NCBI RefSeq assembly: GCF_000296775.1
Contig: NZ_AJLE01000001.1
Span: forward strand, 1 to 64,000
DNA: 64,000 nt
Source: Sulfurovum sp. AR
GTDB taxonomy: Bacteria > Campylobacterota > Campylobacteria > Campylobacterales > Sulfurovaceae
Direction of reading: 5' to 3'
Shown: one piece after another, positions 1 to 64,000 of the stretch
Layout: each line of letters opens with the position of its first letter
Position numbering within the stretch: position 1 is the stretch's first letter
Notes under the pieces: generated by a model
The model's input: the letters and a program-made list of their open reading frames with translations, nothing else
Database searches by the model: none
Told to the model about the DNA's origin: nothing
Position numbers and translations under genes: made by a program

Positions 1-167
1 TAATTTTTTATTGTTTATCTGTTTACTTTTACCTAGTCTATTAACCTTTTTATTCCCTATATCAATCTTTTATATTTTTTACACCATCTACACACCTATT
101 TTACGAAACTGAGCATTATTATTCGTACTATTAATGGTTGATTTACTCCCCATTAACTCCCATACCT

Positions 168-333
168 TATAATACTTCTAGAAAGGTAGCCGATCTCCCT
201 TTCCAAGAGAATTGTTTTACTCCTTGTCCAAAATATGTAATAACTTCCTTCTCTCTTGGTCCTGGCTGCCTTTTTTTACTGAAGAGCCTATCCCTCCCGA
301 TATAACTCCCTTTCTTAGGCTCTTCATTTTTTT
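168..333 (+). ncRNA. Candidate small RNA or attenuated leader upstream of argH
   Basis: No convincing gene lies in the first 407 bases. A TATAAT box at 168-173 predicts a transcript start near 180. From there the sequence folds as GAAAGG 181-186 with CCTTTC 198-203, then CCAAGAGA 203-210 with TCTCTTGG 252-259 (these share base 203, so they may alternate), then GAAGAGCCTA 281-290 with TAGGCTCTTC 316-325, followed by seven T at 327-333, the form of an intrinsic terminator. Promoter, folded body and terminator together suggest an RNA of about 150 nt. It may equally be an attenuating leader of argH, although argH seems to have its own -10 (TAAAAT near 370). The family is not recognised. Confidence 0.45.
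281..333 (+). terminator. Intrinsic terminator upstream of argH
   Basis: Perfect 10-bp inverted repeat (281-290 and 316-325) with a 25-nt loop and a T7 run at 327-333. It would end the transcript starting near 180 before argH. Confidence 0.65.
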
Positions 334-407
334 CTATGACGGACAATCCTTCTTAAACGTACTTTACGATAAAATACTTTTAATTAACTACATTTCAGGA
401 AACAATC

Positions 408-1796
408 ATGTCTAAAAAAATTGCATCTGCAAGAATCTCTGAAAAGAGTTCACAACTTCTACAAGATCTCAACAACTCACTGCCGTTTGACAAAGTACTT
501 TATAAAGAAGATATAGAGGGTTCACGTGCCCATGCCTATATGCTTTGCGAGCAGGGTATCATCTCTAAAGAGGACTATGAGAAGATAGAAGGCGGACTCT
601 ATGAGATACTGGGTGAAATAGAGTCCGGTGTATTTAAATTGGACGGGGATGATGAAGATATCCACATGTCCATAGAAGGAAGACTGACTGAAAAGGTAGG
701 AGATGCGGGTAAACGTCTGCATACAGCACGTAGCCGTAATGACCAGGTCGCACTTGATTTTAGACTCTATGTACAGAACAACACAAAGGCCATTGCAGAT
801 CTGCTTTTAGAGAACATTACTACGCTTGTAAAGGTTGCAGAAGAGAATGCAGAGACGATGCTTCCTGGTATGACACACTTACAGCATGCGCAGCCTATAA
901 ACTTCGGTTACCATATGATAGCCTATGCCAGCATGTTTAAACGTGATTATGAGCGTTTTATGAGCTCTTATGAACGTAATAACTATTCTCCTATAGGTTG
1001 TGCAGCCTTAGCTGGTACACCACACCCGATTAACAGACAGACCACTTCAGATAAACTCGGCTTCAATGCTCCTACTCTGAACTGTCTTGATACGGTAAGT
1101 GACAGAGATTTTGCACTGGAGATACTCTTTAACATCTCTACAATGATGATGCATATGAGCCGTTTGAGTGAAGAGCTTATTTTATGGTCTGCTAGTGAAT
1201 TTAAGTGGGTGACACTCTCAGATCGTCATGCGACTGGTTCTTCCATCATGCCACAAAAGAAAAACCCTGATATACCTGAACTTCTCAGAGGAAAAACAGG
1301 ACGTGTGAATGGTAACCTTATTGCACTCCTTACCGTGATGAAAGGACTCCCACTTGCTTACAATAAAGATATGCAAGAGGATAAAGAAGGAGTATTTGAC
1401 TCTGTTAAAACAGCCATCATTTCTCTACAGGTGCTTGAAGAGATGATAGCAGAGATGACAGTGAATGCAGACAAAATGGAAGCCGCATGTATGATAGGCC
1501 ATCTCTCGGCAACAGATCTGGCAGACTACCTCGTAAAAGAACAAGGTCTTCCGTTTAGAGATGCCTACCACATCACCGGTAATGCAGTGAACCTGGCAGA
1601 AGAGAAAGGTCTGGATATCTCAGAACTTTCTTTGGAAGACCTACAAAGTGTAGATAGCCGCATCGGTGAAGGGGTAGTAGCACTTCTTGACAACCGTGCT
1701 TCTATGAATGCCCGCCAGTCTGAAGGTGGTACGGCAACTGCTAGAACTCTTGAACAGGTTGAGAGTATGAAGGGTTGGTTAAGTAAACAAAATTAA
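408..1796 (+). CDS. argH: Argininosuccinate lyase
   Basis: ArgH splits argininosuccinate into arginine and fumarate, the last step of arginine synthesis, in the cytoplasm. The 462-residue protein has the usual family length. It carries the N-terminal [10 protein letters not shown] motif near residue 105 and the superfamily signature [12 protein letters not shown] near residue 277, whose serine is the catalytic base. The start ATG has an AGGA ribosome site about 8 nt upstream. Other arginine genes in the window are argD (41050) and argB (56861), so the pathway is dispersed here. The fumarate it releases connects to the TCA block. No anomaly seen. Confidence 0.97.
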
Positions 1797-1825
1797 TATC
1801 TTATTTTTTTTAAAACTTTTCATAG

Positions 1826-1831
1826 TACAAT
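1826..1831 (+). promoter_or_regulatory. -10 box of the riboswitch/L,D-transpeptidase transcript
   Basis: TACAAT at 1826-1831 would start transcription near 1839, seven bases before the closing stem of the aptamer at 1846. No clear -35 is seen, which is usual in this phylum. Confidence 0.5.
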
Positions 1832-1845
1832 GTAAATCAATTATT

Positions 1846-1925
1846 AATGTTAAAAGCTAAACTTGTTGTGAAGCAAGGACAGAAAGTCATGGGTCTTTAG
1901 TGCAAAGATCGCCAGACCGCACATT
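1846..1925 (+). promoter_or_regulatory. Cyclic-di-GMP-I (GEMM-I) type riboswitch aptamer
   Basis: The sequence follows the GEMM-I plan. Closing stem P1 pairs AATGT 1846-1850 with ACATT 1921-1925. P2 pairs CTTGTT 1862-1867 with AGCAAG 1872-1877 around a GTGA (GNRA) tetraloop at 1868-1871. Next come the conserved GGACAGAAAGTCATGGGTCT segment and stem P3, GGTCTTT 1892-1898 with AAAGATC 1904-1910, followed by the GCCAGACC segment that matches the family's GCCGGGTTACC end. A second copy with the same architecture but different stem sequences lies at 57837-57912, which supports the call. The assignment rests on remembered consensus; ligand specificity (c-di-GMP or cGAMP) is not determined. Confidence 0.85.
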
Positions 1926-1970
1926 TTCTTATATATAGATAGTTCTGCCTTTTTTACTTCCTAACTTTTA

Positions 1971-2008
1971 ACAATGATATGATTCAAACCCAATCAAAGG
2001 ATCATTGT
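1971..2008 (+). promoter_or_regulatory. Hairpin covering the start codon of the L,D-transpeptidase gene
   Basis: ACAATGAT 1971-1978 pairs perfectly with ATCATTGT 2001-2008, and inside it GATT 1981-1984 pairs with AATC 1992-1995. The GTG start begins at 2007 and the ribosome site AAAGG (1996-2000) sits in an internal loop. The hairpin would mask initiation, so it is a plausible expression platform for the riboswitch just upstream. That link is inference. Confidence 0.55.
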
Positions 2009-2516
2009 GAAGAAATACCTGTTTTTTTATATCATCACCTCACTTTTTCTTTTTGCAAATACTTCATCTCCATCGAAATCTAAGGGTCTCAAAGCAGACT
2101 TGGTGACAGTAGTAAAATCTCAAAGAAAGATGTACCTTTCATGTAAAGGCAAGATCTTAAAAAAATATGACATTGCTTTAGGCGGTAACCCTGTAGGGCA
2201 TAAGAGAGTAAGAGGTGACCAAAAGACGCCTGAGGGAAAATATAAGCTCGATTATTTCAAACCCAACAGCTCTTTTTATAAAGCTTTGCATATCTCCTAC
2301 CCAAATAGAAAAGATCATCAAAATGCAAGGAAATTGGGTAAAAGTCCCGGAGGATCGATCATGATCCATGGACAACCCAATAACAGAGAGATCAAAAAGT
2401 CATTTTTCCAACGCTATAATGATTGGACTGCAGGGTGTATCGCATTGGAAAATGATGAGATGGATGAAGTTTTACATCTTGTGAATGTGGGAACCCCGAT
2501 CCACATTAAGCCTTGA
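2007..2516 (+). CDS. L,D-transpeptidase family protein (YkuD domain, YafK/DpaA-like)
   Basis: Predicted exported enzyme of peptidoglycan metabolism. YkuD proteins make or break L,D cross-links or release proteins joined to meso-diaminopimelate. The 169-residue protein begins with a signal peptide of about 18 residues (KK then a hydrophobic run). The YkuD catalytic region has IMIHGQP near residue 118 and DWTAGCIAL near 139-147, where the Cys is the nucleophile; the TAGCIA form is typical of the YafK branch rather than SHGCIR. Start is GTG with AAAGG six bases upstream. The leader carries a c-di-GMP-I-like aptamer and a start-masking hairpin, suggesting second-messenger control of cell wall editing. 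Transpeptidase, carboxypeptidase or amidase activity cannot be told apart. Confidence 0.85.
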   Translation: MKKYLFFYIITSLFLFANTSSPSKSKGLKADLVTVVKSQRKMYLSCKGKILKKYDIALGGNPVGHKRVRGDQKTPEGKYKLDYFKPNSSFYKALHISYPNRKDHQNARKLGKSPGGSIMIHGQPNNREIKKSFFQRYNDWTAGCIALENDEMDEVLHLVNVGTPIHIKP

Positions 2517-2536
2517 GTTTTTCATCTGCTTATTGA

Positions 2537-3976
2537 CTATGATGAACAGGAGAGGCAGATATTTTTGTGTGCTTCTGGTGTCTCTTCTGCGAAATGTTCG
2601 AACTCCGGCAGTTCATCATAAGGGTGCGCTGCGATATAGAGCAGGGTTTCTACCATAGAAAAATCCCCTTTTTGTGCAAGCTCTATCGCTTCTTGGAGCA
2701 TATAGTTTTTCAAAACATATTTTGGATTGGTCTTCAGCATCGCTTTTTGACGCTCGTTTTGTGAGCGTGTCTCTTTAGCCAAACGTGCATCATAGAGAGT
2801 AAGCCAACTGTCAAGTGGGACTGGATTCATGGCGAGTTCAAAGATGGGCATCCTATCTCCATCATATCGGCTGAGGGTTCTAAAGAAAAGGGTATAGTCG
2901 ACATAGGCCTCTTGCAGTGTGCCTACCAGTTCTGTGATGAGTTCGACATCTTCATTTAACTTCAACTCCAGTCCCAGTTTTTCACGCATCACATCGATAT
3001 AGGCATCAGGGTAGAGGAAGTTTCCAAAATCATCGAGCTTCTTCTGCATTCTGTTCTTATCGATCAGAGGGGTGAGAGCCTTGGAGAGCATGGTGAGGTT
3101 CCAGTAGGAGACATTGGGCTGATCACCGTAGCTGTAGCGGCCTGCTTTATCGGTCTTATTACAGACAAAGCCGTAGTCAAAATCATCCAGCATGGCATAG
3201 GGCCCGTAGTCGATGGTGAGACCTACGATGGACATATTGTCCGTATTCATTACCCCATGGTTGAAGCCTATCCCTTGCCACTGAGCGATCAGATTTGCCG
3301 TACGCTCTACAACTTCACAAAAAAACTTATAATAGCGGTTTTCATCATCCTGCAAGTGCGGGTAGGATTCGGTGATGACATAGTCGGCTAGGGATCTGAG
3401 CTTGTCATACTCTTTAAAGTAGTAAAAATATTCGAACGTACCAAAACGTACCCAACTTGGTGACATGCGCATGACGATGGCCCCGCGTTCTATCTGGTTT
3501 CGCAGGATCTTTGTTTGCGATCCGATGATGCCAAGGGCCCTTGTCGTGGGAATGCCAAGATGGTGCATTGCTTCGCTCATCAGGTACTCCCGTATGGAAG
3601 AAGGGAGAGCTGCACGACCGTCTGAACTGCGTGAGTAGAGTGTTTCTCCACTCCCTTTGGTCTGGAGGTGCCAGCCATTGATGCTTCCCAGGTTGATAGC
3701 CCTTCCATCTCCCAGACGCGGTGCGTAATTGCCGAACTGATGTCCTGCATAGCACATGGAAAAGGTACGTGCCCCTTTGGGGATGAAGGTACCGTTGAGC
3801 AGTGCTACAAAGCGGGGATCATCTTTCACACTGTCATCAAGGTCTATCAGTGCTGCCGCCTTGGGATTGAAGCTGATCAAATAGGGATCATCCAGCGGTG
3901 TGGGCTCGGTCATGTCGTAAAATTCGCTATCGAGCGAAAGATACGGGGTTTCAAAATTAAGGTTATCAAGTGTCAT
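2537..3976 (-). CDS. selO: SelO/YdiU family protein adenylyltransferase (pseudokinase)
   Basis: SelO is a kinase-fold enzyme that transfers AMP from ATP to Ser, Thr or Tyr of target proteins, linked in E. coli to redox stress. The 479-residue protein has LQTKGSGETLYSR near residue 104 (nucleotide-binding Lys region), NHGVMNTDN near 238 and LTIDYGP near 252 (metal-binding Asn/Asp). It ends in CLSCSS, a CxxC at the position where eukaryotic SelO carries CxxU. It lies 42 bases downstream of the CYTH gene on the same strand, probably one transcript. Parts of this gene are visibly richer in G+C than the neighbours (one 60-base line is 58%), a weak hint of acquisition. Confidence 0.93.
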   Translation of the reverse strand: MTLDNLNFETPYLSLDSEFYDMTEPTPLDDPYLISFNPKAAALIDLDDSVKDDPRFVALLNGTFIPKGARTFSMCYAGHQFGNYAPRLGDGRAINLGSINGWHLQTKGSGETLYSRSSDGRAALPSSIREYLMSEAMHHLGIPTTRALGIIGSQTKILRNQIERGAIVMRMSPSWVRFGTFEYFYYFKEYDKLRSLADYVITESYPHLQDDENRYYKFFCEVVERTANLIAQWQGIGFNHGVMNTDNMSIVGLTIDYGPYAMLDDFDYGFVCNKTDKAGRYSYGDQPNVSYWNLTMLSKALTPLIDKNRMQKKLDDFGNFLYPDAYIDVMREKLGLELKLNEDVELITELVGTLQEAYVDYTLFFRTLSRYDGDRMPIFELAMNPVPLDSWLTLYDARLAKETRSQNERQKAMLKTNPKYVLKNYMLQEAIELAQKGDFSMVETLLYIAAHPYDELPEFEHFAEETPEAHKNICLSCSS

Positions 3977-4018
3977 ACAGAGGTTTTACAGTGGTTATCC
4001 TTAAGATATGATAAGCTT

Positions 4019-4483
4019 TTACCAAGATGTATAGGGTCTTTCAACCAAATTCGCATTAAAATACCGTATATCCTCCGTCACCTCTTTCGTTACCCACTCG
4101 GGTAGGGAAAACACTTCCTTTTCACTCTCCAGTTCTATTTCGGCGATCATGAGACCTTTGTTGGATCCCTCAAAGATATCGACTTCCCATGTATGGCCCT
4201 CATACTCTATAAGGTAGCGTGTTTTCTCTACGCGTGAGGCGTGGCAGAGGTTTGTGAGCATCTCTTCTGCATCATTCAGGGGGATGGGATACTCGAACTC
4301 TAAGCGTGAGGCACCCTGGCTTTTGCCTTTGATGGTAAGAAAGGCCTCTTGACCACGGACGCGTATACGCACGGTGGTATGGTCTATCGTCTGGATGTAG
4401 CCCTGTTTGATGGTGTAACCGTTTTGCAGCGTGGGTAGTTTGGTTTCGTCTATGAGGAATTTACGTTCTATTTCTACACCCAT
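4019..4483 (-). CDS. CYTH domain protein (triphosphate tunnel metalloenzyme family)
   Basis: The 154-residue protein starts GVEIERKFL, the EXEXK signature of CYTH/TTM proteins, and continues with alternating charged strands (RIRVRG, LTIKGK, EFEYPI, EVDIFEG, IAEIELE) that line the tunnel in this fold. Family members hydrolyse inorganic triphosphate or make cAMP; short bacterial ones like this are usually triphosphatases, so triphosphatase is the likelier role. It leads a minus-strand pair with selO and is divergent from the OsmC gene across 69 bases that contain a perfect palindrome. Confidence 0.85.
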   Translation of the reverse strand: MGVEIERKFLIDETKLPTLQNGYTIKQGYIQTIDHTTVRIRVRGQEAFLTIKGKSQGASRLEFEYPIPLNDAEEMLTNLCHASRVEKTRYLIEYEGHTWEVDIFEGSNKGLMIAEIELESEKEVFSLPEWVTKEVTEDIRYFNANLVERPYTSW

Positions 4484-4514
4484 GATGTGCCTTTTGCAGT
4501 AAAATATAAGTCAT

Positions 4515-4528
4515 ATAGTGTACACTAT
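4515..4528. promoter_or_regulatory. Perfect 14-bp palindrome between divergent genes
   Basis: ATAGTGTACACTAT is a perfect palindrome in the 69-bp gap between the CYTH gene (minus) and the OsmC gene (plus). It includes TACACT, which could be a -10 in both directions. It could be a shared operator or a symmetric promoter. Confidence 0.4.
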
Positions 4529-4552
4529 CACAAATAAATCTTAGGAATAAAT

Positions 4553-5014
4553 ATGAACGTATCAGTAGAGTATCTTGGCGATAAAAAATTTAAAGCGAAC
4601 ACCATAAAGTCTTCTTTCACTTTAGACTGTAAAGAGATCACACCTGTGGAGTATTTTGCAACAGGGATCATAGGGTGTACAGGGATAGACCTTGTGATGA
4701 TGGCTGAGAAGGATGGTTTTGAAGTAACAAATTACTCTGTAAAAGCAGAGATAGAGAGAACAGACTCCGTACCTATGAAATTTGCATCGATGCATATCAT
4801 TTACGAGTTTGATGGAGCGTTCGATGCAACGAAAGCGAAGCGTTATATAGGTGCTTCTTTGGAGAGTTACTGTACAACGGTGAACTCTATCCGTGATTCA
4901 GTGAAGGTGAGCTATACGATCATCCAAAATGGTGAGAAGATCGCTGACAAAGAAGAACTTGTCTCCATGAGCGTACCGCTTGAAGACGGTTTCGGAGGAG
5001 CTTGCTGTTCGTAG
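4553..5014 (+). CDS. OsmC family peroxiredoxin-like protein
   Basis: OsmC/Ohr proteins reduce organic hydroperoxides with two conserved cysteines. The 153-residue protein has the family layout, with one Cys near residue 42 (GIIGCTGID) and the second near 107 (ESYCTTVNS). It also has an extra GGACC pair at the very C-terminus that is not part of the usual active site. TTAGGA precedes the ATG. Physiological substrate is unknown, and some family members have no peroxidase role. Confidence 0.88.
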   Translation: MNVSVEYLGDKKFKANTIKSSFTLDCKEITPVEYFATGIIGCTGIDLVMMAEKDGFEVTNYSVKAEIERTDSVPMKFASMHIIYEFDGAFDATKAKRYIGASLESYCTTVNSIRDSVKVSYTIIQNGEKIADKEELVSMSVPLEDGFGGACCS

Positions 5015-5017
5015 GCT

Positions 5018-5224
5018 TTAAAGCTCCTCTATCTTAGAGAGGAGCTTTGAAATACTTTTGGCCTTTTGTTTCTTTCCATCCACTTTTGCTACAGGCTGTT
5101 TCTTGCACTGTTTGCACATACTAATACATGACTTCACTGTAACCGCATCATAAGGAAAAGCTTTGGTAAGTTTCTTCTGAAGCTTATCTACTTTTGAGAA
5201 TTTTTTACATAGTTGTATCTTCAT
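5018..5224 (-). CDS. Small cysteine-rich protein of unknown function
   Basis: A 68-residue basic protein with CISMCKQCKKQP at residues 33-44, a C-x3-C-x2-C cluster resembling the thioredoxin-like YuzB/DUF1450 group. The C-terminal half is Lys-rich and helical. The minus-strand TATAGT box (5235-5230) ends only five bases before the ATG and there is no Shine-Dalgarno sequence, so the message may be leaderless. Its 3' end is convergent with the OsmC gene, 3 bases apart. Function unknown; metal or Fe-S binding is possible. Confidence 0.6.
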   Translation of the reverse strand: MKIQLCKKFSKVDKLQKKLTKAFPYDAVTVKSCISMCKQCKKQPVAKVDGKKQKAKSISKLLSKIEEL

Positions 5225-5314
5225 AGTCTACTATAGCATATTTTTCCTGCTTCAGATACTTTTTACTGTTAGGGGAGTATCATAATGTTAGATTATAAAT
5301 TAAAAGGACATAGT

Positions 5315-5518
5315 ATGAACCCTGTAGAACAAGATATTGAAAGAAGAAAAGGTGAGATCGTAGCAGAAGTGAATGCACTTTTTCATGCAAATATGAAGTT
5401 TACTGACTGGGATGTACCTGAAGCTGATAATGCACTGGCTGCAAAACTGATCTTAGAGATCATGCAAGAGGCACTGGATGGGTTGAAAGCAAAATTGGAT
5501 GCGGGTGAATTCAAATAG
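5315..5518 (+). CDS. Small hypothetical protein
   Basis: A 67-residue protein of unknown function. I place the start at 5315 because AAAGGA lies 7 nt upstream; an in-frame ATG at 5285 has no ribosome site and lies in the promoter-like TATAA region. It is acidic and probably helical (LAAKLILEIMQEALDGLKAKL), with no signal peptide and no cysteine. It is convergent with the next small gene across a hairpin at 5550-5575. I do not recognise a family. Confidence 0.6.
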   Translation: MNPVEQDIERRKGEIVAEVNALFHANMKFTDWDVPEADNALAAKLILEIMQEALDGLKAKLDAGEFK

Positions 5519-5549
5519 TTTTCTATAAAAAATGTAGAGAGTGATCTCA

Positions 5550-5575
5550 TTCTCTCCTGTTTACAGAGGAGAGAA
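5550..5575. terminator. Hairpin between convergent small genes
   Basis: TTCTCTCCT 5550-5558 pairs with AGGAGAGAA 5567-5575 around an 8-nt loop, between the stop codons of the genes at 5315-5518 and 5580-5786. It probably serves as a bidirectional terminator, although the T-tracts are weak. Confidence 0.5.
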
Positions 5576-5579
5576 GATC

Positions 5580-5786
5580 TTAGATCAGTCCAAGTTCTGC
5601 CATCAGTGCTTTGATCGTAGGTGAAAGTTCACTGAGTTCCTGCATGAAAGTACCTGAAGCCATATCTTCCCTGTACCACTCTTCGATACGTTTCATCGAG
5701 TCACTTTTCTCTTCTTCGCTCAGTGTTTGAGATTTATCAATGGTATCTTTGATCTTTTCTAAATGCTTTAAATTAGTATCGCTCAT
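5580..5786 (-). CDS. Small hypothetical acidic protein
   Basis: A 68-residue, highly charged, mostly helical protein with no cysteine, signal peptide or membrane segment. AAAGGATAG precedes the ATG on the minus strand, which supports translation. I do not recognise a family. It ends 61 bases from the previous small gene, convergent with it. Confidence 0.6.
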   Translation of the reverse strand: MSDTNLKHLEKIKDTIDKSQTLSEEEKSDSMKRIEEWYREDMASGTFMQELSELSPTIKALMAELGLI

Positions 5787-5873
5787 TTTCTATCCTTTTT
5801 GTAGATCTTGTTTAATTATTATAGAACGATAATACTTTCAAACATCTATGATACGACCTAATAGACATTTCGT

Positions 5874-5879
5874 TATAAT
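5874..5879 (+). promoter_or_regulatory. -10 box of the ABC-F gene
   Basis: TATAAT 27 bases upstream of the downstream ATG at 5912; predicted transcript start near 5887. Confidence 0.5.
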
Positions 5880-5911
5880 GCCAACCTAATTTCCCACATA
5901 TGGATAGATAC

Positions 5912-7747
5912 ATGATACAACTTACAAACCTCTCTAAAAGCTTTGGGGGACAAACCCTTTTTAAAGATGTCAATCTCAAACTTTCACCCGGACAGAAGAT
6001 CGGACTTGTCGGACGTAACGGGTCTGGTAAATCGACGCTTTTCAAGATCATCCTTGGTGAAGAGAGTTATGATTCCGGAGATGTGAGTATCCCTAAGAAC
6101 TATATGATAGGTACACTTAAACAACATCTTGTATTCACAGAAAAGACAGTACGTGAAGAGTGTGCACTGGTACTTCCTGAAGATGAACAGTGGAACTTTT
6201 ACAAGATAGAAAAACTGCTTTTTGGACTGGGGTTTTCGGCTGAAGATCTTGAGAAAGACCCTTTGAGTTTTTCCGGAGGGTACCAGATACGTATTAATCT
6301 TGTAAAACTTTTGGCAACAGAACCCAATATGCTGTTACTGGATGAGCCTACCAACTACCTTGATCTCCCTTCTCTACGCTGGCTAAAAGGCTTTATTAAA
6401 GAGTTTGAGGGAGAAGTGATACTCATCACGCACGACCGTGACTTTATGGACGCTGTGACGACCCATACGATGGGTATACAGCGTAAAGGACTTCGTTTGG
6501 TACAGGGTGACACGCATAAATACTATGCCACACTTGAAATGGAAGATGAAACGTATGAAAAGACGAAGGCAAACCAGGATAAAAAGCGAAAAGAGCTCGA
6601 AGAGTTTGTAGCAAGAAACAAGGCCAGAGCATCTACAGCGGCACTGGCACAGTCCAAGCAAAAAGAACTCGACAAAATGGATGAGATGGAAGATCTGCAG
6701 AATGATGCGACGTTATCATTTAATTTCAAATATAAAGAGACCCCTGCAAAAATTGTTTTACGTGCAGAAGATCTGGGTTTTGGGTACAACCCTGAAGCAC
6801 CGCTTTTTCAAGGTGTTACTTTTGCTCTGGAGAAGGGGAAACGTCTGGCAATTATCGGTAAGAACGGTAAGGGTAAGTCAACGCTGCTGAACTATATCGC
6901 AGGAGAACTGCCGCTCCAACAGGGGAAGCTTGATTTTCATCCTTCTACCACGTTCGCGCACTTTGGACAGACCAACATTGAAAGATTGAATGTCTCATCA
7001 ACGATCATTGATGAGATCGCTTCGGTCAATAAAGATATAGGGATACCCGAATCACGCAGTATCGCCGGGCGTATGATGTTCTCAGGAGACCTTGCCGATA
7101 AAAAGATAGAGGTACTCTCGGGGGGAGAGCGCAGCCGTGTCATGTTGGGAAAGATCATCGCAACCCCTGCAAACCTTCTCTTCCTTGATGAACCTACCAA
7201 CCACCTGGATATGCAGTCCATCGATGCTCTGGCAGATGCCATTGATGCCTTTGAAGGTTCTCTCATCATGGTCACGCACTCGGAAATGCTTTTAAGAAGA
7301 TTGGCTGATGCACTGATCATCTTTCATAAAGGTGGGGCAGAGTATTTTGAAGGTACCTATGATGAATTTTTGGAAAAGATAGGCTGGGAAGAGGAAGAAG
7401 GCGCTGCGCCTAAAAAGAAAAAACCCAAGATCAACCATAAAGAACGAAAAAAACTGCGTAAAGCTGTGACACAGGAACGTAATGAACTGCGTAAACCTTA
7501 TACCAAAGAGATCAAGCTTTGTGAAGAAAAGATCGAGGCGCTTGAAGCAGAACTTGAGGTGAAAAATGCAGCGCTTGAAAAAGCATCAAACACTACTGAC
7601 AACGATGCCATAATGGAACTTTCACGTGAGGCAGGCCTTATACAGCAGGAAGTGGACGCACTCTTCGAACGTTTGGAGATCGCTACGGAAAAAGATGAGA
7701 AGATCGTGGAGGAGTATGAGCTCAAGCTTGAGGAGATAGATGCTTAG
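5912..7747 (+). CDS. ABC-F family ATPase (YheS/EttA-type)
   Basis: ABC-F proteins are soluble twin ATPases that bind the ribosomal E site and influence elongation or stalled complexes. The 611-residue protein has Walker A GRNGSGKST near residue 34, signature LSFSGGYQ and Walker B LLLDEPTNYLD near 145, a charged inter-domain linker of the P-site tRNA interaction motif type near 210-260, then a second Walker A GKNGKGKST near 315, LSGGERSR and LFLDEPTNHLD near 430, and a Lys/Glu-rich coiled-coil tail after 500. The first signature SFSGGYQ is slightly divergent. Start at 5912 (MIQLTNLSKSFG) is preferred over an in-frame ATG at 5900 because GGATAG lies upstream of it. A second ABC-F is at 60748. 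Confidence 0.93.
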   Translation: MIQLTNLSKSFGGQTLFKDVNLKLSPGQKIGLVGRNGSGKSTLFKIILGEESYDSGDVSIPKNYMIGTLKQHLVFTEKTVREECALVLPEDEQWNFYKIEKLLFGLGFSAEDLEKDPLSFSGGYQIRINLVKLLATEPNMLLLDEPTNYLDLPSLRWLKGFIKEFEGEVILITHDRDFMDAVTTHTMGIQRKGLRLVQGDTHKYYATLEMEDETYEKTKANQDKKRKELEEFVARNKARASTAALAQSKQKELDKMDEMEDLQNDATLSFNFKYKETPAKIVLRAEDLGFGYNPEAPLFQGVTFALEKGKRLAIIGKNGKGKSTLLNYIAGELPLQQGKLDFHPSTTFAHFGQTNIERLNVSSTIIDEIASVNKDIGIPESRSIAGRMMFSGDLADKKIEVLSGGERSRVMLGKIIATPANLLFLDEPTNHLDMQSIDALADAIDAFEGSLIMVTHSEMLLRRLADALIIFHKGGAEYFEGTYDEFLEKIGWEEEEGAAPKKKKPKINHKERKKLRKAVTQERNELRKPYTKEIKLCEEKIEALEAELEVKNAALEKASNTTDNDAIMELSREAGLIQQEVDALFERLEIATEKDEKIVEEYELKLEEIDA

Positions 7748-7811
7748 CATCCGGTTTTATTTGTTTTTTAGATTTCCTTAACAATCGAACAGTGGTGATG
7801 TTACCCTCTTC

Positions 7812-7908
7812 ATTTTTTTAGAAAAAACGAAGCAAAAAAGCGTCGTGACTCTCGAATCGCTTCGCTTTCAAGGTCGTTCGCACGACAATATTTTATTAAT
7901 ATATGGAC
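7812..7908 (+). repeat. Dispersed hairpin repeat, copy 1
   Basis: The gene-free stretch 7748-8118 is largely this element and copy 2. Copy 1 has an A/T hairpin (about 7812-7827), a linker with GCAAAAAAGC, stem B GTCGTG 7842-7847 with CACGAC 7881-7886, and a core between the arms close to that of copies 2 and 3 (CTCGAATCGCT...GCTT.CAAGGTC). It is followed by a weak AATAT stem. The core is conserved while stem B differs in sequence but still pairs in each copy. Confidence 0.6.
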
Positions 7909-7939
7909 TAGCGTCACTTACTGATTGTTTTTATTTGGA

Positions 7940-8045
7940 AATTCTGTCAATCACACAAAGTCTGCTTTGTCACTGTGAACACCTTTGTAAGCATAGCGAT
8001 TTGAGAACAGTGACGACTTTTGCTTACTTTTCTATAAAAGTAAGC
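7940..8045 (-). repeat. Dispersed hairpin repeat, copy 2 (inverted)
   Basis: On the minus strand it begins with a perfect 10-bp hairpin (8045-8036 with 8031-8022, loop CTAT), then GCAAAAGTCGTC, then stem B CAGTGAC/GTCACTG (8008-8014 with 7969-7975). The core TTCTCAAATCGCTATGCTT differs from copy 3 by only one base over that length. It ends in CAAAG/CTTTG (7956-7960 with 7965-7969). It lies about 30 bases from copy 1 in the opposite orientation. Confidence 0.65.
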
Positions 8046-8118
8046 GGGGAAACAATATCACAAGTTTGATGTTAAGGGAGTTTTTTAGATGAAGGAAATA
8101 AATTCCCCAAAAGAGTTT

Positions 8119-8472
8119 TTATAAACTCTTATGCGGATCTTCGTGGCTGTGGTCCCAGGTGAGTTTTCCTCCGCCTAACAGGTGGAAATGTAAGTGGAAT
8201 ACCTCTTGTCCTCCGTCTGGACCATTGTTCGTAATGAGTCTGTATCCTGATTCATCTATACCGACTTTAGTCGCGACTTCTTGTGCAAATTCAGTGAGTC
8301 CTGCCATGGTCTCCGGTGTAACATCCTGAAAACAATCTACATGTGTTTTCGGGATGATGAGAATATGGATAGGTGCCTTAGGGTAGAGGTCATGAAATGC
8401 TAAAAAGTGTTCACTCTCATGAACAGTATTGTTGGGAATTTCTTTGTTTACGATTTTGCAGAATATGCACAT
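8119..8472 (-). CDS. HIT family protein (HinT-like)
   Basis: HIT proteins hydrolyse purine nucleoside phosphoramidates or related AMP conjugates. The 117-residue protein begins with CIFCKIVNKEIP, and the histidine triad HLHFHLLGG is near residues 94-102, typical of HinT. AAAGGA precedes the ATG. It stands alone on the minus strand, divergent from pheS. Cytoplasmic; precise substrate unknown. Confidence 0.93.
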   Translation of the reverse strand: MCIFCKIVNKEIPNNTVHESEHFLAFHDLYPKAPIHILIIPKTHVDCFQDVTPETMAGLTEFAQEVATKVGIDESGYRLITNNGPDGGQEVFHLHFHLLGGGKLTWDHSHEDPHKSL

Positions 8473-8674
8473 GCCGTGGTCCTTTGATCGGTTGATTTTT
8501 TCTTTTTTTTCTTATCATATCCACTTGTGTATACCCCTGTCAAGCAAGGCTGTATTTATAGTGAATCTAAGTTTCATAGGTGTAAAGTATAGCACAGATA
8601 AGTAGTAATAAATCCCATTGTTAGTAATTTTTAGATAAAATCACAACAATACACAGAAGTCATATAGAGGTTAA

Positions 8675-9667
8675 ATGGAAAATTTAGAAGAGAAGATCAT
8701 TCAGGCGGATTCACTTGAAGCATTAGAAAAAGTACGTGTTGAGCTTTTCGGGAAGAAGGGTGTTTTGGCAGCAGAGTTTGCGAAGATGAAAGATGTACCC
8801 GGTCCGGAAAAAAAAGCATTTGCAGAAGGACTGAACAAAAGTAAAGCCGCATTGCAAGCAAGTTTTGATGCACGTTACGAAGTACTGAAATCTGAAGAGA
8901 TAGAAAAGGTACTAAAAAGTGAAGCGATAGATGTTTCACTCTATGGCACACTGGCACAAAAAGGTGCACTGCACCCGGTAATGGAGACGATGGATAAGAT
9001 CATTGACTATTTTGTGGCGTTGAACTTTGCTGTGGAAAGCGGACCGATGGTAGAGGATGACTTCCATAACTTTGAAGCCCTTAACCTCCCTAAATACCAC
9101 CCTGCACGTGATATGCAGGATACATTCTATTTTAAGGATGGCGGACTTTTACGTACACATACCTCTCCTGTACAGATACGTACGATGATGGAGACCAAAC
9201 CGCCTATCCGTATGATCGCTCCGGGAAGTGTGTTTAGACGTGATTATGACTTGACCCATACACCGATGTTCCATCAGGTTGAAGGTCTTGTGGTAGATGA
9301 TAAAGGCAAAGTGAGTTTTGCGAACCTCAAGTCCATATTGACGGATTTCCTACAGTATATGTTCGGGGATGTTGACGTGCGTTTTAGACCTAGTTTCTTC
9401 CCGTTTACCGAGCCTTCTGCTGAAGTGGACATCTCTTGTATCTTCTGTGCCGGTGAGGGATGTAGGGTCTGTTCTCACACAGGATGGCTGGAAGTACTTG
9501 GATGCGGAATCGTTGATCCGAATGTCTTTAAAGCAGTAGGATACGAAGATGTGAGTGGCTATGCCTTTGGCTTAGGTGTAGAGCGTTTTGCAATGCTTAT
9601 GCATAAAATACCTGATCTGAGATCTTTGTTTGAAGGTGATATTCGTTTGTTGGAGCAGTTTAGATGA
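8675..9667 (+). CDS. pheS: Phenylalanine--tRNA ligase alpha subunit
   Basis: Catalytic subunit of the alpha2-beta2 enzyme that charges tRNA-Phe. The 330-residue protein has an N-terminal coiled-coil region (1-85), class II motif 2 around [15 protein letters not shown] (near residue 188), an inserted CxxC/CxxC segment ([12 protein letters not shown] near 252) common in bacterial PheS, and motif 3 [10 protein letters not shown] near 306. AGAGG precedes the ATG. It overlaps pheT by 4 bases (ATGA), so the subunits are translationally coupled. Confidence 0.97.
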
Positions 9668-11997
9668 TAGTAACAAGAAGTTGGTTAAATGAATTTATAG
9701 ACCTTAGCGGTGTCTCTAATGAAAAGCTTTATGAAACGTTTAACTCTATAGGACTTGAAGTAGACAGTCTTACACAAATAGAGATCGCGGAAAAAGTGGT
9801 CATAGGAAAGATCCTTTCTTGTGAAAAACATCCCGATGCAGATAAACTGAATGTATGTAAAATAGATGTGGGAAGCGGTACAAGACAGATCGTCTGTGGT
9901 GCTGCTAATGTGGTGGATGCAGAGTATGTGGCAGTAGCGACCATAGGTGCTGTACTTCCTGGTGACTTTGCTATCAAACATGCGAAACTTCGTGGTGTTG
10001 AGAGTGAAGGAATGGTGTGTGCCTCTTCTGAACTTGGACTACCTGATACAGGTAAAGGGATCATGATACTCGATGACAGTATCGGTGAACTTGAAGTGGG
10101 TAAAGAGTTACGTACTTATGAGAAGATCGCAGACACGATCATTGAGCTTGAACTTACAGCCAACAGAGGTGACTGTCTGAGCATTTATGGTGTGGCAAGA
10201 GACTTGAGTACGGCACTCGACATTGATCTGAAACCTTTTGAGTATAAACAAGAAGAGAAGATAAAACTCGGTATCGCCAGAGAAGCAGAGCTTCACCATT
10301 CAGGTGAAATGGATGCAGACCTGCATTATAAACTTGCTACGATAGAACAGATATCAAATAGTTTTATTGTACAGTTGCGTTTAGCCATGATAGGGGTAGA
10401 AGCCGAAGGAAAACTTGCAAGTATGCTGGCATATGCAACACATACCACAGGTGTTGTGCTACGTGCATATAACAGTAAAATATTCCGTAATGATGAAAAT
10501 AAGATCTCTGTGCATACAGTAGCAAAAGCAAAAGGTATTATCGAGATCATCGGAAATGAGAAAGTGCTTTCCGTTGTGGGTGTGCAGCAGGAAGAAGCGT
10601 GTACAGCCAATGATAATACAAAAGAGCTTTTGATAGAAGCAAGCTACATCAACCCTGATACTTTGGTTGAGGCAGTTGCAACTACTTCTTTGAAAACGGA
10701 TGAACTCTATTACAAGACATCCAGAGGTTCCAACCCTGATCTTCAATTCGGGCTATCGTTCCTGGCCTCTATGATGGACAATTATACAGATATCTCCTGT
10801 TATGAAGGTTCATTGATCGTAAGTGCGGAAAAAGAACATGAAACCGTGATTGTTGATGCAAACGAGATCTCCTCTATCATCGGTATGGATCTTGAAATGG
10901 GAAGGATCGTATCGATACTTCAAAAACTTGGATTTGAGATCAATTCTATGGGGCATGACCTGGTTGCTGCAGTGGTACCTCATTTTAGACATGATATTAA
11001 ACATTTACAGGATATTGCAGAAGAGATTGTACGTATCGTAGGTATCAATAACATAGAAGCCAAACCTTTTGTATTTGCTGAACAACCGCGTCTTAATGCG
11101 ACAAGTGATAGATATAAGACAAAAAAAGCGTTTAAGAACCGTGCAGTGGGTGTCTCCTTCTATGAGAATGTCTCGTATGTATTTTCTCAAAGAGCGCTTT
11201 TGGAAAAATATGGTTTTGCGACGGTAGATGAAGCACTGGAACTCGCAAACCCTATCGCAGAAGAGCTCAATACATTGAGATCTACAATATTGGTCAATTT
11301 GCTTAATGCAGTGAAGCGCAATGTAAGTTACAGTAAAAAATCGATCCCTCTGTTTGAAATAGGTGCAGTGTTTGGAAGTAAAAGAGAACAAAAAGAGGTG
11401 ATTTCTTTTGTCTTCTCGGGACAGGTTGAAGGTGAGAATGTAAGAAATGCCGGTAAACCGCAGATGATCGACTTTGCTTCTTTTACACAAAAAGTAGGTG
11501 CAGTGGTCGGTGCGTTTGAACTGGTACCTTGTACGTATGAAAATGGGCTGATCCACCCGTATCAGTCTGCCAACATCATTGTAGACGGTAAAGTGTGCGG
11601 ATTCATTTCAAAGCTGCATCCGACAGTACAGGAAAGCTTTGATGTCCCTGTGACATTCATCGCGGAACTTGATTTTGATGTGTTGTTACCGACACATATC
11701 AATGCGACACCTGTCTCTAAGTTCCAAGGCGTTTATAAAGACCTCTCTGTAGTGATCGATAAATCTTTGAACTACTATGAAGTGGCTCAAGTACTGAATG
11801 CACTGGAACTTCCAATGCTTAAAGATAGCTATCCTGTAGATATCTATGAAGATGAGAATTTGGGTGATAAGAAAAGTCTTACAGTACGTTTCTTCATCCA
11901 ATCTATGGACAGAACACTTGAAGATAGTGATATAGAAGCAGTGATGGGTCAGGTCATGACTGCACTTGAGACAGAATGTAAAGCGGAATTGAGATAA
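9664..11997 (+). CDS. pheT: Phenylalanine--tRNA ligase beta subunit
   Basis: The 777-residue beta subunit forms the active tetramer with PheS, binds tRNA and edits mischarged Tyr. Visible domains: N-terminal tRNA-binding OB fold (about 40-150, including [14 protein letters not shown] and [11 protein letters not shown]), the B3/B4 editing region (about 215-390), the B5 region and catalytic-like core (about 400-680) and the C-terminal ferredoxin-fold anticodon-binding domain (about 685-777, [12 protein letters not shown] start). Length is normal. ispH begins two bases after its stop codon. Confidence 0.96.
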
Positions 11998-11999
11998 AG

Positions 12000-12851
12000 A
12001 TGAAAATACAGTTAGCTTCTAGTTACGGTTTTTGTTTTGGTGTGAAAAGAGCTATCGAGATAGCTGAAGCACATAGAGGATCTGTGACGTACGGGCCTCT
12101 GATCCATAACAAAGATGAGATCAATAGACTCAAAGAAGGGTTTAACATCGGTCTTGCTGAACGTCTTGAAGATATCGAAACGAATGATGCTGTGGTGATC
12201 CGTACACATGGTATCCCAAAAAACGAATTGGCTGTGTTAAAAAGTCAAGACCATAAAGTGATAGATGCAACATGCCCTTATGTAACTACCCCGCAAAATA
12301 TTGTACAAAAGATGAGTGTAGAGGGGTATAGCATCGTGATCTTTGGTGATAAGGATCATCCGGAGATCAAAGGTGTAGTGAGTTATGCCGAAGATCCGGA
12401 AGATGCGTTTATCGTACTTGAACCTGAAGAGTTGGAATCACTTCCTTTGAAAGGGAAGGTTGCCGTGGTTTCTCAAACCACAAAAAAACCTGAAGATTTC
12501 GCAAAGATCGTGACAGCCTTGCTGGAAACACGTAAAGAGGTAAGGGTCTTTAATACGATCTGTACTGCAACATTTGAAAACCAGGACGCAGCAGCGGAAC
12601 TGGCTAAAAAAGCTGATGTGATGATCGTCATTGGAGGCAAACACTCTTCCAATACCAAACAGCTGCATAGTATCTGTGAGCGTCACTGTAAAGACAGCTA
12701 CCTCATAGAGAATGAACAAGAGCTTGAAGCTAGTTGGTTTGATGGGAAGGAACTTTGTGGTATCTCTGCCGGTGCTTCTACACCTGACTGGATCGTACAA
12801 AATGTGATCAACAAGATACAAGAGATGAAAAAGGTAGATGAGGTTATATGA
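12000..12851 (+). CDS. ispH: 4-hydroxy-3-methylbut-2-enyl diphosphate reductase
   Basis: Last enzyme of the MEP isoprenoid pathway, reducing HMBPP to IPP and DMAPP with an Fe-S cluster. The 283-residue protein carries the three cluster cysteines in GFCFGVKRA (near residue 12), DATCPYV (near 96) and NTICTAT (near 191), plus the TH and HSSNT motifs. It is in the pheST-ispH-aroA operon; its stop overlaps the aroA start by 4 bases (ATGA). Confidence 0.97.
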
Positions 12852-14128
12852 ACACACTGACACTCAAACCCATTTCCAAAATAGAAGGGGAGGTCAATCT
12901 TCCGGGATCTAAAAGCCTTTCAAACAGGGCTTTACTGCTTGCATCATTGGCAGAGGGGACCACAAGGATCACCAATCTTTTAGAGAGTGATGATACAAGA
13001 CATATGCTCAATGCACTCAAACAGCTTGGTATCGACTATACCCTTTCAGAAGATAAAACAGAGTGTACCGTGATCGGTAATGCAGGGGCGATACACAGTG
13101 CCAATCTGCAGGAACTCTTCCTAGGGAATGCAGGTACAGCGATGCGGCCGCTTTGTGCGGCACTCTGTCTTGGTACAGGTTCTTATCTGCTTACGGGAGA
13201 ACCTCGAATGAAAGAGAGACCTATAGGACATTTGGTCGATGCTTTGAGAGAAGCAGGTGCAACGATCAGTTATCAGGAAAATGAAGGATACCCGCCTCTG
13301 CTGATAGAAGCCAATGGACTCTCCGGCGGTGATGTGAAGATCGATGGTGCTATCTCAAGTCAGTTCCTCACAGCACTTTTGCTTGCTGCACCTCTGGCAA
13401 AAGAGGATATGACGATCTCCATTATCGGAGAGCTGGTCTCTAAACCCTACATTGATATCACACTGCATATTATGAAAGAGTTTGGGGTAGAGGTCGAGAA
13501 TGACAATTATCAGACCTTTAAAGTCAAAAGTGGACAAACCTATCAAGCTGTAGAGACGTTTATGGTAGAGGGGGATGCTTCTTCTGCTTCTTATTTTTTA
13601 GCGGCTGCTGCGATCAAAGGCGGTACAGTCAAAGTCACAGGTATCGGGAAAAAGAGTATTCAGGGAGATGTGCAATTCGTTGATGTACTTGAAAAAATGG
13701 GCGCTATCGTAGAGTGGGGTGATGATTATGTAGCGGTAAGCAGGGGAGAACTTCATCCTATAGATATGGATTTCAACCATATACCTGATGCTGCTATGAC
13801 CATAGCCACAACAGCACTTTTTGCAGAAGGCACTACGACACTTAGAAATATCTATAACTGGCGTGTAAAAGAGACAGATAGACTCTTTGCCATGGCAACT
13901 GAACTGCGCAAGGTCGGAGCGGAAGTAGAAGAGGGGGAAGACTACTTAAAGATCACCCCACCTAAACAACTTAAACATGCAGCGATTGATACATATGATG
14001 ATCATAGAATGGCCATGTGTTTCTCTCTTTTAGCACTCGACCCGGTCTCTGTGACCATCAACGAACCTGAATGTACTGCTAAAACTTTCCCTACATATTT
14101 TAAAGTACTAGAGAGTATTTCTTCTTAA
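12848..14128 (+). CDS. aroA: 3-phosphoshikimate 1-carboxyvinyltransferase (EPSP synthase)
   Basis: Sixth shikimate-pathway enzyme, joining shikimate-3-phosphate and PEP. The 426-residue protein shows [18 protein letters not shown] near residue 18, [13 protein letters not shown] near 91 (the PEP-site NAGTA motif), GEPRMKERP near 118 and the C-terminal DDHRMAM motif near 380. The NAGTAMRP form with Ala at the variable position suggests a class I-like active site. Overlaps ispH by 4 bases. Confidence 0.97.
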
Positions 14129-14146
14129 AAATACTTAAAAAAATAG

Positions 14147-14227
14147 TATTATAAGCATATTAAAGTCACAGGCTACATCGGCAAATAGCTACTATTGGTC
14201 TGCTATTCATATAGCTTGTGATACTTT
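14147..14227 (+). ncRNA. Strong hairpin with its own promoter between aroA and rpsA
   Basis: TATTAT at 14147-14152 predicts a start near 14160. Immediately after, AAAG 14162-14165 plus TCACAGGCTA 14166-14175 pair with TAGCTTGTGA 14212-14221 plus CTTT 14224-14227 (2-nt bulge), and inside AATAGC 14184-14189 pairs with GCTATT 14202-14207. No T-run follows, so it is not a standard terminator. It could be a small RNA or a structured leader of rpsA. Confidence 0.5.
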
Positions 14228-14258
14228 CTCCTATAAGCCATATTTATGGTTAAAATAG

Positions 14259-14264
14259 TATAAT
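14259..14264 (+). promoter_or_regulatory. Proximal rpsA -10 box
   Basis: TATAAT at 14259-14264, 31 bases before the rpsA ATG. Transcripts from here would not include the hairpin at 14162-14227. Confidence 0.55.
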
Positions 14265-14295
14265 AACGCAAAATTAGGCACACATAAGGATAGGT

Positions 14296-15948
14296 ATGAA
14301 GTTCGAAGATATCGAAATAGAAGATGTAGATTTTGAGGCGATGCTTGAGGAATCGTTTAAAAAGTCAGAGTCAAAAAGTGATTTAGTTACAGGTACAGTT
14401 GTTAAGATAGATGAAAAAGATAATATATCAGTTGTTGATATCGGTGGCGGCAGAGATGCAACACTTGCACTTGATGAACTAAGAGATGAAGAGGGTAACC
14501 TTGCATTTAACGTAGGTGACACAATTGATGTTGTGAACTTGGGAAGAGGCCGTATTTCTCATAAAGCGGCATTAAGCAGAGCAGCACTCAATGAATTTAT
14601 CGCTGAGTATGATGAAGACCAAGAGTATATCATCGAAGGTGTGATAACAAAGACAAACAAAGGTGGTTATGTTGTGGACTGTGATGGTCTAGAATTCTTC
14701 ATGCCACGTACACTCTCTTACCTCTCTTCAAAAGTGGATCCAACAGGTAAAAAAGTAAAAGCAGTTATCGTTAAAGTAGACAAAGATAAAGGTTCAGTTG
14801 TTGTTTCTAGAAAAGAGTTGATTGAGCGTGACAAAGCAAAAACGGATGAGATCGTTGCTGAACTTCTTGAGAAAAAAGAACCGGTAGTCGGTACAATTAA
14901 GAAAATTACTTCTTATGGTATGTTTGTAGATGTAGGTGGTATTGACGGTCTTGTTCACTACTCACAGATCTCTCATAAAGGTCCAGTGAACCCATCTAAA
15001 TATTTCTCTGAAGGTGACCAAGTCAATGTGATCGCTTTAGACTATGATAAAAAGAAAAGACATCTTTCACTCTCTATTAAAGATGCAAATCCTGATCCTT
15101 GGGCTGATATTGATTCTATCATCGGTGTGGGTGATACAGTCACAGCTACAGTTTCTAACATTGAACCTTATGGTGTATTTGTTGATCTCGGTGAAGATCT
15201 TGAAGCATTCCTTCATGTATCTGAGATCTCTTGGGATAAAAATGTGAAGCACCCGAAAGATTACCTTGAACTTAATTCAGAGATCAATGTTGAAGTGATC
15301 GAGATCGATAAAGAGGGTAGAAGATTAAGAGTGAGCCTTAAAAATCTTCTACCAAAACCTATGGATGCATTTACAGCTGAACACAAAGTGGGTGATGTAG
15401 TGACTGGTACAGTAACATCGATCACTGATTTTGGTGCATTCGTAAAAGTGGGTACAGTCGAAGGTCTTCTTCACAATCAAGAAATTTCTTGGGACAAAGC
15501 AAAGAATGCAAAATCTGAACTTAACGTCGGTGACGAAGTTGAAGTGAAGATCATTAAAATTGACAGAGATGCAGGTAAGATCTCATTGAGTAAAAAAGCA
15601 CTGGAAGATTCACCGGTCAAAGCATTTGCTCAAACGCATAAAAATGGATCTATCGTAACAGGAACTGTTAAAGATAAAAAAGAGTTCGGTGTATTTATTT
15701 CACTTGAAGACAATATTGATGCATTGATCAGAACAGAAGATCTTCATCCGCTTAAATTTGACGAGATTGAAAAAGGTCAGGAGATCAAAGGTGTGATCAG
15801 CTTTATTGATCCTAACAATGATAGAATCAGAGTTTCTGTAAAAAGACTTGAGCGTCAAGAAGAGAGAGATGCAATGGAACAGCTTAATTTAGAGCAAGAT
15901 GACAGCATGACTCTTGGTGATGCTTTTGGTGATAAGTTTAAAAAATAA
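14296..15948 (+). CDS. rpsA: 30S ribosomal protein S1
   Basis: S1 helps the 30S subunit bind and unfold mRNA. The 550-residue protein contains six S1-type OB-fold repeats, recognisable from repeated VTGTVxxI...GxFVxVG...LhHxSE-like segments at roughly residues 34-100, 118-184, 202-270, 287-357, 374-444 and 461-530. The N-terminus is acidic as usual for ribosome binding. AAGGAT precedes the ATG. It is followed by a strong terminator at 15978-16015. Confidence 0.96.
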   Translation: MKFEDIEIEDVDFEAMLEESFKKSESKSDLVTGTVVKIDEKDNISVVDIGGGRDATLALDELRDEEGNLAFNVGDTIDVVNLGRGRISHKAALSRAALNEFIAEYDEDQEYIIEGVITKTNKGGYVVDCDGLEFFMPRTLSYLSSKVDPTGKKVKAVIVKVDKDKGSVVVSRKELIERDKAKTDEIVAELLEKKEPVVGTIKKITSYGMFVDVGGIDGLVHYSQISHKGPVNPSKYFSEGDQVNVIALDYDKKKRHLSLSIKDANPDPWADIDSIIGVGDTVTATVSNIEPYGVFVDLGEDLEAFLHVSEISWDKNVKHPKDYLELNSEINVEVIEIDKEGRRLRVSLKNLLPKPMDAFTAEHKVGDVVTGTVTSITDFGAFVKVGTVEGLLHNQEISWDKAKNAKSELNVGDEVEVKIIKIDRDAGKISLSKKALEDSPVKAFAQTHKNGSIVTGTVKDKKEFGVFISLEDNIDALIRTEDLHPLKFDEIEKGQEIKGVISFIDPNNDRIRVSVKRLERQEERDAMEQLNLEQDDSMTLGDAFGDKFKK

Positions 15949-15977
15949 TTCTTAGAATAAAGCTTTAAATTCTCAAA

Positions 15978-16015
15978 AGAAGGGAGTGTGTACTTAAACA
16001 CATTTCTTTCTTTTT
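15978..16015 (+). terminator. rpsA terminator
   Basis: A 14-bp stem, with several G-T pairs, between 15978-15991 and 15998-16011 around loop ACTTAA, running into a T-run. Confidence 0.75.
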
Positions 16016-16040
16016 GATTCCTAATATTGAGTTGCCTTTA

Positions 16041-16077
16041 GTAGGTGGTTCATACGATTCATCGTATCCTCACGTAC
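16041..16077 (+). promoter_or_regulatory. Structured serA leader hairpin
   Basis: ATACGA 16052-16057 pairs with TCGTAT 16062-16067 around TTCA, extended outward by GTAGGTG 16041-16047 with CACGTAC 16071-16077 (one mismatch). A small GTAC/GTAC repeat follows at 16074-16087. It lies between the rpsA terminator and the serA start, so it could be a leader element of serA. No known riboswitch is recognised. Confidence 0.4.
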
Positions 16078-16116
16078 TTTATGGTACTTTAATTTCACAA
16101 AAATAAAGGTTATAAG

Positions 16117-17706
16117 ATGTCAAAAAAGACGATTGTTGTTTGTGACCATATCCACCAGGATGGATTGGATATTCTCGCTAATGATAGTGAAATAGAATTT
16201 ATAAATGCAGCAGATGAGCCTAAAGATAAGCTCCTTGCCGAGTTCATCCCTTTAGCTGATGTTGCCATTACACGTTCTTCTACAGATGTAGATGATGCAT
16301 TTTTAGCACAAGCTAAAAAAGTAACAGCAGTGGTACGTGCAGGTGTAGGTGTCGATAACGTAGATATCCCTGGATCTAGTAAACAGGGTATTGTTGTAAT
16401 GAATGTGCCTACAGCAAACACTATCGCAGCAGTTGAGCTTACAATGACGCATATGCTATCATGTGTAAGAACCTTTCCTTATGCGCATAACAATCTTAAA
16501 CTCGATCGTGTATGGAGAAGACAAGACTGGTATGGTACGGAACTTAAAGATAAAAAATTGGGTATCATTGGTTTTGGTAATATCGGTTCACGTGTAGGAA
16601 AAAGAGCGAAAGCATTTGAAATGGATATTGTTGCCTATGATCCATACATTGATCCAAGTAAAGCAACAGATCTAGATATCGGATACACGAAGAATTTTGA
16701 AGATATTCTAGCATGTGACATCATTACGATCCATACACCTAAAAACTCTGAGACGATCGGTATGATTGGTAAGGATGAAATAGCGAAAATGAAAGATGGC
16801 GTGATCCTTATTAACTGTGCGAGAGGTGGTCTTTATGACGAAGATGCACTTTTAGAGGGTCTTACTTCAGGTAAGATCGCTATGGCTGGTATCGATGTAT
16901 TTAACAAGGAACCAGCAACGGACCATCCGCTTCTTGATCTTGATAATGTGACTGTAACACCTCACCTTGGAGCAAATACAAAAGAATCACAAAAAAATAT
17001 TGCGATCCAGGCAGCTGAAAATGCGATCGCGGCAGCAAAAGGTATTGCATACCCTAATGCACTTAATTTACCTATTAAAGAAAATGAACTGCCTGATTTT
17101 GTAAGACCATACCTGGAACTGATACAAAAGATAGGTCATTTGTCTGCACAGATCACAAAAAGTGCTGTGAAGTCTATTAAGGTAAGTGCAGCTGGACCTG
17201 TTGCAGAACATTTGGAATCTATGGGAACATTTGCAACGGTAGGTGTGCTTACAGAATCTTTAGGGGATCAGATCAACTACGTCAATGCTGAATTCGTTGC
17301 AGATGAACGTGATATAGAGATCACCAAAGAAGTAAAACCGAACAACAGTGGATTTACGAATAAAGTCGGTGTGAAACTGACAACTGCAGCAGGAACTATC
17401 TCTATCGCTGGTACAGTATTTGATGACACTGAACAACGTATTATCGAGATCGATGATTATATCCTGGATGTTGATCCAAAAGGAACCATGATCTTCTTCA
17501 GAAATACAGACACTCCGGGTGTGATCGGCGATGTAGGTAGGATCATGGCAGAGAATGGTCTGAATATCTCTGACTTTAGATTAGGACGTGACAGCAAGAA
17601 ACAAGCACTGGCTGTGGTACGTGTAGACGGTCAAGTCAAGAAAGAACTTCTTGAACAACTTGCTTCCTTGGAAGCATGTATCAGTGTTGCTCACGCAACA
17701 CTTTAA
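16117..17706 (+). CDS. serA: D-3-phosphoglycerate dehydrogenase
   Basis: First enzyme of serine synthesis, oxidising 3-phosphoglycerate with NAD. The 529-residue long form has the substrate/NAD domains (GVGVDNVD near residue 76; Rossmann GIIGFGNIGSRVG near 148; catalytic HLGANTKES near 283), an intervening ASB domain, and a C-terminal ACT domain (about 455-529, NTDTPGVIGDVG) that usually senses serine. AAAGG is upstream. A terminator follows at 17710-17730. Confidence 0.96.
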   Translation: MSKKTIVVCDHIHQDGLDILANDSEIEFINAADEPKDKLLAEFIPLADVAITRSSTDVDDAFLAQAKKVTAVVRAGVGVDNVDIPGSSKQGIVVMNVPTANTIAAVELTMTHMLSCVRTFPYAHNNLKLDRVWRRQDWYGTELKDKKLGIIGFGNIGSRVGKRAKAFEMDIVAYDPYIDPSKATDLDIGYTKNFEDILACDIITIHTPKNSETIGMIGKDEIAKMKDGVILINCARGGLYDEDALLEGLTSGKIAMAGIDVFNKEPATDHPLLDLDNVTVTPHLGANTKESQKNIAIQAAENAIAAAKGIAYPNALNLPIKENELPDFVRPYLELIQKIGHLSAQITKSAVKSIKVSAAGPVAEHLESMGTFATVGVLTESLGDQINYVNAEFVADERDIEITKEVKPNNSGFTNKVGVKLTTAAGTISIAGTVFDDTEQRIIEIDDYILDVDPKGTMIFFRNTDTPGVIGDVGRIMAENGLNISDFRLGRDSKKQALAVVRVDGQVKKELLEQLASLEACISVAHATL

Positions 17707-17709
17707 TAA

Positions 17710-17738
17710 CTAAGTGGGTTCCCCACTTAGTCTCTTTT
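17710..17738 (+). terminator. serA terminator
   Basis: CTAAGTGGG 17710-17718 pairs perfectly with CCCACTTAG 17722-17730, followed by TCTCTTTT. Confidence 0.8.
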
Positions 17739-17848
17739 CATTCCTCTTTTTATTTATCCATACACTATTGATTACAATTTAACCAAATAACCTGTTGCAT
17801 TCATAACGAAGTTCAAGTATACTAATTATTGTATCATCTTATATATGT

Positions 17849-17906
17849 TATAATGCAAACTTATTTTATGATGACTGTGGTAATCAAGTGCTACTTTAGT
17901 TATAAT
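17849..17906 (+). promoter_or_regulatory. Tandem -10 boxes of the RND efflux operon
   Basis: TATAAT at 17849-17854 and again at 17901-17906, 52 bases apart, upstream of the TolC gene at 17940. No regulator gene is adjacent, and I could not identify an operator with confidence. Confidence 0.5.
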
Positions 17907-17939
17907 ATAAGATAATCTTGGATAAATGGAGTCTCTCTT

Positions 17940-19298
17940 ATGAAAAAATATCTTATTTTTCTTTTGGCTTGGCCCTTATTTGCCGGTTTAGATAATCTTG
18001 ATATTGATCAGGCTATTGCCATGCTCAAAAATAAGAATCTGGAATTAAAAATTTCCCATTTCAATGAACAGATGAAGGCATATGAAACTGCTGCTGCCAA
18101 AGGGAATCATTACGGTAAATTGGATGTGTCTGTATCAGGGATGCGTTCCAACGACGCAGGGAATGTATTTGGATTTAAGTTACAAAGCAGGGAAGCCACG
18201 TTTGGAGATTTTGGAGCACAAGAGTTCTTTGAGAACTACAATTCTGGTGCAGATCCATTTACACCGCCACCACAAGCATTAAATTATCCGGAAGCAAGAA
18301 ACCACTATCAGACAAAGATCTCTTATCTGCTGCCACTCTATACCGGTGGAAAACTCTCAGAGTATGGACGTATCACGGAAGCGATGCATCGCATGAGCCA
18401 GTGGGATACACAAAAACTTATCAATGAAAAGATCTTTCAGACCAAAAAAGCATTTTACGATATCTCTTTGGTAGAGAACTATATTGTAAACCTTTCCAAG
18501 ATCATTCAAAACATCAGTCGTTTGGAAGTGATCGTCAAAAGTATGGGTGAAGAGGGGTATACTCAAGAGATCGATCTGCTTGAGGTTCAGGCCCGTAAGG
18601 CAGAAGCAGAGAGTATGTACAACCAAGCCAAACTCAATAAAGACCTGGCCTATCAATTTCTTTCATTTTTATTGAACACAGAAGTAAGTTCCATCAAAAA
18701 GGTCAATGATATGGCACCACTACCAAAGGTGGAGACTGCAGAAGTAGAAAATCATAATATAGATATACAAAAAGCACTCTTGGGATTGCAGATCAGTGAA
18801 ATGGCCGTAAATGTTGAAAAAGCGAATTATTTGCCTACGGTCGGTGCTTTTGGTGAGTATGGGAGTGCAGATGATGAAATGTGGAATGAATTTCGAGACA
18901 AAGATGCTTATACCGTTGGGATCCAGTTGAAGTGGAATATATTTAATGGTGGAATTGATGCAGCAAATCTTGAAAAAGCAAAAGTAAATCATCTTAAAGT
19001 ACAAAATGAAGTTTCACTGGCTAAATCCGGTATTGCGTTGAAGGTAAAAAAACTTCAAACGGAGATCCTAAGTAGGAATGCGGATGTAAAGAGTTACCAA
19101 AAACAATTGCGTTTTGCACGAAAAGTCTATGAAAACTACCGTTCAAGATACCAGGAGGGTATTGTTTCAATTTCAGATGTACTCATGAAGCAATCCAAGG
19201 AATTGGAAGTATTGCTCAAGTTGCTTACGTTAAAGAATGAACGTAATACCAAGATATTTGAATTGAACAGTATTTTGAACAGAGGAGGAAATGTATGA
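17940..19298 (+). CDS. TolC family outer membrane efflux protein
   Basis: Outer-membrane channel of a tripartite efflux pump. The 452-residue protein has a signal peptide of about 16 residues, then two repeated heptad-rich helical regions characteristic of TolC (about 20-230 and 260-450), with the typical LPLYTGGKLSEYG and LKWNIFNGGIDAANLEKA strand/loop motifs. It leads a four-gene operon and overlaps the adaptor gene by 4 bases. Substrate unknown. Confidence 0.92.
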   Translation: MKKYLIFLLAWPLFAGLDNLDIDQAIAMLKNKNLELKISHFNEQMKAYETAAAKGNHYGKLDVSVSGMRSNDAGNVFGFKLQSREATFGDFGAQEFFENYNSGADPFTPPPQALNYPEARNHYQTKISYLLPLYTGGKLSEYGRITEAMHRMSQWDTQKLINEKIFQTKKAFYDISLVENYIVNLSKIIQNISRLEVIVKSMGEEGYTQEIDLLEVQARKAEAESMYNQAKLNKDLAYQFLSFLLNTEVSSIKKVNDMAPLPKVETAEVENHNIDIQKALLGLQISEMAVNVEKANYLPTVGAFGEYGSADDEMWNEFRDKDAYTVGIQLKWNIFNGGIDAANLEKAKVNHLKVQNEVSLAKSGIALKVKKLQTEILSRNADVKSYQKQLRFARKVYENYRSRYQEGIVSISDVLMKQSKELEVLLKLLTLKNERNTKIFELNSILNRGGNV

Positions 19299-20095
19299 AT
19301 CACTTTATGAGACTAATTGTTTTGGTATTGATGGTTACATCTGCACATGCTATAGAGATCGAATTAAGCGGTTCTGTCATATCGGATAATCAAAAGATAC
19401 TCACCAGTCGTTACATGGGGTATGTAAGAAATATGGCTGTATCCGAGGGTGACATTGTGAAGAAGGGACAACTGCTTTACGAGATCGATTCAAAAGAGAT
19501 AGAGTCAGCTGAGAGACAGGTGGACCTGGCTATTTCTCAAGCGAGACTCTCTCTACAGATGAATGAAAACCAATATAATAATGTGCTAACCAATCTTGCA
19601 AGACATGAAAGACTCTATGAGAAGAAGATGGTTTCCAAGTATGAATATGAAATGCTGCAACTTTCTGCCAAAAACCTTAAAGATATGGTTACCATTGCTG
19701 AACAGCAGGTGAAACAAGCCTTGGCGAAGAAAGATGAAGTATTGAATCAGTACAATTATTTGAAGATCCATGCACCCAATGATGGTGTCATTGTCGATAA
19801 ACGTCTCAATGAAGGTGAAATGGCAATTCCCGGTATGCCAGCAGTCACACTCACGGATCTGAGTAAGTTGAGTATCGTAGCAGAACTAAGTGAAACACAA
19901 TTAAAATATATCAATTTAGGTAAAAAGGTTGATATAGAGATACCTTCTATCGGTTTCAGTACAGTGGGTGAAATAAGTTCGATCATACCTAGTTCAAATC
20001 CTATGACGCACAAATTTAAGATCAAAATGAAATTTGATCGTAAGGATAGTGCTTCCGTTTATCCTGGTATGTATGCCAAAATCATGATCAAGTAG
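19295..20095 (+). CDS. RND efflux periplasmic adaptor (membrane fusion protein)
   Basis: HlyD/AcrA-type adaptor joining the TolC channel to the RND permease. The 266-residue protein has a signal peptide (about 1-19), a barrel-sandwich half (GYVRNMAVSEGDIVKKGQ near 50), a helical hairpin (about 85-155), the second lipoyl half (APNDGVIVDKRLNEGE near 163) and a beta-barrel region to the C-terminus. It is on the short side for AcrA-like proteins. It overlaps the TolC gene and precedes the permease by 6 bases. Confidence 0.9.
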   Translation: MNHFMRLIVLVLMVTSAHAIEIELSGSVISDNQKILTSRYMGYVRNMAVSEGDIVKKGQLLYEIDSKEIESAERQVDLAISQARLSLQMNENQYNNVLTNLARHERLYEKKMVSKYEYEMLQLSAKNLKDMVTIAEQQVKQALAKKDEVLNQYNYLKIHAPNDGVIVDKRLNEGEMAIPGMPAVTLTDLSKLSIVAELSETQLKYINLGKKVDIEIPSIGFSTVGEISSIIPSSNPMTHKFKIKMKFDRKDSASVYPGMYAKIMIK

Positions 20096-20101
20096 GCATG
20101 G

Positions 20102-21763
20102 ATGGAACATACACAAGAGTATAAAATAGTCAATATAGCAGGAAGACTTGCGAAAAGTTTTTTACGTAATCCCTTAACGATAGTTCTGGGTGCCATGTTA
20201 CTGCTGATCGGATATATAGCGCTCACGACAATGCCCAGAGAAGAAGATCCTCAAATTGCTATATCCGGCGGTGCTGTGATCGTTGCTATGCCGGGAGCTA
20301 CACCTCAAGAGGTAGAAAATATCATTATCAATCCCTTAGAACGTAAATTACGTGAAATACATGGGATCGAACATATCTATGGCATGGCAATGGAAAATGT
20401 AGGTATTGTGAATGTCATGTACTATATAGGTGAAGACAGGGAAGACTCAAATTTAAAACTCTATGACAAAGTCATGCAAAATATGGATCTTATGCCTAAG
20501 GGTGTTATGCAGCCAAGTGTCAAGCCCTTTGATATCGATATTGATATCCCTATCGTGACAGTGGCATTTTATCCCAAAGCAAAAAGTACTATAGACGAAG
20601 TTGAACTTTTTAAAACGGTCAGAAGAGTCCAGCAAAAAATCAATGCTGTTGACAATGTAGCTAAAACATTACTCAAAGGTGAGAGAAAAGCACAATATAA
20701 TATCGAAGTTGACATGGGAAAACTCTCAGCATATCACCTCTCTTTGGGACAGATCATGCAGGCAGTACAATCTTTGGCTGTTTCGGTACCTGATGTAAAG
20801 GGTAGAACGAAAGAGAATCACTTAGTGATCTTTGGTGTCAAAAATGCTATTGAAAGTGTGGATGATGTGGGGGATGTGATCGTGGCACAGTATATGGGGT
20901 CACCTATATACCTCAAAGATGTTGCAAAAGTAAGTGAGGGCGTTGATAGACAAAACTTTCAAACAGCAAAGATATTATTAAGAGAAGACAAGCATCATGA
21001 AAAGAGTGTAGAGCATGAACCGGCACCCTTACAACAAAGTATGAGTGAAGAGAAAAATCAAATCACACTCACCGTCGCAAAACTTGCAGGAACCAATGCG
21101 GTATTTGTTGCTGAAGATGTACTAGATGTGCTCAAAGAATATGAAGCAGAATTTGAAAAATTAGGTATTGGGTATTTGATCACAAGAAACTATGGTGTAC
21201 GGGCAAATGAGGCAGTCAATGAACTGATGCATCACTTGATCATTACGATCGTGATCATCGCTTTAATGTTGGTTTTTGCTTTGGGGTGGAGAGAATCTAT
21301 CATTGTAACATTTACGGTACCGGCCATTTTGGCAGTCACACTGTTTACTGCATGGATGACAGGGCAGACCATGAACAGGATCACACTTTTTGCACTCTTG
21401 CTCTCCTTGGGATTACTTGTGGATGCTGCTATTATCGTGATTGAAAATATTCATAGACATTTACACAGCCATGGGGTTGAAAGCAAAGAGATGGATGCAC
21501 TTTTAGTGGAAGCAACAGATGAGATCGGTGCACCGACAAATATCGCAACATTGGCTATTATCTTAACGATGGTTCCTATGGCATTTGTTGGCGGGATGAT
21601 GGGGTCATTTATGAAACCTATCCCCTATAATGTACCTGTTGCACTGATCGCTTCATTGTTTGTAGCCTATATCTTTACGCCTTATTTGAGTTTAAAGTTA
21701 TTGAAAAAACCAGAGCATGGTCAAGATTATGAATCGGATGAGGAAGAAGGATCAATAGAATGA
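20102..21763 (+). CDS. RND efflux permease, N-terminal half (split gene)
   Basis: This 553-residue protein covers only the first half of an AcrB-type permease: TM1 near 29-48, the porter/docking region to about 370, then TM2-TM6 to about 535, ending in an acidic cytoplasmic tail. The TM4 proton-relay region reads GLLVDAAIIVIENIHRH near 437, keeping one of the two AcrB aspartates. The stop overlaps the next gene by 4 bases (ATGA). The break is exactly at the boundary between the two pseudo-symmetric halves, so I read it as a genuine split permease, not a decayed gene. Confidence 0.88.
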   Translation: MEHTQEYKIVNIAGRLAKSFLRNPLTIVLGAMLLLIGYIALTTMPREEDPQIAISGGAVIVAMPGATPQEVENIIINPLERKLREIHGIEHIYGMAMENVGIVNVMYYIGEDREDSNLKLYDKVMQNMDLMPKGVMQPSVKPFDIDIDIPIVTVAFYPKAKSTIDEVELFKTVRRVQQKINAVDNVAKTLLKGERKAQYNIEVDMGKLSAYHLSLGQIMQAVQSLAVSVPDVKGRTKENHLVIFGVKNAIESVDDVGDVIVAQYMGSPIYLKDVAKVSEGVDRQNFQTAKILLREDKHHEKSVEHEPAPLQQSMSEEKNQITLTVAKLAGTNAVFVAEDVLDVLKEYEAEFEKLGIGYLITRNYGVRANEAVNELMHHLIITIVIIALMLVFALGWRESIIVTFTVPAILAVTLFTAWMTGQTMNRITLFALLLSLGLLVDAAIIVIENIHRHLHSHGVESKEMDALLVEATDEIGAPTNIATLAIILTMVPMAFVGGMMGSFMKPIPYNVPVALIASLFVAYIFTPYLSLKLLKKPEHGQDYESDEEEGSIE

Positions 21764-23484
21764 AAAAATTTGAAAGTTTTATTTATGATATTCTTGATAA
21801 CAAGTCAAAGAAAAAACTGGTAATTACTTTAACTGCTGCAGCATTTTTCTTGGCACTTTTAATGTTTCCGACTAAATTGGTACGGGCAAAAATGTTACCG
21901 GGGAAAAGTGATAATACATTTTCTATTTATATTGATACACCTACAGGTTCCTCTATAGAACAGACAAAGGCTGTAAGTGACTGTGTAATTGACTTTATCA
22001 AACAAGAAGATGAAGTGATGAATATAGAGCTTTTCCTAGGACAGGGTATTCCACTTGATTATGCAGGGTTGGTCAAAGGTACAAGTATGAAACGTAATGA
22101 AAATGTTTCAGAGATATGTGTAAACCTTACGGACAAGCATCATCGTGAAGAACCGTCATTTCTTATGGTACAGCGTTTAAGACCTAAGATACAGGAGGGA
22201 TGTAGCTCTTTGACAAAGGGTACGAGCATTAAATTTATAGAGCAGCCATCCGGACCACCAACCATGGCATCCATCGTTGTTGAAGTGCATGGTGATGATC
22301 TAGAAAAAATAAGAGGTCTCGCTGTGGAGGTAGCAGATGTGTTATCACAAACAGAAGGTTTGGTTGATATAGATGTGATGGCAGATGAAGAGTATGAAAG
22401 ATATGAACTTATACCAGACAAAGATAAAATTGCCAGAAGCGGTTTAGGTGTGGATCAGGTAAACAATATCATCTACCTTGCTTTTGAAGGTATGGTCATC
22501 GCACATAAGAATTCTCAAAATTCACCCGATCAGATACCGATATTTTTAGTATTGGATAATAGCAGTAAGAAATTACCTCTATCAAATGAAGATGCATTGC
22601 AAAGCAAACTCTCTTCATTGAACTTAATGAATAAGCAGGGTATGATGGTCTCATTGAGTGAAGTGGTTACGATCCGTAAAGTGAAGTCAAATCCTATGAT
22701 CATGCATAAAAATCTTTCCCGTATGATCAATGTGATCGCAGAAACTGATATGGTTTCACAAGTATATCCCCTTTTGGATGCACGCAGTATGATGCTTGAA
22801 AAATTTGAAAAAGAGTATATTGTGACTACAGCAGGATTGTCAACGCATATGTTTGATTTTACTTTAGAAGACAAAAAAACACATGAAAAATTCCATATCT
22901 TTTGGGATGGTGAAATGAAAGTGACACTTGATACTTTCAGGGATCTTGGTGCTGCATTTATCACTGCTTTGATACTGATCTTCCTGTTATTGGTCATTTA
23001 TTATAAGAGTTTTGTGATCAGTGGTATGGTCCTGTTAGGTTCATTCCTCTCACTTATCGGGGTGATCGTAGGACACTGGGTGGCAAACTGGTTCACTTCT
23101 GAGACATTCTTTCTGACGGCTACTTCTCTTATCGGGTTTATCGCCTTGATAGGGATAAGTTCAAGAAACTCACTGCTTCTTATAGATTTTGCGAAGTCTT
23201 TGATGGAGATGGAGGGTATCAAAAAACGTAGAGCTATCGCTATTGCAGCAGCAACCAGGGCAAAGCCTATTGCTTTGACAGCCGTTGCTATTATTTTGGG
23301 GTCTGCACTGCTGGCCGGAGATCCGGTATTTGGCGGGCTTGGTGTCGCACTTATTTCAGGTACGGTTGCAGCTGTATTTGTTTCACTGCTTTTTATCCCA
23401 GTACTGATGGATAATGCAAAATCAATGGATTTTGAGCCAGTGCACCCTTCTGAAGAACATCGTAATATTTCTATCACCAAGTGA
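21760..23484 (+). CDS. RND efflux permease, C-terminal half (split gene)
   Basis: The 574-residue protein starts with a short cytoplasmic helix and TM7 (about 19-39), then the second porter/docking region and TM8-TM12 (about 395-550). TM10 has GISSRNSLLLIDFAK near 465, Arg in place of the AcrB Lys. It has its own ribosome site, AGGAAGAAGG at 21741-21750, and an ATGA overlap with the N-half, so both halves should be made in equal amounts and assemble together. Combined length, about 1127 residues, matches or slightly exceeds a normal RND permease. Confidence 0.88.
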   Translation: MKKFESFIYDILDNKSKKKLVITLTAAAFFLALLMFPTKLVRAKMLPGKSDNTFSIYIDTPTGSSIEQTKAVSDCVIDFIKQEDEVMNIELFLGQGIPLDYAGLVKGTSMKRNENVSEICVNLTDKHHREEPSFLMVQRLRPKIQEGCSSLTKGTSIKFIEQPSGPPTMASIVVEVHGDDLEKIRGLAVEVADVLSQTEGLVDIDVMADEEYERYELIPDKDKIARSGLGVDQVNNIIYLAFEGMVIAHKNSQNSPDQIPIFLVLDNSSKKLPLSNEDALQSKLSSLNLMNKQGMMVSLSEVVTIRKVKSNPMIMHKNLSRMINVIAETDMVSQVYPLLDARSMMLEKFEKEYIVTTAGLSTHMFDFTLEDKKTHEKFHIFWDGEMKVTLDTFRDLGAAFITALILIFLLLVIYYKSFVISGMVLLGSFLSLIGVIVGHWVANWFTSETFFLTATSLIGFIALIGISSRNSLLLIDFAKSLMEMEGIKKRRAIAIAAATRAKPIALTAVAIILGSALLAGDPVFGGLGVALISGTVAAVFVSLLFIPVLMDNAKSMDFEPVHPSEEHRNISITK

Positions 23485-23537
23485 TCCTCTGTTGGTCCCT
23501 ATTGAGGGCCCACTACAATATTTTACCAAGCATTTGC

Positions 23538-23543
23538 TATAAT
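23538..23543 (+). promoter_or_regulatory. efp -10 box
   Basis: TATAAT, 26 bases before the efp ATG; preceded by a small G+C-rich hairpin near 23491-23511 that may terminate the efflux operon. Confidence 0.5.
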
Positions 23544-23568
23544 CATGCATTATTTTTAAGGAGCTACA

Positions 23569-24135
23569 ATGGCTACAGTTGGAATGGGTGATATCAAAAA
23601 AGGTACAAGACTCGAAATTACAGGAAACCCGTATAAGGTGACGGATTTTCAACATGTGAAACCAGGTAAAGGTGCAGCATTTGTACGTATGAAGATCAAA
23701 AACCTTGCTACAGGAAAAACGATTGAAAAAACCGTACATGCAGGTGATAAATTTGATGTACCGGAACTTGAACAAAAAACGATGCAATATCTTTATGATG
23801 ATGGTGAGTTTTTACAGTTTATGGATACGACAACGTTTGAACAGATCGGGCTTACACATGAACAAGTAGGTAAAGATACGTTTGATTTTATGATAGACGG
23901 TATGGAGGCGGAAGTCCTATTCCATGGAGGTCAAGCGATCTCTGTTGAGATACCTCAAACGGTTGTACTTAAAATCGTAGAAACACCGCCTAACTTCAAA
24001 GGTGATTCACAAGGTGGGAAAAAACCGGCTACACTTGAAAGTGGTGCTGTCGTACAAGTACCTTTCCATGTGCTTGAAGGTGAAATGATCAAAGTAGATA
24101 CAGTTGAGGGTAAATATTTGGAGAAAGCCAAATAA
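23569..24135 (+). CDS. efp: Translation elongation factor P
   Basis: EF-P relieves ribosome stalling at proline runs. The 188-residue protein has the three OB-like domains of the family. The loop that contacts the peptidyl-transferase centre reads [10 protein letters not shown], with Lys near residue 34, the residue that is beta-lysylated in many bacteria; no epmA or epmB is in this window. AAGGAG lies upstream of the ATG. A strong terminator follows at 24176-24227. Confidence 0.97.
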
Positions 24136-24175
24136 ATACTTTTCTGGTTTTCATCTACAAACCTATCTTGAGACT

Positions 24176-24227
24176 GAACCATCCAAATAAAATACCTTTG
24201 GATGGTTCAATGACTTCTTTTTTTTTT
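24176..24227 (+). terminator. efp terminator
   Basis: GAACCATCCAAA 24176-24187 pairs perfectly with TTTGGATGGTTC 24197-24208; a long T-run follows around 24218-24227. Confidence 0.75.
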
Positions 24228-24459
24228 CTCTCTCTCATATATACCTTATTAACTATTTTTTTGCATTGCATCTGTTATGAAAGTTATGGTGCTATATGGT
24301 TTGTTACGAAAGGTGCTGGATTAAACGCTGCGAAAAGTCATTGAGTTTGGAATACATATTAAGAAAGTAGATACTTTCTTAATATTTGTTTGGAGCAAAT
24401 GTCTATGTATCAAGACACTTTTTTAAGAGTAGTTAATACGCATTCGCGTATAGAGTATC
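24228..24459. other. Gene-free interval between efp terminator and a small secreted protein gene
   Basis: No convincing gene is seen. One plus-strand frame stays open for about 25 codons to a TGA near 24345 and reads like a protein C-terminus (AIWFVTKGAGLNAAKSH), possibly a gene remnant. The interval also holds the perfect palindrome at 24356-24385 and an ATACGC/GCGTAT hairpin at 24436-24451 next to the stop of the minus-strand gene. Confidence 0.4.
24356..24385. repeat. Perfect 14-bp inverted repeat with 2-nt spacer
   Basis: ATATTAAGAAAGTA 24356-24369 and TACTTTCTTAATAT 24372-24385 are exact inverted copies separated by GA. No T-run follows, so it is not a standard terminator. It may be a protein-binding palindrome or a remnant of an element end. 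Confidence 0.6.
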
Positions 24460-24654
24460 TTAACTGTGTTTAGCTTTAGAATCTTCAGTTGTTTTCGGTT
24501 GAGCGGAAACTTTCACTGATGTCTCTTGAGAATCTTTTGTGAGTGTAAGTGCAGCTTGTTTCATATCTTCAAACATCTCTCCAAAACTAAAGTCTGCTTG
24601 TACATTTGTTAATAAAGCCGCGAATGCTACTGCTGTAACGATGATTTTTTTCAT
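24460..24654 (-). CDS. Small secreted hypothetical protein
   Basis: A 64-residue protein with a clear signal peptide (MKKIIVTAVAFAALLTNVQA, cleavage after about residue 20) and a mature part of about 44 polar residues, including a short helical segment (FGEMFEDMKQAALTL) and a Lys/Ser/Thr-rich tail. AAGG is present upstream on the minus strand. No family recognised; probably periplasmic. A long A+T-rich divergent region separates it from the DJ-1 gene. Confidence 0.65.
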   Translation of the reverse strand: MKKIIVTAVAFAALLTNVQADFSFGEMFEDMKQAALTLTKDSQETSVKVSAQPKTTEDSKAKHS

Positions 24655-24851
24655 ATGTGTAACCTTTTTTATAAATTATTTATAAATACTATCAATTATT
24701 ATTTTATATATATCTTAAATCTAAACATAAATTATAATTTTTACAAATATAATATTATTATGTAATAACTATTTTAAGTTGAAACTATATGTAATGGTCA
24801 TTTCCGGATCGTATCTATTTTAACATTAGTATTTACTAATAGGTAAGTTGT

Positions 24852-24857
24852 TATAAT
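24852..24857 (+). promoter_or_regulatory. -10 box of the DJ-1 family gene
   Basis: TATAAT at 24852-24857. The leader that follows contains AGCGT 24869-24873 that can pair with ACGCT before the ribosome site AAAGGA. Confidence 0.5.
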
Positions 24858-24911
24858 CGTGTCATTACAGCGTTCTTTTAGAAGAGTATGACGCTACACA
24901 AAGGATGAAAT

Positions 24912-25472
24912 ATGGCAAGTGTATTAATACCTATAGCAAAAGGTTTTGAAGAGTTAGAAGCGGTAGCTCTCATAGATGTGATGCGTCGTGGGGGTATAGA
25001 GGTGCGTGTAGCATATTTGGAAGATCAGTTCCAGGGCGATTTGGTCTTGGGAGCAAACGGAATCACACTGCAGGCGGATACTTCCATCAAAAATGTCATC
25101 AGTGATGACTTTGATATGATGGTGCTTCCCGGCGGTTGGGGTGGCACACATGCTTTGGCTGAAAATGCAAGGGTGATTGAACTTTTGCAAGAGTTTAAAG
25201 CTACAAAAGTGGTAGGTGCCATGTGTGCTGCACCTTTCGCACTTAAAAAAGCCGGTGTTCTAGGCAGTGAATATACCTGTTACCCCGGTGCCAAAGAGGA
25301 TATAGACCATCCTGGATACAGAGATGATATGAAAGTGGTGACCGATGGAAATGTTATGACTTCTCAGGGCCCTGGTACCGCTGTCTGTTTTGGGCTTGCC
25401 ATTGTAGAAAGACTGGTAGGTAAAGAGAGTATGCAAGCTGTAAAAGATGGGATGCTTTTAGACTATTGTTAA
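24912..25472 (+). CDS. DJ-1/PfpI family protein
   Basis: DJ-1 proteins of the YajL/ThiJ branch protect against oxidative or carbonyl damage; deglycase and chaperone roles have been proposed. The 186-residue protein has FEELEA near residue 12 (the conserved Glu), PGGWGG near 73 and the nucleophilic elbow GAMCAAP with Cys105, plus DIDHPGYRDD. Length fits the family. AAAGGA is upstream. It stands alone before dnaE. Confidence 0.93.
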   Translation: MASVLIPIAKGFEELEAVALIDVMRRGGIEVRVAYLEDQFQGDLVLGANGITLQADTSIKNVISDDFDMMVLPGGWGGTHALAENARVIELLQEFKATKVVGAMCAAPFALKKAGVLGSEYTCYPGAKEDIDHPGYRDDMKVVTDGNVMTSQGPGTAVCFGLAIVERLVGKESMQAVKDGMLLDYC

Positions 25473-25532
25473 GAAACTACCCGTCATACATTTTTTCTAC
25501 TTTATTTCAATCTATTTTTACCTAACCTTTGC

Positions 25533-25538
25533 TATATT
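25533..25538 (+). promoter_or_regulatory. dnaE -10 box
   Basis: TATATT at 25533-25538 predicts a start near 25546, downstream of the in-frame ATG at 25529, which supports the dnaE start at 25565. Confidence 0.45.
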
Positions 25539-25564
25539 GGAATCAATATTTTCAAAGGTTACCC

Positions 25565-28500
25565 ATGTCAGAAGAACCAAAAGCAAAACCTCAATTTACA
25601 CATCTTCACTTACATACTGAATACTCGCTGCTTGATGGTGCGAATAAGATCAAAGCACTTGCCAAAAAGATCAAAGAGCAGGGGATGACCTCCGTAGCCA
25701 TGACGGATCATGGCAATATGTTCGGTACCATTGACTTTTATAATACCATGCGTAATGAGGGGATCAAACCGATCATCGGGATGGAAGCCTATGTCCATAA
25801 CCAGGAAGACCTGGGAGATAAATCTATACGCCAGCGCTTTCACCTCTGTCTCTATGCTAAAAATGAAGTGGGTTATAAAAACCTGATGTACCTGAGTTCA
25901 CGTGCCTATATCGATGGATTTTACTACTATCCTCGTATCAACTGGGACCTTCTGAAAGAGAATAGTGAGGGGCTAATCTGCTCTTCTGCCTGTTTGCAAG
26001 GGGAAGTCAACTGGCATATGAATCTTTCAGAGAGGAATGTAAAGTTCGGTGCCAAAGGGTATGAGGAGGCAAAAAAAGTTGCCTTGAAATATAAAGATGT
26101 CTTTGGTGATGATTTTTACCTTGAGTTGATGCGTCACGGTATCGGTGATCAGCATCGTATCGATAAGCAGATCATACAACTTTCACAAGAGACCGGCATC
26201 AAGATCGTAGCCACCAATGATACGCATTATACAGAACAAAAAGATGCCGATGCCCATGAAGCATTTATGTGTATCGCAATGAACAAACTTTATGATGACC
26301 CCAACCGTCTGCGCCATTCGGTCCATGAGTTTTATGTGAAATCACCAGAACAGATGGCGGAACTTTTTGCTGATATCCCTGAAGCCATTGAACATACCCA
26401 GGAGATCGCTGATAAATGTAATTTGGAGATCAAACTGGGAGATCCTACACCGCCTAACTTTAAATTTGCCAGGGAGCGTGCAGAAGCCATTGGTCTAGTA
26501 CTCCCTGAACCAGATAAAGAGTATTCACTAGAGAACGATAAAGTACTTTTTATAGAGGAGTCACGTAGAGGACTTGAGAGACGCTTAGAGATCGTACCTG
26601 CAGAGAAACACCAAGAGTATAGAGATAGACTTCAAGTCGAGATAGACATTATCAATAATATGAAGTTCCCGGGCTACATGCTGATCGTATGGGATTTTGT
26701 AGATGCTGCAAAACAGATGGGTATTCCCGTAGGACCAGGACGTGGTTCTGCGGCAGGTTCTCTTGTGGCCTATTCACTGAAGATCACAGATATCGACCCC
26801 ATGCCGTACGGACTGCTCTTTGAGCGTTTCTTGAATCCTGAACGTATCTCCATGCCGGATATCGATATGGACTTCTGTCAGGCCCGCCGTCAGGAGATAC
26901 TTGATTATGTGGTGGAAAAATACGGCCGGGTCAACGTGGCTCAGATCATTACCTTTGGTAAACTTTTGGCAAAAGGGGTCATCCGTGATGTGGCACGCGT
27001 CCTTGATATGCCTTACTCCAAAGCAGATGCTATGGCTAAACTTATCCCAGATGAACTGGGGATTGATCTGAAAAACTCTTATGAAAAAGAACCTAAGATC
27101 AAGGAACTCTTAGAGAGTGATCCACAGGCAAAACGTACCTGGGAGTATGCATTGGCGCTTGAGGGACTCAACCGTAATGCAGGAACACATGCTGCGGGTG
27201 TGGTGATCTCCAATGAACCGCTCTGGCAAAAGACGCCTCTATTTAAACCGACAGGGCTTGATACACTTGCAACACAGTACAGCGGAAAATATGTAGAAGA
27301 TGTGGATCTCATCAAGTTTGACTTTTTGGGATTGAAAACACTTACCGTGATAGAAGAAGCACTGAAACTTGTAGAGAAGAGACATGGCAAACGTATCAAT
27401 TTCGTCGAAGAGAATATCGAAGACAAAGAGGTCTATGATTATATCAGTACCGGGGAGACACTGGGACTCTTCCAGATAGAATCAGCTGGTATGCAGGACT
27501 TGGCAAAAAAACTGAAACCAAACGGTTTTGAGGATGTCATTGCGATGCTCGCACTTTACCGTCCGGGACCGATGGAGTCAGGGATGCTTGATGACTTTGT
27601 TGAGCGTAAGCACGGAAGGGCAGAGATCACCTACTCTTTCCCTGAACTGGAACCTATTCTCAAACCGACCTATGGGGTGATCGTATACCAAGAACAGGTC
27701 ATGCAGATCGTACAGACCATCGGTGGATTCAGTCTTGGTGGTGCGGACCTGGTGCGTAGGGCGATGGGTAAGAAGATCAAAGAGGAGATGGATAAACTCA
27801 AAGGACAGTTTGCCGATGGAGCAGAGAAAAAAGGGTTTGACAGAGAAAAAGCAGCAGATCTTTTCGATCTTATCGTAAAGTTTGCAGGCTATGGTTTTAA
27901 CAAATCTCACTCTGCTGCGTACGCGATGATCACATTTTATACTTCTTATTTGAAGCATTATTATCCGACAGAGTTTATGGCGGCTATCCTAACACTGGAA
28001 AAGAACAATACAGACAAAGTGGTTAAATACGTAGATGAACTCAAACGTATGGGTATTAAACTTCTTCCACCGGATATTAACCGTTCAGGGCTTGTATTTG
28101 AAGCACGTAAGGTTGATGGTGATGAGGTCGTTATGTTTGGTATGGGAGCCATTAAAGGTGCAGGTGATATCGCTATAAATACTATGCTTAAAGCGAGGGA
28201 AGAGGGAGAGTTCAAAGACTTTTCTGACTTTGTCTCGCGCATAGACTCAAGCAAAGTCAATAAAAAGGTCATTGAATCATTGATCAAGGCAGGAGCCCTT
28301 GATAGCTTTGGATATAGTCGTAAAGCGATGCTTTCACAAATAGAGGAGATCATAGAGTCTGCTAAGAAAGCAGGAGATGCCAAGAAACAAGCTGTGGGTT
28401 CACTGTTTGGAGAGGGTGCGGAGATGACTGCTGTGACTTTAGAACTTTCTCACATGACAGAGTTTGAACCCATGGAAATTCTGGAGATGGAAAAAGAATC

Positions 28501-29134
28501 TCTAGGTTTCTATGTTTCAGGTCACCCACTGGATAAATACCGTGAAACACTGGATGAGATCAGCTACACACTTAGTTCAGAGATAGATGATCTCGCGGAT
28601 GGATCACAGGCAATGTTCATAGGTAAAATCGAAGAAATTACAGAGAAGATAAGTAAAAAAGGTAACAAGTTCGGTATCGCCAATATCATGGATTTACACG
28701 GTAACATTGAATTGATGCTCTTTGAAAACCGTCTTAAAGAACTGGAAGAAGATTTTGATCTTAGCAAACCCATTGCTTTTAAAGTAAAGATCACGAAAGA
28801 CGGTGACTTTACTCGTATGAATATATTGAAAATCTCAAGTATGAAAGATGCGAAGAAAACGAAAGTCAAAGTAGAAAAAGAGGTTAAACATGTAGAAGAG
28901 CCTGTTCAACCCCCACTTATTCTTTCCATTAATCTCATGCCTGATGCAAAGATCGTTGAAGAACTGATGTGTCTGGTCGATAAATACCCTGGAAAACGAC
29001 CATTGGAACTTCATATCAAGTCTAAACTTGCAGATGTAGTGATAGAATCTAAAATGAAAGTGAGCGAACTGATTATGGAAGAGGCGAAAGAGCTTGGTAT
29101 CTATCCTGAAGAAGCTTTAGAAATTATAGGCTAG
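25565..29134 (+). CDS. dnaE: DNA polymerase III subunit alpha
   Basis: Replicative polymerase catalytic subunit. The 1189-residue protein starts with a PHP domain (FTHLHLHTEYSLLDG near residue 10, TDHGNMFG near 52). The C-family polymerase core follows, with GPGRGSAAGS near 392 and the catalytic aspartates in MPDIDMDF near 433. Then come the finger/thumb regions, a helix-hairpin-helix region and an OB fold near 1000-1080 (MFIGKIEEITEKISKKGNKF). I take ATG 25565 because AAAGG precedes it and an upstream in-frame ATG falls in the promoter. No intein or frameshift seen. Confidence 0.97.
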   Translation: MSEEPKAKPQFTHLHLHTEYSLLDGANKIKALAKKIKEQGMTSVAMTDHGNMFGTIDFYNTMRNEGIKPIIGMEAYVHNQEDLGDKSIRQRFHLCLYAKNEVGYKNLMYLSSRAYIDGFYYYPRINWDLLKENSEGLICSSACLQGEVNWHMNLSERNVKFGAKGYEEAKKVALKYKDVFGDDFYLELMRHGIGDQHRIDKQIIQLSQETGIKIVATNDTHYTEQKDADAHEAFMCIAMNKLYDDPNRLRHSVHEFYVKSPEQMAELFADIPEAIEHTQEIADKCNLEIKLGDPTPPNFKFARERAEAIGLVLPEPDKEYSLENDKVLFIEESRRGLERRLEIVPAEKHQEYRDRLQVEIDIINNMKFPGYMLIVWDFVDAAKQMGIPVGPGRGSAAGSLVAYSLKITDIDPMPYGLLFERFLNPERISMPDIDMDFCQARRQEILDYVVEKYGRVNVAQIITFGKLLAKGVIRDVARVLDMPYSKADAMAKLIPDELGIDLKNSYEKEPKIKELLESDPQAKRTWEYALALEGLNRNAGTHAAGVVISNEPLWQKTPLFKPTGLDTLATQYSGKYVEDVDLIKFDFLGLKTLTVIEEALKLVEKRHGKRINFVEENIEDKEVYDYISTGETLGLFQIESAGMQDLAKKLKPNGFEDVIAMLALYRPGPMESGMLDDFVERKHGRAEITYSFPELEPILKPTYGVIVYQEQVMQIVQTIGGFSLGGADLVRRAMGKKIKEEMDKLKGQFADGAEKKGFDREKAADLFDLIVKFAGYGFNKSHSAAYAMITFYTSYLKHYYPTEFMAAILTLEKNNTDKVVKYVDELKRMGIKLLPPDINRSGLVFEARKVDGDEVVMFGMGAIKGAGDIAINTMLKAREEGEFKDFSDFVSRIDSSKVNKKVIESLIKAGALDSFGYSRKAMLSQIEEIIESAKKAGDAKKQAVGSLFGEGAEMTAVTLELSHMTEFEPMEILEMEKESLGFYVSGHPLDKYRETLDEISYTLSSEIDDLADGSQAMFIGKIEEITEKISKKGNKFGIANIMDLHGNIELMLFENRLKELEEDFDLSKPIAFKVKITKDGDFTRMNILKISSMKDAKKTKVKVEKEVKHVEEPVQPPLILSINLMPDAKIVEELMCLVDKYPGKRPLELHIKSKLADVVIESKMKVSELIMEEAKELGIYPEEALEIIG

Positions 29135-29174
29135 GGTACCCAACAGTTTTAATCTTGTTTTTATTACTATGTAT

Positions 29175-29180
29175 TATAAT
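29175..29180 (+). promoter_or_regulatory. -10 box of the DUF302-like gene
   Basis: TATAAT at 29175-29180, 36 bases before the ATG; GAAAGGAG is the ribosome site. Confidence 0.55.
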
Positions 29181-29215
29181 AAGTACTTATTCATACTAAA
29201 GCGAAAGGAGAACAA

Positions 29216-29821
29216 ATGAAATTTATTAAAGGTTTGTTTACATTTGTAGGCGCAGTTGTTGTAATTGGTTTTATTTTCGCATTTGTGAAGTTTGATCTTG
29301 GTACAAGGATCGGGCAGGTAAGTAAGCTTGATCCTCAGGCATTGCCGGAGTACATGAAAATGTTTGATAAAGTACTCACTACAGGTGATCCGGCTAAAGG
29401 GATGATCCGTAAGGTAAAAATGGTCATACCCGAAGGTATGACCAAACAAGAAGCATTTGAGAATGCTTTAGAGATCATGGATGAAACTGCAAGTGAGTTT
29501 GGTATGGCATTGGTAGATAGTAAAACGATGCCTAGACATGGGAAGTTGTTTAAAGACGGTGGACTTCTGACACATATCCGTTCCTATTGTTCTCCTTATA
29601 TCGCAGATATATTCTTAGGACACTCTGCAGAGTTTATTGGTTTTATGCCATGTAGAATAGGTTTCGTTGAAGAGCCAAACGGAGACATCTATATCTATAC
29701 AATGAGTATGGAACTGATGATCAATGGTGGTCATGTATTAGAACCTAAACTGCTTGAACTTGCAAATGAGGTAAGAACAGGTATGTATACGATGATGGAA
29801 AATGCTGCAGCTGGAGAATGA
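29216..29821 (+). CDS. Membrane-anchored DUF302-like protein
   Basis: The 201-residue protein has an N-terminal membrane segment (about 7-25) and then a soluble domain. The region GHSAEFIGFMPCRIGFVEEP and YIYTMSMEL (about 140-168) resembles DUF302, a small beta-alpha domain common in sulfur-oxidising bacteria. Two cysteines (CSPY near 122, PCRIG near 144) are present. Strong ribosome site. Function unknown; probably faces the periplasm as a membrane-anchored domain. Confidence 0.65.
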   Translation: MKFIKGLFTFVGAVVVIGFIFAFVKFDLGTRIGQVSKLDPQALPEYMKMFDKVLTTGDPAKGMIRKVKMVIPEGMTKQEAFENALEIMDETASEFGMALVDSKTMPRHGKLFKDGGLLTHIRSYCSPYIADIFLGHSAEFIGFMPCRIGFVEEPNGDIYIYTMSMELMINGGHVLEPKLLELANEVRTGMYTMMENAAAGE

Positions 29822-29887
29822 TCTCCTCTTTTCATGAATACTTGCATCATTAGGGGTAGAATGTAGGTATTTCTCTTTGTTTTATAG

Positions 29888-29905
29888 GCTGATATAATGA
29901 TCAGC
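29888..29905 (+). promoter_or_regulatory. Inverted repeat over the -10 box of the next gene
   Basis: GCTGAT 29888-29893 and ATCAGC 29900-29905 flank and overlap the TATAAT at 29893-29898, so a dimeric regulator bound here would block the promoter. Confidence 0.4.
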
Positions 29906-29928
29906 TAAACTACCCAACCAGGAGTTGT

Positions 29929-30375
29929 ATGTCCACTTTAGAAGATGAAAAAGCATTTATGCTCTTAGAACAAGCTGTCTATAGGGCTCAGGAGTCACTC
30001 GAAAAGACAAAGCACTTTCAACCCTTCTTGATGTTACTAAATGATGCGGGAGAGGTTGAACTTTTCGAAAATGATGTAAAAGAGACTTCGGAAAGTTATG
30101 CTTTATTGGAAGGTACATTAAAGCAACGCATCAGAGAGGGTGATATTGATGTGATGGTATTAGTGGTTGACACGATTATACCTGAAAATTTTGTTCAAGA
30201 TGTTCCAAGTGGCATACGATTACATTTAGAAGAAAAAAGCCAAGTAGATAAGAAGATCGCTGCAAGATTTCTCTATGTGCCTTATGAACTATGTAGAGTA
30301 GGTGATGGTGAAATGTTCGTGAAACTTCATAATCCGATACCGGTAGGTTTCCCTGCGGAGTACATTGTAAGCTAA
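29929..30375 (+). CDS. Hypothetical protein
   Basis: A 148-residue soluble protein with no signal peptide or membrane segment. It has a helical start (MLLEQAVYRAQESLEKTK) followed by alternating beta strands (FQPFLMLLND, VMVLVVDTII, RFLYVPYELC), suggesting a small alpha/beta fold. CAGGAG precedes the ATG. I do not recognise a family with confidence. Its promoter carries an inverted repeat over the -10, so it may be regulated. Confidence 0.7.
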   Translation: MSTLEDEKAFMLLEQAVYRAQESLEKTKHFQPFLMLLNDAGEVELFENDVKETSESYALLEGTLKQRIREGDIDVMVLVVDTIIPENFVQDVPSGIRLHLEEKSQVDKKIAARFLYVPYELCRVGDGEMFVKLHNPIPVGFPAEYIVS

Positions 30376-30506
30376 ATAGCTGTATAATTTGAGCCTAGAG
30401 TTTATTTTAATCCTATAAATGGCAAAATTTGTGTAGTATAGAAACAAATAAATAATATAACTTTTTCATAACACTTCATTTCAATCCAATAATACTAAAA
30501 TAGTGC

Positions 30507-30512
30507 TACAAT
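30507..30512 (+). promoter_or_regulatory. icd -10 box
   Basis: TACAAT at 30507-30512, 33 bases before the ATG; AAGGA is the ribosome site. Confidence 0.45.
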
Positions 30513-30545
30513 CTTTCCATTAATAATCAAACTAAGGAACATTTT

Positions 30546-32726
30546 ATGTCAAACTTACCAAAAATCATATGGTCAAAAATCGATGAGGCGCCGGCACTCG
30601 CTACGTATTCATTACTTCCAATCGTAAATGCTTTTACTAAAGAAGCAGGTGTTGAAGTTGTAGAAAGTGATATTTCACTTGCTGGAAGAGTACTTGCAGC
30701 TATGGGTCTTGCAGAAGATGAGTTGTCTAAACTAGGTGAAGTTGTACTTCAACCAGAGGGGAACGTGATCAAACTTCCAAACATTTCAGCTTCTGTTGGA
30801 CAGTTAAAAGATTGTATCGCTGAGCTTCAAGGTCAAGGATATGATATCCCTAACTACCCTGAAAATCCGGCAAATGATGAAGAAAAAGCAATCCAGGCAA
30901 AATACAGCGTATGTCTTGGTTCTGCAGTTAACCCGGTACTAAGAGAAGGAAACTCAGACAGAAGAGCAGCAAAAGCGGTAAAAAGATTTGCACAAAATAA
31001 CCCACACAGACTTAAGGCATATGCAGAAAATTCAAAAGCATATGTTGCGCATATGGGTGGAAAAGGTGACTTCTACGGACATGAAAAATCTGTAACATCA
31101 GCTAAAGACCAAAAAGTAACAATTGCACTTAACGGTAAAGAGTTAACTACAATTGATGCACTTGCTGGTGAAGTACTTGATGGTACATTCATGTCAGTTG
31201 CTGCACTTAGAGAGTTCTATAAAAAAACGATCCAAGATGCTAAAGAAGAAGGACTTATCTGGTCACTTCACTTGAAAGCAACGATGATGAAGATCTCTGA
31301 CCCGATTATGTTCGGTCACGCATTTGAGATATTCTTCGAAGATGTATTCGCTAAACATGCAGATACATTTGCCGAGCTTGGAGTGAACCCTAACCTTGGT
31401 ATGTCAGACCTTGAGAAAAAGATCGCTGGTCATGCAAAAGAAGCTGAGATCAAAGCTGATTTCCTAGCAGCTGTTGAATCAGATGCTCCAAAGATCGCAA
31501 TGGTTGATTCTGATAAAGGTGAAACTAACTTCAACGCATCGAATGATGTTATTATCGATGCTTCTATGCCAGTTGTGGTAAGAGAAGGTGGTAAGCAGTG
31601 GGATAGAAATGGTGACGCACTTGAGACTGTGGCTGTTATTCCAGATTCTACTTACGGAATGTTTCATGCAGAAATGCTGGCTGACTGTGTGAAAAATGGT
31701 CAATATGATGTATCTACAATGGGTACAATGCAAAATATCGGTCTTATGGCACAAAAAGCTGAAGAGTATGGTTCTCACCCAACGACATTTGAGCTTGCTG
31801 AAGCTGGTACTGTAACAGTCACTGGTGAAGATGGTGTACTTATGAGCTTCGAGTGTGAGGCTGGAGATATCTGGAGACTTGCTAGAACAAAAGATATACC
31901 AATTAGAGACTGGGTAAGATTGACTGTTGAAAGAACTAGAATCGAAGGGATCCCTGCAGTATTCTGGCTAGATGAAGCACGTGCACACGATGCTGAGCTT
32001 ATCAAAAAAGTAAACGAGTACCTTAAAGATCATGATACATCTGGTTTAGATATCAAGTTCATGAATGTAACGGATGCAACTAGATTCACAAACGAGAGAA
32101 TCAGAAGAGGTGAAAACACGATCGCTGTAACTGGTAACGTTCTTAGAGACCACTTAACTGATATGTACCCGATCTTAGAGCTTGGTACATCAGCTAAAAT
32201 GCTTTCTATCGTTCCATTGATCGCTGGTGGTGGACTGTTTGAAACGGGTGCAGGTGGATCAGCACCTAAGCACGTAGACCAATTCCTTGCTGAAGGTCAC
32301 TTAAGATGGGATTCATTGGGTGAGTTCTTGGCATTGGCTGAGTCACTAAGAATGATCGAGCAAAAACACCCAAATGCAAAACTTGCTGCATTGACTGCTG
32401 GTCTTGATGTTGCAAACCAAGGTTACCTTGATAACAACAAAGCACCAGGAAGAAAAGTAGGTCAGCCGGATAACAAAGCTTCTCACTTCTACTTGGCACA
32501 GTACTGGGCAAATGCATTGGCTAACTCAGGTGATGCAGAATTGGAAGCGAAGTTTACTTCTGTTGCAAATGCACTTAACGAAAAAGAAGAAGTGATCATT
32601 GCTGAACTTTTAGAAGTTGAAGGTAAGCCTCAAGATGTTGGTGGATATTTCCACCCGAATGATGAGTTGGCTGCGAAAGCGATGAGACCATCTGCTACAC
32701 TAAATGCGATTATTGACGCTATCTAA
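30546..32726 (+). CDS. icd: NADP-dependent isocitrate dehydrogenase, monomeric type
   Basis: Interconverts isocitrate and 2-oxoglutarate; in the reductive TCA cycle it works as a carboxylase. The 726-residue length and the N-terminal KIIWSKIDEAPALATYSLLP identify the large monomeric IDH family, unrelated in length to the 400-residue dimeric enzyme. Conserved segments include GSAVNPVLREGNSDRRAA near 118-135, TMMKISDPIMFGH near 243 and WLDEARAHD near 475. It heads a run of TCA genes (mdh, fumarases, sucCD). No decay seen. Confidence 0.95.
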   Translation: MSNLPKIIWSKIDEAPALATYSLLPIVNAFTKEAGVEVVESDISLAGRVLAAMGLAEDELSKLGEVVLQPEGNVIKLPNISASVGQLKDCIAELQGQGYDIPNYPENPANDEEKAIQAKYSVCLGSAVNPVLREGNSDRRAAKAVKRFAQNNPHRLKAYAENSKAYVAHMGGKGDFYGHEKSVTSAKDQKVTIALNGKELTTIDALAGEVLDGTFMSVAALREFYKKTIQDAKEEGLIWSLHLKATMMKISDPIMFGHAFEIFFEDVFAKHADTFAELGVNPNLGMSDLEKKIAGHAKEAEIKADFLAAVESDAPKIAMVDSDKGETNFNASNDVIIDASMPVVVREGGKQWDRNGDALETVAVIPDSTYGMFHAEMLADCVKNGQYDVSTMGTMQNIGLMAQKAEEYGSHPTTFELAEAGTVTVTGEDGVLMSFECEAGDIWRLARTKDIPIRDWVRLTVERTRIEGIPAVFWLDEARAHDAELIKKVNEYLKDHDTSGLDIKFMNVTDATRFTNERIRRGENTIAVTGNVLRDHLTDMYPILELGTSAKMLSIVPLIAGGGLFETGAGGSAPKHVDQFLAEGHLRWDSLGEFLALAESLRMIEQKHPNAKLAALTAGLDVANQGYLDNNKAPGRKVGQPDNKASHFYLAQYWANALANSGDAELEAKFTSVANALNEKEEVIIAELLEVEGKPQDVGGYFHPNDELAAKAMRPSATLNAIIDAI

Positions 32727-32742
32727 GTAGTTATCTATACAA

Positions 32743-32767
32743 GCATTGTACTTTTTTTGTACAATGC
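32743..32767. terminator. Hairpin after icd
   Basis: GCATTGTAC 32743-32751 pairs perfectly with GTACAATGC 32759-32767 around a T7 loop. No T-run follows on the plus strand, so termination efficiency is uncertain. Confidence 0.5.
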
Positions 32768-32789
32768 CTGTAACCAAAATAAAATAAAA

Positions 32790-32956
32790 TTGCGGTATTC
32801 TACGCATTCATCAGAACTATGTTCTGAACACTTCTTAATTATCTAGTGTAAAAAGATACTTTCGACACAGATGTGTCACTAAACGTAGGGTTGATGTAAA
32901 CCTCTTTTATCGCAAGGCATAATTGATAACAAAAGTTATGAGTTATGTTTTGCTCT
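32790..32956 (+). ncRNA. Candidate multi-stem structured RNA upstream of mdh
   Basis: Between icd and mdh the sequence forms a closed multi-branch fold. TTGCG 32790-32794 pairs with CGCAA 32911-32915, and CTACG 32800-32804 with CGTAG 32884-32888. Inside are TCAGAAC/GTTCTGA (32811-32817 with 32821-32827), ACACT/AGTGT (32828-32832 with 32845-32849) and GACAC/GTGTC (32864-32868 with 32873-32877). GGTT/AACC (32889-32892 with 32899-32902) sits in the 3' arm. A further hairpin follows: CATAA/TTATG (32918-32922, 32943-32947) enclosing ATAAC/GTTAT (32926-32930, 32935-32939). It could be an mdh leader or a stable RNA such as a 6S-type RNA. No family is recognised. Confidence 0.5.
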
Positions 32957-32991
32957 GGGGTCCCCTATAGTTCTCACTCAAAAGGATTGTA

Positions 32992-33945
32992 ATGGTAAAA
33001 AAAGGTAAAAAAGTAACAGTTATCGGTGCAGGAAATGTTGGAGCGACAGTTGCATTTATTTGTGCAATGAACGGTGTATGTCACCATCTTGTATTAAGAG
33101 ATAGAAATATTGAGATCGCTAAAGGTAAAGCATTGGATATGTCACAAGCAGCGAATGCAGCAAGATCACATACCATTGTATCTGTAGCTGAGGATGCTTC
33201 TGAAATTGCAGGATCAGATGTCGTTGTGATCACTGCCGGAAGTCCAAGGCTGCCAGGTATGAGTAGAGATGATCTGCTTATGATCAATGCAGAGATCACA
33301 AAAGAGGTAGTTGCAGATGTAAAAAAATATGCACCTGATTCAATCATCATTATGGTTTCAAATCCTCTTGATGTTATGACCTATGTTGCACTGAAAGAAT
33401 CAGGTTTCCCAAAAGAAAGAGTGGTTGGAATGGCAGGTATTTTGGACTCTGCTAGAATGGCGCACTTCATTTATGAAAAAATTGGTTACGGGGCAGGGCA
33501 GATACGTGCTTCAGTGATGGGTGGACATGGTGATGATATGGTTCCCCTACCTAAATTCTCTACGGTTGCTGGTGTACCGTTAACGGATATTTTATCTGAA
33601 AAAGAAATTTGTGAAGTAGTAGAAAGAACCAAGCATGGTGGGGCAGAGATCGTAGGTTATCTTAAAACAGGATCAGCATACTATGCACCGGCTAAATCTA
33701 CAGCGATCATGGTTGAAGCGATCTTAAAAGATACGAAACAGATCCACCCTTGTGCAGTCTATCTTGATGGTCACTACGGATACTCTGATGTTGTCTCAGG
33801 TGTGCCTGTTGCCCTTGGTGCAAATGGCGTTGAAAAACTTTTTGAAATGACATTGAATGATGATCAAAAAGAGAGATTTGCAAAAAGTGTTGGCTCTGTG
33901 AAAAGTATGATCGATGTACTTAAAGAGAAGAAATTTTTTGACTAA
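32992..33945 (+). CDS. mdh: Malate dehydrogenase
   Basis: Interconverts malate and oxaloacetate with NAD(H). The 317-residue protein is of the LDH-like type: Rossmann GAGNVGA at residues 12-18, [14 protein letters not shown] near 83 (an arginine of the substrate loop), SNPLDVMT near 122 and the catalytic [10 protein letters not shown] near 176. AAAGGA precedes the ATG. The fumarase alpha gene follows by 13 bases, so the two are probably co-transcribed. Confidence 0.95.
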
Positions 33946-33958
33946 AGGCTAATGATAG

Positions 33959-34810
33959 ATGAGAGAAATTGAATTTGATGTTGTTGTAAAAGCGGTAAAA
34001 GATATGATCATGCATTGTGGTACGGACCTGCCACAAGATACGTATGATGCACTCAAAGCTGCTATGGAGGCTGAAAAGTCACCGGTAAGTAAAGAGGTGA
34101 TACGCCAAATACTTGAAAATGCCAACATCGCGAAAGATGAGAAGAGACCACTTTGTCAAGATACAGGTTTAGCAGTCTTCTTTGTAAAGGTTGGTGAGGA
34201 TGTACGTATTAAGGGTGGTCTTCTGAGAGATGCCATTAATAAAGGAACAGAAGAGGGTTACACAGAGGGGTACTTAAGAGCCTCAACATGTGAGCCGTTC
34301 AGCCGTTTAAATCTGAAAGATACGGTAGGATATAACCTTCCGGCTATTATCCATTTTGATATCGTTTCGGGAGATAAGATCGACATTGAATACGCTGCAA
34401 AAGGTGGTGGTTCAGAGAATGTTTCTCGTGCAAAAGTTCTACCTCCTGCAGCGGGGAAAGATGGTGTAGTCGAGTTTGTAAAAGAGGTGATCTCTGATGC
34501 AGGTGGAAACCCGTGTCCTCCTATCACTGTAGGTGTCGGGATCGGTGGAACCTTTGAAAGAGCAGTGATTTCATCTAAACATGCACTGTTTAGAGATCTT
34601 GAGACAACACACGAAGACCCGGAAATGGCTGAACTTGAAGAACGAATTTTGACTGAGATCAATAATCTTGGTATCGGTGCCATGGGTATGGGTGGAACAA
34701 AGACGGCGTTGGCTGTGCATATAGAATCCAACCCTTGTCACATTGCATCACTTCCTGTCTCTGTCAATGTTCAGTGTCACTCATCGAGACATACACACAT
34801 CACGATATAA
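33959..34810 (+). CDS. Fumarate hydratase class I, alpha subunit (two-subunit type)
   Basis: Fe-S hydratase subunit for fumarate/malate (related to the alpha subunit of L(+)-tartrate dehydratase). The 283-residue protein carries cysteines that fit the 4Fe-4S ligand spacing of class I fumarases: Cys66 in PLCQDTG, Cys186 in GGNPCPP and Cys273 in VQCHSSRH. It is followed nine bases later by the beta subunit and preceded by mdh. Fumarase is preferred over tartrate dehydratase because of the TCA context. Oxygen-sensitive in known relatives. Confidence 0.92.
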   Translation: MREIEFDVVVKAVKDMIMHCGTDLPQDTYDALKAAMEAEKSPVSKEVIRQILENANIAKDEKRPLCQDTGLAVFFVKVGEDVRIKGGLLRDAINKGTEEGYTEGYLRASTCEPFSRLNLKDTVGYNLPAIIHFDIVSGDKIDIEYAAKGGGSENVSRAKVLPPAAGKDGVVEFVKEVISDAGGNPCPPITVGVGIGGTFERAVISSKHALFRDLETTHEDPEMAELEERILTEINNLGIGAMGMGGTKTALAVHIESNPCHIASLPVSVNVQCHSSRHTHITI

Positions 34811-34819
34811 GGGGAAGGA

Positions 34820-35377
34820 ATGGCTACTTATACTTTAACAACACCACTGACTTCTGAAGATACAAAAAAACTTGTTGCTGGAGATACTGTTTTATTGAAC
34901 GGTACTATTTATACGGCAAGAGATGCTGCACATAAGAGACTGGTAGAACTGATCGAAGCAGGTGAAGAACTTCCGTTCGATTTAGAAGGTTCTGTGATCT
35001 ATTTTGTTGGACCAACACCTCCTAAACCAGGTGACCCGATCGGTAGTGCAGGTCCAACGACTTCTTACAGAATGGACACCTATTCCCCGACGATGTTAAA
35101 ACATGGTTCAAAAGGGATGATAGGAAAAGGTAAAAGAAATCAAGCTGTGAAAGATGCCTGTGTTGAATATGACGGTATCTATTTTGGTGCTACAGGTGGT
35201 GCTGGTGCATTACTCGGTAAACAAATCCGTTCAGCAGAAGTCATCGCGTATCCTGAACTTGGCCCGGAGGCTGTAAGAAAGATCACTGTGGAAGATTTCC
35301 CTGTTACTGTTGTCAATGATACCAAAGGGAATGATATTTATCAGATGGGTCGTGCACAGTACGAGGTCAAGGGCTAA
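34820..35377 (+). CDS. Fumarate hydratase class I, beta subunit
   Basis: Partner of the alpha subunit; supplies substrate-binding residues of the active site. The 185-residue protein shows LNGTIYTARDAAHKR near residue 26, PKPGDPIGSAGPTTSYRMD near 70 and GKGKRNQAV near 100, all typical of the C-terminal part of class I fumarases. GGGGAAGGA precedes the ATG. Its stop codon lies inside the first unit of a tandem hairpin repeat (35371 onward). Confidence 0.92.
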   Translation: MATYTLTTPLTSEDTKKLVAGDTVLLNGTIYTARDAAHKRLVELIEAGEELPFDLEGSVIYFVGPTPPKPGDPIGSAGPTTSYRMDTYSPTMLKHGSKGMIGKGKRNQAVKDACVEYDGIYFGATGGAGALLGKQIRSAEVIAYPELGPEAVRKITVEDFPVTVVNDTKGNDIYQMGRAQYEVKG

Positions 35378-35466
35378 AGTCCAGTACAAGCGAGGGACTA
35401 AATTCCGAGTCGTATAAGGATTAAAATCCAATGCATGTGAAGGGCTAAACCCTGAATCGTATAACG
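35371..35466. repeat. Four tandem 23-24 base units with mini-hairpins
   Basis: Units begin at 35371, 35395, 35418 and 35442 with GGGCTAAAGTCC, GGACTAAATTCC, GGATTAAAATCC and GGGCTAAACCCT, each followed by a diverged 11-12 base spacer (units 2 and 4 share a TCGTATAA ending). Each unit has a GG..CTAAA..CC form able to fold as a mini-hairpin. The array starts inside the stop codon region of the fumarase beta gene and ends before the hairpin at 35490. Confidence 0.7.
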
Positions 35467-35489
35467 CTTAAGAAACAAACTTCAAATTC

Positions 35490-35521
35490 CCAGCACTGTA
35501 TTGAACGCTATACAGTGTTGG
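35490..35521. terminator. Hairpin after the class I fumarase operon
   Basis: CCAGCACTGTAT 35490-35501 pairs with ATACAGTGTTGG 35510-35521 (one G-T pair) around an 8-nt loop. T-rich sequence begins about 27 bases later, so it is a likely but not classical terminator. Confidence 0.55.
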
Positions 35522-35632
35522 ACACTCACCAGCATACTACTATTCACTTTTTTTAATTTTTTTATCCTAGCAATATTTCATTAACCCAAATAGTGTACTA
35601 TAGTTAATAATGATTACGGGAAAGGATCACTT

Positions 35633-37030
35633 ATGGATTATAGAATCGAAAAGGACACAATGGGAGAGATGCAGGTTCCTGCTGACAAATACTGGGGTGC
35701 ACAGACACAAAGGTCATTACATAATTTTGAGATAGGCAATGAAAAAATGCCGATTGAAGTAGTCTATGGCTTTGCGAATCTAAAAAAAGCCTGTGCTTTG
35801 GTCAATCACTCTTTGGGACGTCTCAATGATGAAAAAACAAAAGCGATAGCGGAAGCATGTGATATGGTCCTTTCGGGTGCACTGGATGACAACTTTCCAC
35901 TGGTAGTATGGCAAACAGGTTCAGGCACCCAGTCGAACATGAATATGAATGAAGTCGTTGCAAATAAAGCAACAGAGATCCTGGGTGGAGATTTTACACA
36001 AGAAAATCTGGTGCATCCCAATGATGATGTGAACAAAGGACAGAGTTCAAACGATACCTATCCCACGGCCATGCGTATCGCCGAAGTTGTAGCGGTCACA
36101 GATTCACTTATCCCTGCAGTCATCCAATTGAAACATACACTGGAAGAAAAATCGAAAACCTTTTCTGATGTGGTGAAGATAGGGAGAACACACCTTCAAG
36201 ATGCAACACCACTGACACTGGGCCAAGAACTATCCGGGTATGTAGCGATGTTAGAGACAAATCTCAAGCAGATCAATGATGCACTTGTCTACTGTAAAGA
36301 GGTGGCAATCGGTGGTACGGCTGTAGGGACGGGTCTGAATGCACACCCAGAGTTTTCACAAAGGGTCGTGGTACAGTTGAACCAGTTTATGGCAAAAAAT
36401 TATGGATTTGTTTCTCAGCCGAATAAGTTTCATGCCCTTACCGGCCATGATGCTGAAGTCGTGCTCAGTGGTGCACTGAAAGCACTGGCTGCAAACTTAA
36501 TGAAAATAGCCAATGATATACGATGGTTGGCATCAGGTCCCAGATGTGGTTTAGGTGAGATCGAAATACCAGCGAATGAACCGGGATCTTCTATCATGCC
36601 TGGCAAAGTCAATCCTACACAGGCAGAAGCAATGACAATGGTTGCAGTGCAAGTGATGGGTAATGACACGGCAGTAGGGATCGCTGCATCTCAAGGGAAC
36701 TTTGAACTCAATGTATTCAAGCCCGTCATTGCCTATAATGTCTTGCAATCTATTAGACTTCTCTCTGATACCCTAAGAAGTTTTGACAGCAATTGTGCAG
36801 TAGGCATCAAGCCGATCAGAGAAAATATCGACAAATTTTTAAATGATTCATTGATGTTAGTGACGGCATTGAATCCTCATATCGGGTATGAAAATGCAGC
36901 AAAAATCGCAAAGCAGGCACATGCAAATGGTACAACACTGAAAGAAGAAGCTGTAGCACTTGGGTTGATGTCTGCAGAAGAGTTTGATAAAAATGTGAAG
37001 CCCGAAGAGATGATTTCACCCAAAGCATAA
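35633..37030 (+). CDS. fumC: Fumarate hydratase class II
   Basis: Oxygen-stable fumarase without an Fe-S cluster. The 465-residue protein has [13 protein letters not shown] near residue 96, which distinguishes fumarase from aspartase (GAGTS form), [15 protein letters not shown] near 128 and the catalytic loop [13 protein letters not shown] near 317. It has its own promoter (TATAGT 35599-35604) and lies just downstream of the class I fumarase genes, so this organism carries both types side by side. Confidence 0.95.
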
Positions 37031-37040
37031 TTTTTTATCG

Positions 37041-37060
37041 CCCTTTTGTTACCAAAAGGG
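37041..37060. terminator. Hairpin after fumC
   Basis: CCCTTTTG 37041-37048 pairs perfectly with CAAAAGGG 37053-37060 around TTAC. No T-run follows. Confidence 0.5.
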
Positions 37061-37219
37061 ACAATATAGCTTCTACACTATAAAATCTAACACAATATTA
37101 CCAACTTAAATGTGTAAATACATAACAGTTTTTTAAAATCACTATCTTTTATAGGCAAATTAATCAAACCTTATTCTCTTTCATCGTATAGTAATGCAAT
37201 TTTATTAAAAGGAGTACAC

Positions 37220-38392
37220 GTGAATATTCATGAGTATCAAGCGAAACAAATATTCCAAAAGTATGGTGTTCCAACACCTAGAGGTATTATTGCCAATACA
37301 CCTGATCAAGCAGTAGCGAATGCACAAGAGCTGGGTGGTAATATTTGGGTAGTAAAAGCACAGATCCACGCTGGTGGAAGAGGACTAGGAGGTGGTGTTA
37401 AACTTGCTAGGTCTGAAGAGGAAGTAAGAGAACTTGCTAAAGAGATCCTAGGTATGACTCTGGTTACACACCAAACAGGACCAGAAGGTAAATTGGTTCA
37501 AAAAGTCTATATCGAAGAGGGTGCAGCGATTGCAGATGAGCTTTATCTTTCTGTTGTACTTGACAGAGCTGCTGAAATGCCGATCATCATGGCTTCAACT
37601 GAAGGTGGTATGGATATTGAAACTGTAGCACACGAAACTCCTGAAAAGATCATCAAAATCAAAGTAGATCCTGCGATCGGTTTCCAACCTTATCATGGTA
37701 GAGAACTTGTATTCGGTCTTGGTATCACAGATAAAAATGAACAAAAGAAGATGATGGATTTTGCTTCTAAACTCTATAAACTTTATATGGAAAATGATGC
37801 AGAGATGATCGAGATCAACCCATTGATCAAAACTGAATCTGGTGACTTCTTGGCACTTGATGGAAAAATGGGATTCGATGACTCTGCACTCGGACGTCAC
37901 CCGGATATCGAAGATATGAGAGATATCTCTGAAGAGGATCCTGATGAAAGAGAAGCAAGTCAGTATGGTCTTTCTTATATCGCACTTGATGGTGAGATCG
38001 GTTGTATGGTAAATGGTGCAGGTCTTGCAATGGGTACTATGGATACGATCAACTATATGGGTGGAACACCTGCGAACTTCCTTGATGTTGGTGGTTCAGC
38101 AAATGCAGAAACAGTGGCAAAAGGGTTTGAGATCATTCTTAAAAATCCAAATGTTAAAGCTATTTTTGTAAATATCTTTGGTGGTATCGTAAGATGTGAT
38201 AGAATTGCAAACGGTATTCTTGAGGCAACAAAACTTGTAGATGTACATGTACCTGTTGTAGTGCGTCTTGATGGTACAAATGCACCTGAAGCAGCAGAGA
38301 TTCTTAAAAATGCAAATATTCCAAACGTTATTGCAGCAACAGATTTAGCAGATGGTGCAGCAAAAGCAGTAGCAGCGGCAAAGGGAGAGTAA
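37220..38392 (+). CDS. sucC: Succinate--CoA ligase (ADP-forming) beta subunit
   Basis: Forms succinyl-CoA from succinate (or the reverse) with SucD. The 390-residue protein starts MNIHEYQAKQIFQKYGVPTPRG with the ATP-grasp fold, has KAQIHAGGRGLGGGVK near 46 and ends with the CoA-ligase flavodoxin-like region (NIFGGIVRCDRIANGI near 320). A GTG start is used with AAAGGAG upstream. sucD follows 3 bases after the stop. A likely -10, TATAGT, is at 37187-37192. Confidence 0.96.
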   Translation: MNIHEYQAKQIFQKYGVPTPRGIIANTPDQAVANAQELGGNIWVVKAQIHAGGRGLGGGVKLARSEEEVRELAKEILGMTLVTHQTGPEGKLVQKVYIEEGAAIADELYLSVVLDRAAEMPIIMASTEGGMDIETVAHETPEKIIKIKVDPAIGFQPYHGRELVFGLGITDKNEQKKMMDFASKLYKLYMENDAEMIEINPLIKTESGDFLALDGKMGFDDSALGRHPDIEDMRDISEEDPDEREASQYGLSYIALDGEIGCMVNGAGLAMGTMDTINYMGGTPANFLDVGGSANAETVAKGFEIILKNPNVKAIFVNIFGGIVRCDRIANGILEATKLVDVHVPVVVRLDGTNAPEAAEILKNANIPNVIAATDLADGAAKAVAAAKGE

Positions 38393-38395
38393 TAG

Positions 38396-39265
38396 ATGTC
38401 AATTTTAGTAAATAAAGATACAAAAGTAATCGTTCAAGGTTTTACAGGTAAAGAGGGTTCTTTCCATGCTGAGCAGTGTATAGACTATGGTACAAATATC
38501 GTAGGTGGTGTTACACCGAACAAGGGTGGACAAACACATCTTGGAAAGCCTGTATTTAATACAGTGAGAGATGCTGTAGAGACTACTGGGGCAACTGTTT
38601 CTATGATCTTTGTTCCACCGGCATTTGTAGCAGATGCAGTGATGGAAGCAGCTGATGCGGGTATTGAACTTGCCGTGATCATTACAGAAGGTGCACCGGT
38701 TAGAGATATGCAAATGGCTAAAGCACATGCCGTGAAGAACAATATGAAAACGATCGGTCCAAACTGTCCTGGTATCATTACAGCTGAAGAGTGTAAGATC
38801 GGAATCATGCCTGGTATGATCTTCAAAAAAGGTAATATCGGACTGATCTCTAAATCTGGTACATTGACCTATGAAGGTGCAAACCAGGTATGTAATGAAG
38901 GGTATGGTATCTCAACAGCTGTTGGTATCGGTGGTGACCCAATCATCGGTCTTAGCTACAAGCAACTTCTAAAAATGTTCCAGGAAGATCCTGAAACTGA
39001 AGCGATCGTAATGATCGGTGAAATTGGTGGAGATCTTGAGATACAAGCAGCAGCGTATATCAAAGAAAACATTACTAAACCTGTGGTTGCTTTCATTGCA
39101 GGTCAAACTGCACCAGCAGGTAAAAGAATGGGACACGCAGGTGCAATTATCTCTGGTTCTGCAGGTACAGCAAAAGAGAAAATGGATGCACTTCAGGCAG
39201 CAGGTGTGAAAGTGGTTGTTTCTCCAGCTGAGATCGGTAAAGCAGTGAAAGAAGTTCTTTCTTAA
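38396..39265 (+). CDS. sucD: Succinate--CoA ligase (ADP-forming) alpha subunit
   Basis: Alpha subunit carrying the phosphohistidine. The 289-residue protein has the CoA-binding Rossmann start ([14 protein letters not shown] near 14), GPNCPG near 122 and the active-site [11 protein letters not shown] with His near 246. It is cotranscribed with sucC. A terminator follows at 39278-39299. Confidence 0.96.
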
Positions 39266-39277
39266 TTGATACGATTT

Positions 39278-39299
39278 GAGTGGGCAAGTATGCCCACTC
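39278..39299 (+). terminator. sucCD terminator
   Basis: GAGTGGGCA 39278-39286 pairs perfectly with TGCCCACTC 39291-39299 around AGTA, followed by a T-rich segment. Confidence 0.65.
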
Positions 39300-39416
39300 C
39301 ACATATTCCTTTCTTAAACTCATTTTATTTCCACTTATTCTAATAACATAATATTATATTTCACATTTAGTTTTTTTGACTATAATACTACTCAATTAAA
39401 ACGTCAGGAGTTATTT

Positions 39417-39695
39417 ATGCAGCAATCATTTGAGGTCTTTAATGTCAAATGTGGGGGATGTGCGTCTACACTCAAGAGTAAACTTGCCAAAGAGTTCGGG
39501 GAGATAGAAGTTGATTTAAACGTAATTCCACGTAAAATTACGTTAGATATAGAAGACAAAGATGTAGATAAGTTATCTCAAGCACTCAAAGCACTTGGTT
39601 ATCCTTTGGCTTCAGAAGAGATGAGTTTTATGGACAGTACTTCGGCAAAAGCAAAAAGTTTCGTTTCTTGTGCTATAGGTAAAATGAACAGTTAG
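39417..39695 (+). CDS. Heavy-metal-associated (HMA) domain protein
   Basis: The 92-residue protein has one ferredoxin-like HMA domain (about 1-68) with the metal-binding CGGC at residues 12-15 (KCGGCAST). It differs from the usual CxxC-loop of CopZ (MxCxxC) because Met is replaced by VK before the first Cys. A 24-residue tail follows with one more Cys. It may carry copper or another soft metal; no metal ATPase gene is nearby. TATAAT at 39381-39386 and CAGGAG upstream indicate its own transcript. Confidence 0.85.
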   Translation: MQQSFEVFNVKCGGCASTLKSKLAKEFGEIEVDLNVIPRKITLDIEDKDVDKLSQALKALGYPLASEEMSFMDSTSAKAKSFVSCAIGKMNS

Positions 39696-39787
39696 ACTGG
39701 AGCAGTGTTTATTTTATATCTATACATTTTTATGGATAGTTCATGTTAAAAAATCCTCTAAATCTATTTTTCATCTCTATTATATGG

Positions 39788-39793
39788 TATAAT
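39788..39793 (+). promoter_or_regulatory. rnpB -10 box
   Basis: TATAAT placed seven bases before the predicted 5' end of RNase P RNA at about 39800. Confidence 0.65.
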
Positions 39794-39799
39794 TGTATT

Positions 39800-40137
39800 A
39801 AGGTGAATAGGTAGTTGCTGGTGGTATAAACCACGAGAGGAAAGTCCGGGCTGCAAGTGAGACAGAACTCCATCTAACGGATGGCCAGAGTGATCTGAGG
39901 GCAAGTGCAACAGAAAGTAGGTAGCCACTTCGGTGGTGATAGTGAAAGGGTGGGGTAAGAGCCCACCAGTGCTTATGGTAACATAGGTAGCTAGGTAAAC
40001 CCTGTTCGCAGCAAGAAGTATATGGTATAAGTCTCACAAGCTGTTAGATCAGCACTCATACTTTGCTTGAACGTATTGGTAACAATACGTCTAGATAAAT
40101 AACTACCCACGACAGAACCCGGCTTATCGTTCACCTT
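39800..40137 (+). ncRNA. rnpB: RNase P RNA (bacterial class A)
   Basis: Catalytic RNA that trims the 5' leader of tRNA precursors. The conserved 5' core reads GAGAGGAAAGTCCGGGCT (from 39834), and the 3' core ACAGAACCCGGCTTAT is near 40112. Helix P1 pairs AAGGTGAA 39800-39807 with TTCACCTT 40130-40137, which sets both ends. Length of about 338 nt is normal for type A. The AGAGGGCAAG-like and GGGGTAAGAGCCCACC segments match the family. The weak ORF on the other strand here is not real. Confidence 0.96.
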
Positions 40138-40294
40138 ATCTTATGATTCGAACTTCATGATCTCCAAAAATATAAAAAACCGTTGTTTTCAGAGTCTATT
40201 GGTAAGGAAAGGGTCTTCCTGGAGATGCTTCTTTGTATTTCATATTCAGCACTTAACACTATTTTGATATAATCAGTGAAAAAAGAGATGGTGA

Positions 40295-41002
40295 ATGAAA
40301 GCTTTTTTATTATTACTGACCCCATTAGTGATCTTTGCAAAGGTACACTATGCAAAAGTAGAACCCTATGAATCTGTGACATTGAAGTCTGCAGTCAGTG
40401 CCTTGGTGATGGATGTAGATCTCGAAGCAGAGGGGAGCGTGGTGGATCAAAAACGTGTGATCTATCTGGATGATTATTTGGATAAAGTGAACTTGAAAAC
40501 ATCGAAGGAAAATCTTCTCATTCTTCATGAAACTTTAAAACGAAAAGAGTCATATTTTCATCGTATAGATAAGTTGAAAACAACATCTGCGGCCCAAAAA
40601 GATGATGCATTTTATAGTTTTGCCGCTGCAAAAACCCAGTATTTGGATATGCAGTATAAGATAGCTCAGCTTGAAGACAGTATTGAAAAAAAATCTATTG
40701 TACTCAAAAATATGTATCTGTATGAAATCATGGTACGCAAAGGAGACTATGTCACTCCAGGTTCACCTTTGGCAAAGGTAGTAGATGCGAGCAGAGCAAA
40801 GCTGGTACTTTTTTTAGAACCAGAAGAGTTGGATAAGATAGAGCAAAAAACAGTCTATCTTAATGGTGAGAAGACACTCTATAAAGTGGATAAAGTATGG
40901 AGCGTAGCAGATGAGAAGTTTATCTCTTCTTATCGTGCAGAGATATACATCCCCGCACCTGAGGGATCATTTTCAGAGCTGTTGAAAGTAGAGATAAAAT
41001 AA
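40295..41002 (+). CDS. Short HlyD-like periplasmic adaptor protein
   Basis: The 235-residue protein has a signal peptide (about 1-15), then a barrel-sandwich half (KVEPYESVTLKSAVSALVMDV), a long helical hairpin (about 65-145) and the returning lipoyl half (IMVRKGDYVTPGSPLAKVVDASRAKLVLFLEPEEL) with a short C-terminal beta region. This is the plan of a membrane fusion protein, but small. No inner-membrane transporter is adjacent; a TolC-like gene lies just beyond argD. TATAAT at 40268 region and a GAG-rich ribosome site precede it. Confidence 0.75.
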   Translation: MKAFLLLLTPLVIFAKVHYAKVEPYESVTLKSAVSALVMDVDLEAEGSVVDQKRVIYLDDYLDKVNLKTSKENLLILHETLKRKESYFHRIDKLKTTSAAQKDDAFYSFAAAKTQYLDMQYKIAQLEDSIEKKSIVLKNMYLYEIMVRKGDYVTPGSPLAKVVDASRAKLVLFLEPEELDKIEQKTVYLNGEKTLYKVDKVWSVADEKFISSYRAEIYIPAPEGSFSELLKVEIK

Positions 41003-41024
41003 TTATTACAAAACAACACTTTGC

Positions 41025-41030
41025 TATAAT
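41025..41030 (+). promoter_or_regulatory. argD -10 box
   Basis: TATAAT about 20 bases upstream of the ATG, between the adaptor gene and argD. Confidence 0.5.
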
Positions 41031-41049
41031 ACTGTAAAGACTAATAAAG

Positions 41050-42243
41050 ATGGAAAAAATGAATTTAGAACAACAAGATAAACAATATGTGCTTCAAACC
41101 TATGCACGTGACTATACGAACTTCGTCAAAGGTGTAGGATCTACACTCTATGATGAGAATGGTAAAGATTATATAGACTTTGCTTCTGGTATCGCTGTAA
41201 ACTCCGTAGGACATAACCATCCTAAACTGGTTGAAGCTATCTGTAATCAGGCAAAAAATATTATTCATATCTCAAACCTTCAAGTGATAGAGCCACAGGC
41301 AAAGTTGGCACAGAGAATGGTAGAGCTTAGTGGCTATGATATGGGAGTATTCTTTGCGAACTCCGGTGCAGAAGCGAATGAAGGGGCGATCAAGATCGCT
41401 CGTAAGTATGGTGAGACAAAATTTGAGAATAAGCGTTACAAGGTGATCACGCTTGAACACTCATTTCATGGCCGTACGATCACCACAGTCAAGGCTACAG
41501 GTCAGGAGAGTTTCCATACACCGAACTTTTCACCTTATCCGGAAGGATTCAGCTACGAAAAGAGTATCGGGGATGTCTACAAAGCTATCGATGATGAGAC
41601 CGTAGCGGTACTTATAGAACTGGTTCAAGGTGAGGGCGGGGTGCAGCCTTTTGAGAAAGAAGAGATCCAACAACTTGCTAAACACCTTAAAGAAAAAGGT
41701 GTACTGCTTATCGTGGATGAGGTGCAAACAGGTGTCTATCGTACCGGCGAGTTCCTTGCTTCCAATCTTTACGAGATCGAACCGGATATCATTACCCTTG
41801 CCAAAGGACTTGGCGGCGGTGTGCCTATCGGTGCGGTGATGACCAAACATAAAGATGTTCTGGTGGCTGGAGATCATGGAAGTACATTTGGAGGTAATTA
41901 CCTCAGTACTGCGGCGGGTCTAGCAGTGTTGGATATCTTGTATCCTTTGTATGATGATGGTACCATTGATGAGACACTGGTATACTTTTCCCAGAAACTG
42001 AATGAGATGGCTGAGAAGTATACACATTTGTTTGAAAAAGAAGTAGGATTGGGATTGATGCGGGGACTTCGTGCTCAAAGTGCTGAAGTTCAGGCAGGTG
42101 TGATAAAGAACTGTATGGCTGAAGGTCTCATCGTCCTTAAAGCAGGACGTAATACAGTACGTTTTCTGCCAAGTATCACCATCAGTAAAAATGAGATCGA
42201 TGAAGGGTTCAAACGTTTTGAAAAAGCTATTTCTTCTTTGTAG
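41050..42243 (+). CDS. argD: Acetylornithine aminotransferase
   Basis: Class III PLP aminotransferase that makes N-acetylornithine in arginine synthesis and may also act on succinyl-diaminopimelate. The 397-residue protein has FANSGAEANEGAIKIARKY near residue 99, HSFHGRT near 137, the PLP-facing VDEVQTGVYRTG near 220 and the Schiff-base Lys in TLAKGLGGGVPIGA near 253. An upstream in-frame ATG could be used; the ORF start is kept. The TolC-like gene starts inside its 3' end. Confidence 0.92.
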   Translation: MEKMNLEQQDKQYVLQTYARDYTNFVKGVGSTLYDENGKDYIDFASGIAVNSVGHNHPKLVEAICNQAKNIIHISNLQVIEPQAKLAQRMVELSGYDMGVFFANSGAEANEGAIKIARKYGETKFENKRYKVITLEHSFHGRTITTVKATGQESFHTPNFSPYPEGFSYEKSIGDVYKAIDDETVAVLIELVQGEGGVQPFEKEEIQQLAKHLKEKGVLLIVDEVQTGVYRTGEFLASNLYEIEPDIITLAKGLGGGVPIGAVMTKHKDVLVAGDHGSTFGGNYLSTAAGLAVLDILYPLYDDGTIDETLVYFSQKLNEMAEKYTHLFEKEVGLGLMRGLRAQSAEVQAGVIKNCMAEGLIVLKAGRNTVRFLPSITISKNEIDEGFKRFEKAISSL

Positions 42244-43414
42244 TTTACTAGCATCATCACTGATATATGCAGATGAATTGGGTGACATCCTCTCTGATAA
42301 TAAAGAGCTGATCTTTGATTATCAGTTGGAGAGCAATGAACTTGAGAGTGATATACTTTCGAAGAGTTGGTTGAACCCAGTCAGAGTACAGTACAGTAAG
42401 AATTTTACGACACAGTTTACCGATATAACGGTGATAACCGGAGGGTACTCTGTTATTATAGATCAGCCTATATTTAAATCAGGGGGGATCTATTATGGTA
42501 TTAAGTACTCACAGGCACTCCGTGATGCAACGAGAGCAGATATAGAGCTTCAAAAACGTACGATGATCGGTGATGCTATCTCCATACTTTTTAATTTGAA
42601 AAAAACCAAACTTGAACAAGAAAAAATGAAGTATCAGATCAAAAATGATGCGATCGATATACGTCAAAAACGTGACAGTTATGATGCCGGTCTACTTGAC
42701 AGCAGTTTTTTGGACCAGGCAATTCTGAAAAAAAGTCAGGATGAAACGGCACTGCTTGAAATGGACCTGACACTGATGGAGCTCAAACAGAAGTTTGCCC
42801 TCTTAAGTGATAAAGATCCGGAGAAGTTACATCTCCCTGCATTAAAACTGATGAGTAAAACAGACTACAGTGAATCAAACCTAGAACTTAAAAGGGATAG
42901 GTTGCGTGCTGCTCAGTCAGACTATAACCAAAAAGTGACATGGGCAAAGTACCTTCCTGAAGTCTCTTTACAAGGGCAGTATACGGATGCAGATCTTAAC
43001 CCACTGTTCGCGAGACCCGGTCTTGAAGAAAAGTATTATACCTACGGTTTTACAGTTTCCATGCCATTGGATATCAACTCTTTTTCTGACATTGAGGTCA
43101 GTAAAGTTGAAAAGCTAAGGGCTGCAACAGAATTGCTTGACCGAAAAGAGACGGTGGACGAAGAGTATGATTGGATCCATAACAGTTTAAGTATTCTGGA
43201 TAAAAAGATCCTCTTGGCCCAAAAAGATGAAAAGGTCTACAACAGCCTCTATCGTTTAACGAAAAATCTTGCAGATGCAGGTGAGAAGACCTCTTTTGAT
43301 GCGGAGGTTATGCATAACTCTCTAGAGATAAGAAAGATAGATCAAAAAATATATCATATAGATAAACAACTGCAGTTATTAAAACTTTATGTACGGATAG
43401 AGAATGCAATTTAG
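42191..43414 (+). CDS. TolC-like outer membrane efflux protein
   Basis: A 407-residue (or slightly shorter) protein with a signal peptide and long helical repeats like TolC (DELGDILSDNKELI..., and LDINSFSDIEVSKVEKLRAA in the second half). The start overlaps the argD 3' end in another frame. Candidates are ATG 42191, ATG 42200 and TTG 42218; the last gives a neat KKLFLLCSLLASSLIYA signal peptide, with AAGGG upstream. It pairs functionally with the adaptor at 40295, with argD inserted between. It overlaps the next gene by 11 bases. Divergent from the TolC at 17940. Confidence 0.75.
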   Translation: MRSMKGSNVLKKLFLLCSLLASSLIYADELGDILSDNKELIFDYQLESNELESDILSKSWLNPVRVQYSKNFTTQFTDITVITGGYSVIIDQPIFKSGGIYYGIKYSQALRDATRADIELQKRTMIGDAISILFNLKKTKLEQEKMKYQIKNDAIDIRQKRDSYDAGLLDSSFLDQAILKKSQDETALLEMDLTLMELKQKFALLSDKDPEKLHLPALKLMSKTDYSESNLELKRDRLRAAQSDYNQKVTWAKYLPEVSLQGQYTDADLNPLFARPGLEEKYYTYGFTVSMPLDINSFSDIEVSKVEKLRAATELLDRKETVDEEYDWIHNSLSILDKKILLAQKDEKVYNSLYRLTKNLADAGEKTSFDAEVMHNSLEIRKIDQKIYHIDKQLQLLKLYVRIENAI

Positions 43415-44390
43415 CGACTATATGAATGCATGGCTGTATGGCGAAGAGGGTTACTATAAAAATTTTAAAGCGATAGGTAAATCCGGAGATTTCTATACAG
43501 CTGTGAGTACCAGCAGATTTTTTGGTGCCAGTATTGCCAATTATTTCTATACTCTTTTAAAAGAGGGTAAGGCAGACAGGAACGGATGGCTGATAGAGAT
43601 AGGTGCACACCAGGGATATTTGATCTGTGACATGATACAGTGGCTTTATACGTGTGACCCGACTTTGGTACAAACACTGAAGTTTGGTATCGTAGAACGC
43701 CAGCCTGAAGTGCAAAAAGCGCAATTGGCTTATATAGAGGAGCGTTTTGGTACTGATATACAGATCACACATTTTAATGACATTGCAGAAGTTGAAGCAG
43801 CCTATGCATTTGTTGTCGCCAATGAAATTTTTGATGCTTTCCCTTGCGAACTTTTAAAAGATGACAAGATAGCCCTGGTCAAAGAAGATCAGATAGAGTG
43901 GGTAGAAGCGCCTGAAGAGATGTTGAACTGGGCTAAAAAACATCATTTAAAACAGGGTGAGATCGCCATAGGCTATGAGGCGTTTGCAAAGGAGATGGCA
44001 GAAGGTATAGAGAGATGTGATTTTGTCTCTTTTGATTATGGTGAGAAGTATGTACGTAATGACTTCTCCATACGTGTCTACAGGGCACATGAAACCTTTC
44101 CTCTGTTTGATGAAGCACTGGTCCTGTCTGAATCTTATAAAAAAGATGATATTACGTATGATGTGAACTTTGGACATGTCAGTGAAGCATTTACAGCAGC
44201 AGGTTTTGAAGAAGTTGCTTATGAGACACAGGCGCGTGCTTTAATACGCTTTGGGATCATTGATATTCTTGAAAGCTTTGCCAAACAGACAACGCAGGCA
44301 AGGTATATGAGTGAAGCAGATAAGATCAAAACACTGATATCTCCCACGATGATGGGAGACAGGTTTAAATTGATACATTTCAGAAAGTAG
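43404..44390 (+). CDS. MidA/NDUFAF7-like SAM-dependent methyltransferase
   Basis: COG1565-type protein; the mitochondrial homologue methylates an arginine of complex I, the bacterial role is unclear. The 328-residue protein has SGDFYTAVSTSRFFGASIA near residue 27 (family hallmark), the SAM-binding EIGAHQG near 66, and VVANEIFDAFPCEL near 140. It overlaps the TolC-like gene by 11 bases, so it is translated from the same message, although the functional link is unknown. It ends eight bases before the convergent lipoprotein gene. Confidence 0.82.
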   Translation: MQFSDYMNAWLYGEEGYYKNFKAIGKSGDFYTAVSTSRFFGASIANYFYTLLKEGKADRNGWLIEIGAHQGYLICDMIQWLYTCDPTLVQTLKFGIVERQPEVQKAQLAYIEERFGTDIQITHFNDIAEVEAAYAFVVANEIFDAFPCELLKDDKIALVKEDQIEWVEAPEEMLNWAKKHHLKQGEIAIGYEAFAKEMAEGIERCDFVSFDYGEKYVRNDFSIRVYRAHETFPLFDEALVLSESYKKDDITYDVNFGHVSEAFTAAGFEEVAYETQARALIRFGIIDILESFAKQTTQARYMSEADKIKTLISPTMMGDRFKLIHFRK

Positions 44391-44398
44391 CGTTTCTG

Positions 44399-44773
44399 CT
44401 ATCGTGTCGCTTTGAGCATTTTACATCGTTTGATGGAAGCAGCTTCACTGCCGAACATCGCAGCATATTTTTCGAACTTTTCTTGCGTGATCATCGCAAT
44501 ACACTCTTCTTTGTCCATGGTATTTGAAGTGGTACTGGCCATTTGCTCAGCTATCTCTATTTTTTCGTTTTTCTTTTTATCTTTGGGATACATGTAGGCT
44601 GTATCAAAATTGGTATCATCCACTTCTTTGAGTTTTATCTTTTTCTTTGGAGGGGGAGGAAGGTACGTTTGTTTTACAACATGAGGGGTATTTTTGACTT
44701 TATTTTCCACAGTAGGTTGGTCACATCCTCCCAAGAGCATCAGAATAGCGATAGTGATGATGCTATATTTCAT
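44399..44773 (-). CDS. Small lipoprotein
   Basis: A 124-residue protein with a type II signal peptide (MKYSIITIAILMLLGGC, lipidated Cys17). The mature part has a Pro/Lys-rich stretch (YLPPPPKKKIK), then a soluble region with two Cys (EECIAM, KRCKM). I start it at 44773 because GGAG precedes that ATG; an upstream ATG adds residues before the lipobox. Function unknown; outer or inner membrane anchored. Confidence 0.8.
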   Translation of the reverse strand: MKYSIITIAILMLLGGCDQPTVENKVKNTPHVVKQTYLPPPPKKKIKLKEVDDTNFDTAYMYPKDKKKNEKIEIAEQMASTTSNTMDKEECIAMITQEKFEKYAAMFGSEAASIKRCKMLKATR

Positions 44774-44869
44774 ATCTACTCCTTTAGGCAATAATCATAT
44801 GCTTATTGTAATATAATCCACCGATAATTACAATAATACTTTTTAAAATCTAGAAGAGTAAGAGGGTGG

Positions 44870-45220
44870 TCATTGGCTAATGACTGCAACGGCGATAGCA
44901 AACCCTCCATCATGGCTGATGGAGAGCGAAGATGTTTTGATCTGGTGTATTTTTTGTGCTTCTTTACTGAGTATAAATGTAGGAGCACCACGGGAATTTT
45001 TGGTGATGATGATATCATGGAATGTGAGTTCACTGCCAATGCCGCAACCCAACGCTTTTGCAATAGCCTCTTTCGCTGCCCAAAATCCAGCGATAGAGGC
45101 TGTCTTTTGTACGAATTCGATCTCTTGGGGATTCAAAAAACGTTGTTTAAATTTATCACCAAACTGTGTTAATGCTTTTTCTATTCGCTTGATCTCTACG
45201 ATATCTGTTCCTATTTTCAT
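44870..45220 (-). CDS. acpS: Holo-[acyl-carrier-protein] synthase
   Basis: Transfers 4'-phosphopantetheine from CoA to acyl carrier protein. The 116-residue protein starts MKIGTDIVEIKRIEKAL (metal-binding Asp) and has FWAAKEAIAKALG near 58, the second hallmark. I start it at 45220; the longer frame to 45268 adds an unlikely N-terminus and runs into radA. Its gene follows radA on the minus strand by 16 bases. Confidence 0.92.
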   Translation of the reverse strand: MKIGTDIVEIKRIEKALTQFGDKFKQRFLNPQEIEFVQKTASIAGFWAAKEAIAKALGCGIGSELTFHDIIITKNSRGAPTFILSKEAQKIHQIKTSSLSISHDGGFAIAVAVISQ

Positions 45221-45236
45221 ACCTATATTATATCTA

Positions 45237-46589
45237 TTACATCCACTCAACAACTTTAGAGACTTCATCGGCTATAAAACATTTAACGTTAGTTTTTTCA
45301 AGTGGCTTATTGGGTATGACCGCTTTTGTAAATCCTTGCGTTGCGATCTCTTTGAGACGTTGAGCGAGTCCTAAGACTTCACGTATCTCACCAGTCAGAC
45401 TGACTTCACCCAGAAAAAGTGTCTCTGCACTCAGTTTCCTGTCTCTATAGCTGCTTAATATAGCTGCGATGATCGCAAGATCGGCAGAGGGTTCATGTAT
45501 TTTGATCCCTCCTGAGACATTGATAAAGACATCATAGGTACCCAAAGGCAGATCCAGTTTCTTTTCAAGGAGTGCCAAAAGCATACCCAGACGATTGTTA
45601 TCAAAACCGGTCGAACTTCTTTTAGGATGTCCATAGGATTCTGAAACCAGTGCCTGTACCTCTACGATGATAGGACGGCTTCCCTCCATGATAACAGTGA
45701 GTGCAGAACCTGACTGGAGATGGTCCTTGTTGAAAAATTTACCTGCCATACTTTTTGCATCATTTAATCCCTCTTTGTTCATTTCAAAAATACCCACTTC
45801 ATTGGTCGCCCCGAAACGGTTTTTAAACCCGCGCAGTAGACGAAGGTCGGAGTTTGTATCTCCTTCGAAATAGAGCACCGTGTCTACCATATGTTCTAGG
45901 ACCCTAGGACCCGCTATGGAACCATCTTTGGTAATATGCCCGATGATAAAGATAGGTATCTGTAAAGACTTCGCGATACGCATCAGTTCAAAAGTGATCG
46001 TACGTACCTGTGTGACCGAACCAGGAGCAGAGGGGTTTTCATCAGAGTAGAGGGTTTGTATGGAGTCGATGACAATCAGTTCATAGGCGTGATTACCGAT
46101 CTCTGAGAGGACAGAACCAAGATTGATCTCAGGGAGCAGAAAAAGGTTTTCATGGTTTGCATCCAGTCTATTGGCACGCAGTTTTATCTGTCCGGCAGAC
46201 TCTTCTCCAGAGACGTAGAGGACCTTTTTTGATGCTCTTGCCAGGTTTCCTGCGATCTTGAGTAGAAGGGTCGATTTTCCGACCCCCGGACTGCCTCCTA
46301 TGAGGGTAAGTGAACCCGGGACAATACCTCCGCCCAGTACCAGATCCAGCTCTCCGCTTCCTGAGGTAAAACGCATAATATTGTCTTCTTCTATCTGTGT
46401 AATCGGTTTTGCTTTGGGGATAGCTGAACCTGAAGCACTGGAACTTGAAGTCTCTTTCAGAAATTTGATCTGGTCAGCACTTAGTTCGATCATTGTTTCC
46501 CATTGATCACATGATGTACATTTTCCCATCCATCTTGGAGATTGAAATCCACATGCCTGACATTCAAATAGTGTTTTTTTCTTTGCCAT
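45237..46589 (-). CDS. radA: DNA repair protein RadA
   Basis: RecA-like ATPase that helps branch migration during recombination. The 450-residue protein begins with a four-cysteine zinc finger (FECQACGFQS and GKCTSCDQW), has Walker A GGSPGVGKSTL near 92, the RadA signature FKNRFGATNEVG near 254 and a C-terminal Lon-protease-like domain (about 290-450). Minus strand, just upstream of acpS. No decay. Confidence 0.95.
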   Translation of the reverse strand: MAKKKTLFECQACGFQSPRWMGKCTSCDQWETMIELSADQIKFLKETSSSSASGSAIPKAKPITQIEEDNIMRFTSGSGELDLVLGGGIVPGSLTLIGGSPGVGKSTLLLKIAGNLARASKKVLYVSGEESAGQIKLRANRLDANHENLFLLPEINLGSVLSEIGNHAYELIVIDSIQTLYSDENPSAPGSVTQVRTITFELMRIAKSLQIPIFIIGHITKDGSIAGPRVLEHMVDTVLYFEGDTNSDLRLLRGFKNRFGATNEVGIFEMNKEGLNDAKSMAGKFFNKDHLQSGSALTVIMEGSRPIIVEVQALVSESYGHPKRSSTGFDNNRLGMLLALLEKKLDLPLGTYDVFINVSGGIKIHEPSADLAIIAAILSSYRDRKLSAETLFLGEVSLTGEIREVLGLAQRLKEIATQGFTKAVIPNKPLEKTNVKCFIADEVSKVVEWM

Positions 46590-46744
46590 GATTTGCCTTC
46601 TGTTCTATTGTGATGGTATTATAGGATGATATGATGTAAAAATGAGAAAATATGTCATATTGACATCTTTTAAAGCTCTCCGAATGTCAATGATGTGTAG
46701 ATGGACAGGGTGGTATATCATGTATACTTTTTAACTCTTTTGGT

Positions 46745-46750
46745 TATAAT
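46745..46750 (+). promoter_or_regulatory. plsC -10 box
   Basis: TATAAT at 46745-46750, 25 bases before the GTG start. Confidence 0.5.
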
Positions 46751-46774
46751 TCCGGCATATATGAAGGAAAACCA

Positions 46775-47479
46775 GTGACATTTAATACTATTAAACAGCT
46801 TTTCTACGGTCTTTATCTGACAAACAGTTTTGGGTATAGATTAAGTAAAGTCAAGGACCCTATGGAGATCAAAAGATTAAGGCTTGCCTATTCTGAGGCA
46901 CAGCTTGATGCTTTACATATTTCAGTGAAGGTTGAAAATCCGGAAAAACTGCCACAAGAGGGCCAATATCTCCTTGTGGTGAACCATAGAAGTATCATTG
47001 ATCCGCCTCTCATAGAAGTAGCACTGAAGCATACAACAATATTTGGTCCATGGATCTCCAAAAAAGAGCTCTATAACTCTTTTTTCTTTGGACTTTTTGT
47101 CCGGAATGCGGGTTCCATACTCCTTGATAGAGAAAAGAGCCAGATGAGCGGTTTTTTTGCTGAGACAAAAGAGGCGGTCAAACGTGGAGAATCCATTTTT
47201 ATTTTTCCTGAAGGGACACGAAATAAAACAGACAAAGCAGTGACAACATTCAAAGAGGGGTCACGCCTCATCGCTTTGAAAAACCGTCTGCCTATTTTGC
47301 CTGTGTATATTAAAACGGATGCGGACAAGGCATTGAAAAATGCATTAAATGACAGTAAACTGGCACAAGAGGTGACCATTGTCATTGGTGATGTCATCGA
47401 TTACAAAGAGAAAACAAGCCTTGAGATCAGGTATCGTGAAATGTTTTCTCTTGATGACGAGGCTGAGACCTCTAAATAA
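46775..47479 (+). CDS. plsC: 1-acyl-sn-glycerol-3-phosphate acyltransferase
   Basis: Adds the second acyl chain to lysophosphatidic acid in phospholipid synthesis. The 234-residue protein has the acyltransferase box NHRSIIDPP near residue 70 (HX4D form) and the FPEGTRN box near 146. Start is GTG with AAGGAA upstream; an out-of-frame ATG at 46761 is not used. Its last 8 bases overlap the 3' end of ftsY, which is convergent. Confidence 0.9.
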   Translation: MTFNTIKQLFYGLYLTNSFGYRLSKVKDPMEIKRLRLAYSEAQLDALHISVKVENPEKLPQEGQYLLVVNHRSIIDPPLIEVALKHTTIFGPWISKKELYNSFFFGLFVRNAGSILLDREKSQMSGFFAETKEAVKRGESIFIFPEGTRNKTDKAVTTFKEGSRLIALKNRLPILPVYIKTDADKALKNALNDSKLAQEVTIVIGDVIDYKEKTSLEIRYREMFSLDDEAETSK

Positions 47480-48338
47480 AGATCTCGTCGAGTATCGTAT
47501 TGATATACTCATTCGCCTTGAATTGAATAAGGTCTTGAGGCTGTTCTCCCGTACCTATATAAAAGATAGGCAATTTTAATTCATCAGCGATACTGAATAC
47601 AGAACCACCTTTGGCGGTACCGTCAAGTTTAGTAATGATGATACCATCAACCCCGATCATATCATTGAATGCTTTTGCCTGGTTGATAGAAGAACTGCCT
47701 TGTGTACCATCCAGAATAAGCATTTTACGGTGTGGAGCACCATCAAGCGCTTTTCCTGCGACACGGATCATTTTTTTGAGTTCTTCACTCAGGTTCGTTT
47801 GTGTGTGGAGTCTCCCTGCGGTGTCAATGATGATATTATCAAAACCTTTGGCTTTTGCAGACTCGATCGCATCAAAGACTACAGCAGAGGGATCATGCCC
47901 CTGTTGTGTCGCAATGATAGGGATCTCTAATTTGTCTGCCCATCTTGTAAGCTGTTCTATTGCTGCGGCACGGAAAGTATCTCCAGCCCCCAGAATCACC
48001 TTTTTACCTGCTTGTTTGTAGCGATATGCCAGTTTGGAAATGGTCGTTGTCTTTCCTGCACCATTGACACCTATGATCATCTCTACAAAAGGTTTGGCAT
48101 CACTCTCTTTGAAGTCTGCTTTATACTGAAAAACAGAGATAAGTGAGTTGAATGCCTGGATTCGATTTATCTTGTCAGGCAATCCGGTTAAAATTTTTTC
48201 TACAAGTTCATAATGTACATCTGCTTCAAGCAAAATATCTTCAAATTCATCTTTGGGGATCACTTTTCGTTTTGTTGGTGCAACATCTTTGATGGCATCA
48301 CTGGTTTTACCCAATACTTTTTTTAATAAATTAAACAT
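47472..48338 (-). CDS. ftsY: Signal recognition particle receptor FtsY
   Basis: GTPase receptor that brings SRP-bound ribosomes to the membrane. The 288-residue protein lacks the long acidic A domain of E. coli FtsY and consists of the N domain and the GTPase: G1 GVNGAGKTTT near 99, DTAGRLHTQ near 182, TKLDGTAKGG near 238. A short basic N-terminus could bind the membrane. It overlaps the thioredoxin-like gene region by only a 3-base gap and plsC by 8 bases. Confidence 0.95.
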   Translation of the reverse strand: MFNLLKKVLGKTSDAIKDVAPTKRKVIPKDEFEDILLEADVHYELVEKILTGLPDKINRIQAFNSLISVFQYKADFKESDAKPFVEMIIGVNGAGKTTTISKLAYRYKQAGKKVILGAGDTFRAAAIEQLTRWADKLEIPIIATQQGHDPSAVVFDAIESAKAKGFDNIIIDTAGRLHTQTNLSEELKKMIRVAGKALDGAPHRKMLILDGTQGSSSINQAKAFNDMIGVDGIIITKLDGTAKGGSVFSIADELKLPIFYIGTGEQPQDLIQFKANEYINTILDEIFI

Positions 48339-48341
48339 GTT

Positions 48342-49013
48342 CTATTCCCTTGCTTCTAATTGTTTTTTTGCTTGTTGTATATCGTATTCTATCATCTCGA
48401 CGGGAACGGCACCTTCATAGTGTGTGAAGTACTCCCCTTTGACATATATGACTGTAAGGGGGATCGGAAAGTTCTTAGGCAGGTCGAGTGTCGTTGCCAG
48501 ATGATCTGCAAAGGTATCGTTTTCTGTACCGTTGGAGATAAAATAATTGATCTGGTTTTTTGCCATAAAGCTTCCCAATGCATCTTGTGTGATCGTGTCA
48601 TGGGTAAGTATACCTACAATAAAAAGCTCTTCTTTGTATTTTTTCTGAAGATCATTCAAATAGGGTATTTCTCCGATACAAGGCGGACACCATGTAGCAA
48701 AAAGATTGACCATGACAATCGGTTGTTTGGCATCCTGAAAAACGACTTGTTGATCGGAAATAGCCACTTTATGACTTTGCACTTTCGTGTTGATGAGTGT
48801 AAAGACCTTTGAGGGTGTTTTCGGTACCGATGATTTCACTTGAGGAAGCACACCTTTTTGTAGCGTTTTATCCTTTTTTGCAATCACTTCAGTTGTGTTT
48901 TCAGTGGGAAGAGGGGTGGATTTAGGTTGTTTCTCTTCTCTTACGATAAAGACGATCAAAAGAATGAGTAGTAATAGTAATAATGAAAGAAGCGCAGCTG
49001 TTTTTTTATGCAC
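48342..49013 (-). CDS. Membrane-anchored thioredoxin-like (TlpA-type) protein
   Basis: The protein has an N-terminal membrane segment (HKKTAALLSLLLLLLILLIVFIV), a linker and a thioredoxin fold with ATWCPPCIGE as the redox CxxC site. It is predicted to act on thiols in the periplasm. I start at GTG 49013 because AAAGGG lies five bases upstream; the longer frame to 49097 would begin in the fthC promoter. The gene ends 3 bases before ftsY, so the two are probably co-transcribed. Confidence 0.82.
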   Translation of the reverse strand: MHKKTAALLSLLLLLLILLIVFIVREEKQPKSTPLPTENTTEVIAKKDKTLQKGVLPQVKSSVPKTPSKVFTLINTKVQSHKVAISDQQVVFQDAKQPIVMVNLFATWCPPCIGEIPYLNDLQKKYKEELFIVGILTHDTITQDALGSFMAKNQINYFISNGTENDTFADHLATTLDLPKNFPIPLTVIYVKGEYFTHYEGAVPVEMIEYDIQQAKKQLEARE

Positions 49014-49027
49014 ACAGACCCTTTTGG

Positions 49028-49033
49028 TATAAT
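49028..49033 (+). promoter_or_regulatory. -10 box of the fthC-rny-cmoB run
   Basis: TATAAT at 49028-49033 on the plus strand, 40 bases before the fthC start; it lies in the leader of the divergent thioredoxin-like gene. Confidence 0.5.
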
Positions 49034-49072
49034 TAGTCTGGCGATTATAGCCAAAGAGCAATAAATAATAAG

Positions 49073-49636
49073 ATGAATAGATGGATGAGTATGACAAAAG
49101 AGGGTAAAAAAAAGCAATTTAGATGTCAGAGCCTGGAACGGTTAAAGAGGGTTTCAGGATGTGGCAGTTATAAAAAAGATAAGACAATAGTACAGGCACT
49201 CTATCAATATATTGTGGAGAATAAAGCTAATACGGTGATGCTTTATATCCCTTTGGGAACAGAGGTGAATATCTATCCTCTCATACGGAGATTACGCATG
49301 GAGAAGAAACTGCTCTATGTACCGTTTATGGAAGGTGCAAGTTTTAGGTTGGTAAAATATAGACTTCCACTAAAGAAAAAGAAGTTTGGGATAAAAGAAC
49401 CCAACGATTCAAAACAATACAGAATAAAAAATATAGATATTGCTATCGTACCTATTGTGGGAGTCGATCTAACACTGAGACGTGTTGGATTTGGCAAAGG
49501 TATGTATGATAGATTTTATGAAAAACAGAATAGATATATCAACAAAACAGTTTTTGTAGCGCGTGAATTGTGTTACAGCAAAGAGATCATAACAGACGAT
49601 TATGATGTAAAAGCAGACATGATTATCACCGCTTAA
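49073..49636 (+). CDS. fthC: 5-formyltetrahydrofolate cyclo-ligase
   Basis: Converts 5-formyl-THF to 5,10-methenyl-THF with ATP, maintaining the folate pool. The 187-residue protein ends its core with GFGKGMYDRF near 143, the ATP-binding motif of the family (GxGxGYYDR form). Several ATG codons cluster near the start; the first is kept. rny follows after a 94-base hairpin-containing gap. Confidence 0.88.
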   Translation: MNRWMSMTKEGKKKQFRCQSLERLKRVSGCGSYKKDKTIVQALYQYIVENKANTVMLYIPLGTEVNIYPLIRRLRMEKKLLYVPFMEGASFRLVKYRLPLKKKKFGIKEPNDSKQYRIKNIDIAIVPIVGVDLTLRRVGFGKGMYDRFYEKQNRYINKTVFVARELCYSKEIITDDYDVKADMIITA

Positions 49637-49730
49637 ATAGGTTTTGCTAAAAAAGCAAAGCTTGGATGATCGCATAGCGTAGGAACCTGGTTCGTATGTT
49701 AGGGGATATGTAATGAGCAAAGGATAAGTA
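49637..49730. other. Possible degenerate repeat between fthC and rny
   Basis: The gap contains TTTGCT with AGCAAA (hairpin) followed by GATCGCATAGCGTAGGAACC and a GAACC/GGTTC stem. The layout loosely resembles the dispersed repeat copies (A/T hairpin, then G+C-rich core), but the core does not align well. Confidence 0.25.
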
Positions 49731-51257
49731 ATGTTAGGGATAATAGGGGTTTCTGGTATAGCTGGTGCAGCTATAGGCACAGGTGTGTGTTACCTGTGGT
49801 TAAAAAAGAGCACACAGAACAAATTCTCATATATAGAGTCAGAAGCCAAAGCCAAGGCCAATGCGATAGCAAAAGAGACGGAACTTTTACTCAAATCTGC
49901 ACATGTAAAGATAAAAGAGAATGAGTTGGAACAAGAGCATGAGTTTCAAAAACGTGTGGCAAAGGTAGATGAACGTAACCGCACCTTAATATTGAAAACC
50001 AAAGAGTTGACGTCTAAAGAAGAAAGTTTAAAACTCTTGGAAAAGAGGGTATTGGAGAAAGAGAAGCAGTTAGATAAACTTGAGCAAAGAAAACAAGAAG
50101 AGATTGCCAATACTGTAGATAAAATGCAACATATCGCATCTTTGACCAAAGAGGAAGCCAAAGCATATATTTTAGAGAAGGTGGAAGAGCAGAGCCGTGC
50201 AGATGTTGCCAATATTGTACGCAAGTATGAGCAGATAGCAAAAGAAGAGGGTGAGCGAAAAGCCAATTATATTTTGGCACAGGCCACGACGCGTTATGCA
50301 GGTGATTTTGCAGGAGAGCGTCTGATCAACCTTGTCAATTTGCCAAGTGATGAGCACAAAGGACGTATCATCGGTAAAGAGGGTAGGAACATCAAGACAC
50401 TGGAGATGCTCTTGGGTGTGGATATCGTGATAGATGAAACACCGGGTGTGATCCTTGTAAGCAGTTTTAATCTCTATCGAAGGGCTATTGCAACCAGGGT
50501 GATAGAGATACTGGTAGAAGATGGACGTATCCATCCGGGTCGTATAGAGGAAGTCCATGCCAAAGTGGAAGAGGAGTTCGAACAAAAAACATATGAAGAG
50601 GGTGAAAATATCCTTATAGAACTAGGGCTCTTTCCTATGCATGAAGAACTGGTGAAACTTTTGGGCCGTATGAAATACAGAGCCAGCTATGGACAGAATG
50701 CACTGGCACATACTTTGGAGGTAGCCAAACTTGCGCGTGTCATGGCTGCCGAAATGGGTGGAGATGAAAAACTTGCGCTTCGTGCCGGTCTTTTGCATGA
50801 TATCGGCAAGGCTTTGACACAGGATATGGGTGGTTCACATGTAGATATCGGTGTAGAGCTTTGTCGTAAGCATGGAGAACACCCTACGGTGATCAATGCC
50901 ATCTATGCCCATCATGGATATGAGGAACCTGACTCTGTGGAGAGTGCTGCGGTATGTGCTGCAGATAAACTCTCTGCAGCAAGACCCGGAGCAAGAAGAG
51001 AGGTGCTTGAAAGCTTTACAAAACGTGTGAAAGAGGTTGAAGATATTGCACTGAGTAAGGAGTATGTCACGCAAGCCTATGCCATTAATGCAGGCAGGGA
51101 GATACGTGTATTTGTCAATGCCCAAAAGATGAATGACAATGAAACCGTACTCTTAAGTAAGGAAATTGCCAAAGAGATAGAGGAAAAAGTACAGTACCCC
51201 GGTGAAATAAAAGTGAATGTGATCCGTGAAACCCGTGCTGTCAATTATGCGAAATAA
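49731..51257 (+). CDS. rny: Ribonuclease Y
   Basis: Membrane endoribonuclease that starts mRNA decay. The 508-residue protein has an N-terminal membrane segment (about 2-23), a coiled coil (about 30-170), a KH RNA-binding domain (GRIIGKEGRNIKTLE near 213) and an HD domain with LLHDIGKALT near 350 as metal site. AAAGGATAAG precedes the ATG. Next gene is a cyclophilin. Confidence 0.96.
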   Translation: MLGIIGVSGIAGAAIGTGVCYLWLKKSTQNKFSYIESEAKAKANAIAKETELLLKSAHVKIKENELEQEHEFQKRVAKVDERNRTLILKTKELTSKEESLKLLEKRVLEKEKQLDKLEQRKQEEIANTVDKMQHIASLTKEEAKAYILEKVEEQSRADVANIVRKYEQIAKEEGERKANYILAQATTRYAGDFAGERLINLVNLPSDEHKGRIIGKEGRNIKTLEMLLGVDIVIDETPGVILVSSFNLYRRAIATRVIEILVEDGRIHPGRIEEVHAKVEEEFEQKTYEEGENILIELGLFPMHEELVKLLGRMKYRASYGQNALAHTLEVAKLARVMAAEMGGDEKLALRAGLLHDIGKALTQDMGGSHVDIGVELCRKHGEHPTVINAIYAHHGYEEPDSVESAAVCAADKLSAARPGARREVLESFTKRVKEVEDIALSKEYVTQAYAINAGREIRVFVNAQKMNDNETVLLSKEIAKEIEEKVQYPGEIKVNVIRETRAVNYAK

Positions 51258-51270
51258 ACGTTAAACGCGT

Positions 51271-51276
51271 TATAAT
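51271..51276 (+). promoter_or_regulatory. Cyclophilin -10 box
   Basis: TATAAT at 51271-51276, 41 bases before the ATG, so the cyclophilin-cmoB pair may be transcribed separately from rny. Confidence 0.45.
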
Positions 51277-51316
51277 AAGCACATATTAAATAGATACATT
51301 ATGAAAAGGAAGATAG

Positions 51317-51847
51317 ATGAAAAAATTATTGGTCGCTTTGCTCTTTATAGGTTTGGCTGTTCAAGCCTATGCAAAAGATACGATTGTAGTACTTGAAACC
51401 AATGTAGGGAAAATAGAATTAAAAATGTATCCTGAAGTGGCACCGCTTGCCGTTGAAAACTTTACTACGCATGTCAAAAACGGTTACTATAATGGACTTA
51501 TTTTTCATAGGATCATTAAAGGTTTCATGATTCAGGGTGGTGACCCTACAGGTACAGGAAGAGGCGGTGAGTCTATCTGGAAAAAAGATTTTGCAGATGA
51601 ATTCGCACCCAATGTTGTATTTGATAGACCGATGTTGTTGGCTATGGCGAACCGCGGACCTAAAACAAACGGAAGTCAGTTCTTCATTACACTTGCGCCA
51701 ACCCCTTGGTTAAACGGTAAACATACGATATTCGGTGAAGTGATTTCAGGTGAAGATGCAGTACGTAAGATGGAAAATGTTTCGACGGGTAGAGGGGACA
51801 GACCAATGTTCGATCAGGTTATTCAAAAAGCATATATCAAAAAATAG
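51317..51847 (+). CDS. Periplasmic peptidyl-prolyl cis-trans isomerase (cyclophilin)
   Basis: The 176-residue protein has a signal peptide (MKKLLVALLFIGLAVQAYA) and a cyclophilin domain with FHRIIKGFMIQGGDPTGTG near residue 65, NGSQFFITL near 116 and GKHTIFGEV near 131. It likely helps fold exported proteins. GGAAGAT precedes the ATG. cmoB follows immediately, its ATG adjacent to this stop codon. Confidence 0.94.
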   Translation: MKKLLVALLFIGLAVQAYAKDTIVVLETNVGKIELKMYPEVAPLAVENFTTHVKNGYYNGLIFHRIIKGFMIQGGDPTGTGRGGESIWKKDFADEFAPNVVFDRPMLLAMANRGPKTNGSQFFITLAPTPWLNGKHTIFGEVISGEDAVRKMENVSTGRGDRPMFDQVIQKAYIKK

Positions 51848-52753
51848 ATGGATTTAAACAGTTTACGAGATGAGCGTAAGAAATGGCTTACGTGGAAAAA
51901 TATCGCACCTTTTCAGGATGCTATCAGATCACTTAAAACGTATGAGAATGTTGAGGTAACGCTTGGAGATAGGGTTGAGGTTCAGATCAAGGACCTTAGT
52001 CGACAGGATGCCCAGCAGATAAAAGAGACGGCACTTCTGATGAAGCCCTGGCGAAAAGGGCCGTTTCAGATCAATGATCTTTTCATAGACTCTGAATGGC
52101 AAAGCCAAATAAAATACAATCTGCTAGAACCGCATTTTAACCTGAAAGACAAGGTTGTGGGTGACATAGGATGCAACAATGGATATTACCTGTTTCGTAT
52201 GTTGTCCCAGGAACCTAAAAAACTGATAGGCTTTGATCCTTCTGCTATCTATTATTCCCAGTTTCAGTTCATCAACCATTTTATCAAGTCTGACATTGTC
52301 TATGAACTATTGGGTGTAGAGCATGTAGAGTTCTATGAACATAAGTTTGATACACTCTTCTGTTTGGGGGTGCTCTATCATAGGTCTGACCCTATTGCTA
52401 TGCTGAAGTCACTTTTTAAAGGCCTTAATAAAGGCGGTGAACTCATTCTAGATACCTTTATGATAGATGGTGAAGGCGAGATGTGTCTGACGCCTAGAGA
52501 CCGTTATTCAAAGATACCAAATATCTATTTCGTTCCTACGGTCAATGCTTTAAAGAACTGGTGCTTCAGGGCTGGGTTTGAAACTGTTGAAGTATTGGAG
52601 ATCATGAAAACAGAACCGACTGAACAGAGAAAAACAGAGTGGATAGAGACACAAAGCCTGGAAGATTTCCTCGACCCTGATGATCAAACAAAGACCGTTG
52701 AGGGGTACCCTGCTCCTAAAAGAGTCTATATAAAGGCAATGAAATCACTTTAA
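51848..52753 (+). CDS. cmoB: tRNA U34 carboxymethyltransferase
   Basis: Transfers a carboxymethyl group from carboxy-SAM to 5-hydroxyuridine 34 of tRNA. The 301-residue protein has MKPWRKGPF near 61 and the cofactor-binding motif GDIGCNNGYYLFRM near residue 110, plus FCLGVLYHRSDP near 174. It begins directly at the end of the cyclophilin gene. The partner cmoA is not in the window. Confidence 0.94.
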   Translation: MDLNSLRDERKKWLTWKNIAPFQDAIRSLKTYENVEVTLGDRVEVQIKDLSRQDAQQIKETALLMKPWRKGPFQINDLFIDSEWQSQIKYNLLEPHFNLKDKVVGDIGCNNGYYLFRMLSQEPKKLIGFDPSAIYYSQFQFINHFIKSDIVYELLGVEHVEFYEHKFDTLFCLGVLYHRSDPIAMLKSLFKGLNKGGELILDTFMIDGEGEMCLTPRDRYSKIPNIYFVPTVNALKNWCFRAGFETVEVLEIMKTEPTEQRKTEWIETQSLEDFLDPDDQTKTVEGYPAPKRVYIKAMKSL

Positions 52754-52813
52754 AACAGCTTAAAAATCCCTATTCTTAAAGTTACTTTTATTTTTAAATA
52801 AGGTTGATTTAGC

Positions 52814-52863
52814 TATAAATACGCTAATAAAAGCAAAAAGTCGACAAAATTTAAGTTTTTAAG
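52814..52863 (+). promoter_or_regulatory. hsrA promoter with TTTAAG direct repeat
   Basis: TATAAA near 52814 is the likely -10. TTTAAG occurs at 52850-52855 and again at 52858-52863 between the predicted start and the ATG at 52888, and could be the site for autoregulation, known for HP1043. The spacing of the known operator was not checked. Confidence 0.4.
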
Positions 52864-52887
52864 ACTTTCTTACTGGATTGGAAAAGA

Positions 52888-53547
52888 ATGAGAATATTAA
52901 CCGTAGGTTTCAATGATGAATACGTTAAGGAACTTGAAAAAGAGTTAGATAAATACTTTATTTGTATTGTTGACAATGCAAAAGATATGTATGATGCGAC
53001 CAACTTTACAGACTTTAGACATTATGAACTGGTTGTGATCGTGGATGAAGGTGTAAAGTTTTCACTTGAGCGTTATGTGAATGAAGTTAAAAAGAAAAAG
53101 AGCGAAACGAAGATCATGATCTTGACAAATAATGTCAAAGCACAATCTGCTTTCTTTTCGTTGGGTGTCGATGATGTGATCTATCAGCACGGTGAATATC
53201 CTGATCTTATCGCTGCAAGAGTATTGGCAAATATGAGACACTTGTTCGGTACACAGGTGAACATCGATAAGCTTGTGATCGACATTGCGAACAAAAAGAT
53301 CGAATATGATGAGAAGATCGTTTCTCTTAATGGCAAGACATTTGATATTTTGGCATACCTTGCACTTCGTAAACAACGTGTTTTCTCAAAAGATGAGATC
53401 ATTAATGCACTCTGGGAAGAGCCTGAGTATGTCAGTGACAACACTGTAGAAGTGGCGATCAATCAGATCAGAAAGAGATTGAAGAGTATCCTTGGGTTCC
53501 AAGTGATTCATACTGTAAGAAGACGCGGATATAAATTCTCTTACTAA
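52888..53547 (+). CDS. hsrA: Orphan response regulator, HsrA/HP1043 family
   Basis: OmpR-type regulator that is essential in several Campylobacterota and controls core metabolism without phosphorylation. The 219-residue protein has a degenerate receiver domain (1-115) in which the usual phospho-Asp region reads LVVIVDEGVKF and lacks the normal acidic triad context, then a winged-helix domain (about 125-219, including DNTVEVAINQIRKRLK and TVRRRGYKF). No histidine kinase is adjacent. A terminator hairpin follows at 53558-53578. Confidence 0.93.
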   Translation: MRILTVGFNDEYVKELEKELDKYFICIVDNAKDMYDATNFTDFRHYELVVIVDEGVKFSLERYVNEVKKKKSETKIMILTNNVKAQSAFFSLGVDDVIYQHGEYPDLIAARVLANMRHLFGTQVNIDKLVIDIANKKIEYDEKIVSLNGKTFDILAYLALRKQRVFSKDEIINALWEEPEYVSDNTVEVAINQIRKRLKSILGFQVIHTVRRRGYKFSY

Positions 53548-53557
53548 ACTTTTTATG

Positions 53558-53578
53558 TTCCCATCATCTTGATGGGAA
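53558..53578 (+). terminator. hsrA terminator
   Basis: TTCCCATCA 53558-53566 pairs perfectly with TGATGGGAA 53570-53578; T-rich sequence follows. Confidence 0.6.
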
Positions 53579-53645
53579 TGAATCTTCTATACTTTTTTAA
53601 TTTAAATATATTTCCTTTCGCTTTAACTGTGATTTTGTTTTTCCC

Positions 53646-53745
53646 TTTACTTTTCTAGAAAAGTAAAACAAAAGTCGTCTCTATTCTCGAATCGCTATGC
53701 TTACAAGGTCCTTCATAGAGACAAAGCACACTTCGTGTGATTAAT
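53646..53745 (+). repeat. Dispersed hairpin repeat, copy 3
   Basis: Begins with a perfect 22-base palindrome (TTTACTTTTCT joined to its reverse complement, 53646-53667), then CAAAAGTCGTC. Stem B is GTCTCTAT 53677-53684 with ATAGAGAC 53715-53722 around the core TCTCGAATCGCTATGCTTAC..., and CACAC 53727-53731 with GTGTG 53735-53739 follows. The three-part plan matches copies 1 and 2, while the stem sequences differ and still pair. It lies between hsrA and the thioesterase gene. Confidence 0.65.
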
Positions 53746-53787
53746 AGACTTTTTAGATATAATTTTTAAAAACTATGAGGATTGTTC

Positions 53788-54171
53788 ATGCAGCTTAATA
53801 CACATTTAGATATCAATACTTCACTTTGTGGAAAGGTGACAAAGCTTCAGGAGAACTATGCAGAGGTTCTGCTTCATACTACACAACAGATGGTGGCGGA
53901 TAGTCAGGGATTGGTCCATGGCGGTTTTATATTTGGTGCGGCAGATTATGCAGCTATGTCCTCAGTGAACGATCCGTATGTGGTACTGGGCGCTTCAAGT
54001 TCGAAATTTATAGCGCCTGTAAAGGTCGGTGATACAGTATTGTGTAAAGCTTCGGTTGTCAATACCAAAGGTAAGAAAGCTGAGGTAGGAGTAGAGGCAT
54101 TTGTCAATGGAAAATTAGTCTTTGAGGGTAGCTTTACAACGTTCGTACTGCCTTCGCATGTATTAGGCTAA
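53788..54171 (+). CDS. Hotdog-fold thioesterase-like protein (PaaI-type)
   Basis: A 127-residue protein with the hotdog-fold active site region LVHGGFIFGAADYAAM near residue 45 (HGG followed by acidic Asp), as in PaaI-type acyl-CoA thioesterases. The substrate is unknown. Start at ATG 53788 has GAGGA upstream; a TTG six bases upstream is in frame but less likely. No signal peptide; cytoplasmic. Confidence 0.88.
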   Translation: MQLNTHLDINTSLCGKVTKLQENYAEVLLHTTQQMVADSQGLVHGGFIFGAADYAAMSSVNDPYVVLGASSSKFIAPVKVGDTVLCKASVVNTKGKKAEVGVEAFVNGKLVFEGSFTTFVLPSHVLG

Positions 54172-54223
54172 CAGAAGCTTATGCTATACTTCACTTTTTA
54201 AATACAAATCAAGGTAAATGACA

Positions 54224-54484
54224 ATGAAAAAATTCTTTCTCTATGTGTTTCTGGCTCTGGCAATATTGGGTGCGATCTTTACATATATTCTTTACAGTGA
54301 AGGTGCATTTGAAAGCTATGAACCGGAAACAAAAAGTGATCTCAAACCTTTTATGAAGTGTGAAGCAGGAAAATGTGGCACTGGAAAGTGTGCAACAGGA
54401 AAACCGGAAACGGCAGAAAAAAGTGATCTAGGACCTTCTATGAAGTGTGAAGCAGGAAAATGCAGTACAGGAAAATGCGGTTAA
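54224..54484 (+). CDS. Small exported cysteine-rich repeat protein (bufferin-like?)
   Basis: An 86-residue protein with an N-terminal membrane or signal segment (about 5-24), then two repeats of KSDL..MKCEAGKCxTGKCxTGK. There are seven cysteines, all in KC contexts. The GKCG motifs resemble the EGKCG motifs of bufferins (DUF2282), which are modified by MNIO enzymes and bind copper; here the motif is EAGKCG, and no MNIO gene is nearby. A metal-binding role is plausible. Start 54224 has AAGG at better spacing than 54218. Confidence 0.7.
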   Translation: MKKFFLYVFLALAILGAIFTYILYSEGAFESYEPETKSDLKPFMKCEAGKCGTGKCATGKPETAEKSDLGPSMKCEAGKCSTGKCG

Positions 54485-54508
54485 TCTTCAATAAATCAGA
54501 GTAGAGGA

Positions 54509-55114
54509 TCAAAGCGTCCTCTTCACCTGCTCTATCCAAAAAGGTATGACCCTTTGTTCTGCTTTCAGGGTCGTGCTCATGCCATGGCCGGGATAGATCG
54601 TATAATCGCCGTCTATGGTGAGCGCTTTTTCTAAACTCTTTACCATCTCTTCTCCGCTTGATGAAGGGAAATCCCATCTTCCGATACTCTGTTCAAAAAG
54701 AAAGTCCCCACTGAACCATACATCATCGATCTCTATAATGGAGCAGCCAGGTGTATGTCCCGGAAAGTGACGGTATTTGATCTTGATCCCCTCAATGGTC
54801 AGTTCTTCATCACCTACGATGATATGGTCCGGTTCACTCGGAGGCGTACCTTGCCCAAGAGGATCATCTGTAAGCATAAATACATCACCTTTGGGACAAT
54901 AGATAGGCAGCCTCAGTTTCTCTTGAACCTCCGCATTTGACCATACGTGATCAAAGTGTCCATGGGTGTTCAGTATCGCAACGGGATTGGTGACATTGTC
55001 AATGACCCATCGGGTGGCACCCATACCGGGGTCTATGATAAAATCTTTTCCATCCACTGTAGCGATGTAACAGTTGGTTTGGTAAGCTCCCATAGGTTGT
55101 ATTTTGATTTGCAT
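54509..55114 (-). CDS. MBL-fold metallohydrolase (glyoxalase II-like)
   Basis: The 201-residue protein has the metallo-beta-lactamase motif THGHFDHVW near residue 52 (HxHxDH), HFPGHTPGC near 117 and a C-terminal PGHG-type His near 176. Single-domain relatives hydrolyse glutathione or related thioesters; substrate not determined. AGGAG precedes the ATG. Divergent from the DUF455 gene with only 14 bases between start codons. Confidence 0.87.
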   Translation of the reverse strand: MQIKIQPMGAYQTNCYIATVDGKDFIIDPGMGATRWVIDNVTNPVAILNTHGHFDHVWSNAEVQEKLRLPIYCPKGDVFMLTDDPLGQGTPPSEPDHIIVGDEELTIEGIKIKYRHFPGHTPGCSIIEIDDVWFSGDFLFEQSIGRWDFPSSSGEEMVKSLEKALTIDGDYTIYPGHGMSTTLKAEQRVIPFWIEQVKRTL

Positions 55115-55128
55115 GATATAATTCTCCT

Positions 55129-55956
55129 ATGAATATATTTAGTCTTTTAGAACGTGCCATTATGAGTGATGATATTCTTATAAAAGAGGAGTTGACCGCT
55201 CAATGTTTGGCATATTGTACCAAAAATGAAATAAGGTGTGATGATGATTTTACGCCTCAATTATTTTCAAAACCTTCCTATGCCTCCAAATGTCACATTG
55301 TAGATCCGCGAGAATTGCCTGCGAGAAAAGACTTTGAAAGTAGAGAGGGCTTGGCCACATTGGTACATGCCATTGCACATATAGAGTATTCTGCGATCGA
55401 TCTGGCACTAGATGCGGTGTATCGTTACCCCAATATGCCTAGCGATTACCAAGTTGATTGGCTGGAAGTGGCCAATGACGAGATACGGCACTTTAAAATG
55501 CTGCAGAGTCTGTTAACAGAACTGGGATATACCTATGGGGATTTTCCTGTACATTGCGGGCTTTTTGATGCGGCTGAGCATACTGCAGGGAATATCTTGG
55601 AGCGTATGGCGGTCATCCCGCGTTATTATGAAGCATCAGGTCTGGATGTCAGTCCCCAGATAATGAAAAAACTGGACAACAAGCGTAAAAACCCTCAGGT
55701 AAAAAAACTGATAGAGGCACTGCAGATCATTTATGATGAAGAGATAGAGCATGTACACAAGGGTGATAAATGGTTTAAATACCTCTGTAAAGCAGCAGGA
55801 AAAGAAGAGGGAAGTGAAGAAGCGGTCTATTTTGAGATACTTGAACGTTATCAGTTGCTTTCAAAACACCGTCCCTATGTCAATGTAGAAGCAAGAAAAG
55901 AGGCAGGGTTCTCCTGTGCTGAGATCAAAAAACTGGGTGCGAAGGAGTGTTCATGA
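55129..55956 (+). CDS. DUF455 family ferritin-like protein
   Basis: The 275-residue protein has a ferritin-like di-iron helix bundle with IAHIEYSAIDLALDA near 82, NDEIRHFKML near 115, EHTAGNILERM near 147 and DEEIEHVHKG near 201 as metal ligands. The function is unknown, distantly MiaE-like. The plus-strand TATAAT at 55117-55122 ends six bases before the ATG, so this start may be leaderless; an ATG at codon 12 is an alternative but lacks a ribosome site. lpxK overlaps its stop by 4 bases. Confidence 0.8.
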   Translation: MNIFSLLERAIMSDDILIKEELTAQCLAYCTKNEIRCDDDFTPQLFSKPSYASKCHIVDPRELPARKDFESREGLATLVHAIAHIEYSAIDLALDAVYRYPNMPSDYQVDWLEVANDEIRHFKMLQSLLTELGYTYGDFPVHCGLFDAAEHTAGNILERMAVIPRYYEASGLDVSPQIMKKLDNKRKNPQVKKLIEALQIIYDEEIEHVHKGDKWFKYLCKAAGKEEGSEEAVYFEILERYQLLSKHRPYVNVEARKEAGFSCAEIKKLGAKECS

Positions 55957-56864
55957 GAGCATTTTTTGAAACGATGTTCTTTGTACCAAAGTGGTATCAT
56001 TACCCTTTGATTCTCCTTCTGTTTCCTCTCTCACTCATCTATGGAACCATCATGTCTATGCGCAGAGTGGTCATTTCCCCAAAAGACTTCGGCATCCCCA
56101 TTATCTCTATAGGGAATCTTATCGTTGGGGGGAGCGGGAAAACACCTTTTACTATAGCACTTGCTACACGCCTTGAAGATGCAGTGATCATCTCCCGCGG
56201 GTATGGCCGTAAAAGTAAAGGGCTGGTCGAGGTCAGCTCTAAGGGTAGGATACTTGTTGATGTGACACAGAGTGGAGATGAACCTATGTTAATGGCACAG
56301 TCATTGCCTCATACAAGTGTGATCGTCAGTGAAGATAGGGCCTTAGCCATAGAGCTTGCCAAAGAAAGAGGTGCAAAGTGTATCATTTTGGATGATGGAT
56401 TTAACCGTGTCGGGATAAAAAAATTTGATATTGTACTTGAACCCGAACAGATCAAAAACTATCTCCCTTTCCCTGCAGGGGCATTTAGAGAATTCTGGTT
56501 TAATAAAATGTACGCAGATATCGTGGCAAAAGAGGGAAAGACATTTCATCGAAAAGTGGTGTTTGAAAATCTTCAACCTAGAATGATATTGGTAACGGCC
56601 ATCTCACATCCACATAGACTTGATGCCTATCTGCCTGAGGGAGTGGTCCATAAAGTCTATTTGGAAGACCATGCCTATTTTGAGGAAGAAAAACTGAAAA
56701 TGCTCCTATCTGACTATGCAGCACAGAGTCTTCTTGTAACGCAAAAAGATGCGGTAAAAATGCAGGATTTTAAGTTACCTATCTCTGAAATGAAGTTAAA
56801 ATTACAGATTCAAGAGACTATCTTTACTCAGGTAGATGAATATATAAAGGGATATCCAGAATGA
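55953..56864 (+). CDS. lpxK: Tetraacyldisaccharide 4'-kinase
   Basis: Phosphorylates the lipid A disaccharide at the 4' position, at the inner membrane. The 303-residue protein has an N-terminal membrane-associated segment (about 15-35), Walker A VGGSGKTPF near residue 57 (preceded by SIGNLI), ISRGYGRKSKG near 80 and LDDGFNR near 146 (Walker B-type). Start is ATG 55953 after AAGGAG at 55942-55947; the frame also opens at a GTG six bases upstream. Overlaps argB by 4 bases. Confidence 0.93.
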   Translation: MRAFFETMFFVPKWYHYPLILLLFPLSLIYGTIMSMRRVVISPKDFGIPIISIGNLIVGGSGKTPFTIALATRLEDAVIISRGYGRKSKGLVEVSSKGRILVDVTQSGDEPMLMAQSLPHTSVIVSEDRALAIELAKERGAKCIILDDGFNRVGIKKFDIVLEPEQIKNYLPFPAGAFREFWFNKMYADIVAKEGKTFHRKVVFENLQPRMILVTAISHPHRLDAYLPEGVVHKVYLEDHAYFEEEKLKMLLSDYAAQSLLVTQKDAVKMQDFKLPISEMKLKLQIQETIFTQVDEYIKGYPE

Positions 56865-57712
56865 AAAATAATATCAATGTTGTAAAAACGCTGCTTGAGG
56901 CTTTACCGTTTATCAAAAAGTTTTCCAATGAAAAAATAGTGATCAAGTATGGTGGTTCTGCCCAAACGAGTGATGCATTAAAAGAACAGTTTGCACAGGA
57001 TATTGTACTTTTGCACCTTGTAGGAATGAAACCTATTATCGTACATGGTGGAGGTAAAAGTATCACAGATCTTCTTGCCAATTTAGGGGTAGATACCACA
57101 TTTATCGATGGACAGCGTGTAACGACTAAAGAGGTGATGCGTATCGCTGAGATGGTATTGAGCGGAGAGATCAACAAAGAGATCGTATCCCTGCTTGATA
57201 ATCATGGGTCTAAAGCGATCGGGATCTCTGGAAAAGATGGCGGTTTTTTAAAGGGGATCCCTAAAGATTTTGAAAAGTTCGGTTATACGGGTATGATCGA
57301 ACATGTCAATCCTGAGATCGTCAATAATATCATTGAGGACGGTGCGATACCTGTGATCGCTCCTATCGCGGGAAGCAGTACGATGGGACATCCTGGATTC
57401 AATATCAATGCGGACCTTGCAGCAAGCAAAATAGCCGTAGCCTTGAAAGCAAGAAAAGTACTGTTCTTGACGGACACGCCTGGTGTGTTAGATAAAGAGA
57501 TGCAGCTGATCACCAATCTGAGTATAGAAAAAACCGAAGCCCTCAAAGAAGACGGAACGATACAAGGGGGTATGGTACCTAAAGTGGATGCCTGTATAGA
57601 AGCATTGCGTGGTGGTGTCAAAAAAGCACACATCATCGATGGTCGCGTAGAGCACTCATTGCTTCTGGAAATTTTGACCAGTTCTGGTGTAGGGACCTGT
57701 ATCGAACTCTAG
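56861..57712 (+). CDS. argB: Acetylglutamate kinase
   Basis: Second step of arginine synthesis, phosphorylating N-acetylglutamate. The 283-residue protein has KYGGSAQTSD near residue 27, the glycine-rich VHGGGKSI near 63, GHPGFNINAD near 178 and the C-terminal DGRVEHSLLLEI. The ATP site and nucleotide-kinase fold are intact. It overlaps lpxK by 4 bases (ATGA), so an Arg gene and a lipid A gene are in one operon. Confidence 0.96.
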   Translation: MKNNINVVKTLLEALPFIKKFSNEKIVIKYGGSAQTSDALKEQFAQDIVLLHLVGMKPIIVHGGGKSITDLLANLGVDTTFIDGQRVTTKEVMRIAEMVLSGEINKEIVSLLDNHGSKAIGISGKDGGFLKGIPKDFEKFGYTGMIEHVNPEIVNNIIEDGAIPVIAPIAGSSTMGHPGFNINADLAASKIAVALKARKVLFLTDTPGVLDKEMQLITNLSIEKTEALKEDGTIQGGMVPKVDACIEALRGGVKKAHIIDGRVEHSLLLEILTSSGVGTCIEL

Positions 57713-57834
57713 AGCAATAAATTGTATAGGTTAAATGAGAAAAACAATAAAAAATTATAAATTTTTAAATTTTTTTTAGAATTTAAGTTCTTTCTCTTAG
57801 GTAAGTGTGTTATAATTCTTTCATACGGTTATAC
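57713..57834. other. A+T-rich gap with promoter after argB
   Basis: No gene is seen. It contains TATAAT at 57811-57816, which predicts a start near 57823, and an A+T-rich run upstream. Confidence 0.5.
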
Positions 57835-57836
57835 TG

Positions 57837-57912
57837 TATTGAAAAAGCCAAGTTCATCGCGAGGTGGGTACGGAAAGTTATGGGTCTCACGTAGATCGCC
57901 AGACTACCAATA
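57837..57912 (+). promoter_or_regulatory. Cyclic-di-GMP-I (GEMM-I) type riboswitch aptamer, second copy
   Basis: P1 pairs TATTG 57837-57841 with CAATA 57908-57912. P2 pairs TTCATC 57853-57858 with GGTGGG 57863-57868 around a GCGA tetraloop at 57859-57862. The conserved ACGGAAAGTTATGGGTCT segment (57870-57887) and stem P3, GGTCT 57883-57887 with AGATC 57893-57897, follow, and GCCAGACTACC at the 3' side matches the family's GCCGGGTTACC. Its own -10 lies upstream at 57811. The next gene, thrC, is about 250 bases away. Confidence 0.85.
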
Positions 57913-58140
57913 GAGATATAAACTCATTCTATCTATTAGAAAGTTTCATTTCTTCTATTACCTGAGTATTTTAGTGTTTGTTTGTCTCTATGATTTTATT
58001 AGTTGACATTCTTTTCCCTAAATCATTCTTCTCCTATTATTGTAGGGCAAATAGATACTAGATACTTGAGTTTACTTCAGATTTTATTCCCCCTAATTTC
58101 TTATAATCCTTAGCTTATTTAGCTATAATTATCATTCATA
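57913..58140. other. Gap between riboswitch and thrC
   Basis: No gene seen. A 23-codon frame from ATG 57990 has no ribosome site and I do not call it. TATAAT boxes at 58102-58107 and 58134-58139 give thrC its own promoters, so the aptamer may end in an independent short transcript. Confidence 0.4.
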
Positions 58141-58159
58141 TAAACATAGGATAATATAG

Positions 58160-59626
58160 ATGCAATTTATTGAGACACGCGGAAATGACGGACAGAAACC
58201 TTCATCTGTACCATTTTCAGAAGCAATACTCAGCCCAAGTGCTAGTTTTGGTGGGTTATATGTACCCAAAGAACTCCCAACGTTAGATAGAGAATACCTA
58301 GAGGGGCATCTCTCCAGCCATTATAAAACATTGGCATTGGATTTTTTGGAACAATTTGGTATAGATATTGAAAAAGAAGTACTGGTAGAAGCGTTAAAAA
58401 GATATGATGCATTTGATGATCCTTCAAATCCTGTACCGCTTTCCCAGATCGAAGATGACTGCTTTGTCTCTGAGCTCTACCATGGTCCTACAAGAGCCTT
58501 TAAAGATATGGCTTTGCAACCTTTTGGGTATGTGTTAAGTAAATTGGCGCAAAAAAGGGGTGAACACTATCTTATCATGGCAGCGACAAGCGGAGATACC
58601 GGTCCTGCCACACTCGAAACCTTTAAAGATCAGGAAGGTGTGCAGGTAGCATGTCTTTACCCGGATGGGGGTACATCCGATGTTCAAAGACTGCAAATGG
58701 TTACAGAAGATGCTTCAAATCTGAAAGTGATCGGTGTGAAAGGTAATTTCGACGATACGCAGAATACTCTCAAAGATCTGCTTGCCTCTGATGACTTTAA
58801 GGCTGAATTGGAAGAGAGAAATATCAAACTTTCAGCAGCAAACTCTGTAAACTTCGGGCGTATTATCTTCCAGATCATTTACCATATCCACTCCTACCTG
58901 GAGTTGGTACGTAAGCAGAGCATCCAAATGGGTGAGAAGATCTATCTGGTTGTTCCTAGTGGTAACTTCGGGAATGCTTTAGGTGCCTATTATGCCAAAA
59001 AAGCAGGTTTGCCGATAGAAAAGATCCTTATCTCATCCAATATCAATAATATTCTGACAGATTGGATCACCAAGGGGTCGTATGATCTTACAACACGTAC
59101 ACTCATACAGACAGAATCACCGGCTATGGATATTTTGAAAAGTTCTAATGTTGAACGTATTATGTTTGATAAATTCGGTGCAGCACGTACCAAAGAATTG
59201 ATGGAAGGATTGGCCAAAGACGGCAAGTACCAGTTGAGCGCAGATGAACTCGCACTGTTGCGTGAAGATTTTGATGCCTCTTTCTCAGATGATGAAGAGT
59301 GTGAAGCTGTGGTAGGCGAATATGCAAAAAAAGGGTACATTATGGACCCGCATACAGCCACATGTATGAGAGCCTATAAAACATTAAGAGAAAAAGATCT
59401 CAAAACGGTGGTCTACTCGACTGCAGAATGGACCAAGTTCAGTCCGTCTGTTTCAAAATCACTGGGACATGAGGTCAAAGATGATGTAGAAGCACTGAAA
59501 TGGGTGAGTGAACATGCAGGTGTATCTGTACCGCCTATGATAAACGGGCTGTTCGAGAAACCTGTGATCCATTCGGTCATCGTTGAAAAAGAGTCCATTA
59601 AAGGAGAGATGTTAAACTTTTTATAG
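58160..59626 (+). CDS. thrC: Threonine synthase
   Basis: PLP enzyme making threonine from O-phosphohomoserine. The 488-residue protein is of the long bacterial type, with HGPTRAFKDMALQ near residue 108 (Schiff-base Lys near 115), AATSGDTGPA near 141 and VPSGNFGNALGAYY near 262. AGGATAATATAG precedes the ATG. It lies 15 bases before the LysM/3D gene. Confidence 0.95.
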   Translation: MQFIETRGNDGQKPSSVPFSEAILSPSASFGGLYVPKELPTLDREYLEGHLSSHYKTLALDFLEQFGIDIEKEVLVEALKRYDAFDDPSNPVPLSQIEDDCFVSELYHGPTRAFKDMALQPFGYVLSKLAQKRGEHYLIMAATSGDTGPATLETFKDQEGVQVACLYPDGGTSDVQRLQMVTEDASNLKVIGVKGNFDDTQNTLKDLLASDDFKAELEERNIKLSAANSVNFGRIIFQIIYHIHSYLELVRKQSIQMGEKIYLVVPSGNFGNALGAYYAKKAGLPIEKILISSNINNILTDWITKGSYDLTTRTLIQTESPAMDILKSSNVERIMFDKFGAARTKELMEGLAKDGKYQLSADELALLREDFDASFSDDEECEAVVGEYAKKGYIMDPHTATCMRAYKTLREKDLKTVVYSTAEWTKFSPSVSKSLGHEVKDDVEALKWVSEHAGVSVPPMINGLFEKPVIHSVIVEKESIKGEMLNFL

Positions 59627-59640
59627 TTTAGCATAACGTA

Positions 59641-60747
59641 ATGTCCAGAAATCACTTGAGATTTTTTTTACTATCCTATCTATGTCTGGAAACAGCCGCT
59701 GCAAAGTCGATGATAGACTGCAGGGTTGTCACCGCTGGTATGACCACGTGTAACCCTTACGGGGCGAAATTTCTTAAAGCTAAAGAGATCATTTATGATG
59801 TGAATAGGAAAAAATTGATCAGGGCAAAAACGTTACCTGTTCCTGAAAAAAAGCGTTTTCTCAAAGTGGTTTCCGTAGAGGATATGATAGAACGGCATGT
59901 AAAAGTCCAGGAGTCTGTACGTTTTAAGGGAAGTGAAAAAGCATTTACAAAGTATACAGAAACAGAAGAACCCATCGCCCAAGTCGTACTTGATGATAAG
60001 ATAGAAGAGATAGAGACTTGTGAAGCCCCTCCCCGTATAGAAAGAGAACTTGTAGAAACAATCATAGCTGAAGTACCTGAGAAACCTCAAATTATTTACG
60101 GTAAGTACAGGGTTGTAAGTGGCGATGCACTGAGTAAGATCGCAAAGAAATTTGGCTTAACAACACAAGAGATCGCAAAAATGAACGGTATTCGGATCCA
60201 ATCTCCTCTGCGTATCGGACAGAAACTAAAACTCCCCTTTGAACAAAAGAGGATTGATGCAGTCTCTTCTGGCAATTACTTCATCAGGGAGGGAGATACG
60301 ATCATTTCCATTGCCAAAAAGTTTGATCTTGAACCTGAAGATTTGATGCAATTTAATAAGATCAAACGCAATGCGATCATACGTACAGGTAGAATGATCA
60401 GACTTCCACTTCCTCATATACTGGCACATCTAAAAACAGAGAAAAGGCTTCGTGTCACCGCCACTGCGTATACGTCGCATGTGGGACAAACAGATGAGAC
60501 ACCTTTCCTGGCAGCATGGAATAATCGTCTGCGTCCGGGTATGAAGATCATTGCAGTTTCCAGAGATATGATAAAAAAATATGGCATGCGTAATGGGACA
60601 AAAGTCCGTATCGGTGGTTTACCTGGTTACTATACGGTACGCGACAAAATGAATAAACGCTACCAAAAGCGTATCGACATCTATATGGGGCTTGATAAAA
60701 GGAGAGCGCTACGTTGGGGAAGACGCAGTGTCATGGTATACTGGTAA
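59641..60747 (+). CDS. LysM and 3D-domain cell wall protein
   Basis: Likely exported peptidoglycan hydrolase. The 368-residue protein has a signal peptide (about 1-21), a variable segment, two LysM repeats (about 156-200, YRVVSGDALSKIAKKFGL; about 214-258, YFIREGDTIISIAKKFDL) and a C-terminal 3D domain (about 270-368) ending in VRDKMNKRYQKRIDIYMG, the double-psi barrel of MltA-like lytic transglycosylases. No catalytic N-terminal barrel of full MltA is seen. It is downstream of thrC and convergent with uup. Confidence 0.85.
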   Translation: MSRNHLRFFLLSYLCLETAAAKSMIDCRVVTAGMTTCNPYGAKFLKAKEIIYDVNRKKLIRAKTLPVPEKKRFLKVVSVEDMIERHVKVQESVRFKGSEKAFTKYTETEEPIAQVVLDDKIEEIETCEAPPRIERELVETIIAEVPEKPQIIYGKYRVVSGDALSKIAKKFGLTTQEIAKMNGIRIQSPLRIGQKLKLPFEQKRIDAVSSGNYFIREGDTIISIAKKFDLEPEDLMQFNKIKRNAIIRTGRMIRLPLPHILAHLKTEKRLRVTATAYTSHVGQTDETPFLAAWNNRLRPGMKIIAVSRDMIKKYGMRNGTKVRIGGLPGYYTVRDKMNKRYQKRIDIYMGLDKRRALRWGRRSVMVYW

Positions 60748-62682
60748 TTAAAGAGACTCAAAAATTTCCAAAACTTCCAGATATCTGTCACTTTTTTCTT
60801 CATACACCTTCTCAAGTTTACTCAGTTCCTCACTCAGTGCAGTCAAACCTTTTTCCTGATAACACTCCGGATCCTGTAAACATGCATTAAGCGCAGCTAT
60901 CTGCTGTTCCAGAGCTTCGATCTCATCAGGCAGGGTATCATAATCCCTTTGCTCTTTATAACTCAGTTTTGTCTGTTTTTTGACAGTGACCGGTACCTCT
61001 TTTTTTTCAGAGGTCTTGACCTCTTGTTCGAGCGTATCAAGCTCTTTCATCTCTTTTTCTATCTCCAGGTACTCCGTATAGGTCTGATAAGACTCTTCAA
61101 CCACACCATTTCCTTTAAAGATAAAGAGTTTAGAAGCGATTTTGTCTATGAAGTAACGGTCATGTGAGACAAAGAGTATGGCACCTGGAAAGTTGATAAG
61201 TTTCTCTTCTAGGATATTAATGGTCTGGATGTCCAGGTCATTGGTAGGTTCATCCAGGATGAGACAATCCACTTTTTTAGTCAAGAGCAATGCCAATGCC
61301 ACACGGTTTTTCTCTCCGCCAGAGAGCATGCCGACTTTTTTAGCCAGGAACTCTTTGGGAAAAAGAAACGATTTAAGGTAGCCGTAGACATGAAGATTGA
61401 CACCCTGTACTTCTATGTGGTCTCCCCCGTCAGGGCAAAAAGTCTCGATCAGTGTTTTTTCATTGTCAAGCATCTCTCTGTGTTGGTCAAAATAACCTAT
61501 GGAAAAGTCTCCCTGCTTGATGAGTCCGCTTTGGGGTTTGATCCGTCCAAGCATCAGTTTCAATAGTGTAGATTTTCCCGCACCATTGATACCGACAATG
61601 GCTATTTTATCTTTCTGAAGGATACGTGTCGTAAAGTTCTCTATGAGTTTTTTCCCCGGAACCGAGTATGAGATATTTTCAAGTTCAAAAAGCATTTTTT
61701 TTCTCGATACCCCTTCATCACGGTTGAAATGTTTTTTCTCACGTTCAAGTTCTACCATCATCTTTCGAATGAGTGTAGGGTTTTTCTTCGCTTCATCACG
61801 AAGCTCAAAGACACGTTTTTTACGTCCCTGATTACGCTTTTCTCTAGCCCTTACCCCTTTTCTAAGCCAGGCTTCTTCCTGTTTCAGCAGTCTAAGAAGG
61901 TTCTCATGCCCCTTTTTCAAAGCATGCATACGTGCCTCTTTTTGTTCGAGGTAACTCATATAACCGCCCGTATAACTGACAAGTTGCTGGTTATCCACTT
62001 CTACCACACGTGTGGCTACAGTATCGATGAAATGCCTGTCGTGTGAGATAAAGAGTAGGGTGAAATTTCCCTTAAGAAGCATCTCCTCCAAGAATTCGAC
62101 CATATAGACATCAAGGTGGTTGGTCGGCTCATCAAGAAGTAGTACATCGGGTTTTTTAAGTATGAGGGATGCCAAGGCTACACGACGCTGTTCACCTCCG
62201 GAAAGCGAGACTACGGGGCGATCCTCATAGGCTTTGAGCTGAAACTCCTGCATGACACGTTCGATCTTGTCATCAAGGTTCCAGGCATTGTGATGGTCCA
62301 GAAAAGAGGAGACTTTTTCCAGTTGTGTGAGCAGCTCTTCATTTTCAAAATCTTCAGCCACTTTGAGACTCAGTGTATCATATGCTTCTTTGGCTTCTTT
62401 GAGTTCAGTCAGTTCATTGAATATCGCTTCTCTAACTGAAAGAGCTGGATCGAAGTGGGGCTGTTGTGCGAGCATCTCTACCTGTATCGAACTGTTCACT
62501 ACCCTTTTCCCGTCAGTAGGTTCTTCTTCTCCCATGATGATCTTCATCAGTGTAGATTTTCCACAGCCGTTTTGACCCACGATAGTGACACGTTCTCCCT
62601 CATCCAGGTGGAAATCAACCCCATTGAGAAGCAGCTTGATGTCATATTGTTTTTTGATGTCAAAGAGGTCGATGAGTGCCAA
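60748..62682 (-). CDS. uup: ABC-F family ATPase (Uup-like)
   Basis: Soluble twin ATPase of the ABC-F group acting on ribosomes; Uup is linked to ribosome assembly and transposon excision in E. coli. The 644-residue protein has Walker A GQNGCGKST near 36, LSGGEQRR near 155 and LLLDEPTNHLDV, the second Walker A GINGAGKST near 350, LSGGEKNR near 440 and LILDEPTNDLD, and a C-terminal coiled coil. The long C-terminal DNA/RNA-binding tail is short. Its stop is adjacent to the LysM gene stop (convergent). Confidence 0.93.
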   Translation of the reverse strand: MALIDLFDIKKQYDIKLLLNGVDFHLDEGERVTIVGQNGCGKSTLMKIIMGEEEPTDGKRVVNSSIQVEMLAQQPHFDPALSVREAIFNELTELKEAKEAYDTLSLKVAEDFENEELLTQLEKVSSFLDHHNAWNLDDKIERVMQEFQLKAYEDRPVVSLSGGEQRRVALASLILKKPDVLLLDEPTNHLDVYMVEFLEEMLLKGNFTLLFISHDRHFIDTVATRVVEVDNQQLVSYTGGYMSYLEQKEARMHALKKGHENLLRLLKQEEAWLRKGVRAREKRNQGRKKRVFELRDEAKKNPTLIRKMMVELEREKKHFNRDEGVSRKKMLFELENISYSVPGKKLIENFTTRILQKDKIAIVGINGAGKSTLLKLMLGRIKPQSGLIKQGDFSIGYFDQHREMLDNEKTLIETFCPDGGDHIEVQGVNLHVYGYLKSFLFPKEFLAKKVGMLSGGEKNRVALALLLTKKVDCLILDEPTNDLDIQTINILEEKLINFPGAILFVSHDRYFIDKIASKLFIFKGNGVVEESYQTYTEYLEIEKEMKELDTLEQEVKTSEKKEVPVTVKKQTKLSYKEQRDYDTLPDEIEALEQQIAALNACLQDPECYQEKGLTALSEELSKLEKVYEEKSDRYLEVLEIFESL

Positions 62683-62778
62683 AATGGTTCCTTATGATAG
62701 ATTGTTGCAATTATAGCAAATAGAGTGGCTTTTAAGGCTTGATTTGGTATATTTCACCATTATATACCAAGGAAATCT

Positions 62779-64000
62779 ATGCTGGAAACCATTATTATCT
62801 TTTACTCTCTCTACACCTTTATGAAACTCTATATCTCTGCTATGCAGATAGGGTATATCAATGAAGAAAAAAGAAAAACGCCTGTACTGATGCCGGCAGA
62901 CAAATACCTCACAGCAGGAAACTATGCAGTGGCGAACGGAAAACTTTCTCTTGTGAGTGATTTTATAGATTATCTGGTATTTATCTGGTGGGTATTTGGA
63001 GGTTTTGCCTGGCTCTCAGCACTGGTTCAAGTAGAAGGTAACATCATGCAGGCCGTTGTGTTCCTGTTCGGTTTTGTCATAGTCAATTATGTCATAGGAC
63101 TTCCTTTTGAACTCTACCAAAAGTTCAAGATAGATGAAGCGTTTGGATTTAACAAAATGACGGCGAAAATGTATATGATAGATATGATCAAAACAAGCCT
63201 GTTGTTTTTCATTCTAGGCGGTGCGGTTTTTGCGCTTTTATCTTGGATCATAGAGAGTTATGCCACATGGTGGATCTGGGGATTTGCAGCTATGTTCACT
63301 GTAGCAGTTCTAGCAAATCTCTTGGCTCCCACGTTCATGGCCCTGTTTAACAAGTTCTCTCCGCTCGAGGAGGGGGAACTCAAAGAAAAAATTACGGCAA
63401 TGATGGGTCAGGCCGGACTTAAAAGTGACGGTATCTTTGTGATGGATGCTTCTAAACGTGACAGTCGTTTGAATGCATTTTTCGGTGGATTGGGTAAGAG
63501 TAAACGTGTGGTTCTTTTTGATACATTGTTGGAAAAGCTTAACACTAAAGAACTCCTTGCCGTACTGGGGCATGAATTGGGTCATTTCTCTCATGGGGAT
63601 ATCTGGAAAAATATAGGGTTGATGGGTGTACTTCTTTTTATCGCATTTTATCTCTTTGGCCATTTACCGGATGCACTCTTTACACAGATGGGTGTGATTC
63701 CTGAGGCAGGTGTCCAAATAGCGATGTTGATGTTGTTGTTACCGCTTGTGAGTTTTGTCTTTACGCCATTTATGTCTTATGTAAGCCGCCATAATGAGTA
63801 TGCAGCAGATGAATATGGTTCGCAAATGGGCGGCAAAGAGAACCTGGTATCTGCACTGATGAAACTTGTGACAGAGAACAAAGCATTCCCAAAATCACAT
63901 CCTCTGGTGATCTTCTTTTACTATACGCATCCACCGGTGCTTGAGAGACTCAAAGAGTTAGGGTTTGACGCATCCAATACGATCGCAGGTGAAGCAACTA
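62779..64000 (+). CDS. M48 family membrane metalloprotease (Ste24-like), partial at right edge
   Basis: Integral membrane zinc protease; the reading frame starts ATG 62779 with AAGGAAATC before it and continues without a stop to the end of the window (407 codons). It has several membrane segments, the zinc motif HELGH near residue 271 and a third metal-ligand Glu in RHNEYAADEYG near 339. Length and order (TM segments, motif, TM segments, cytosolic catalytic part) match Ste24/CAAX prenyl protease. Role in bacteria unclear, likely membrane protein quality control. Confidence 0.9.
   Translation, partial: MLETIIIFYSLYTFMKLYISAMQIGYINEEKRKTPVLMPADKYLTAGNYAVANGKLSLVSDFIDYLVFIWWVFGGFAWLSALVQVEGNIMQAVVFLFGFVIVNYVIGLPFELYQKFKIDEAFGFNKMTAKMYMIDMIKTSLLFFILGGAVFALLSWIIESYATWWIWGFAAMFTVAVLANLLAPTFMALFNKFSPLEEGELKEKITAMMGQAGLKSDGIFVMDASKRDSRLNAFFGGLGKSKRVVLFDTLLEKLNTKELLAVLGHELGHFSHGDIWKNIGLMGVLLFIAFYLFGHLPDALFTQMGVIPEAGVQIAMLMLLLPLVSFVFTPFMSYVSRHNEYAADEYGSQMGGKENLVSALMKLVTENKAFPKSHPLVIFFYYTHPPVLERLKELGFDASNTIAGEAT

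Follow-up and report, generated by a model that had tools for sequence, protein, structure and literature searches.

A c-di-GMP-I riboswitch leader before a YkuD-family peptidoglycan enzyme gene in Sulfurovum and its probable action as a translational OFF switch

In Sulfurovum sp. AR, the gene for a short, probably secreted YkuD-fold protein is preceded by a leader carrying what is almost certainly a true c-di-GMP-I riboswitch, and this element very probably controls the gene. Our best overall explanation, in which we place fair confidence, is that the c-di-GMP-I leader acts as an OFF switch on translation, with the choice between folds probably being a kinetic one made during transcription. 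The aptamer class is already known; what is new is a group of further members and a new regulon, with an uncommon target in the YkuD enzyme. The relevant features lie near one end of the 64,000-nucleotide stretch of DNA that we analysed (the window) and are collected in Table 1.

Table 1. Features of the riboswitch leader and its neighbours in the window.
Feature	Position	Strand	Basis
argH (argininosuccinate lyase), upstream neighbour	408..1796	+	Pfam Lyase_1 and ASL_C2
Probable -10 element TACAAT	1826..1831	+	TATAAT in 6 of 7 other aligned leaders
Aptamer 5' strand TTATTAATGTTAAAAGC (P1 5' arm to G20 and its neighbour), putative S2 target	1841..1857	+	Duplex statistics
c-di-GMP-I (GEMM-I) aptamer	1846..1926	+	RF01051 match, covariation, canonical G20/A47/C92/C44-G83
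P2 3' arm and junction AAGGACAGAA, putative S1 target	1875..1884	+	Ligand-free minimum-energy fold
Competing strand S1 TTCTGCCTTT	1943..1952	+	Complementary to 1875-1884 with one mismatch
Competing strand S2 ACTTTTAACAATGATAT	1964..1980	+	Potential pairing with the aptamer 5' strand; overlaps the start hairpin 5' arm
Start hairpin 5' arm ACAATGAT	1971..1978	+	Sequence; forms in the aptamer-constrained fold
Shine-Dalgarno AAAGG	1996..2000	+	Sequence; AAAGGA same in every intact aligned leader
Start hairpin 3' arm ATCATTGT, covering the start codon	2001..2008	+	Sequence; longest start-overlapping stem among 44 starts
169-aa predicted secreted YkuD-domain protein, GTG start, putative regulated gene	2007..2516	+	Pfam PF03734, E 2.3e-19

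A covariance-model search of the 64-kb window (cmscan, Rfam 15) matched c-di-GMP-I (RF01051) at positions 1846–1924 on the forward strand with 50.6 bits (E 6e-07) against a gathering threshold of 35 bits, which upheld the c-di-GMP-I call of an earlier sequence-only reading. The architecture on which that reading had drawn, a GNRA-capped P2, a GGGTCT/AGATC P3 and a closing P1, is present, the P2 loop being GTGA. P1 comprises 5 bp in the window (AATGT 1846–1850 with ACATT 1922–1926) and 3–4 bp in the orthologues. When we aligned 25 aptamers (21 from the Sulfurovum sp. AR genome and four from orthologues), the drawn pairing gave 89.4% standard pairs, and 16 of its 25 pairs had changes at both sides. 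The covariation score was 0.397, as opposed to 0.220 in shuffles (none of 500 reached the observed score) and no more than 0.152 when partners were slid, and 86 cells of the alignment carried both-side changes, compared with 38 in the shuffles. Pairing was observed in 100% of the cells of P2, 91.7% of those of P3 and 61% of those of P1. The excess of covariation indicates that the need to keep base pairs constrains the evolution of the aptamer.

The ligand contacts are canonical too. G20, A47 and C92 of Vc2 contact the ligand, and the interhelical Watson-Crick pair C44–G83 is universally conserved (PMC4744006); the equivalent letters of the window are G, A and C in the alignment, and the C44–G83 pair between P2 and P3 is present, with both its C and its G invariant in all 25 aptamers. 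The canonical G20, A47 and C92, along with the intact C44–G83 pair, make c-di-GMP the expected ligand of the window aptamer, though an aptamer with G20 may also be promiscuous. At the foot of P3, the pair between A49 and position 90 is non-standard in six of the 25 aptamers, including the window and three of the four orthologous leaders; C replaces U opposite A49 in the window and, among the seven other species whose aptamer is intact, in five, and binding may be somewhat weaker as a result.

The leader begins in the gap 3' of argH. The probable −10 element coincides with a motif conserved among the aligned leaders (AGTAtAATG) and would place the transcript start at about 1838–1840, just 5' of the aptamer; because a generic scan found no sigma-70 site, both the element and the start are ones that we infer. 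We gathered the closest YkuD orthologues from genomes of the genus and from GTDB genomes and found that the orthologue is preceded by an intact riboswitch in seven further species (L061, L062, L063, L064, L171, L172 and L174), whose proteins are 70–95% identical to that of the window and whose aptamers score 49–52 bits and lie ~85–110 bases 5' of the start codon. The riboswitch was also present in Campylobacterales bacterium MY14.005 (L090) and Epsilonproteobacteria bacterium SpSt-1228 (L091), with leader sequences identical to those of L174 and L064, respectively. In the same-species genome the contig ends within the aptamer, and the 3' remainder of the leader is present. An eighth species has an eroded aptamer (L173:1320–1410) before a 73%-identical orthologue, which we read as a natural loss of the switch. 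No riboswitch match preceded the orthologous gene in five relatives at ~60% identity, nor was a riboswitch found in the leaders of 74 other, more distant ykuD loci that we scanned. Because the riboswitch is kept before the orthologues and is missing at ~60% identity, its association with the gene is a clade-level trait rather than a chance neighbourhood, and the link to the YkuD gene drawn from the window sequence thus holds across species. Within the leader alignment, the aptamer is almost invariant, the linker is divergent, and the Shine-Dalgarno sequence reads AAAGGA in all intact leaders; a nearly invariant aptamer beside a divergent linker is the pattern expected from selection on the aptamer. 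Elsewhere, c-di-GMP-I aptamers of 71–73 bits occur in Grimontia (L126:4818–4910, minus strand) and Enterovibrio (L128:4715–4818, minus strand), ~1.8–1.9 kb from ykuD on the opposite strand.

The product of the window gene scores 70.9 bits against PF03734 (cut-off 23.4), has a likely signal peptide, and carries a catalytic pair, C144 and H121, that is invariant in 35 sequences. In structural alignments, its AlphaFold model (mean pLDDT 86.2) matched Csd6 (Z 18.4, rmsd 2.4 over 129 residues), YkuD (Z 17.3) and Pgp2 (Z 17.3), and the row with the highest identity was DpaA (30%, Z 13.2); the sequence-profile ranking placed DpaA first (E 1.1e-14), followed by Pgp2 and Bd1075, with YkuD and Csd6 lower. 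The protein shares the YkuD fold and the equivalents of Cys144 and His121 with DpaA (YafK/LdtF), Pgp2, Csd6 and Bd1075, and differs from them in being only 169 aa long, with ~22 residues separating the His from the Cys. Residues named in this family (PMC10653827) include a lysine that binds mDAP, a tryptophan of the LD-carboxypeptidase D-Ala pocket (Csd6 Trp158) and a methionine of DpaA. The lysine is present (K66, equivalent to DpaA K83), and Met119, which aligns with DpaA Met133 and with a Trp in Pgp2, occupies the D-Ala pocket position, so that the Trp of the LD-carboxypeptidases is missing. Despite this likeness to DpaA, the protein scored 49.5 bits against the DpaA/YafK/LdtF equivalog (NCBIfam NF040599), far under its cut-off of 365. 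We regard the product as a YkuD-family peptidoglycan enzyme that more likely belongs to the hydrolytic branch. The sequence-only reading had assigned the gene to peptidoglycan cross-linking, a role that is not established, given that DpaA, Pgp2 and Bd1075, to which it is closest in sequence among relatives of solved structure, are hydrolases and that the pocket residues tested match DpaA.

That reading had also proposed that a hairpin masks the start codon. The 8-bp inverted repeat ACAATGAT/ATCATTGT does exist as described, spanning GTG 2007–2009 and enclosing AAAGG 1996–2000, and is the longest perfect start-overlapping stem among the 44 gene starts tested in the window (the runner-up has 6 bp). 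Its conservation stops at the closest relatives, however, being common only to the same-species genome and to a relative with 95% identity. The absence of the hairpin from orthologues beyond these rules it out as the conserved platform; it is plausible as a start-masking device local to the species.

What does recur is a strand able to compete for the aptamer. The duplex between S2 and the aptamer 5' strand beat dinucleotide-shuffled linkers in all eight leaders (p 0.000–0.010, in tests that are not independent, since the eight leaders are kin), with p = 0.008 for the window and p = 0.003 in a repeat run. The place of S2 is constant across the eight leaders while its letters vary (ACTTTTAACAATGATAT, TAGCTTTTGATATGTATAT, TGTTTTGATCATTAATAT and others), and none of the 17 further copies that we tested from the genome showed an S2-like strand (p 0.08–0.98). 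The TCTG core of S1 is retained in most orthologues, and the S1 and S2 helices are mutually exclusive with the full aptamer. Judged from these alignments and duplexes, it is the strand competing for the 5' side of the aptamer, not the start hairpin, that has been conserved in the switch. Pairing between the linker and the Shine-Dalgarno sequence was discarded as a statistical signal: these duplexes were mostly no better than those of shuffled linkers (p 0.05–0.90), so evidence for the anti-Shine-Dalgarno limb comes from constrained folding only.

We modelled the bound state by enforcing the aptamer and P1 in folding. Under this constraint the window start codon went from 0.88 to 0.22 unpaired through formation of the start hairpin, and the Shine-Dalgarno sequences of L172, L061 and L062 went from ~0.7 to ~0.2. 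The Shine-Dalgarno sequence of the window opened slightly (0.53 to 0.71), and masking there therefore reaches the start codon only. Combined accessibility of the Shine-Dalgarno sequence and start codon dropped in six of the eight leaders, a drop that was mostly modest relative to shuffled linkers (fraction at or below the observed value, 0.00–0.23 in the six falling leaders), and L063 and L064 went the opposite way. With at least 36 coding bases added, the window start was paired in both states. Equilibrium folding in which P1 was not enforced gave no ligand-dependent change at the window start site, and we therefore propose a kinetic, P1-dependent switch; P1 is the switching element of the translational Vc2 riboswitch (PMC9262584). 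Nearest-neighbour energies, in which neither tertiary contacts nor the ligand are counted, favour the competing fold over the bound one by 5 to 16 kcal/mol, so the choice is likely made during transcription.

In the mechanism that we favour, positions 1838–2009 of the window would form the 5' leader of the transcript that encodes the secreted YkuD-fold enzyme of peptidoglycan, opening with the aptamer. At low c-di-GMP, S2, aided by S1, would pair with the aptamer 5' strand and the P2 arm and undo the aptamer; S2 would then be held off the start region, and the gene would be translated. At higher levels of the signal, which fourteen GGDEF domains could supply, c-di-GMP would bind the emerging aptamer, and P1 would lock the 5' strand and leave S2 free. 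The freed S2 would fold onto the start codon in the window (ACAATGAT with ATCATTGT), and in relatives it would often cover the Shine-Dalgarno sequence instead (TTTTGAT/ATCAAAG), with less translation in either case. The folding models lend the OFF direction moderate support, and we judge control at translation by S2, in the OFF sense, to be reasonably likely.

The leader can be set beside two studied switches of the class. With Vc2 of Vibrio cholerae, the type RNA of RF01051, it shares the fold, the GNRA-capped P2, the interhelical C–G pair, G20/A47/C92 and a position in the leader. It differs in that pair 21–46 is C–G in all 25 of the aptamers that we aligned, whereas in Vc2 it is G21–C46, in having a dedicated second strand, S2, that competes for the 5' side, and in targeting a YkuD enzyme. 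Cd1 of Clostridioides difficile is a transcriptional OFF switch and a studied case of decision during transcription, in which a downstream strand undoes the ligand-free aptamer (PMC9262584); the aptamer class and OFF logic are the same, but Cd1 has an intrinsic terminator, and here we see none and propose masking of the start region instead.

The main rival to a translational OFF switch is a true c-di-GMP-I riboswitch on the YkuD gene that works in the ON direction, with the ligand removing an inhibitory ligand-free fold, which would be either a terminator-like S1 helix with a U-rich tract or an ATGATTC/GGATCAT hairpin masking the Shine-Dalgarno sequence. The sequence offers both some footing, in that more T residues follow the AAGGACAGAA/TTCTGCCTTT helix and the ligand-free minimum-energy fold also pairs 1979–1985 with 1999–2005. 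In L063 and L064 the bound state is computed to be slightly the more open one, and ON switches of the class are known (Vc1, PMC4744006; the related pilM, PMC9262584). However, a terminator scan found no intrinsic-terminator-like site, a result that also led us to reject an intrinsic terminator as the platform, and the S1 helix is rich in A and U and closes a large, branched loop. With six of the eight leaders computing as less open when bound, we consider an ON switch unlikely.

Two other explanations concern the aptamer itself. It might respond not to c-di-GMP but to 3',3'-cGAMP or a variant ligand, as its fold is common to cGAMP-sensing relatives and the model for the GGC variant (c-di-GMP-I-GGC, RF03167) scores the window copy at 57.1 bits in a 400-base stretch, just below a cut-off of 59; of the genome's 21 copies, eight score above this cut-off. 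Yet position 47 is A in the window copy and in all 25 aligned aptamers, where the GGC model has G; position 20 is G in 25 of 25, where the cGAMP-selective GEMM-Ib form has A; C92 is retained; and the genome encodes 14 GGDEF domains. The canonical A47 and G20 rule out a variant ligand class as the first reading despite the near-cut-off score, and we think another ligand quite improbable. Less probable still is that the aptamer is a decaying or weakened copy whose binding is poor and whose control of the gene has been lost. Such decay would fit the C that faces A49 at the P3 base in the window and in most orthologues, the U at position 92 in L061 and the eroded aptamer of L173, but the aptamer is near-identical over eight species despite divergence of the linker. 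As for L061 (2104–2182, minus strand), an orthologous leader with U in place of the ligand-contacting C92, its specificity may differ. c-di-GMP, acting through a functional aptamer and in the OFF direction, remains our preferred reading.

The switch has many counterparts in its genome and genus. Sulfurovum sp. AR has 21 c-di-GMP-I aptamers in one 2.1-Mb genome, including three tandem pairs (C6:400693/400841, C9:83429/83587 and C8:28447/28663). They precede genes for a WecG/TagA glycosyltransferase, surface proteins with fibronectin and carboxypeptidase-regulatory domains, a subtilase, a DUF4382 protein, PAS-domain proteins, a hybrid histidine kinase, an ABC transporter and a GGDEF-EAL protein. 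The riboswitch directly before the GGDEF-EAL gene (L030:9615–9714, minus strand; C5:83614–83713) suggests feedback of c-di-GMP on its own turnover. Another lies directly before the ABC transporter gene (L025:11441–11539, minus strand), which is followed by genes for small proteins and by one resembling asparagine synthase; together they may make up a lasso-peptide-type cluster controlled by c-di-GMP. The window itself holds a second aptamer (57837–57911, plus strand, 48.3 bits) ~248 bases before thrC; it has no short leader, another promoter-like site lies just before thrC, and the aptamer could function as an RNA in its own right.

Sampling more widely, we found c-di-GMP-I in 35 of the 37 members of the genus that one sample contained, at between 1 and 21 copies per genome, and, across the phylum, in 43 of 397 genomes. 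For Campylobacter jejuni and its relatives, the literature that we found describes essentially no metabolite riboswitch other than TPP (PMC3847290), and a 2025 survey assigned the enrichment of tandem c-di-GMP riboswitches to other phyla (PMC12452182). Our literature search found no report of a c-di-GMP riboswitch for Sulfurimonas or the epsilonproteobacteria, nor one in a Sulfurovum riboswitch paper. On the protein side, the Sulfurovum sp. AR genome has, besides its GGDEF domains, one MshEN domain and no detected PilZ domain, and none of 78 genomes of the genus has a PilZ domain over the Pfam cut-off, although divergent PilZ or other protein receptors may exist. No flagellin gene was found in the Sulfurovum sp. 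AR genome, which makes unlikely a tie to flagellar motility, the sequence-only reading having spoken of surface or motility signalling.

This genus-level picture is more surprising than the single YkuD riboswitch. A genus rich in c-di-GMP-I aptamers and without PilZ offers a natural setting where RNA may carry most of the output of the second messenger. It is possible, though we hold the idea only tentatively, that the genus reads c-di-GMP largely by RNA and that the YkuD switch lowers a DpaA-like hydrolase in the sessile, high-c-di-GMP state. If so, surface life would be coupled to anchoring or trimming of the envelope by way of a platform that captures the aptamer 5' strand. Apart from this idea, the YkuD target offers a direct, testable link between c-di-GMP and cell-wall remodelling.
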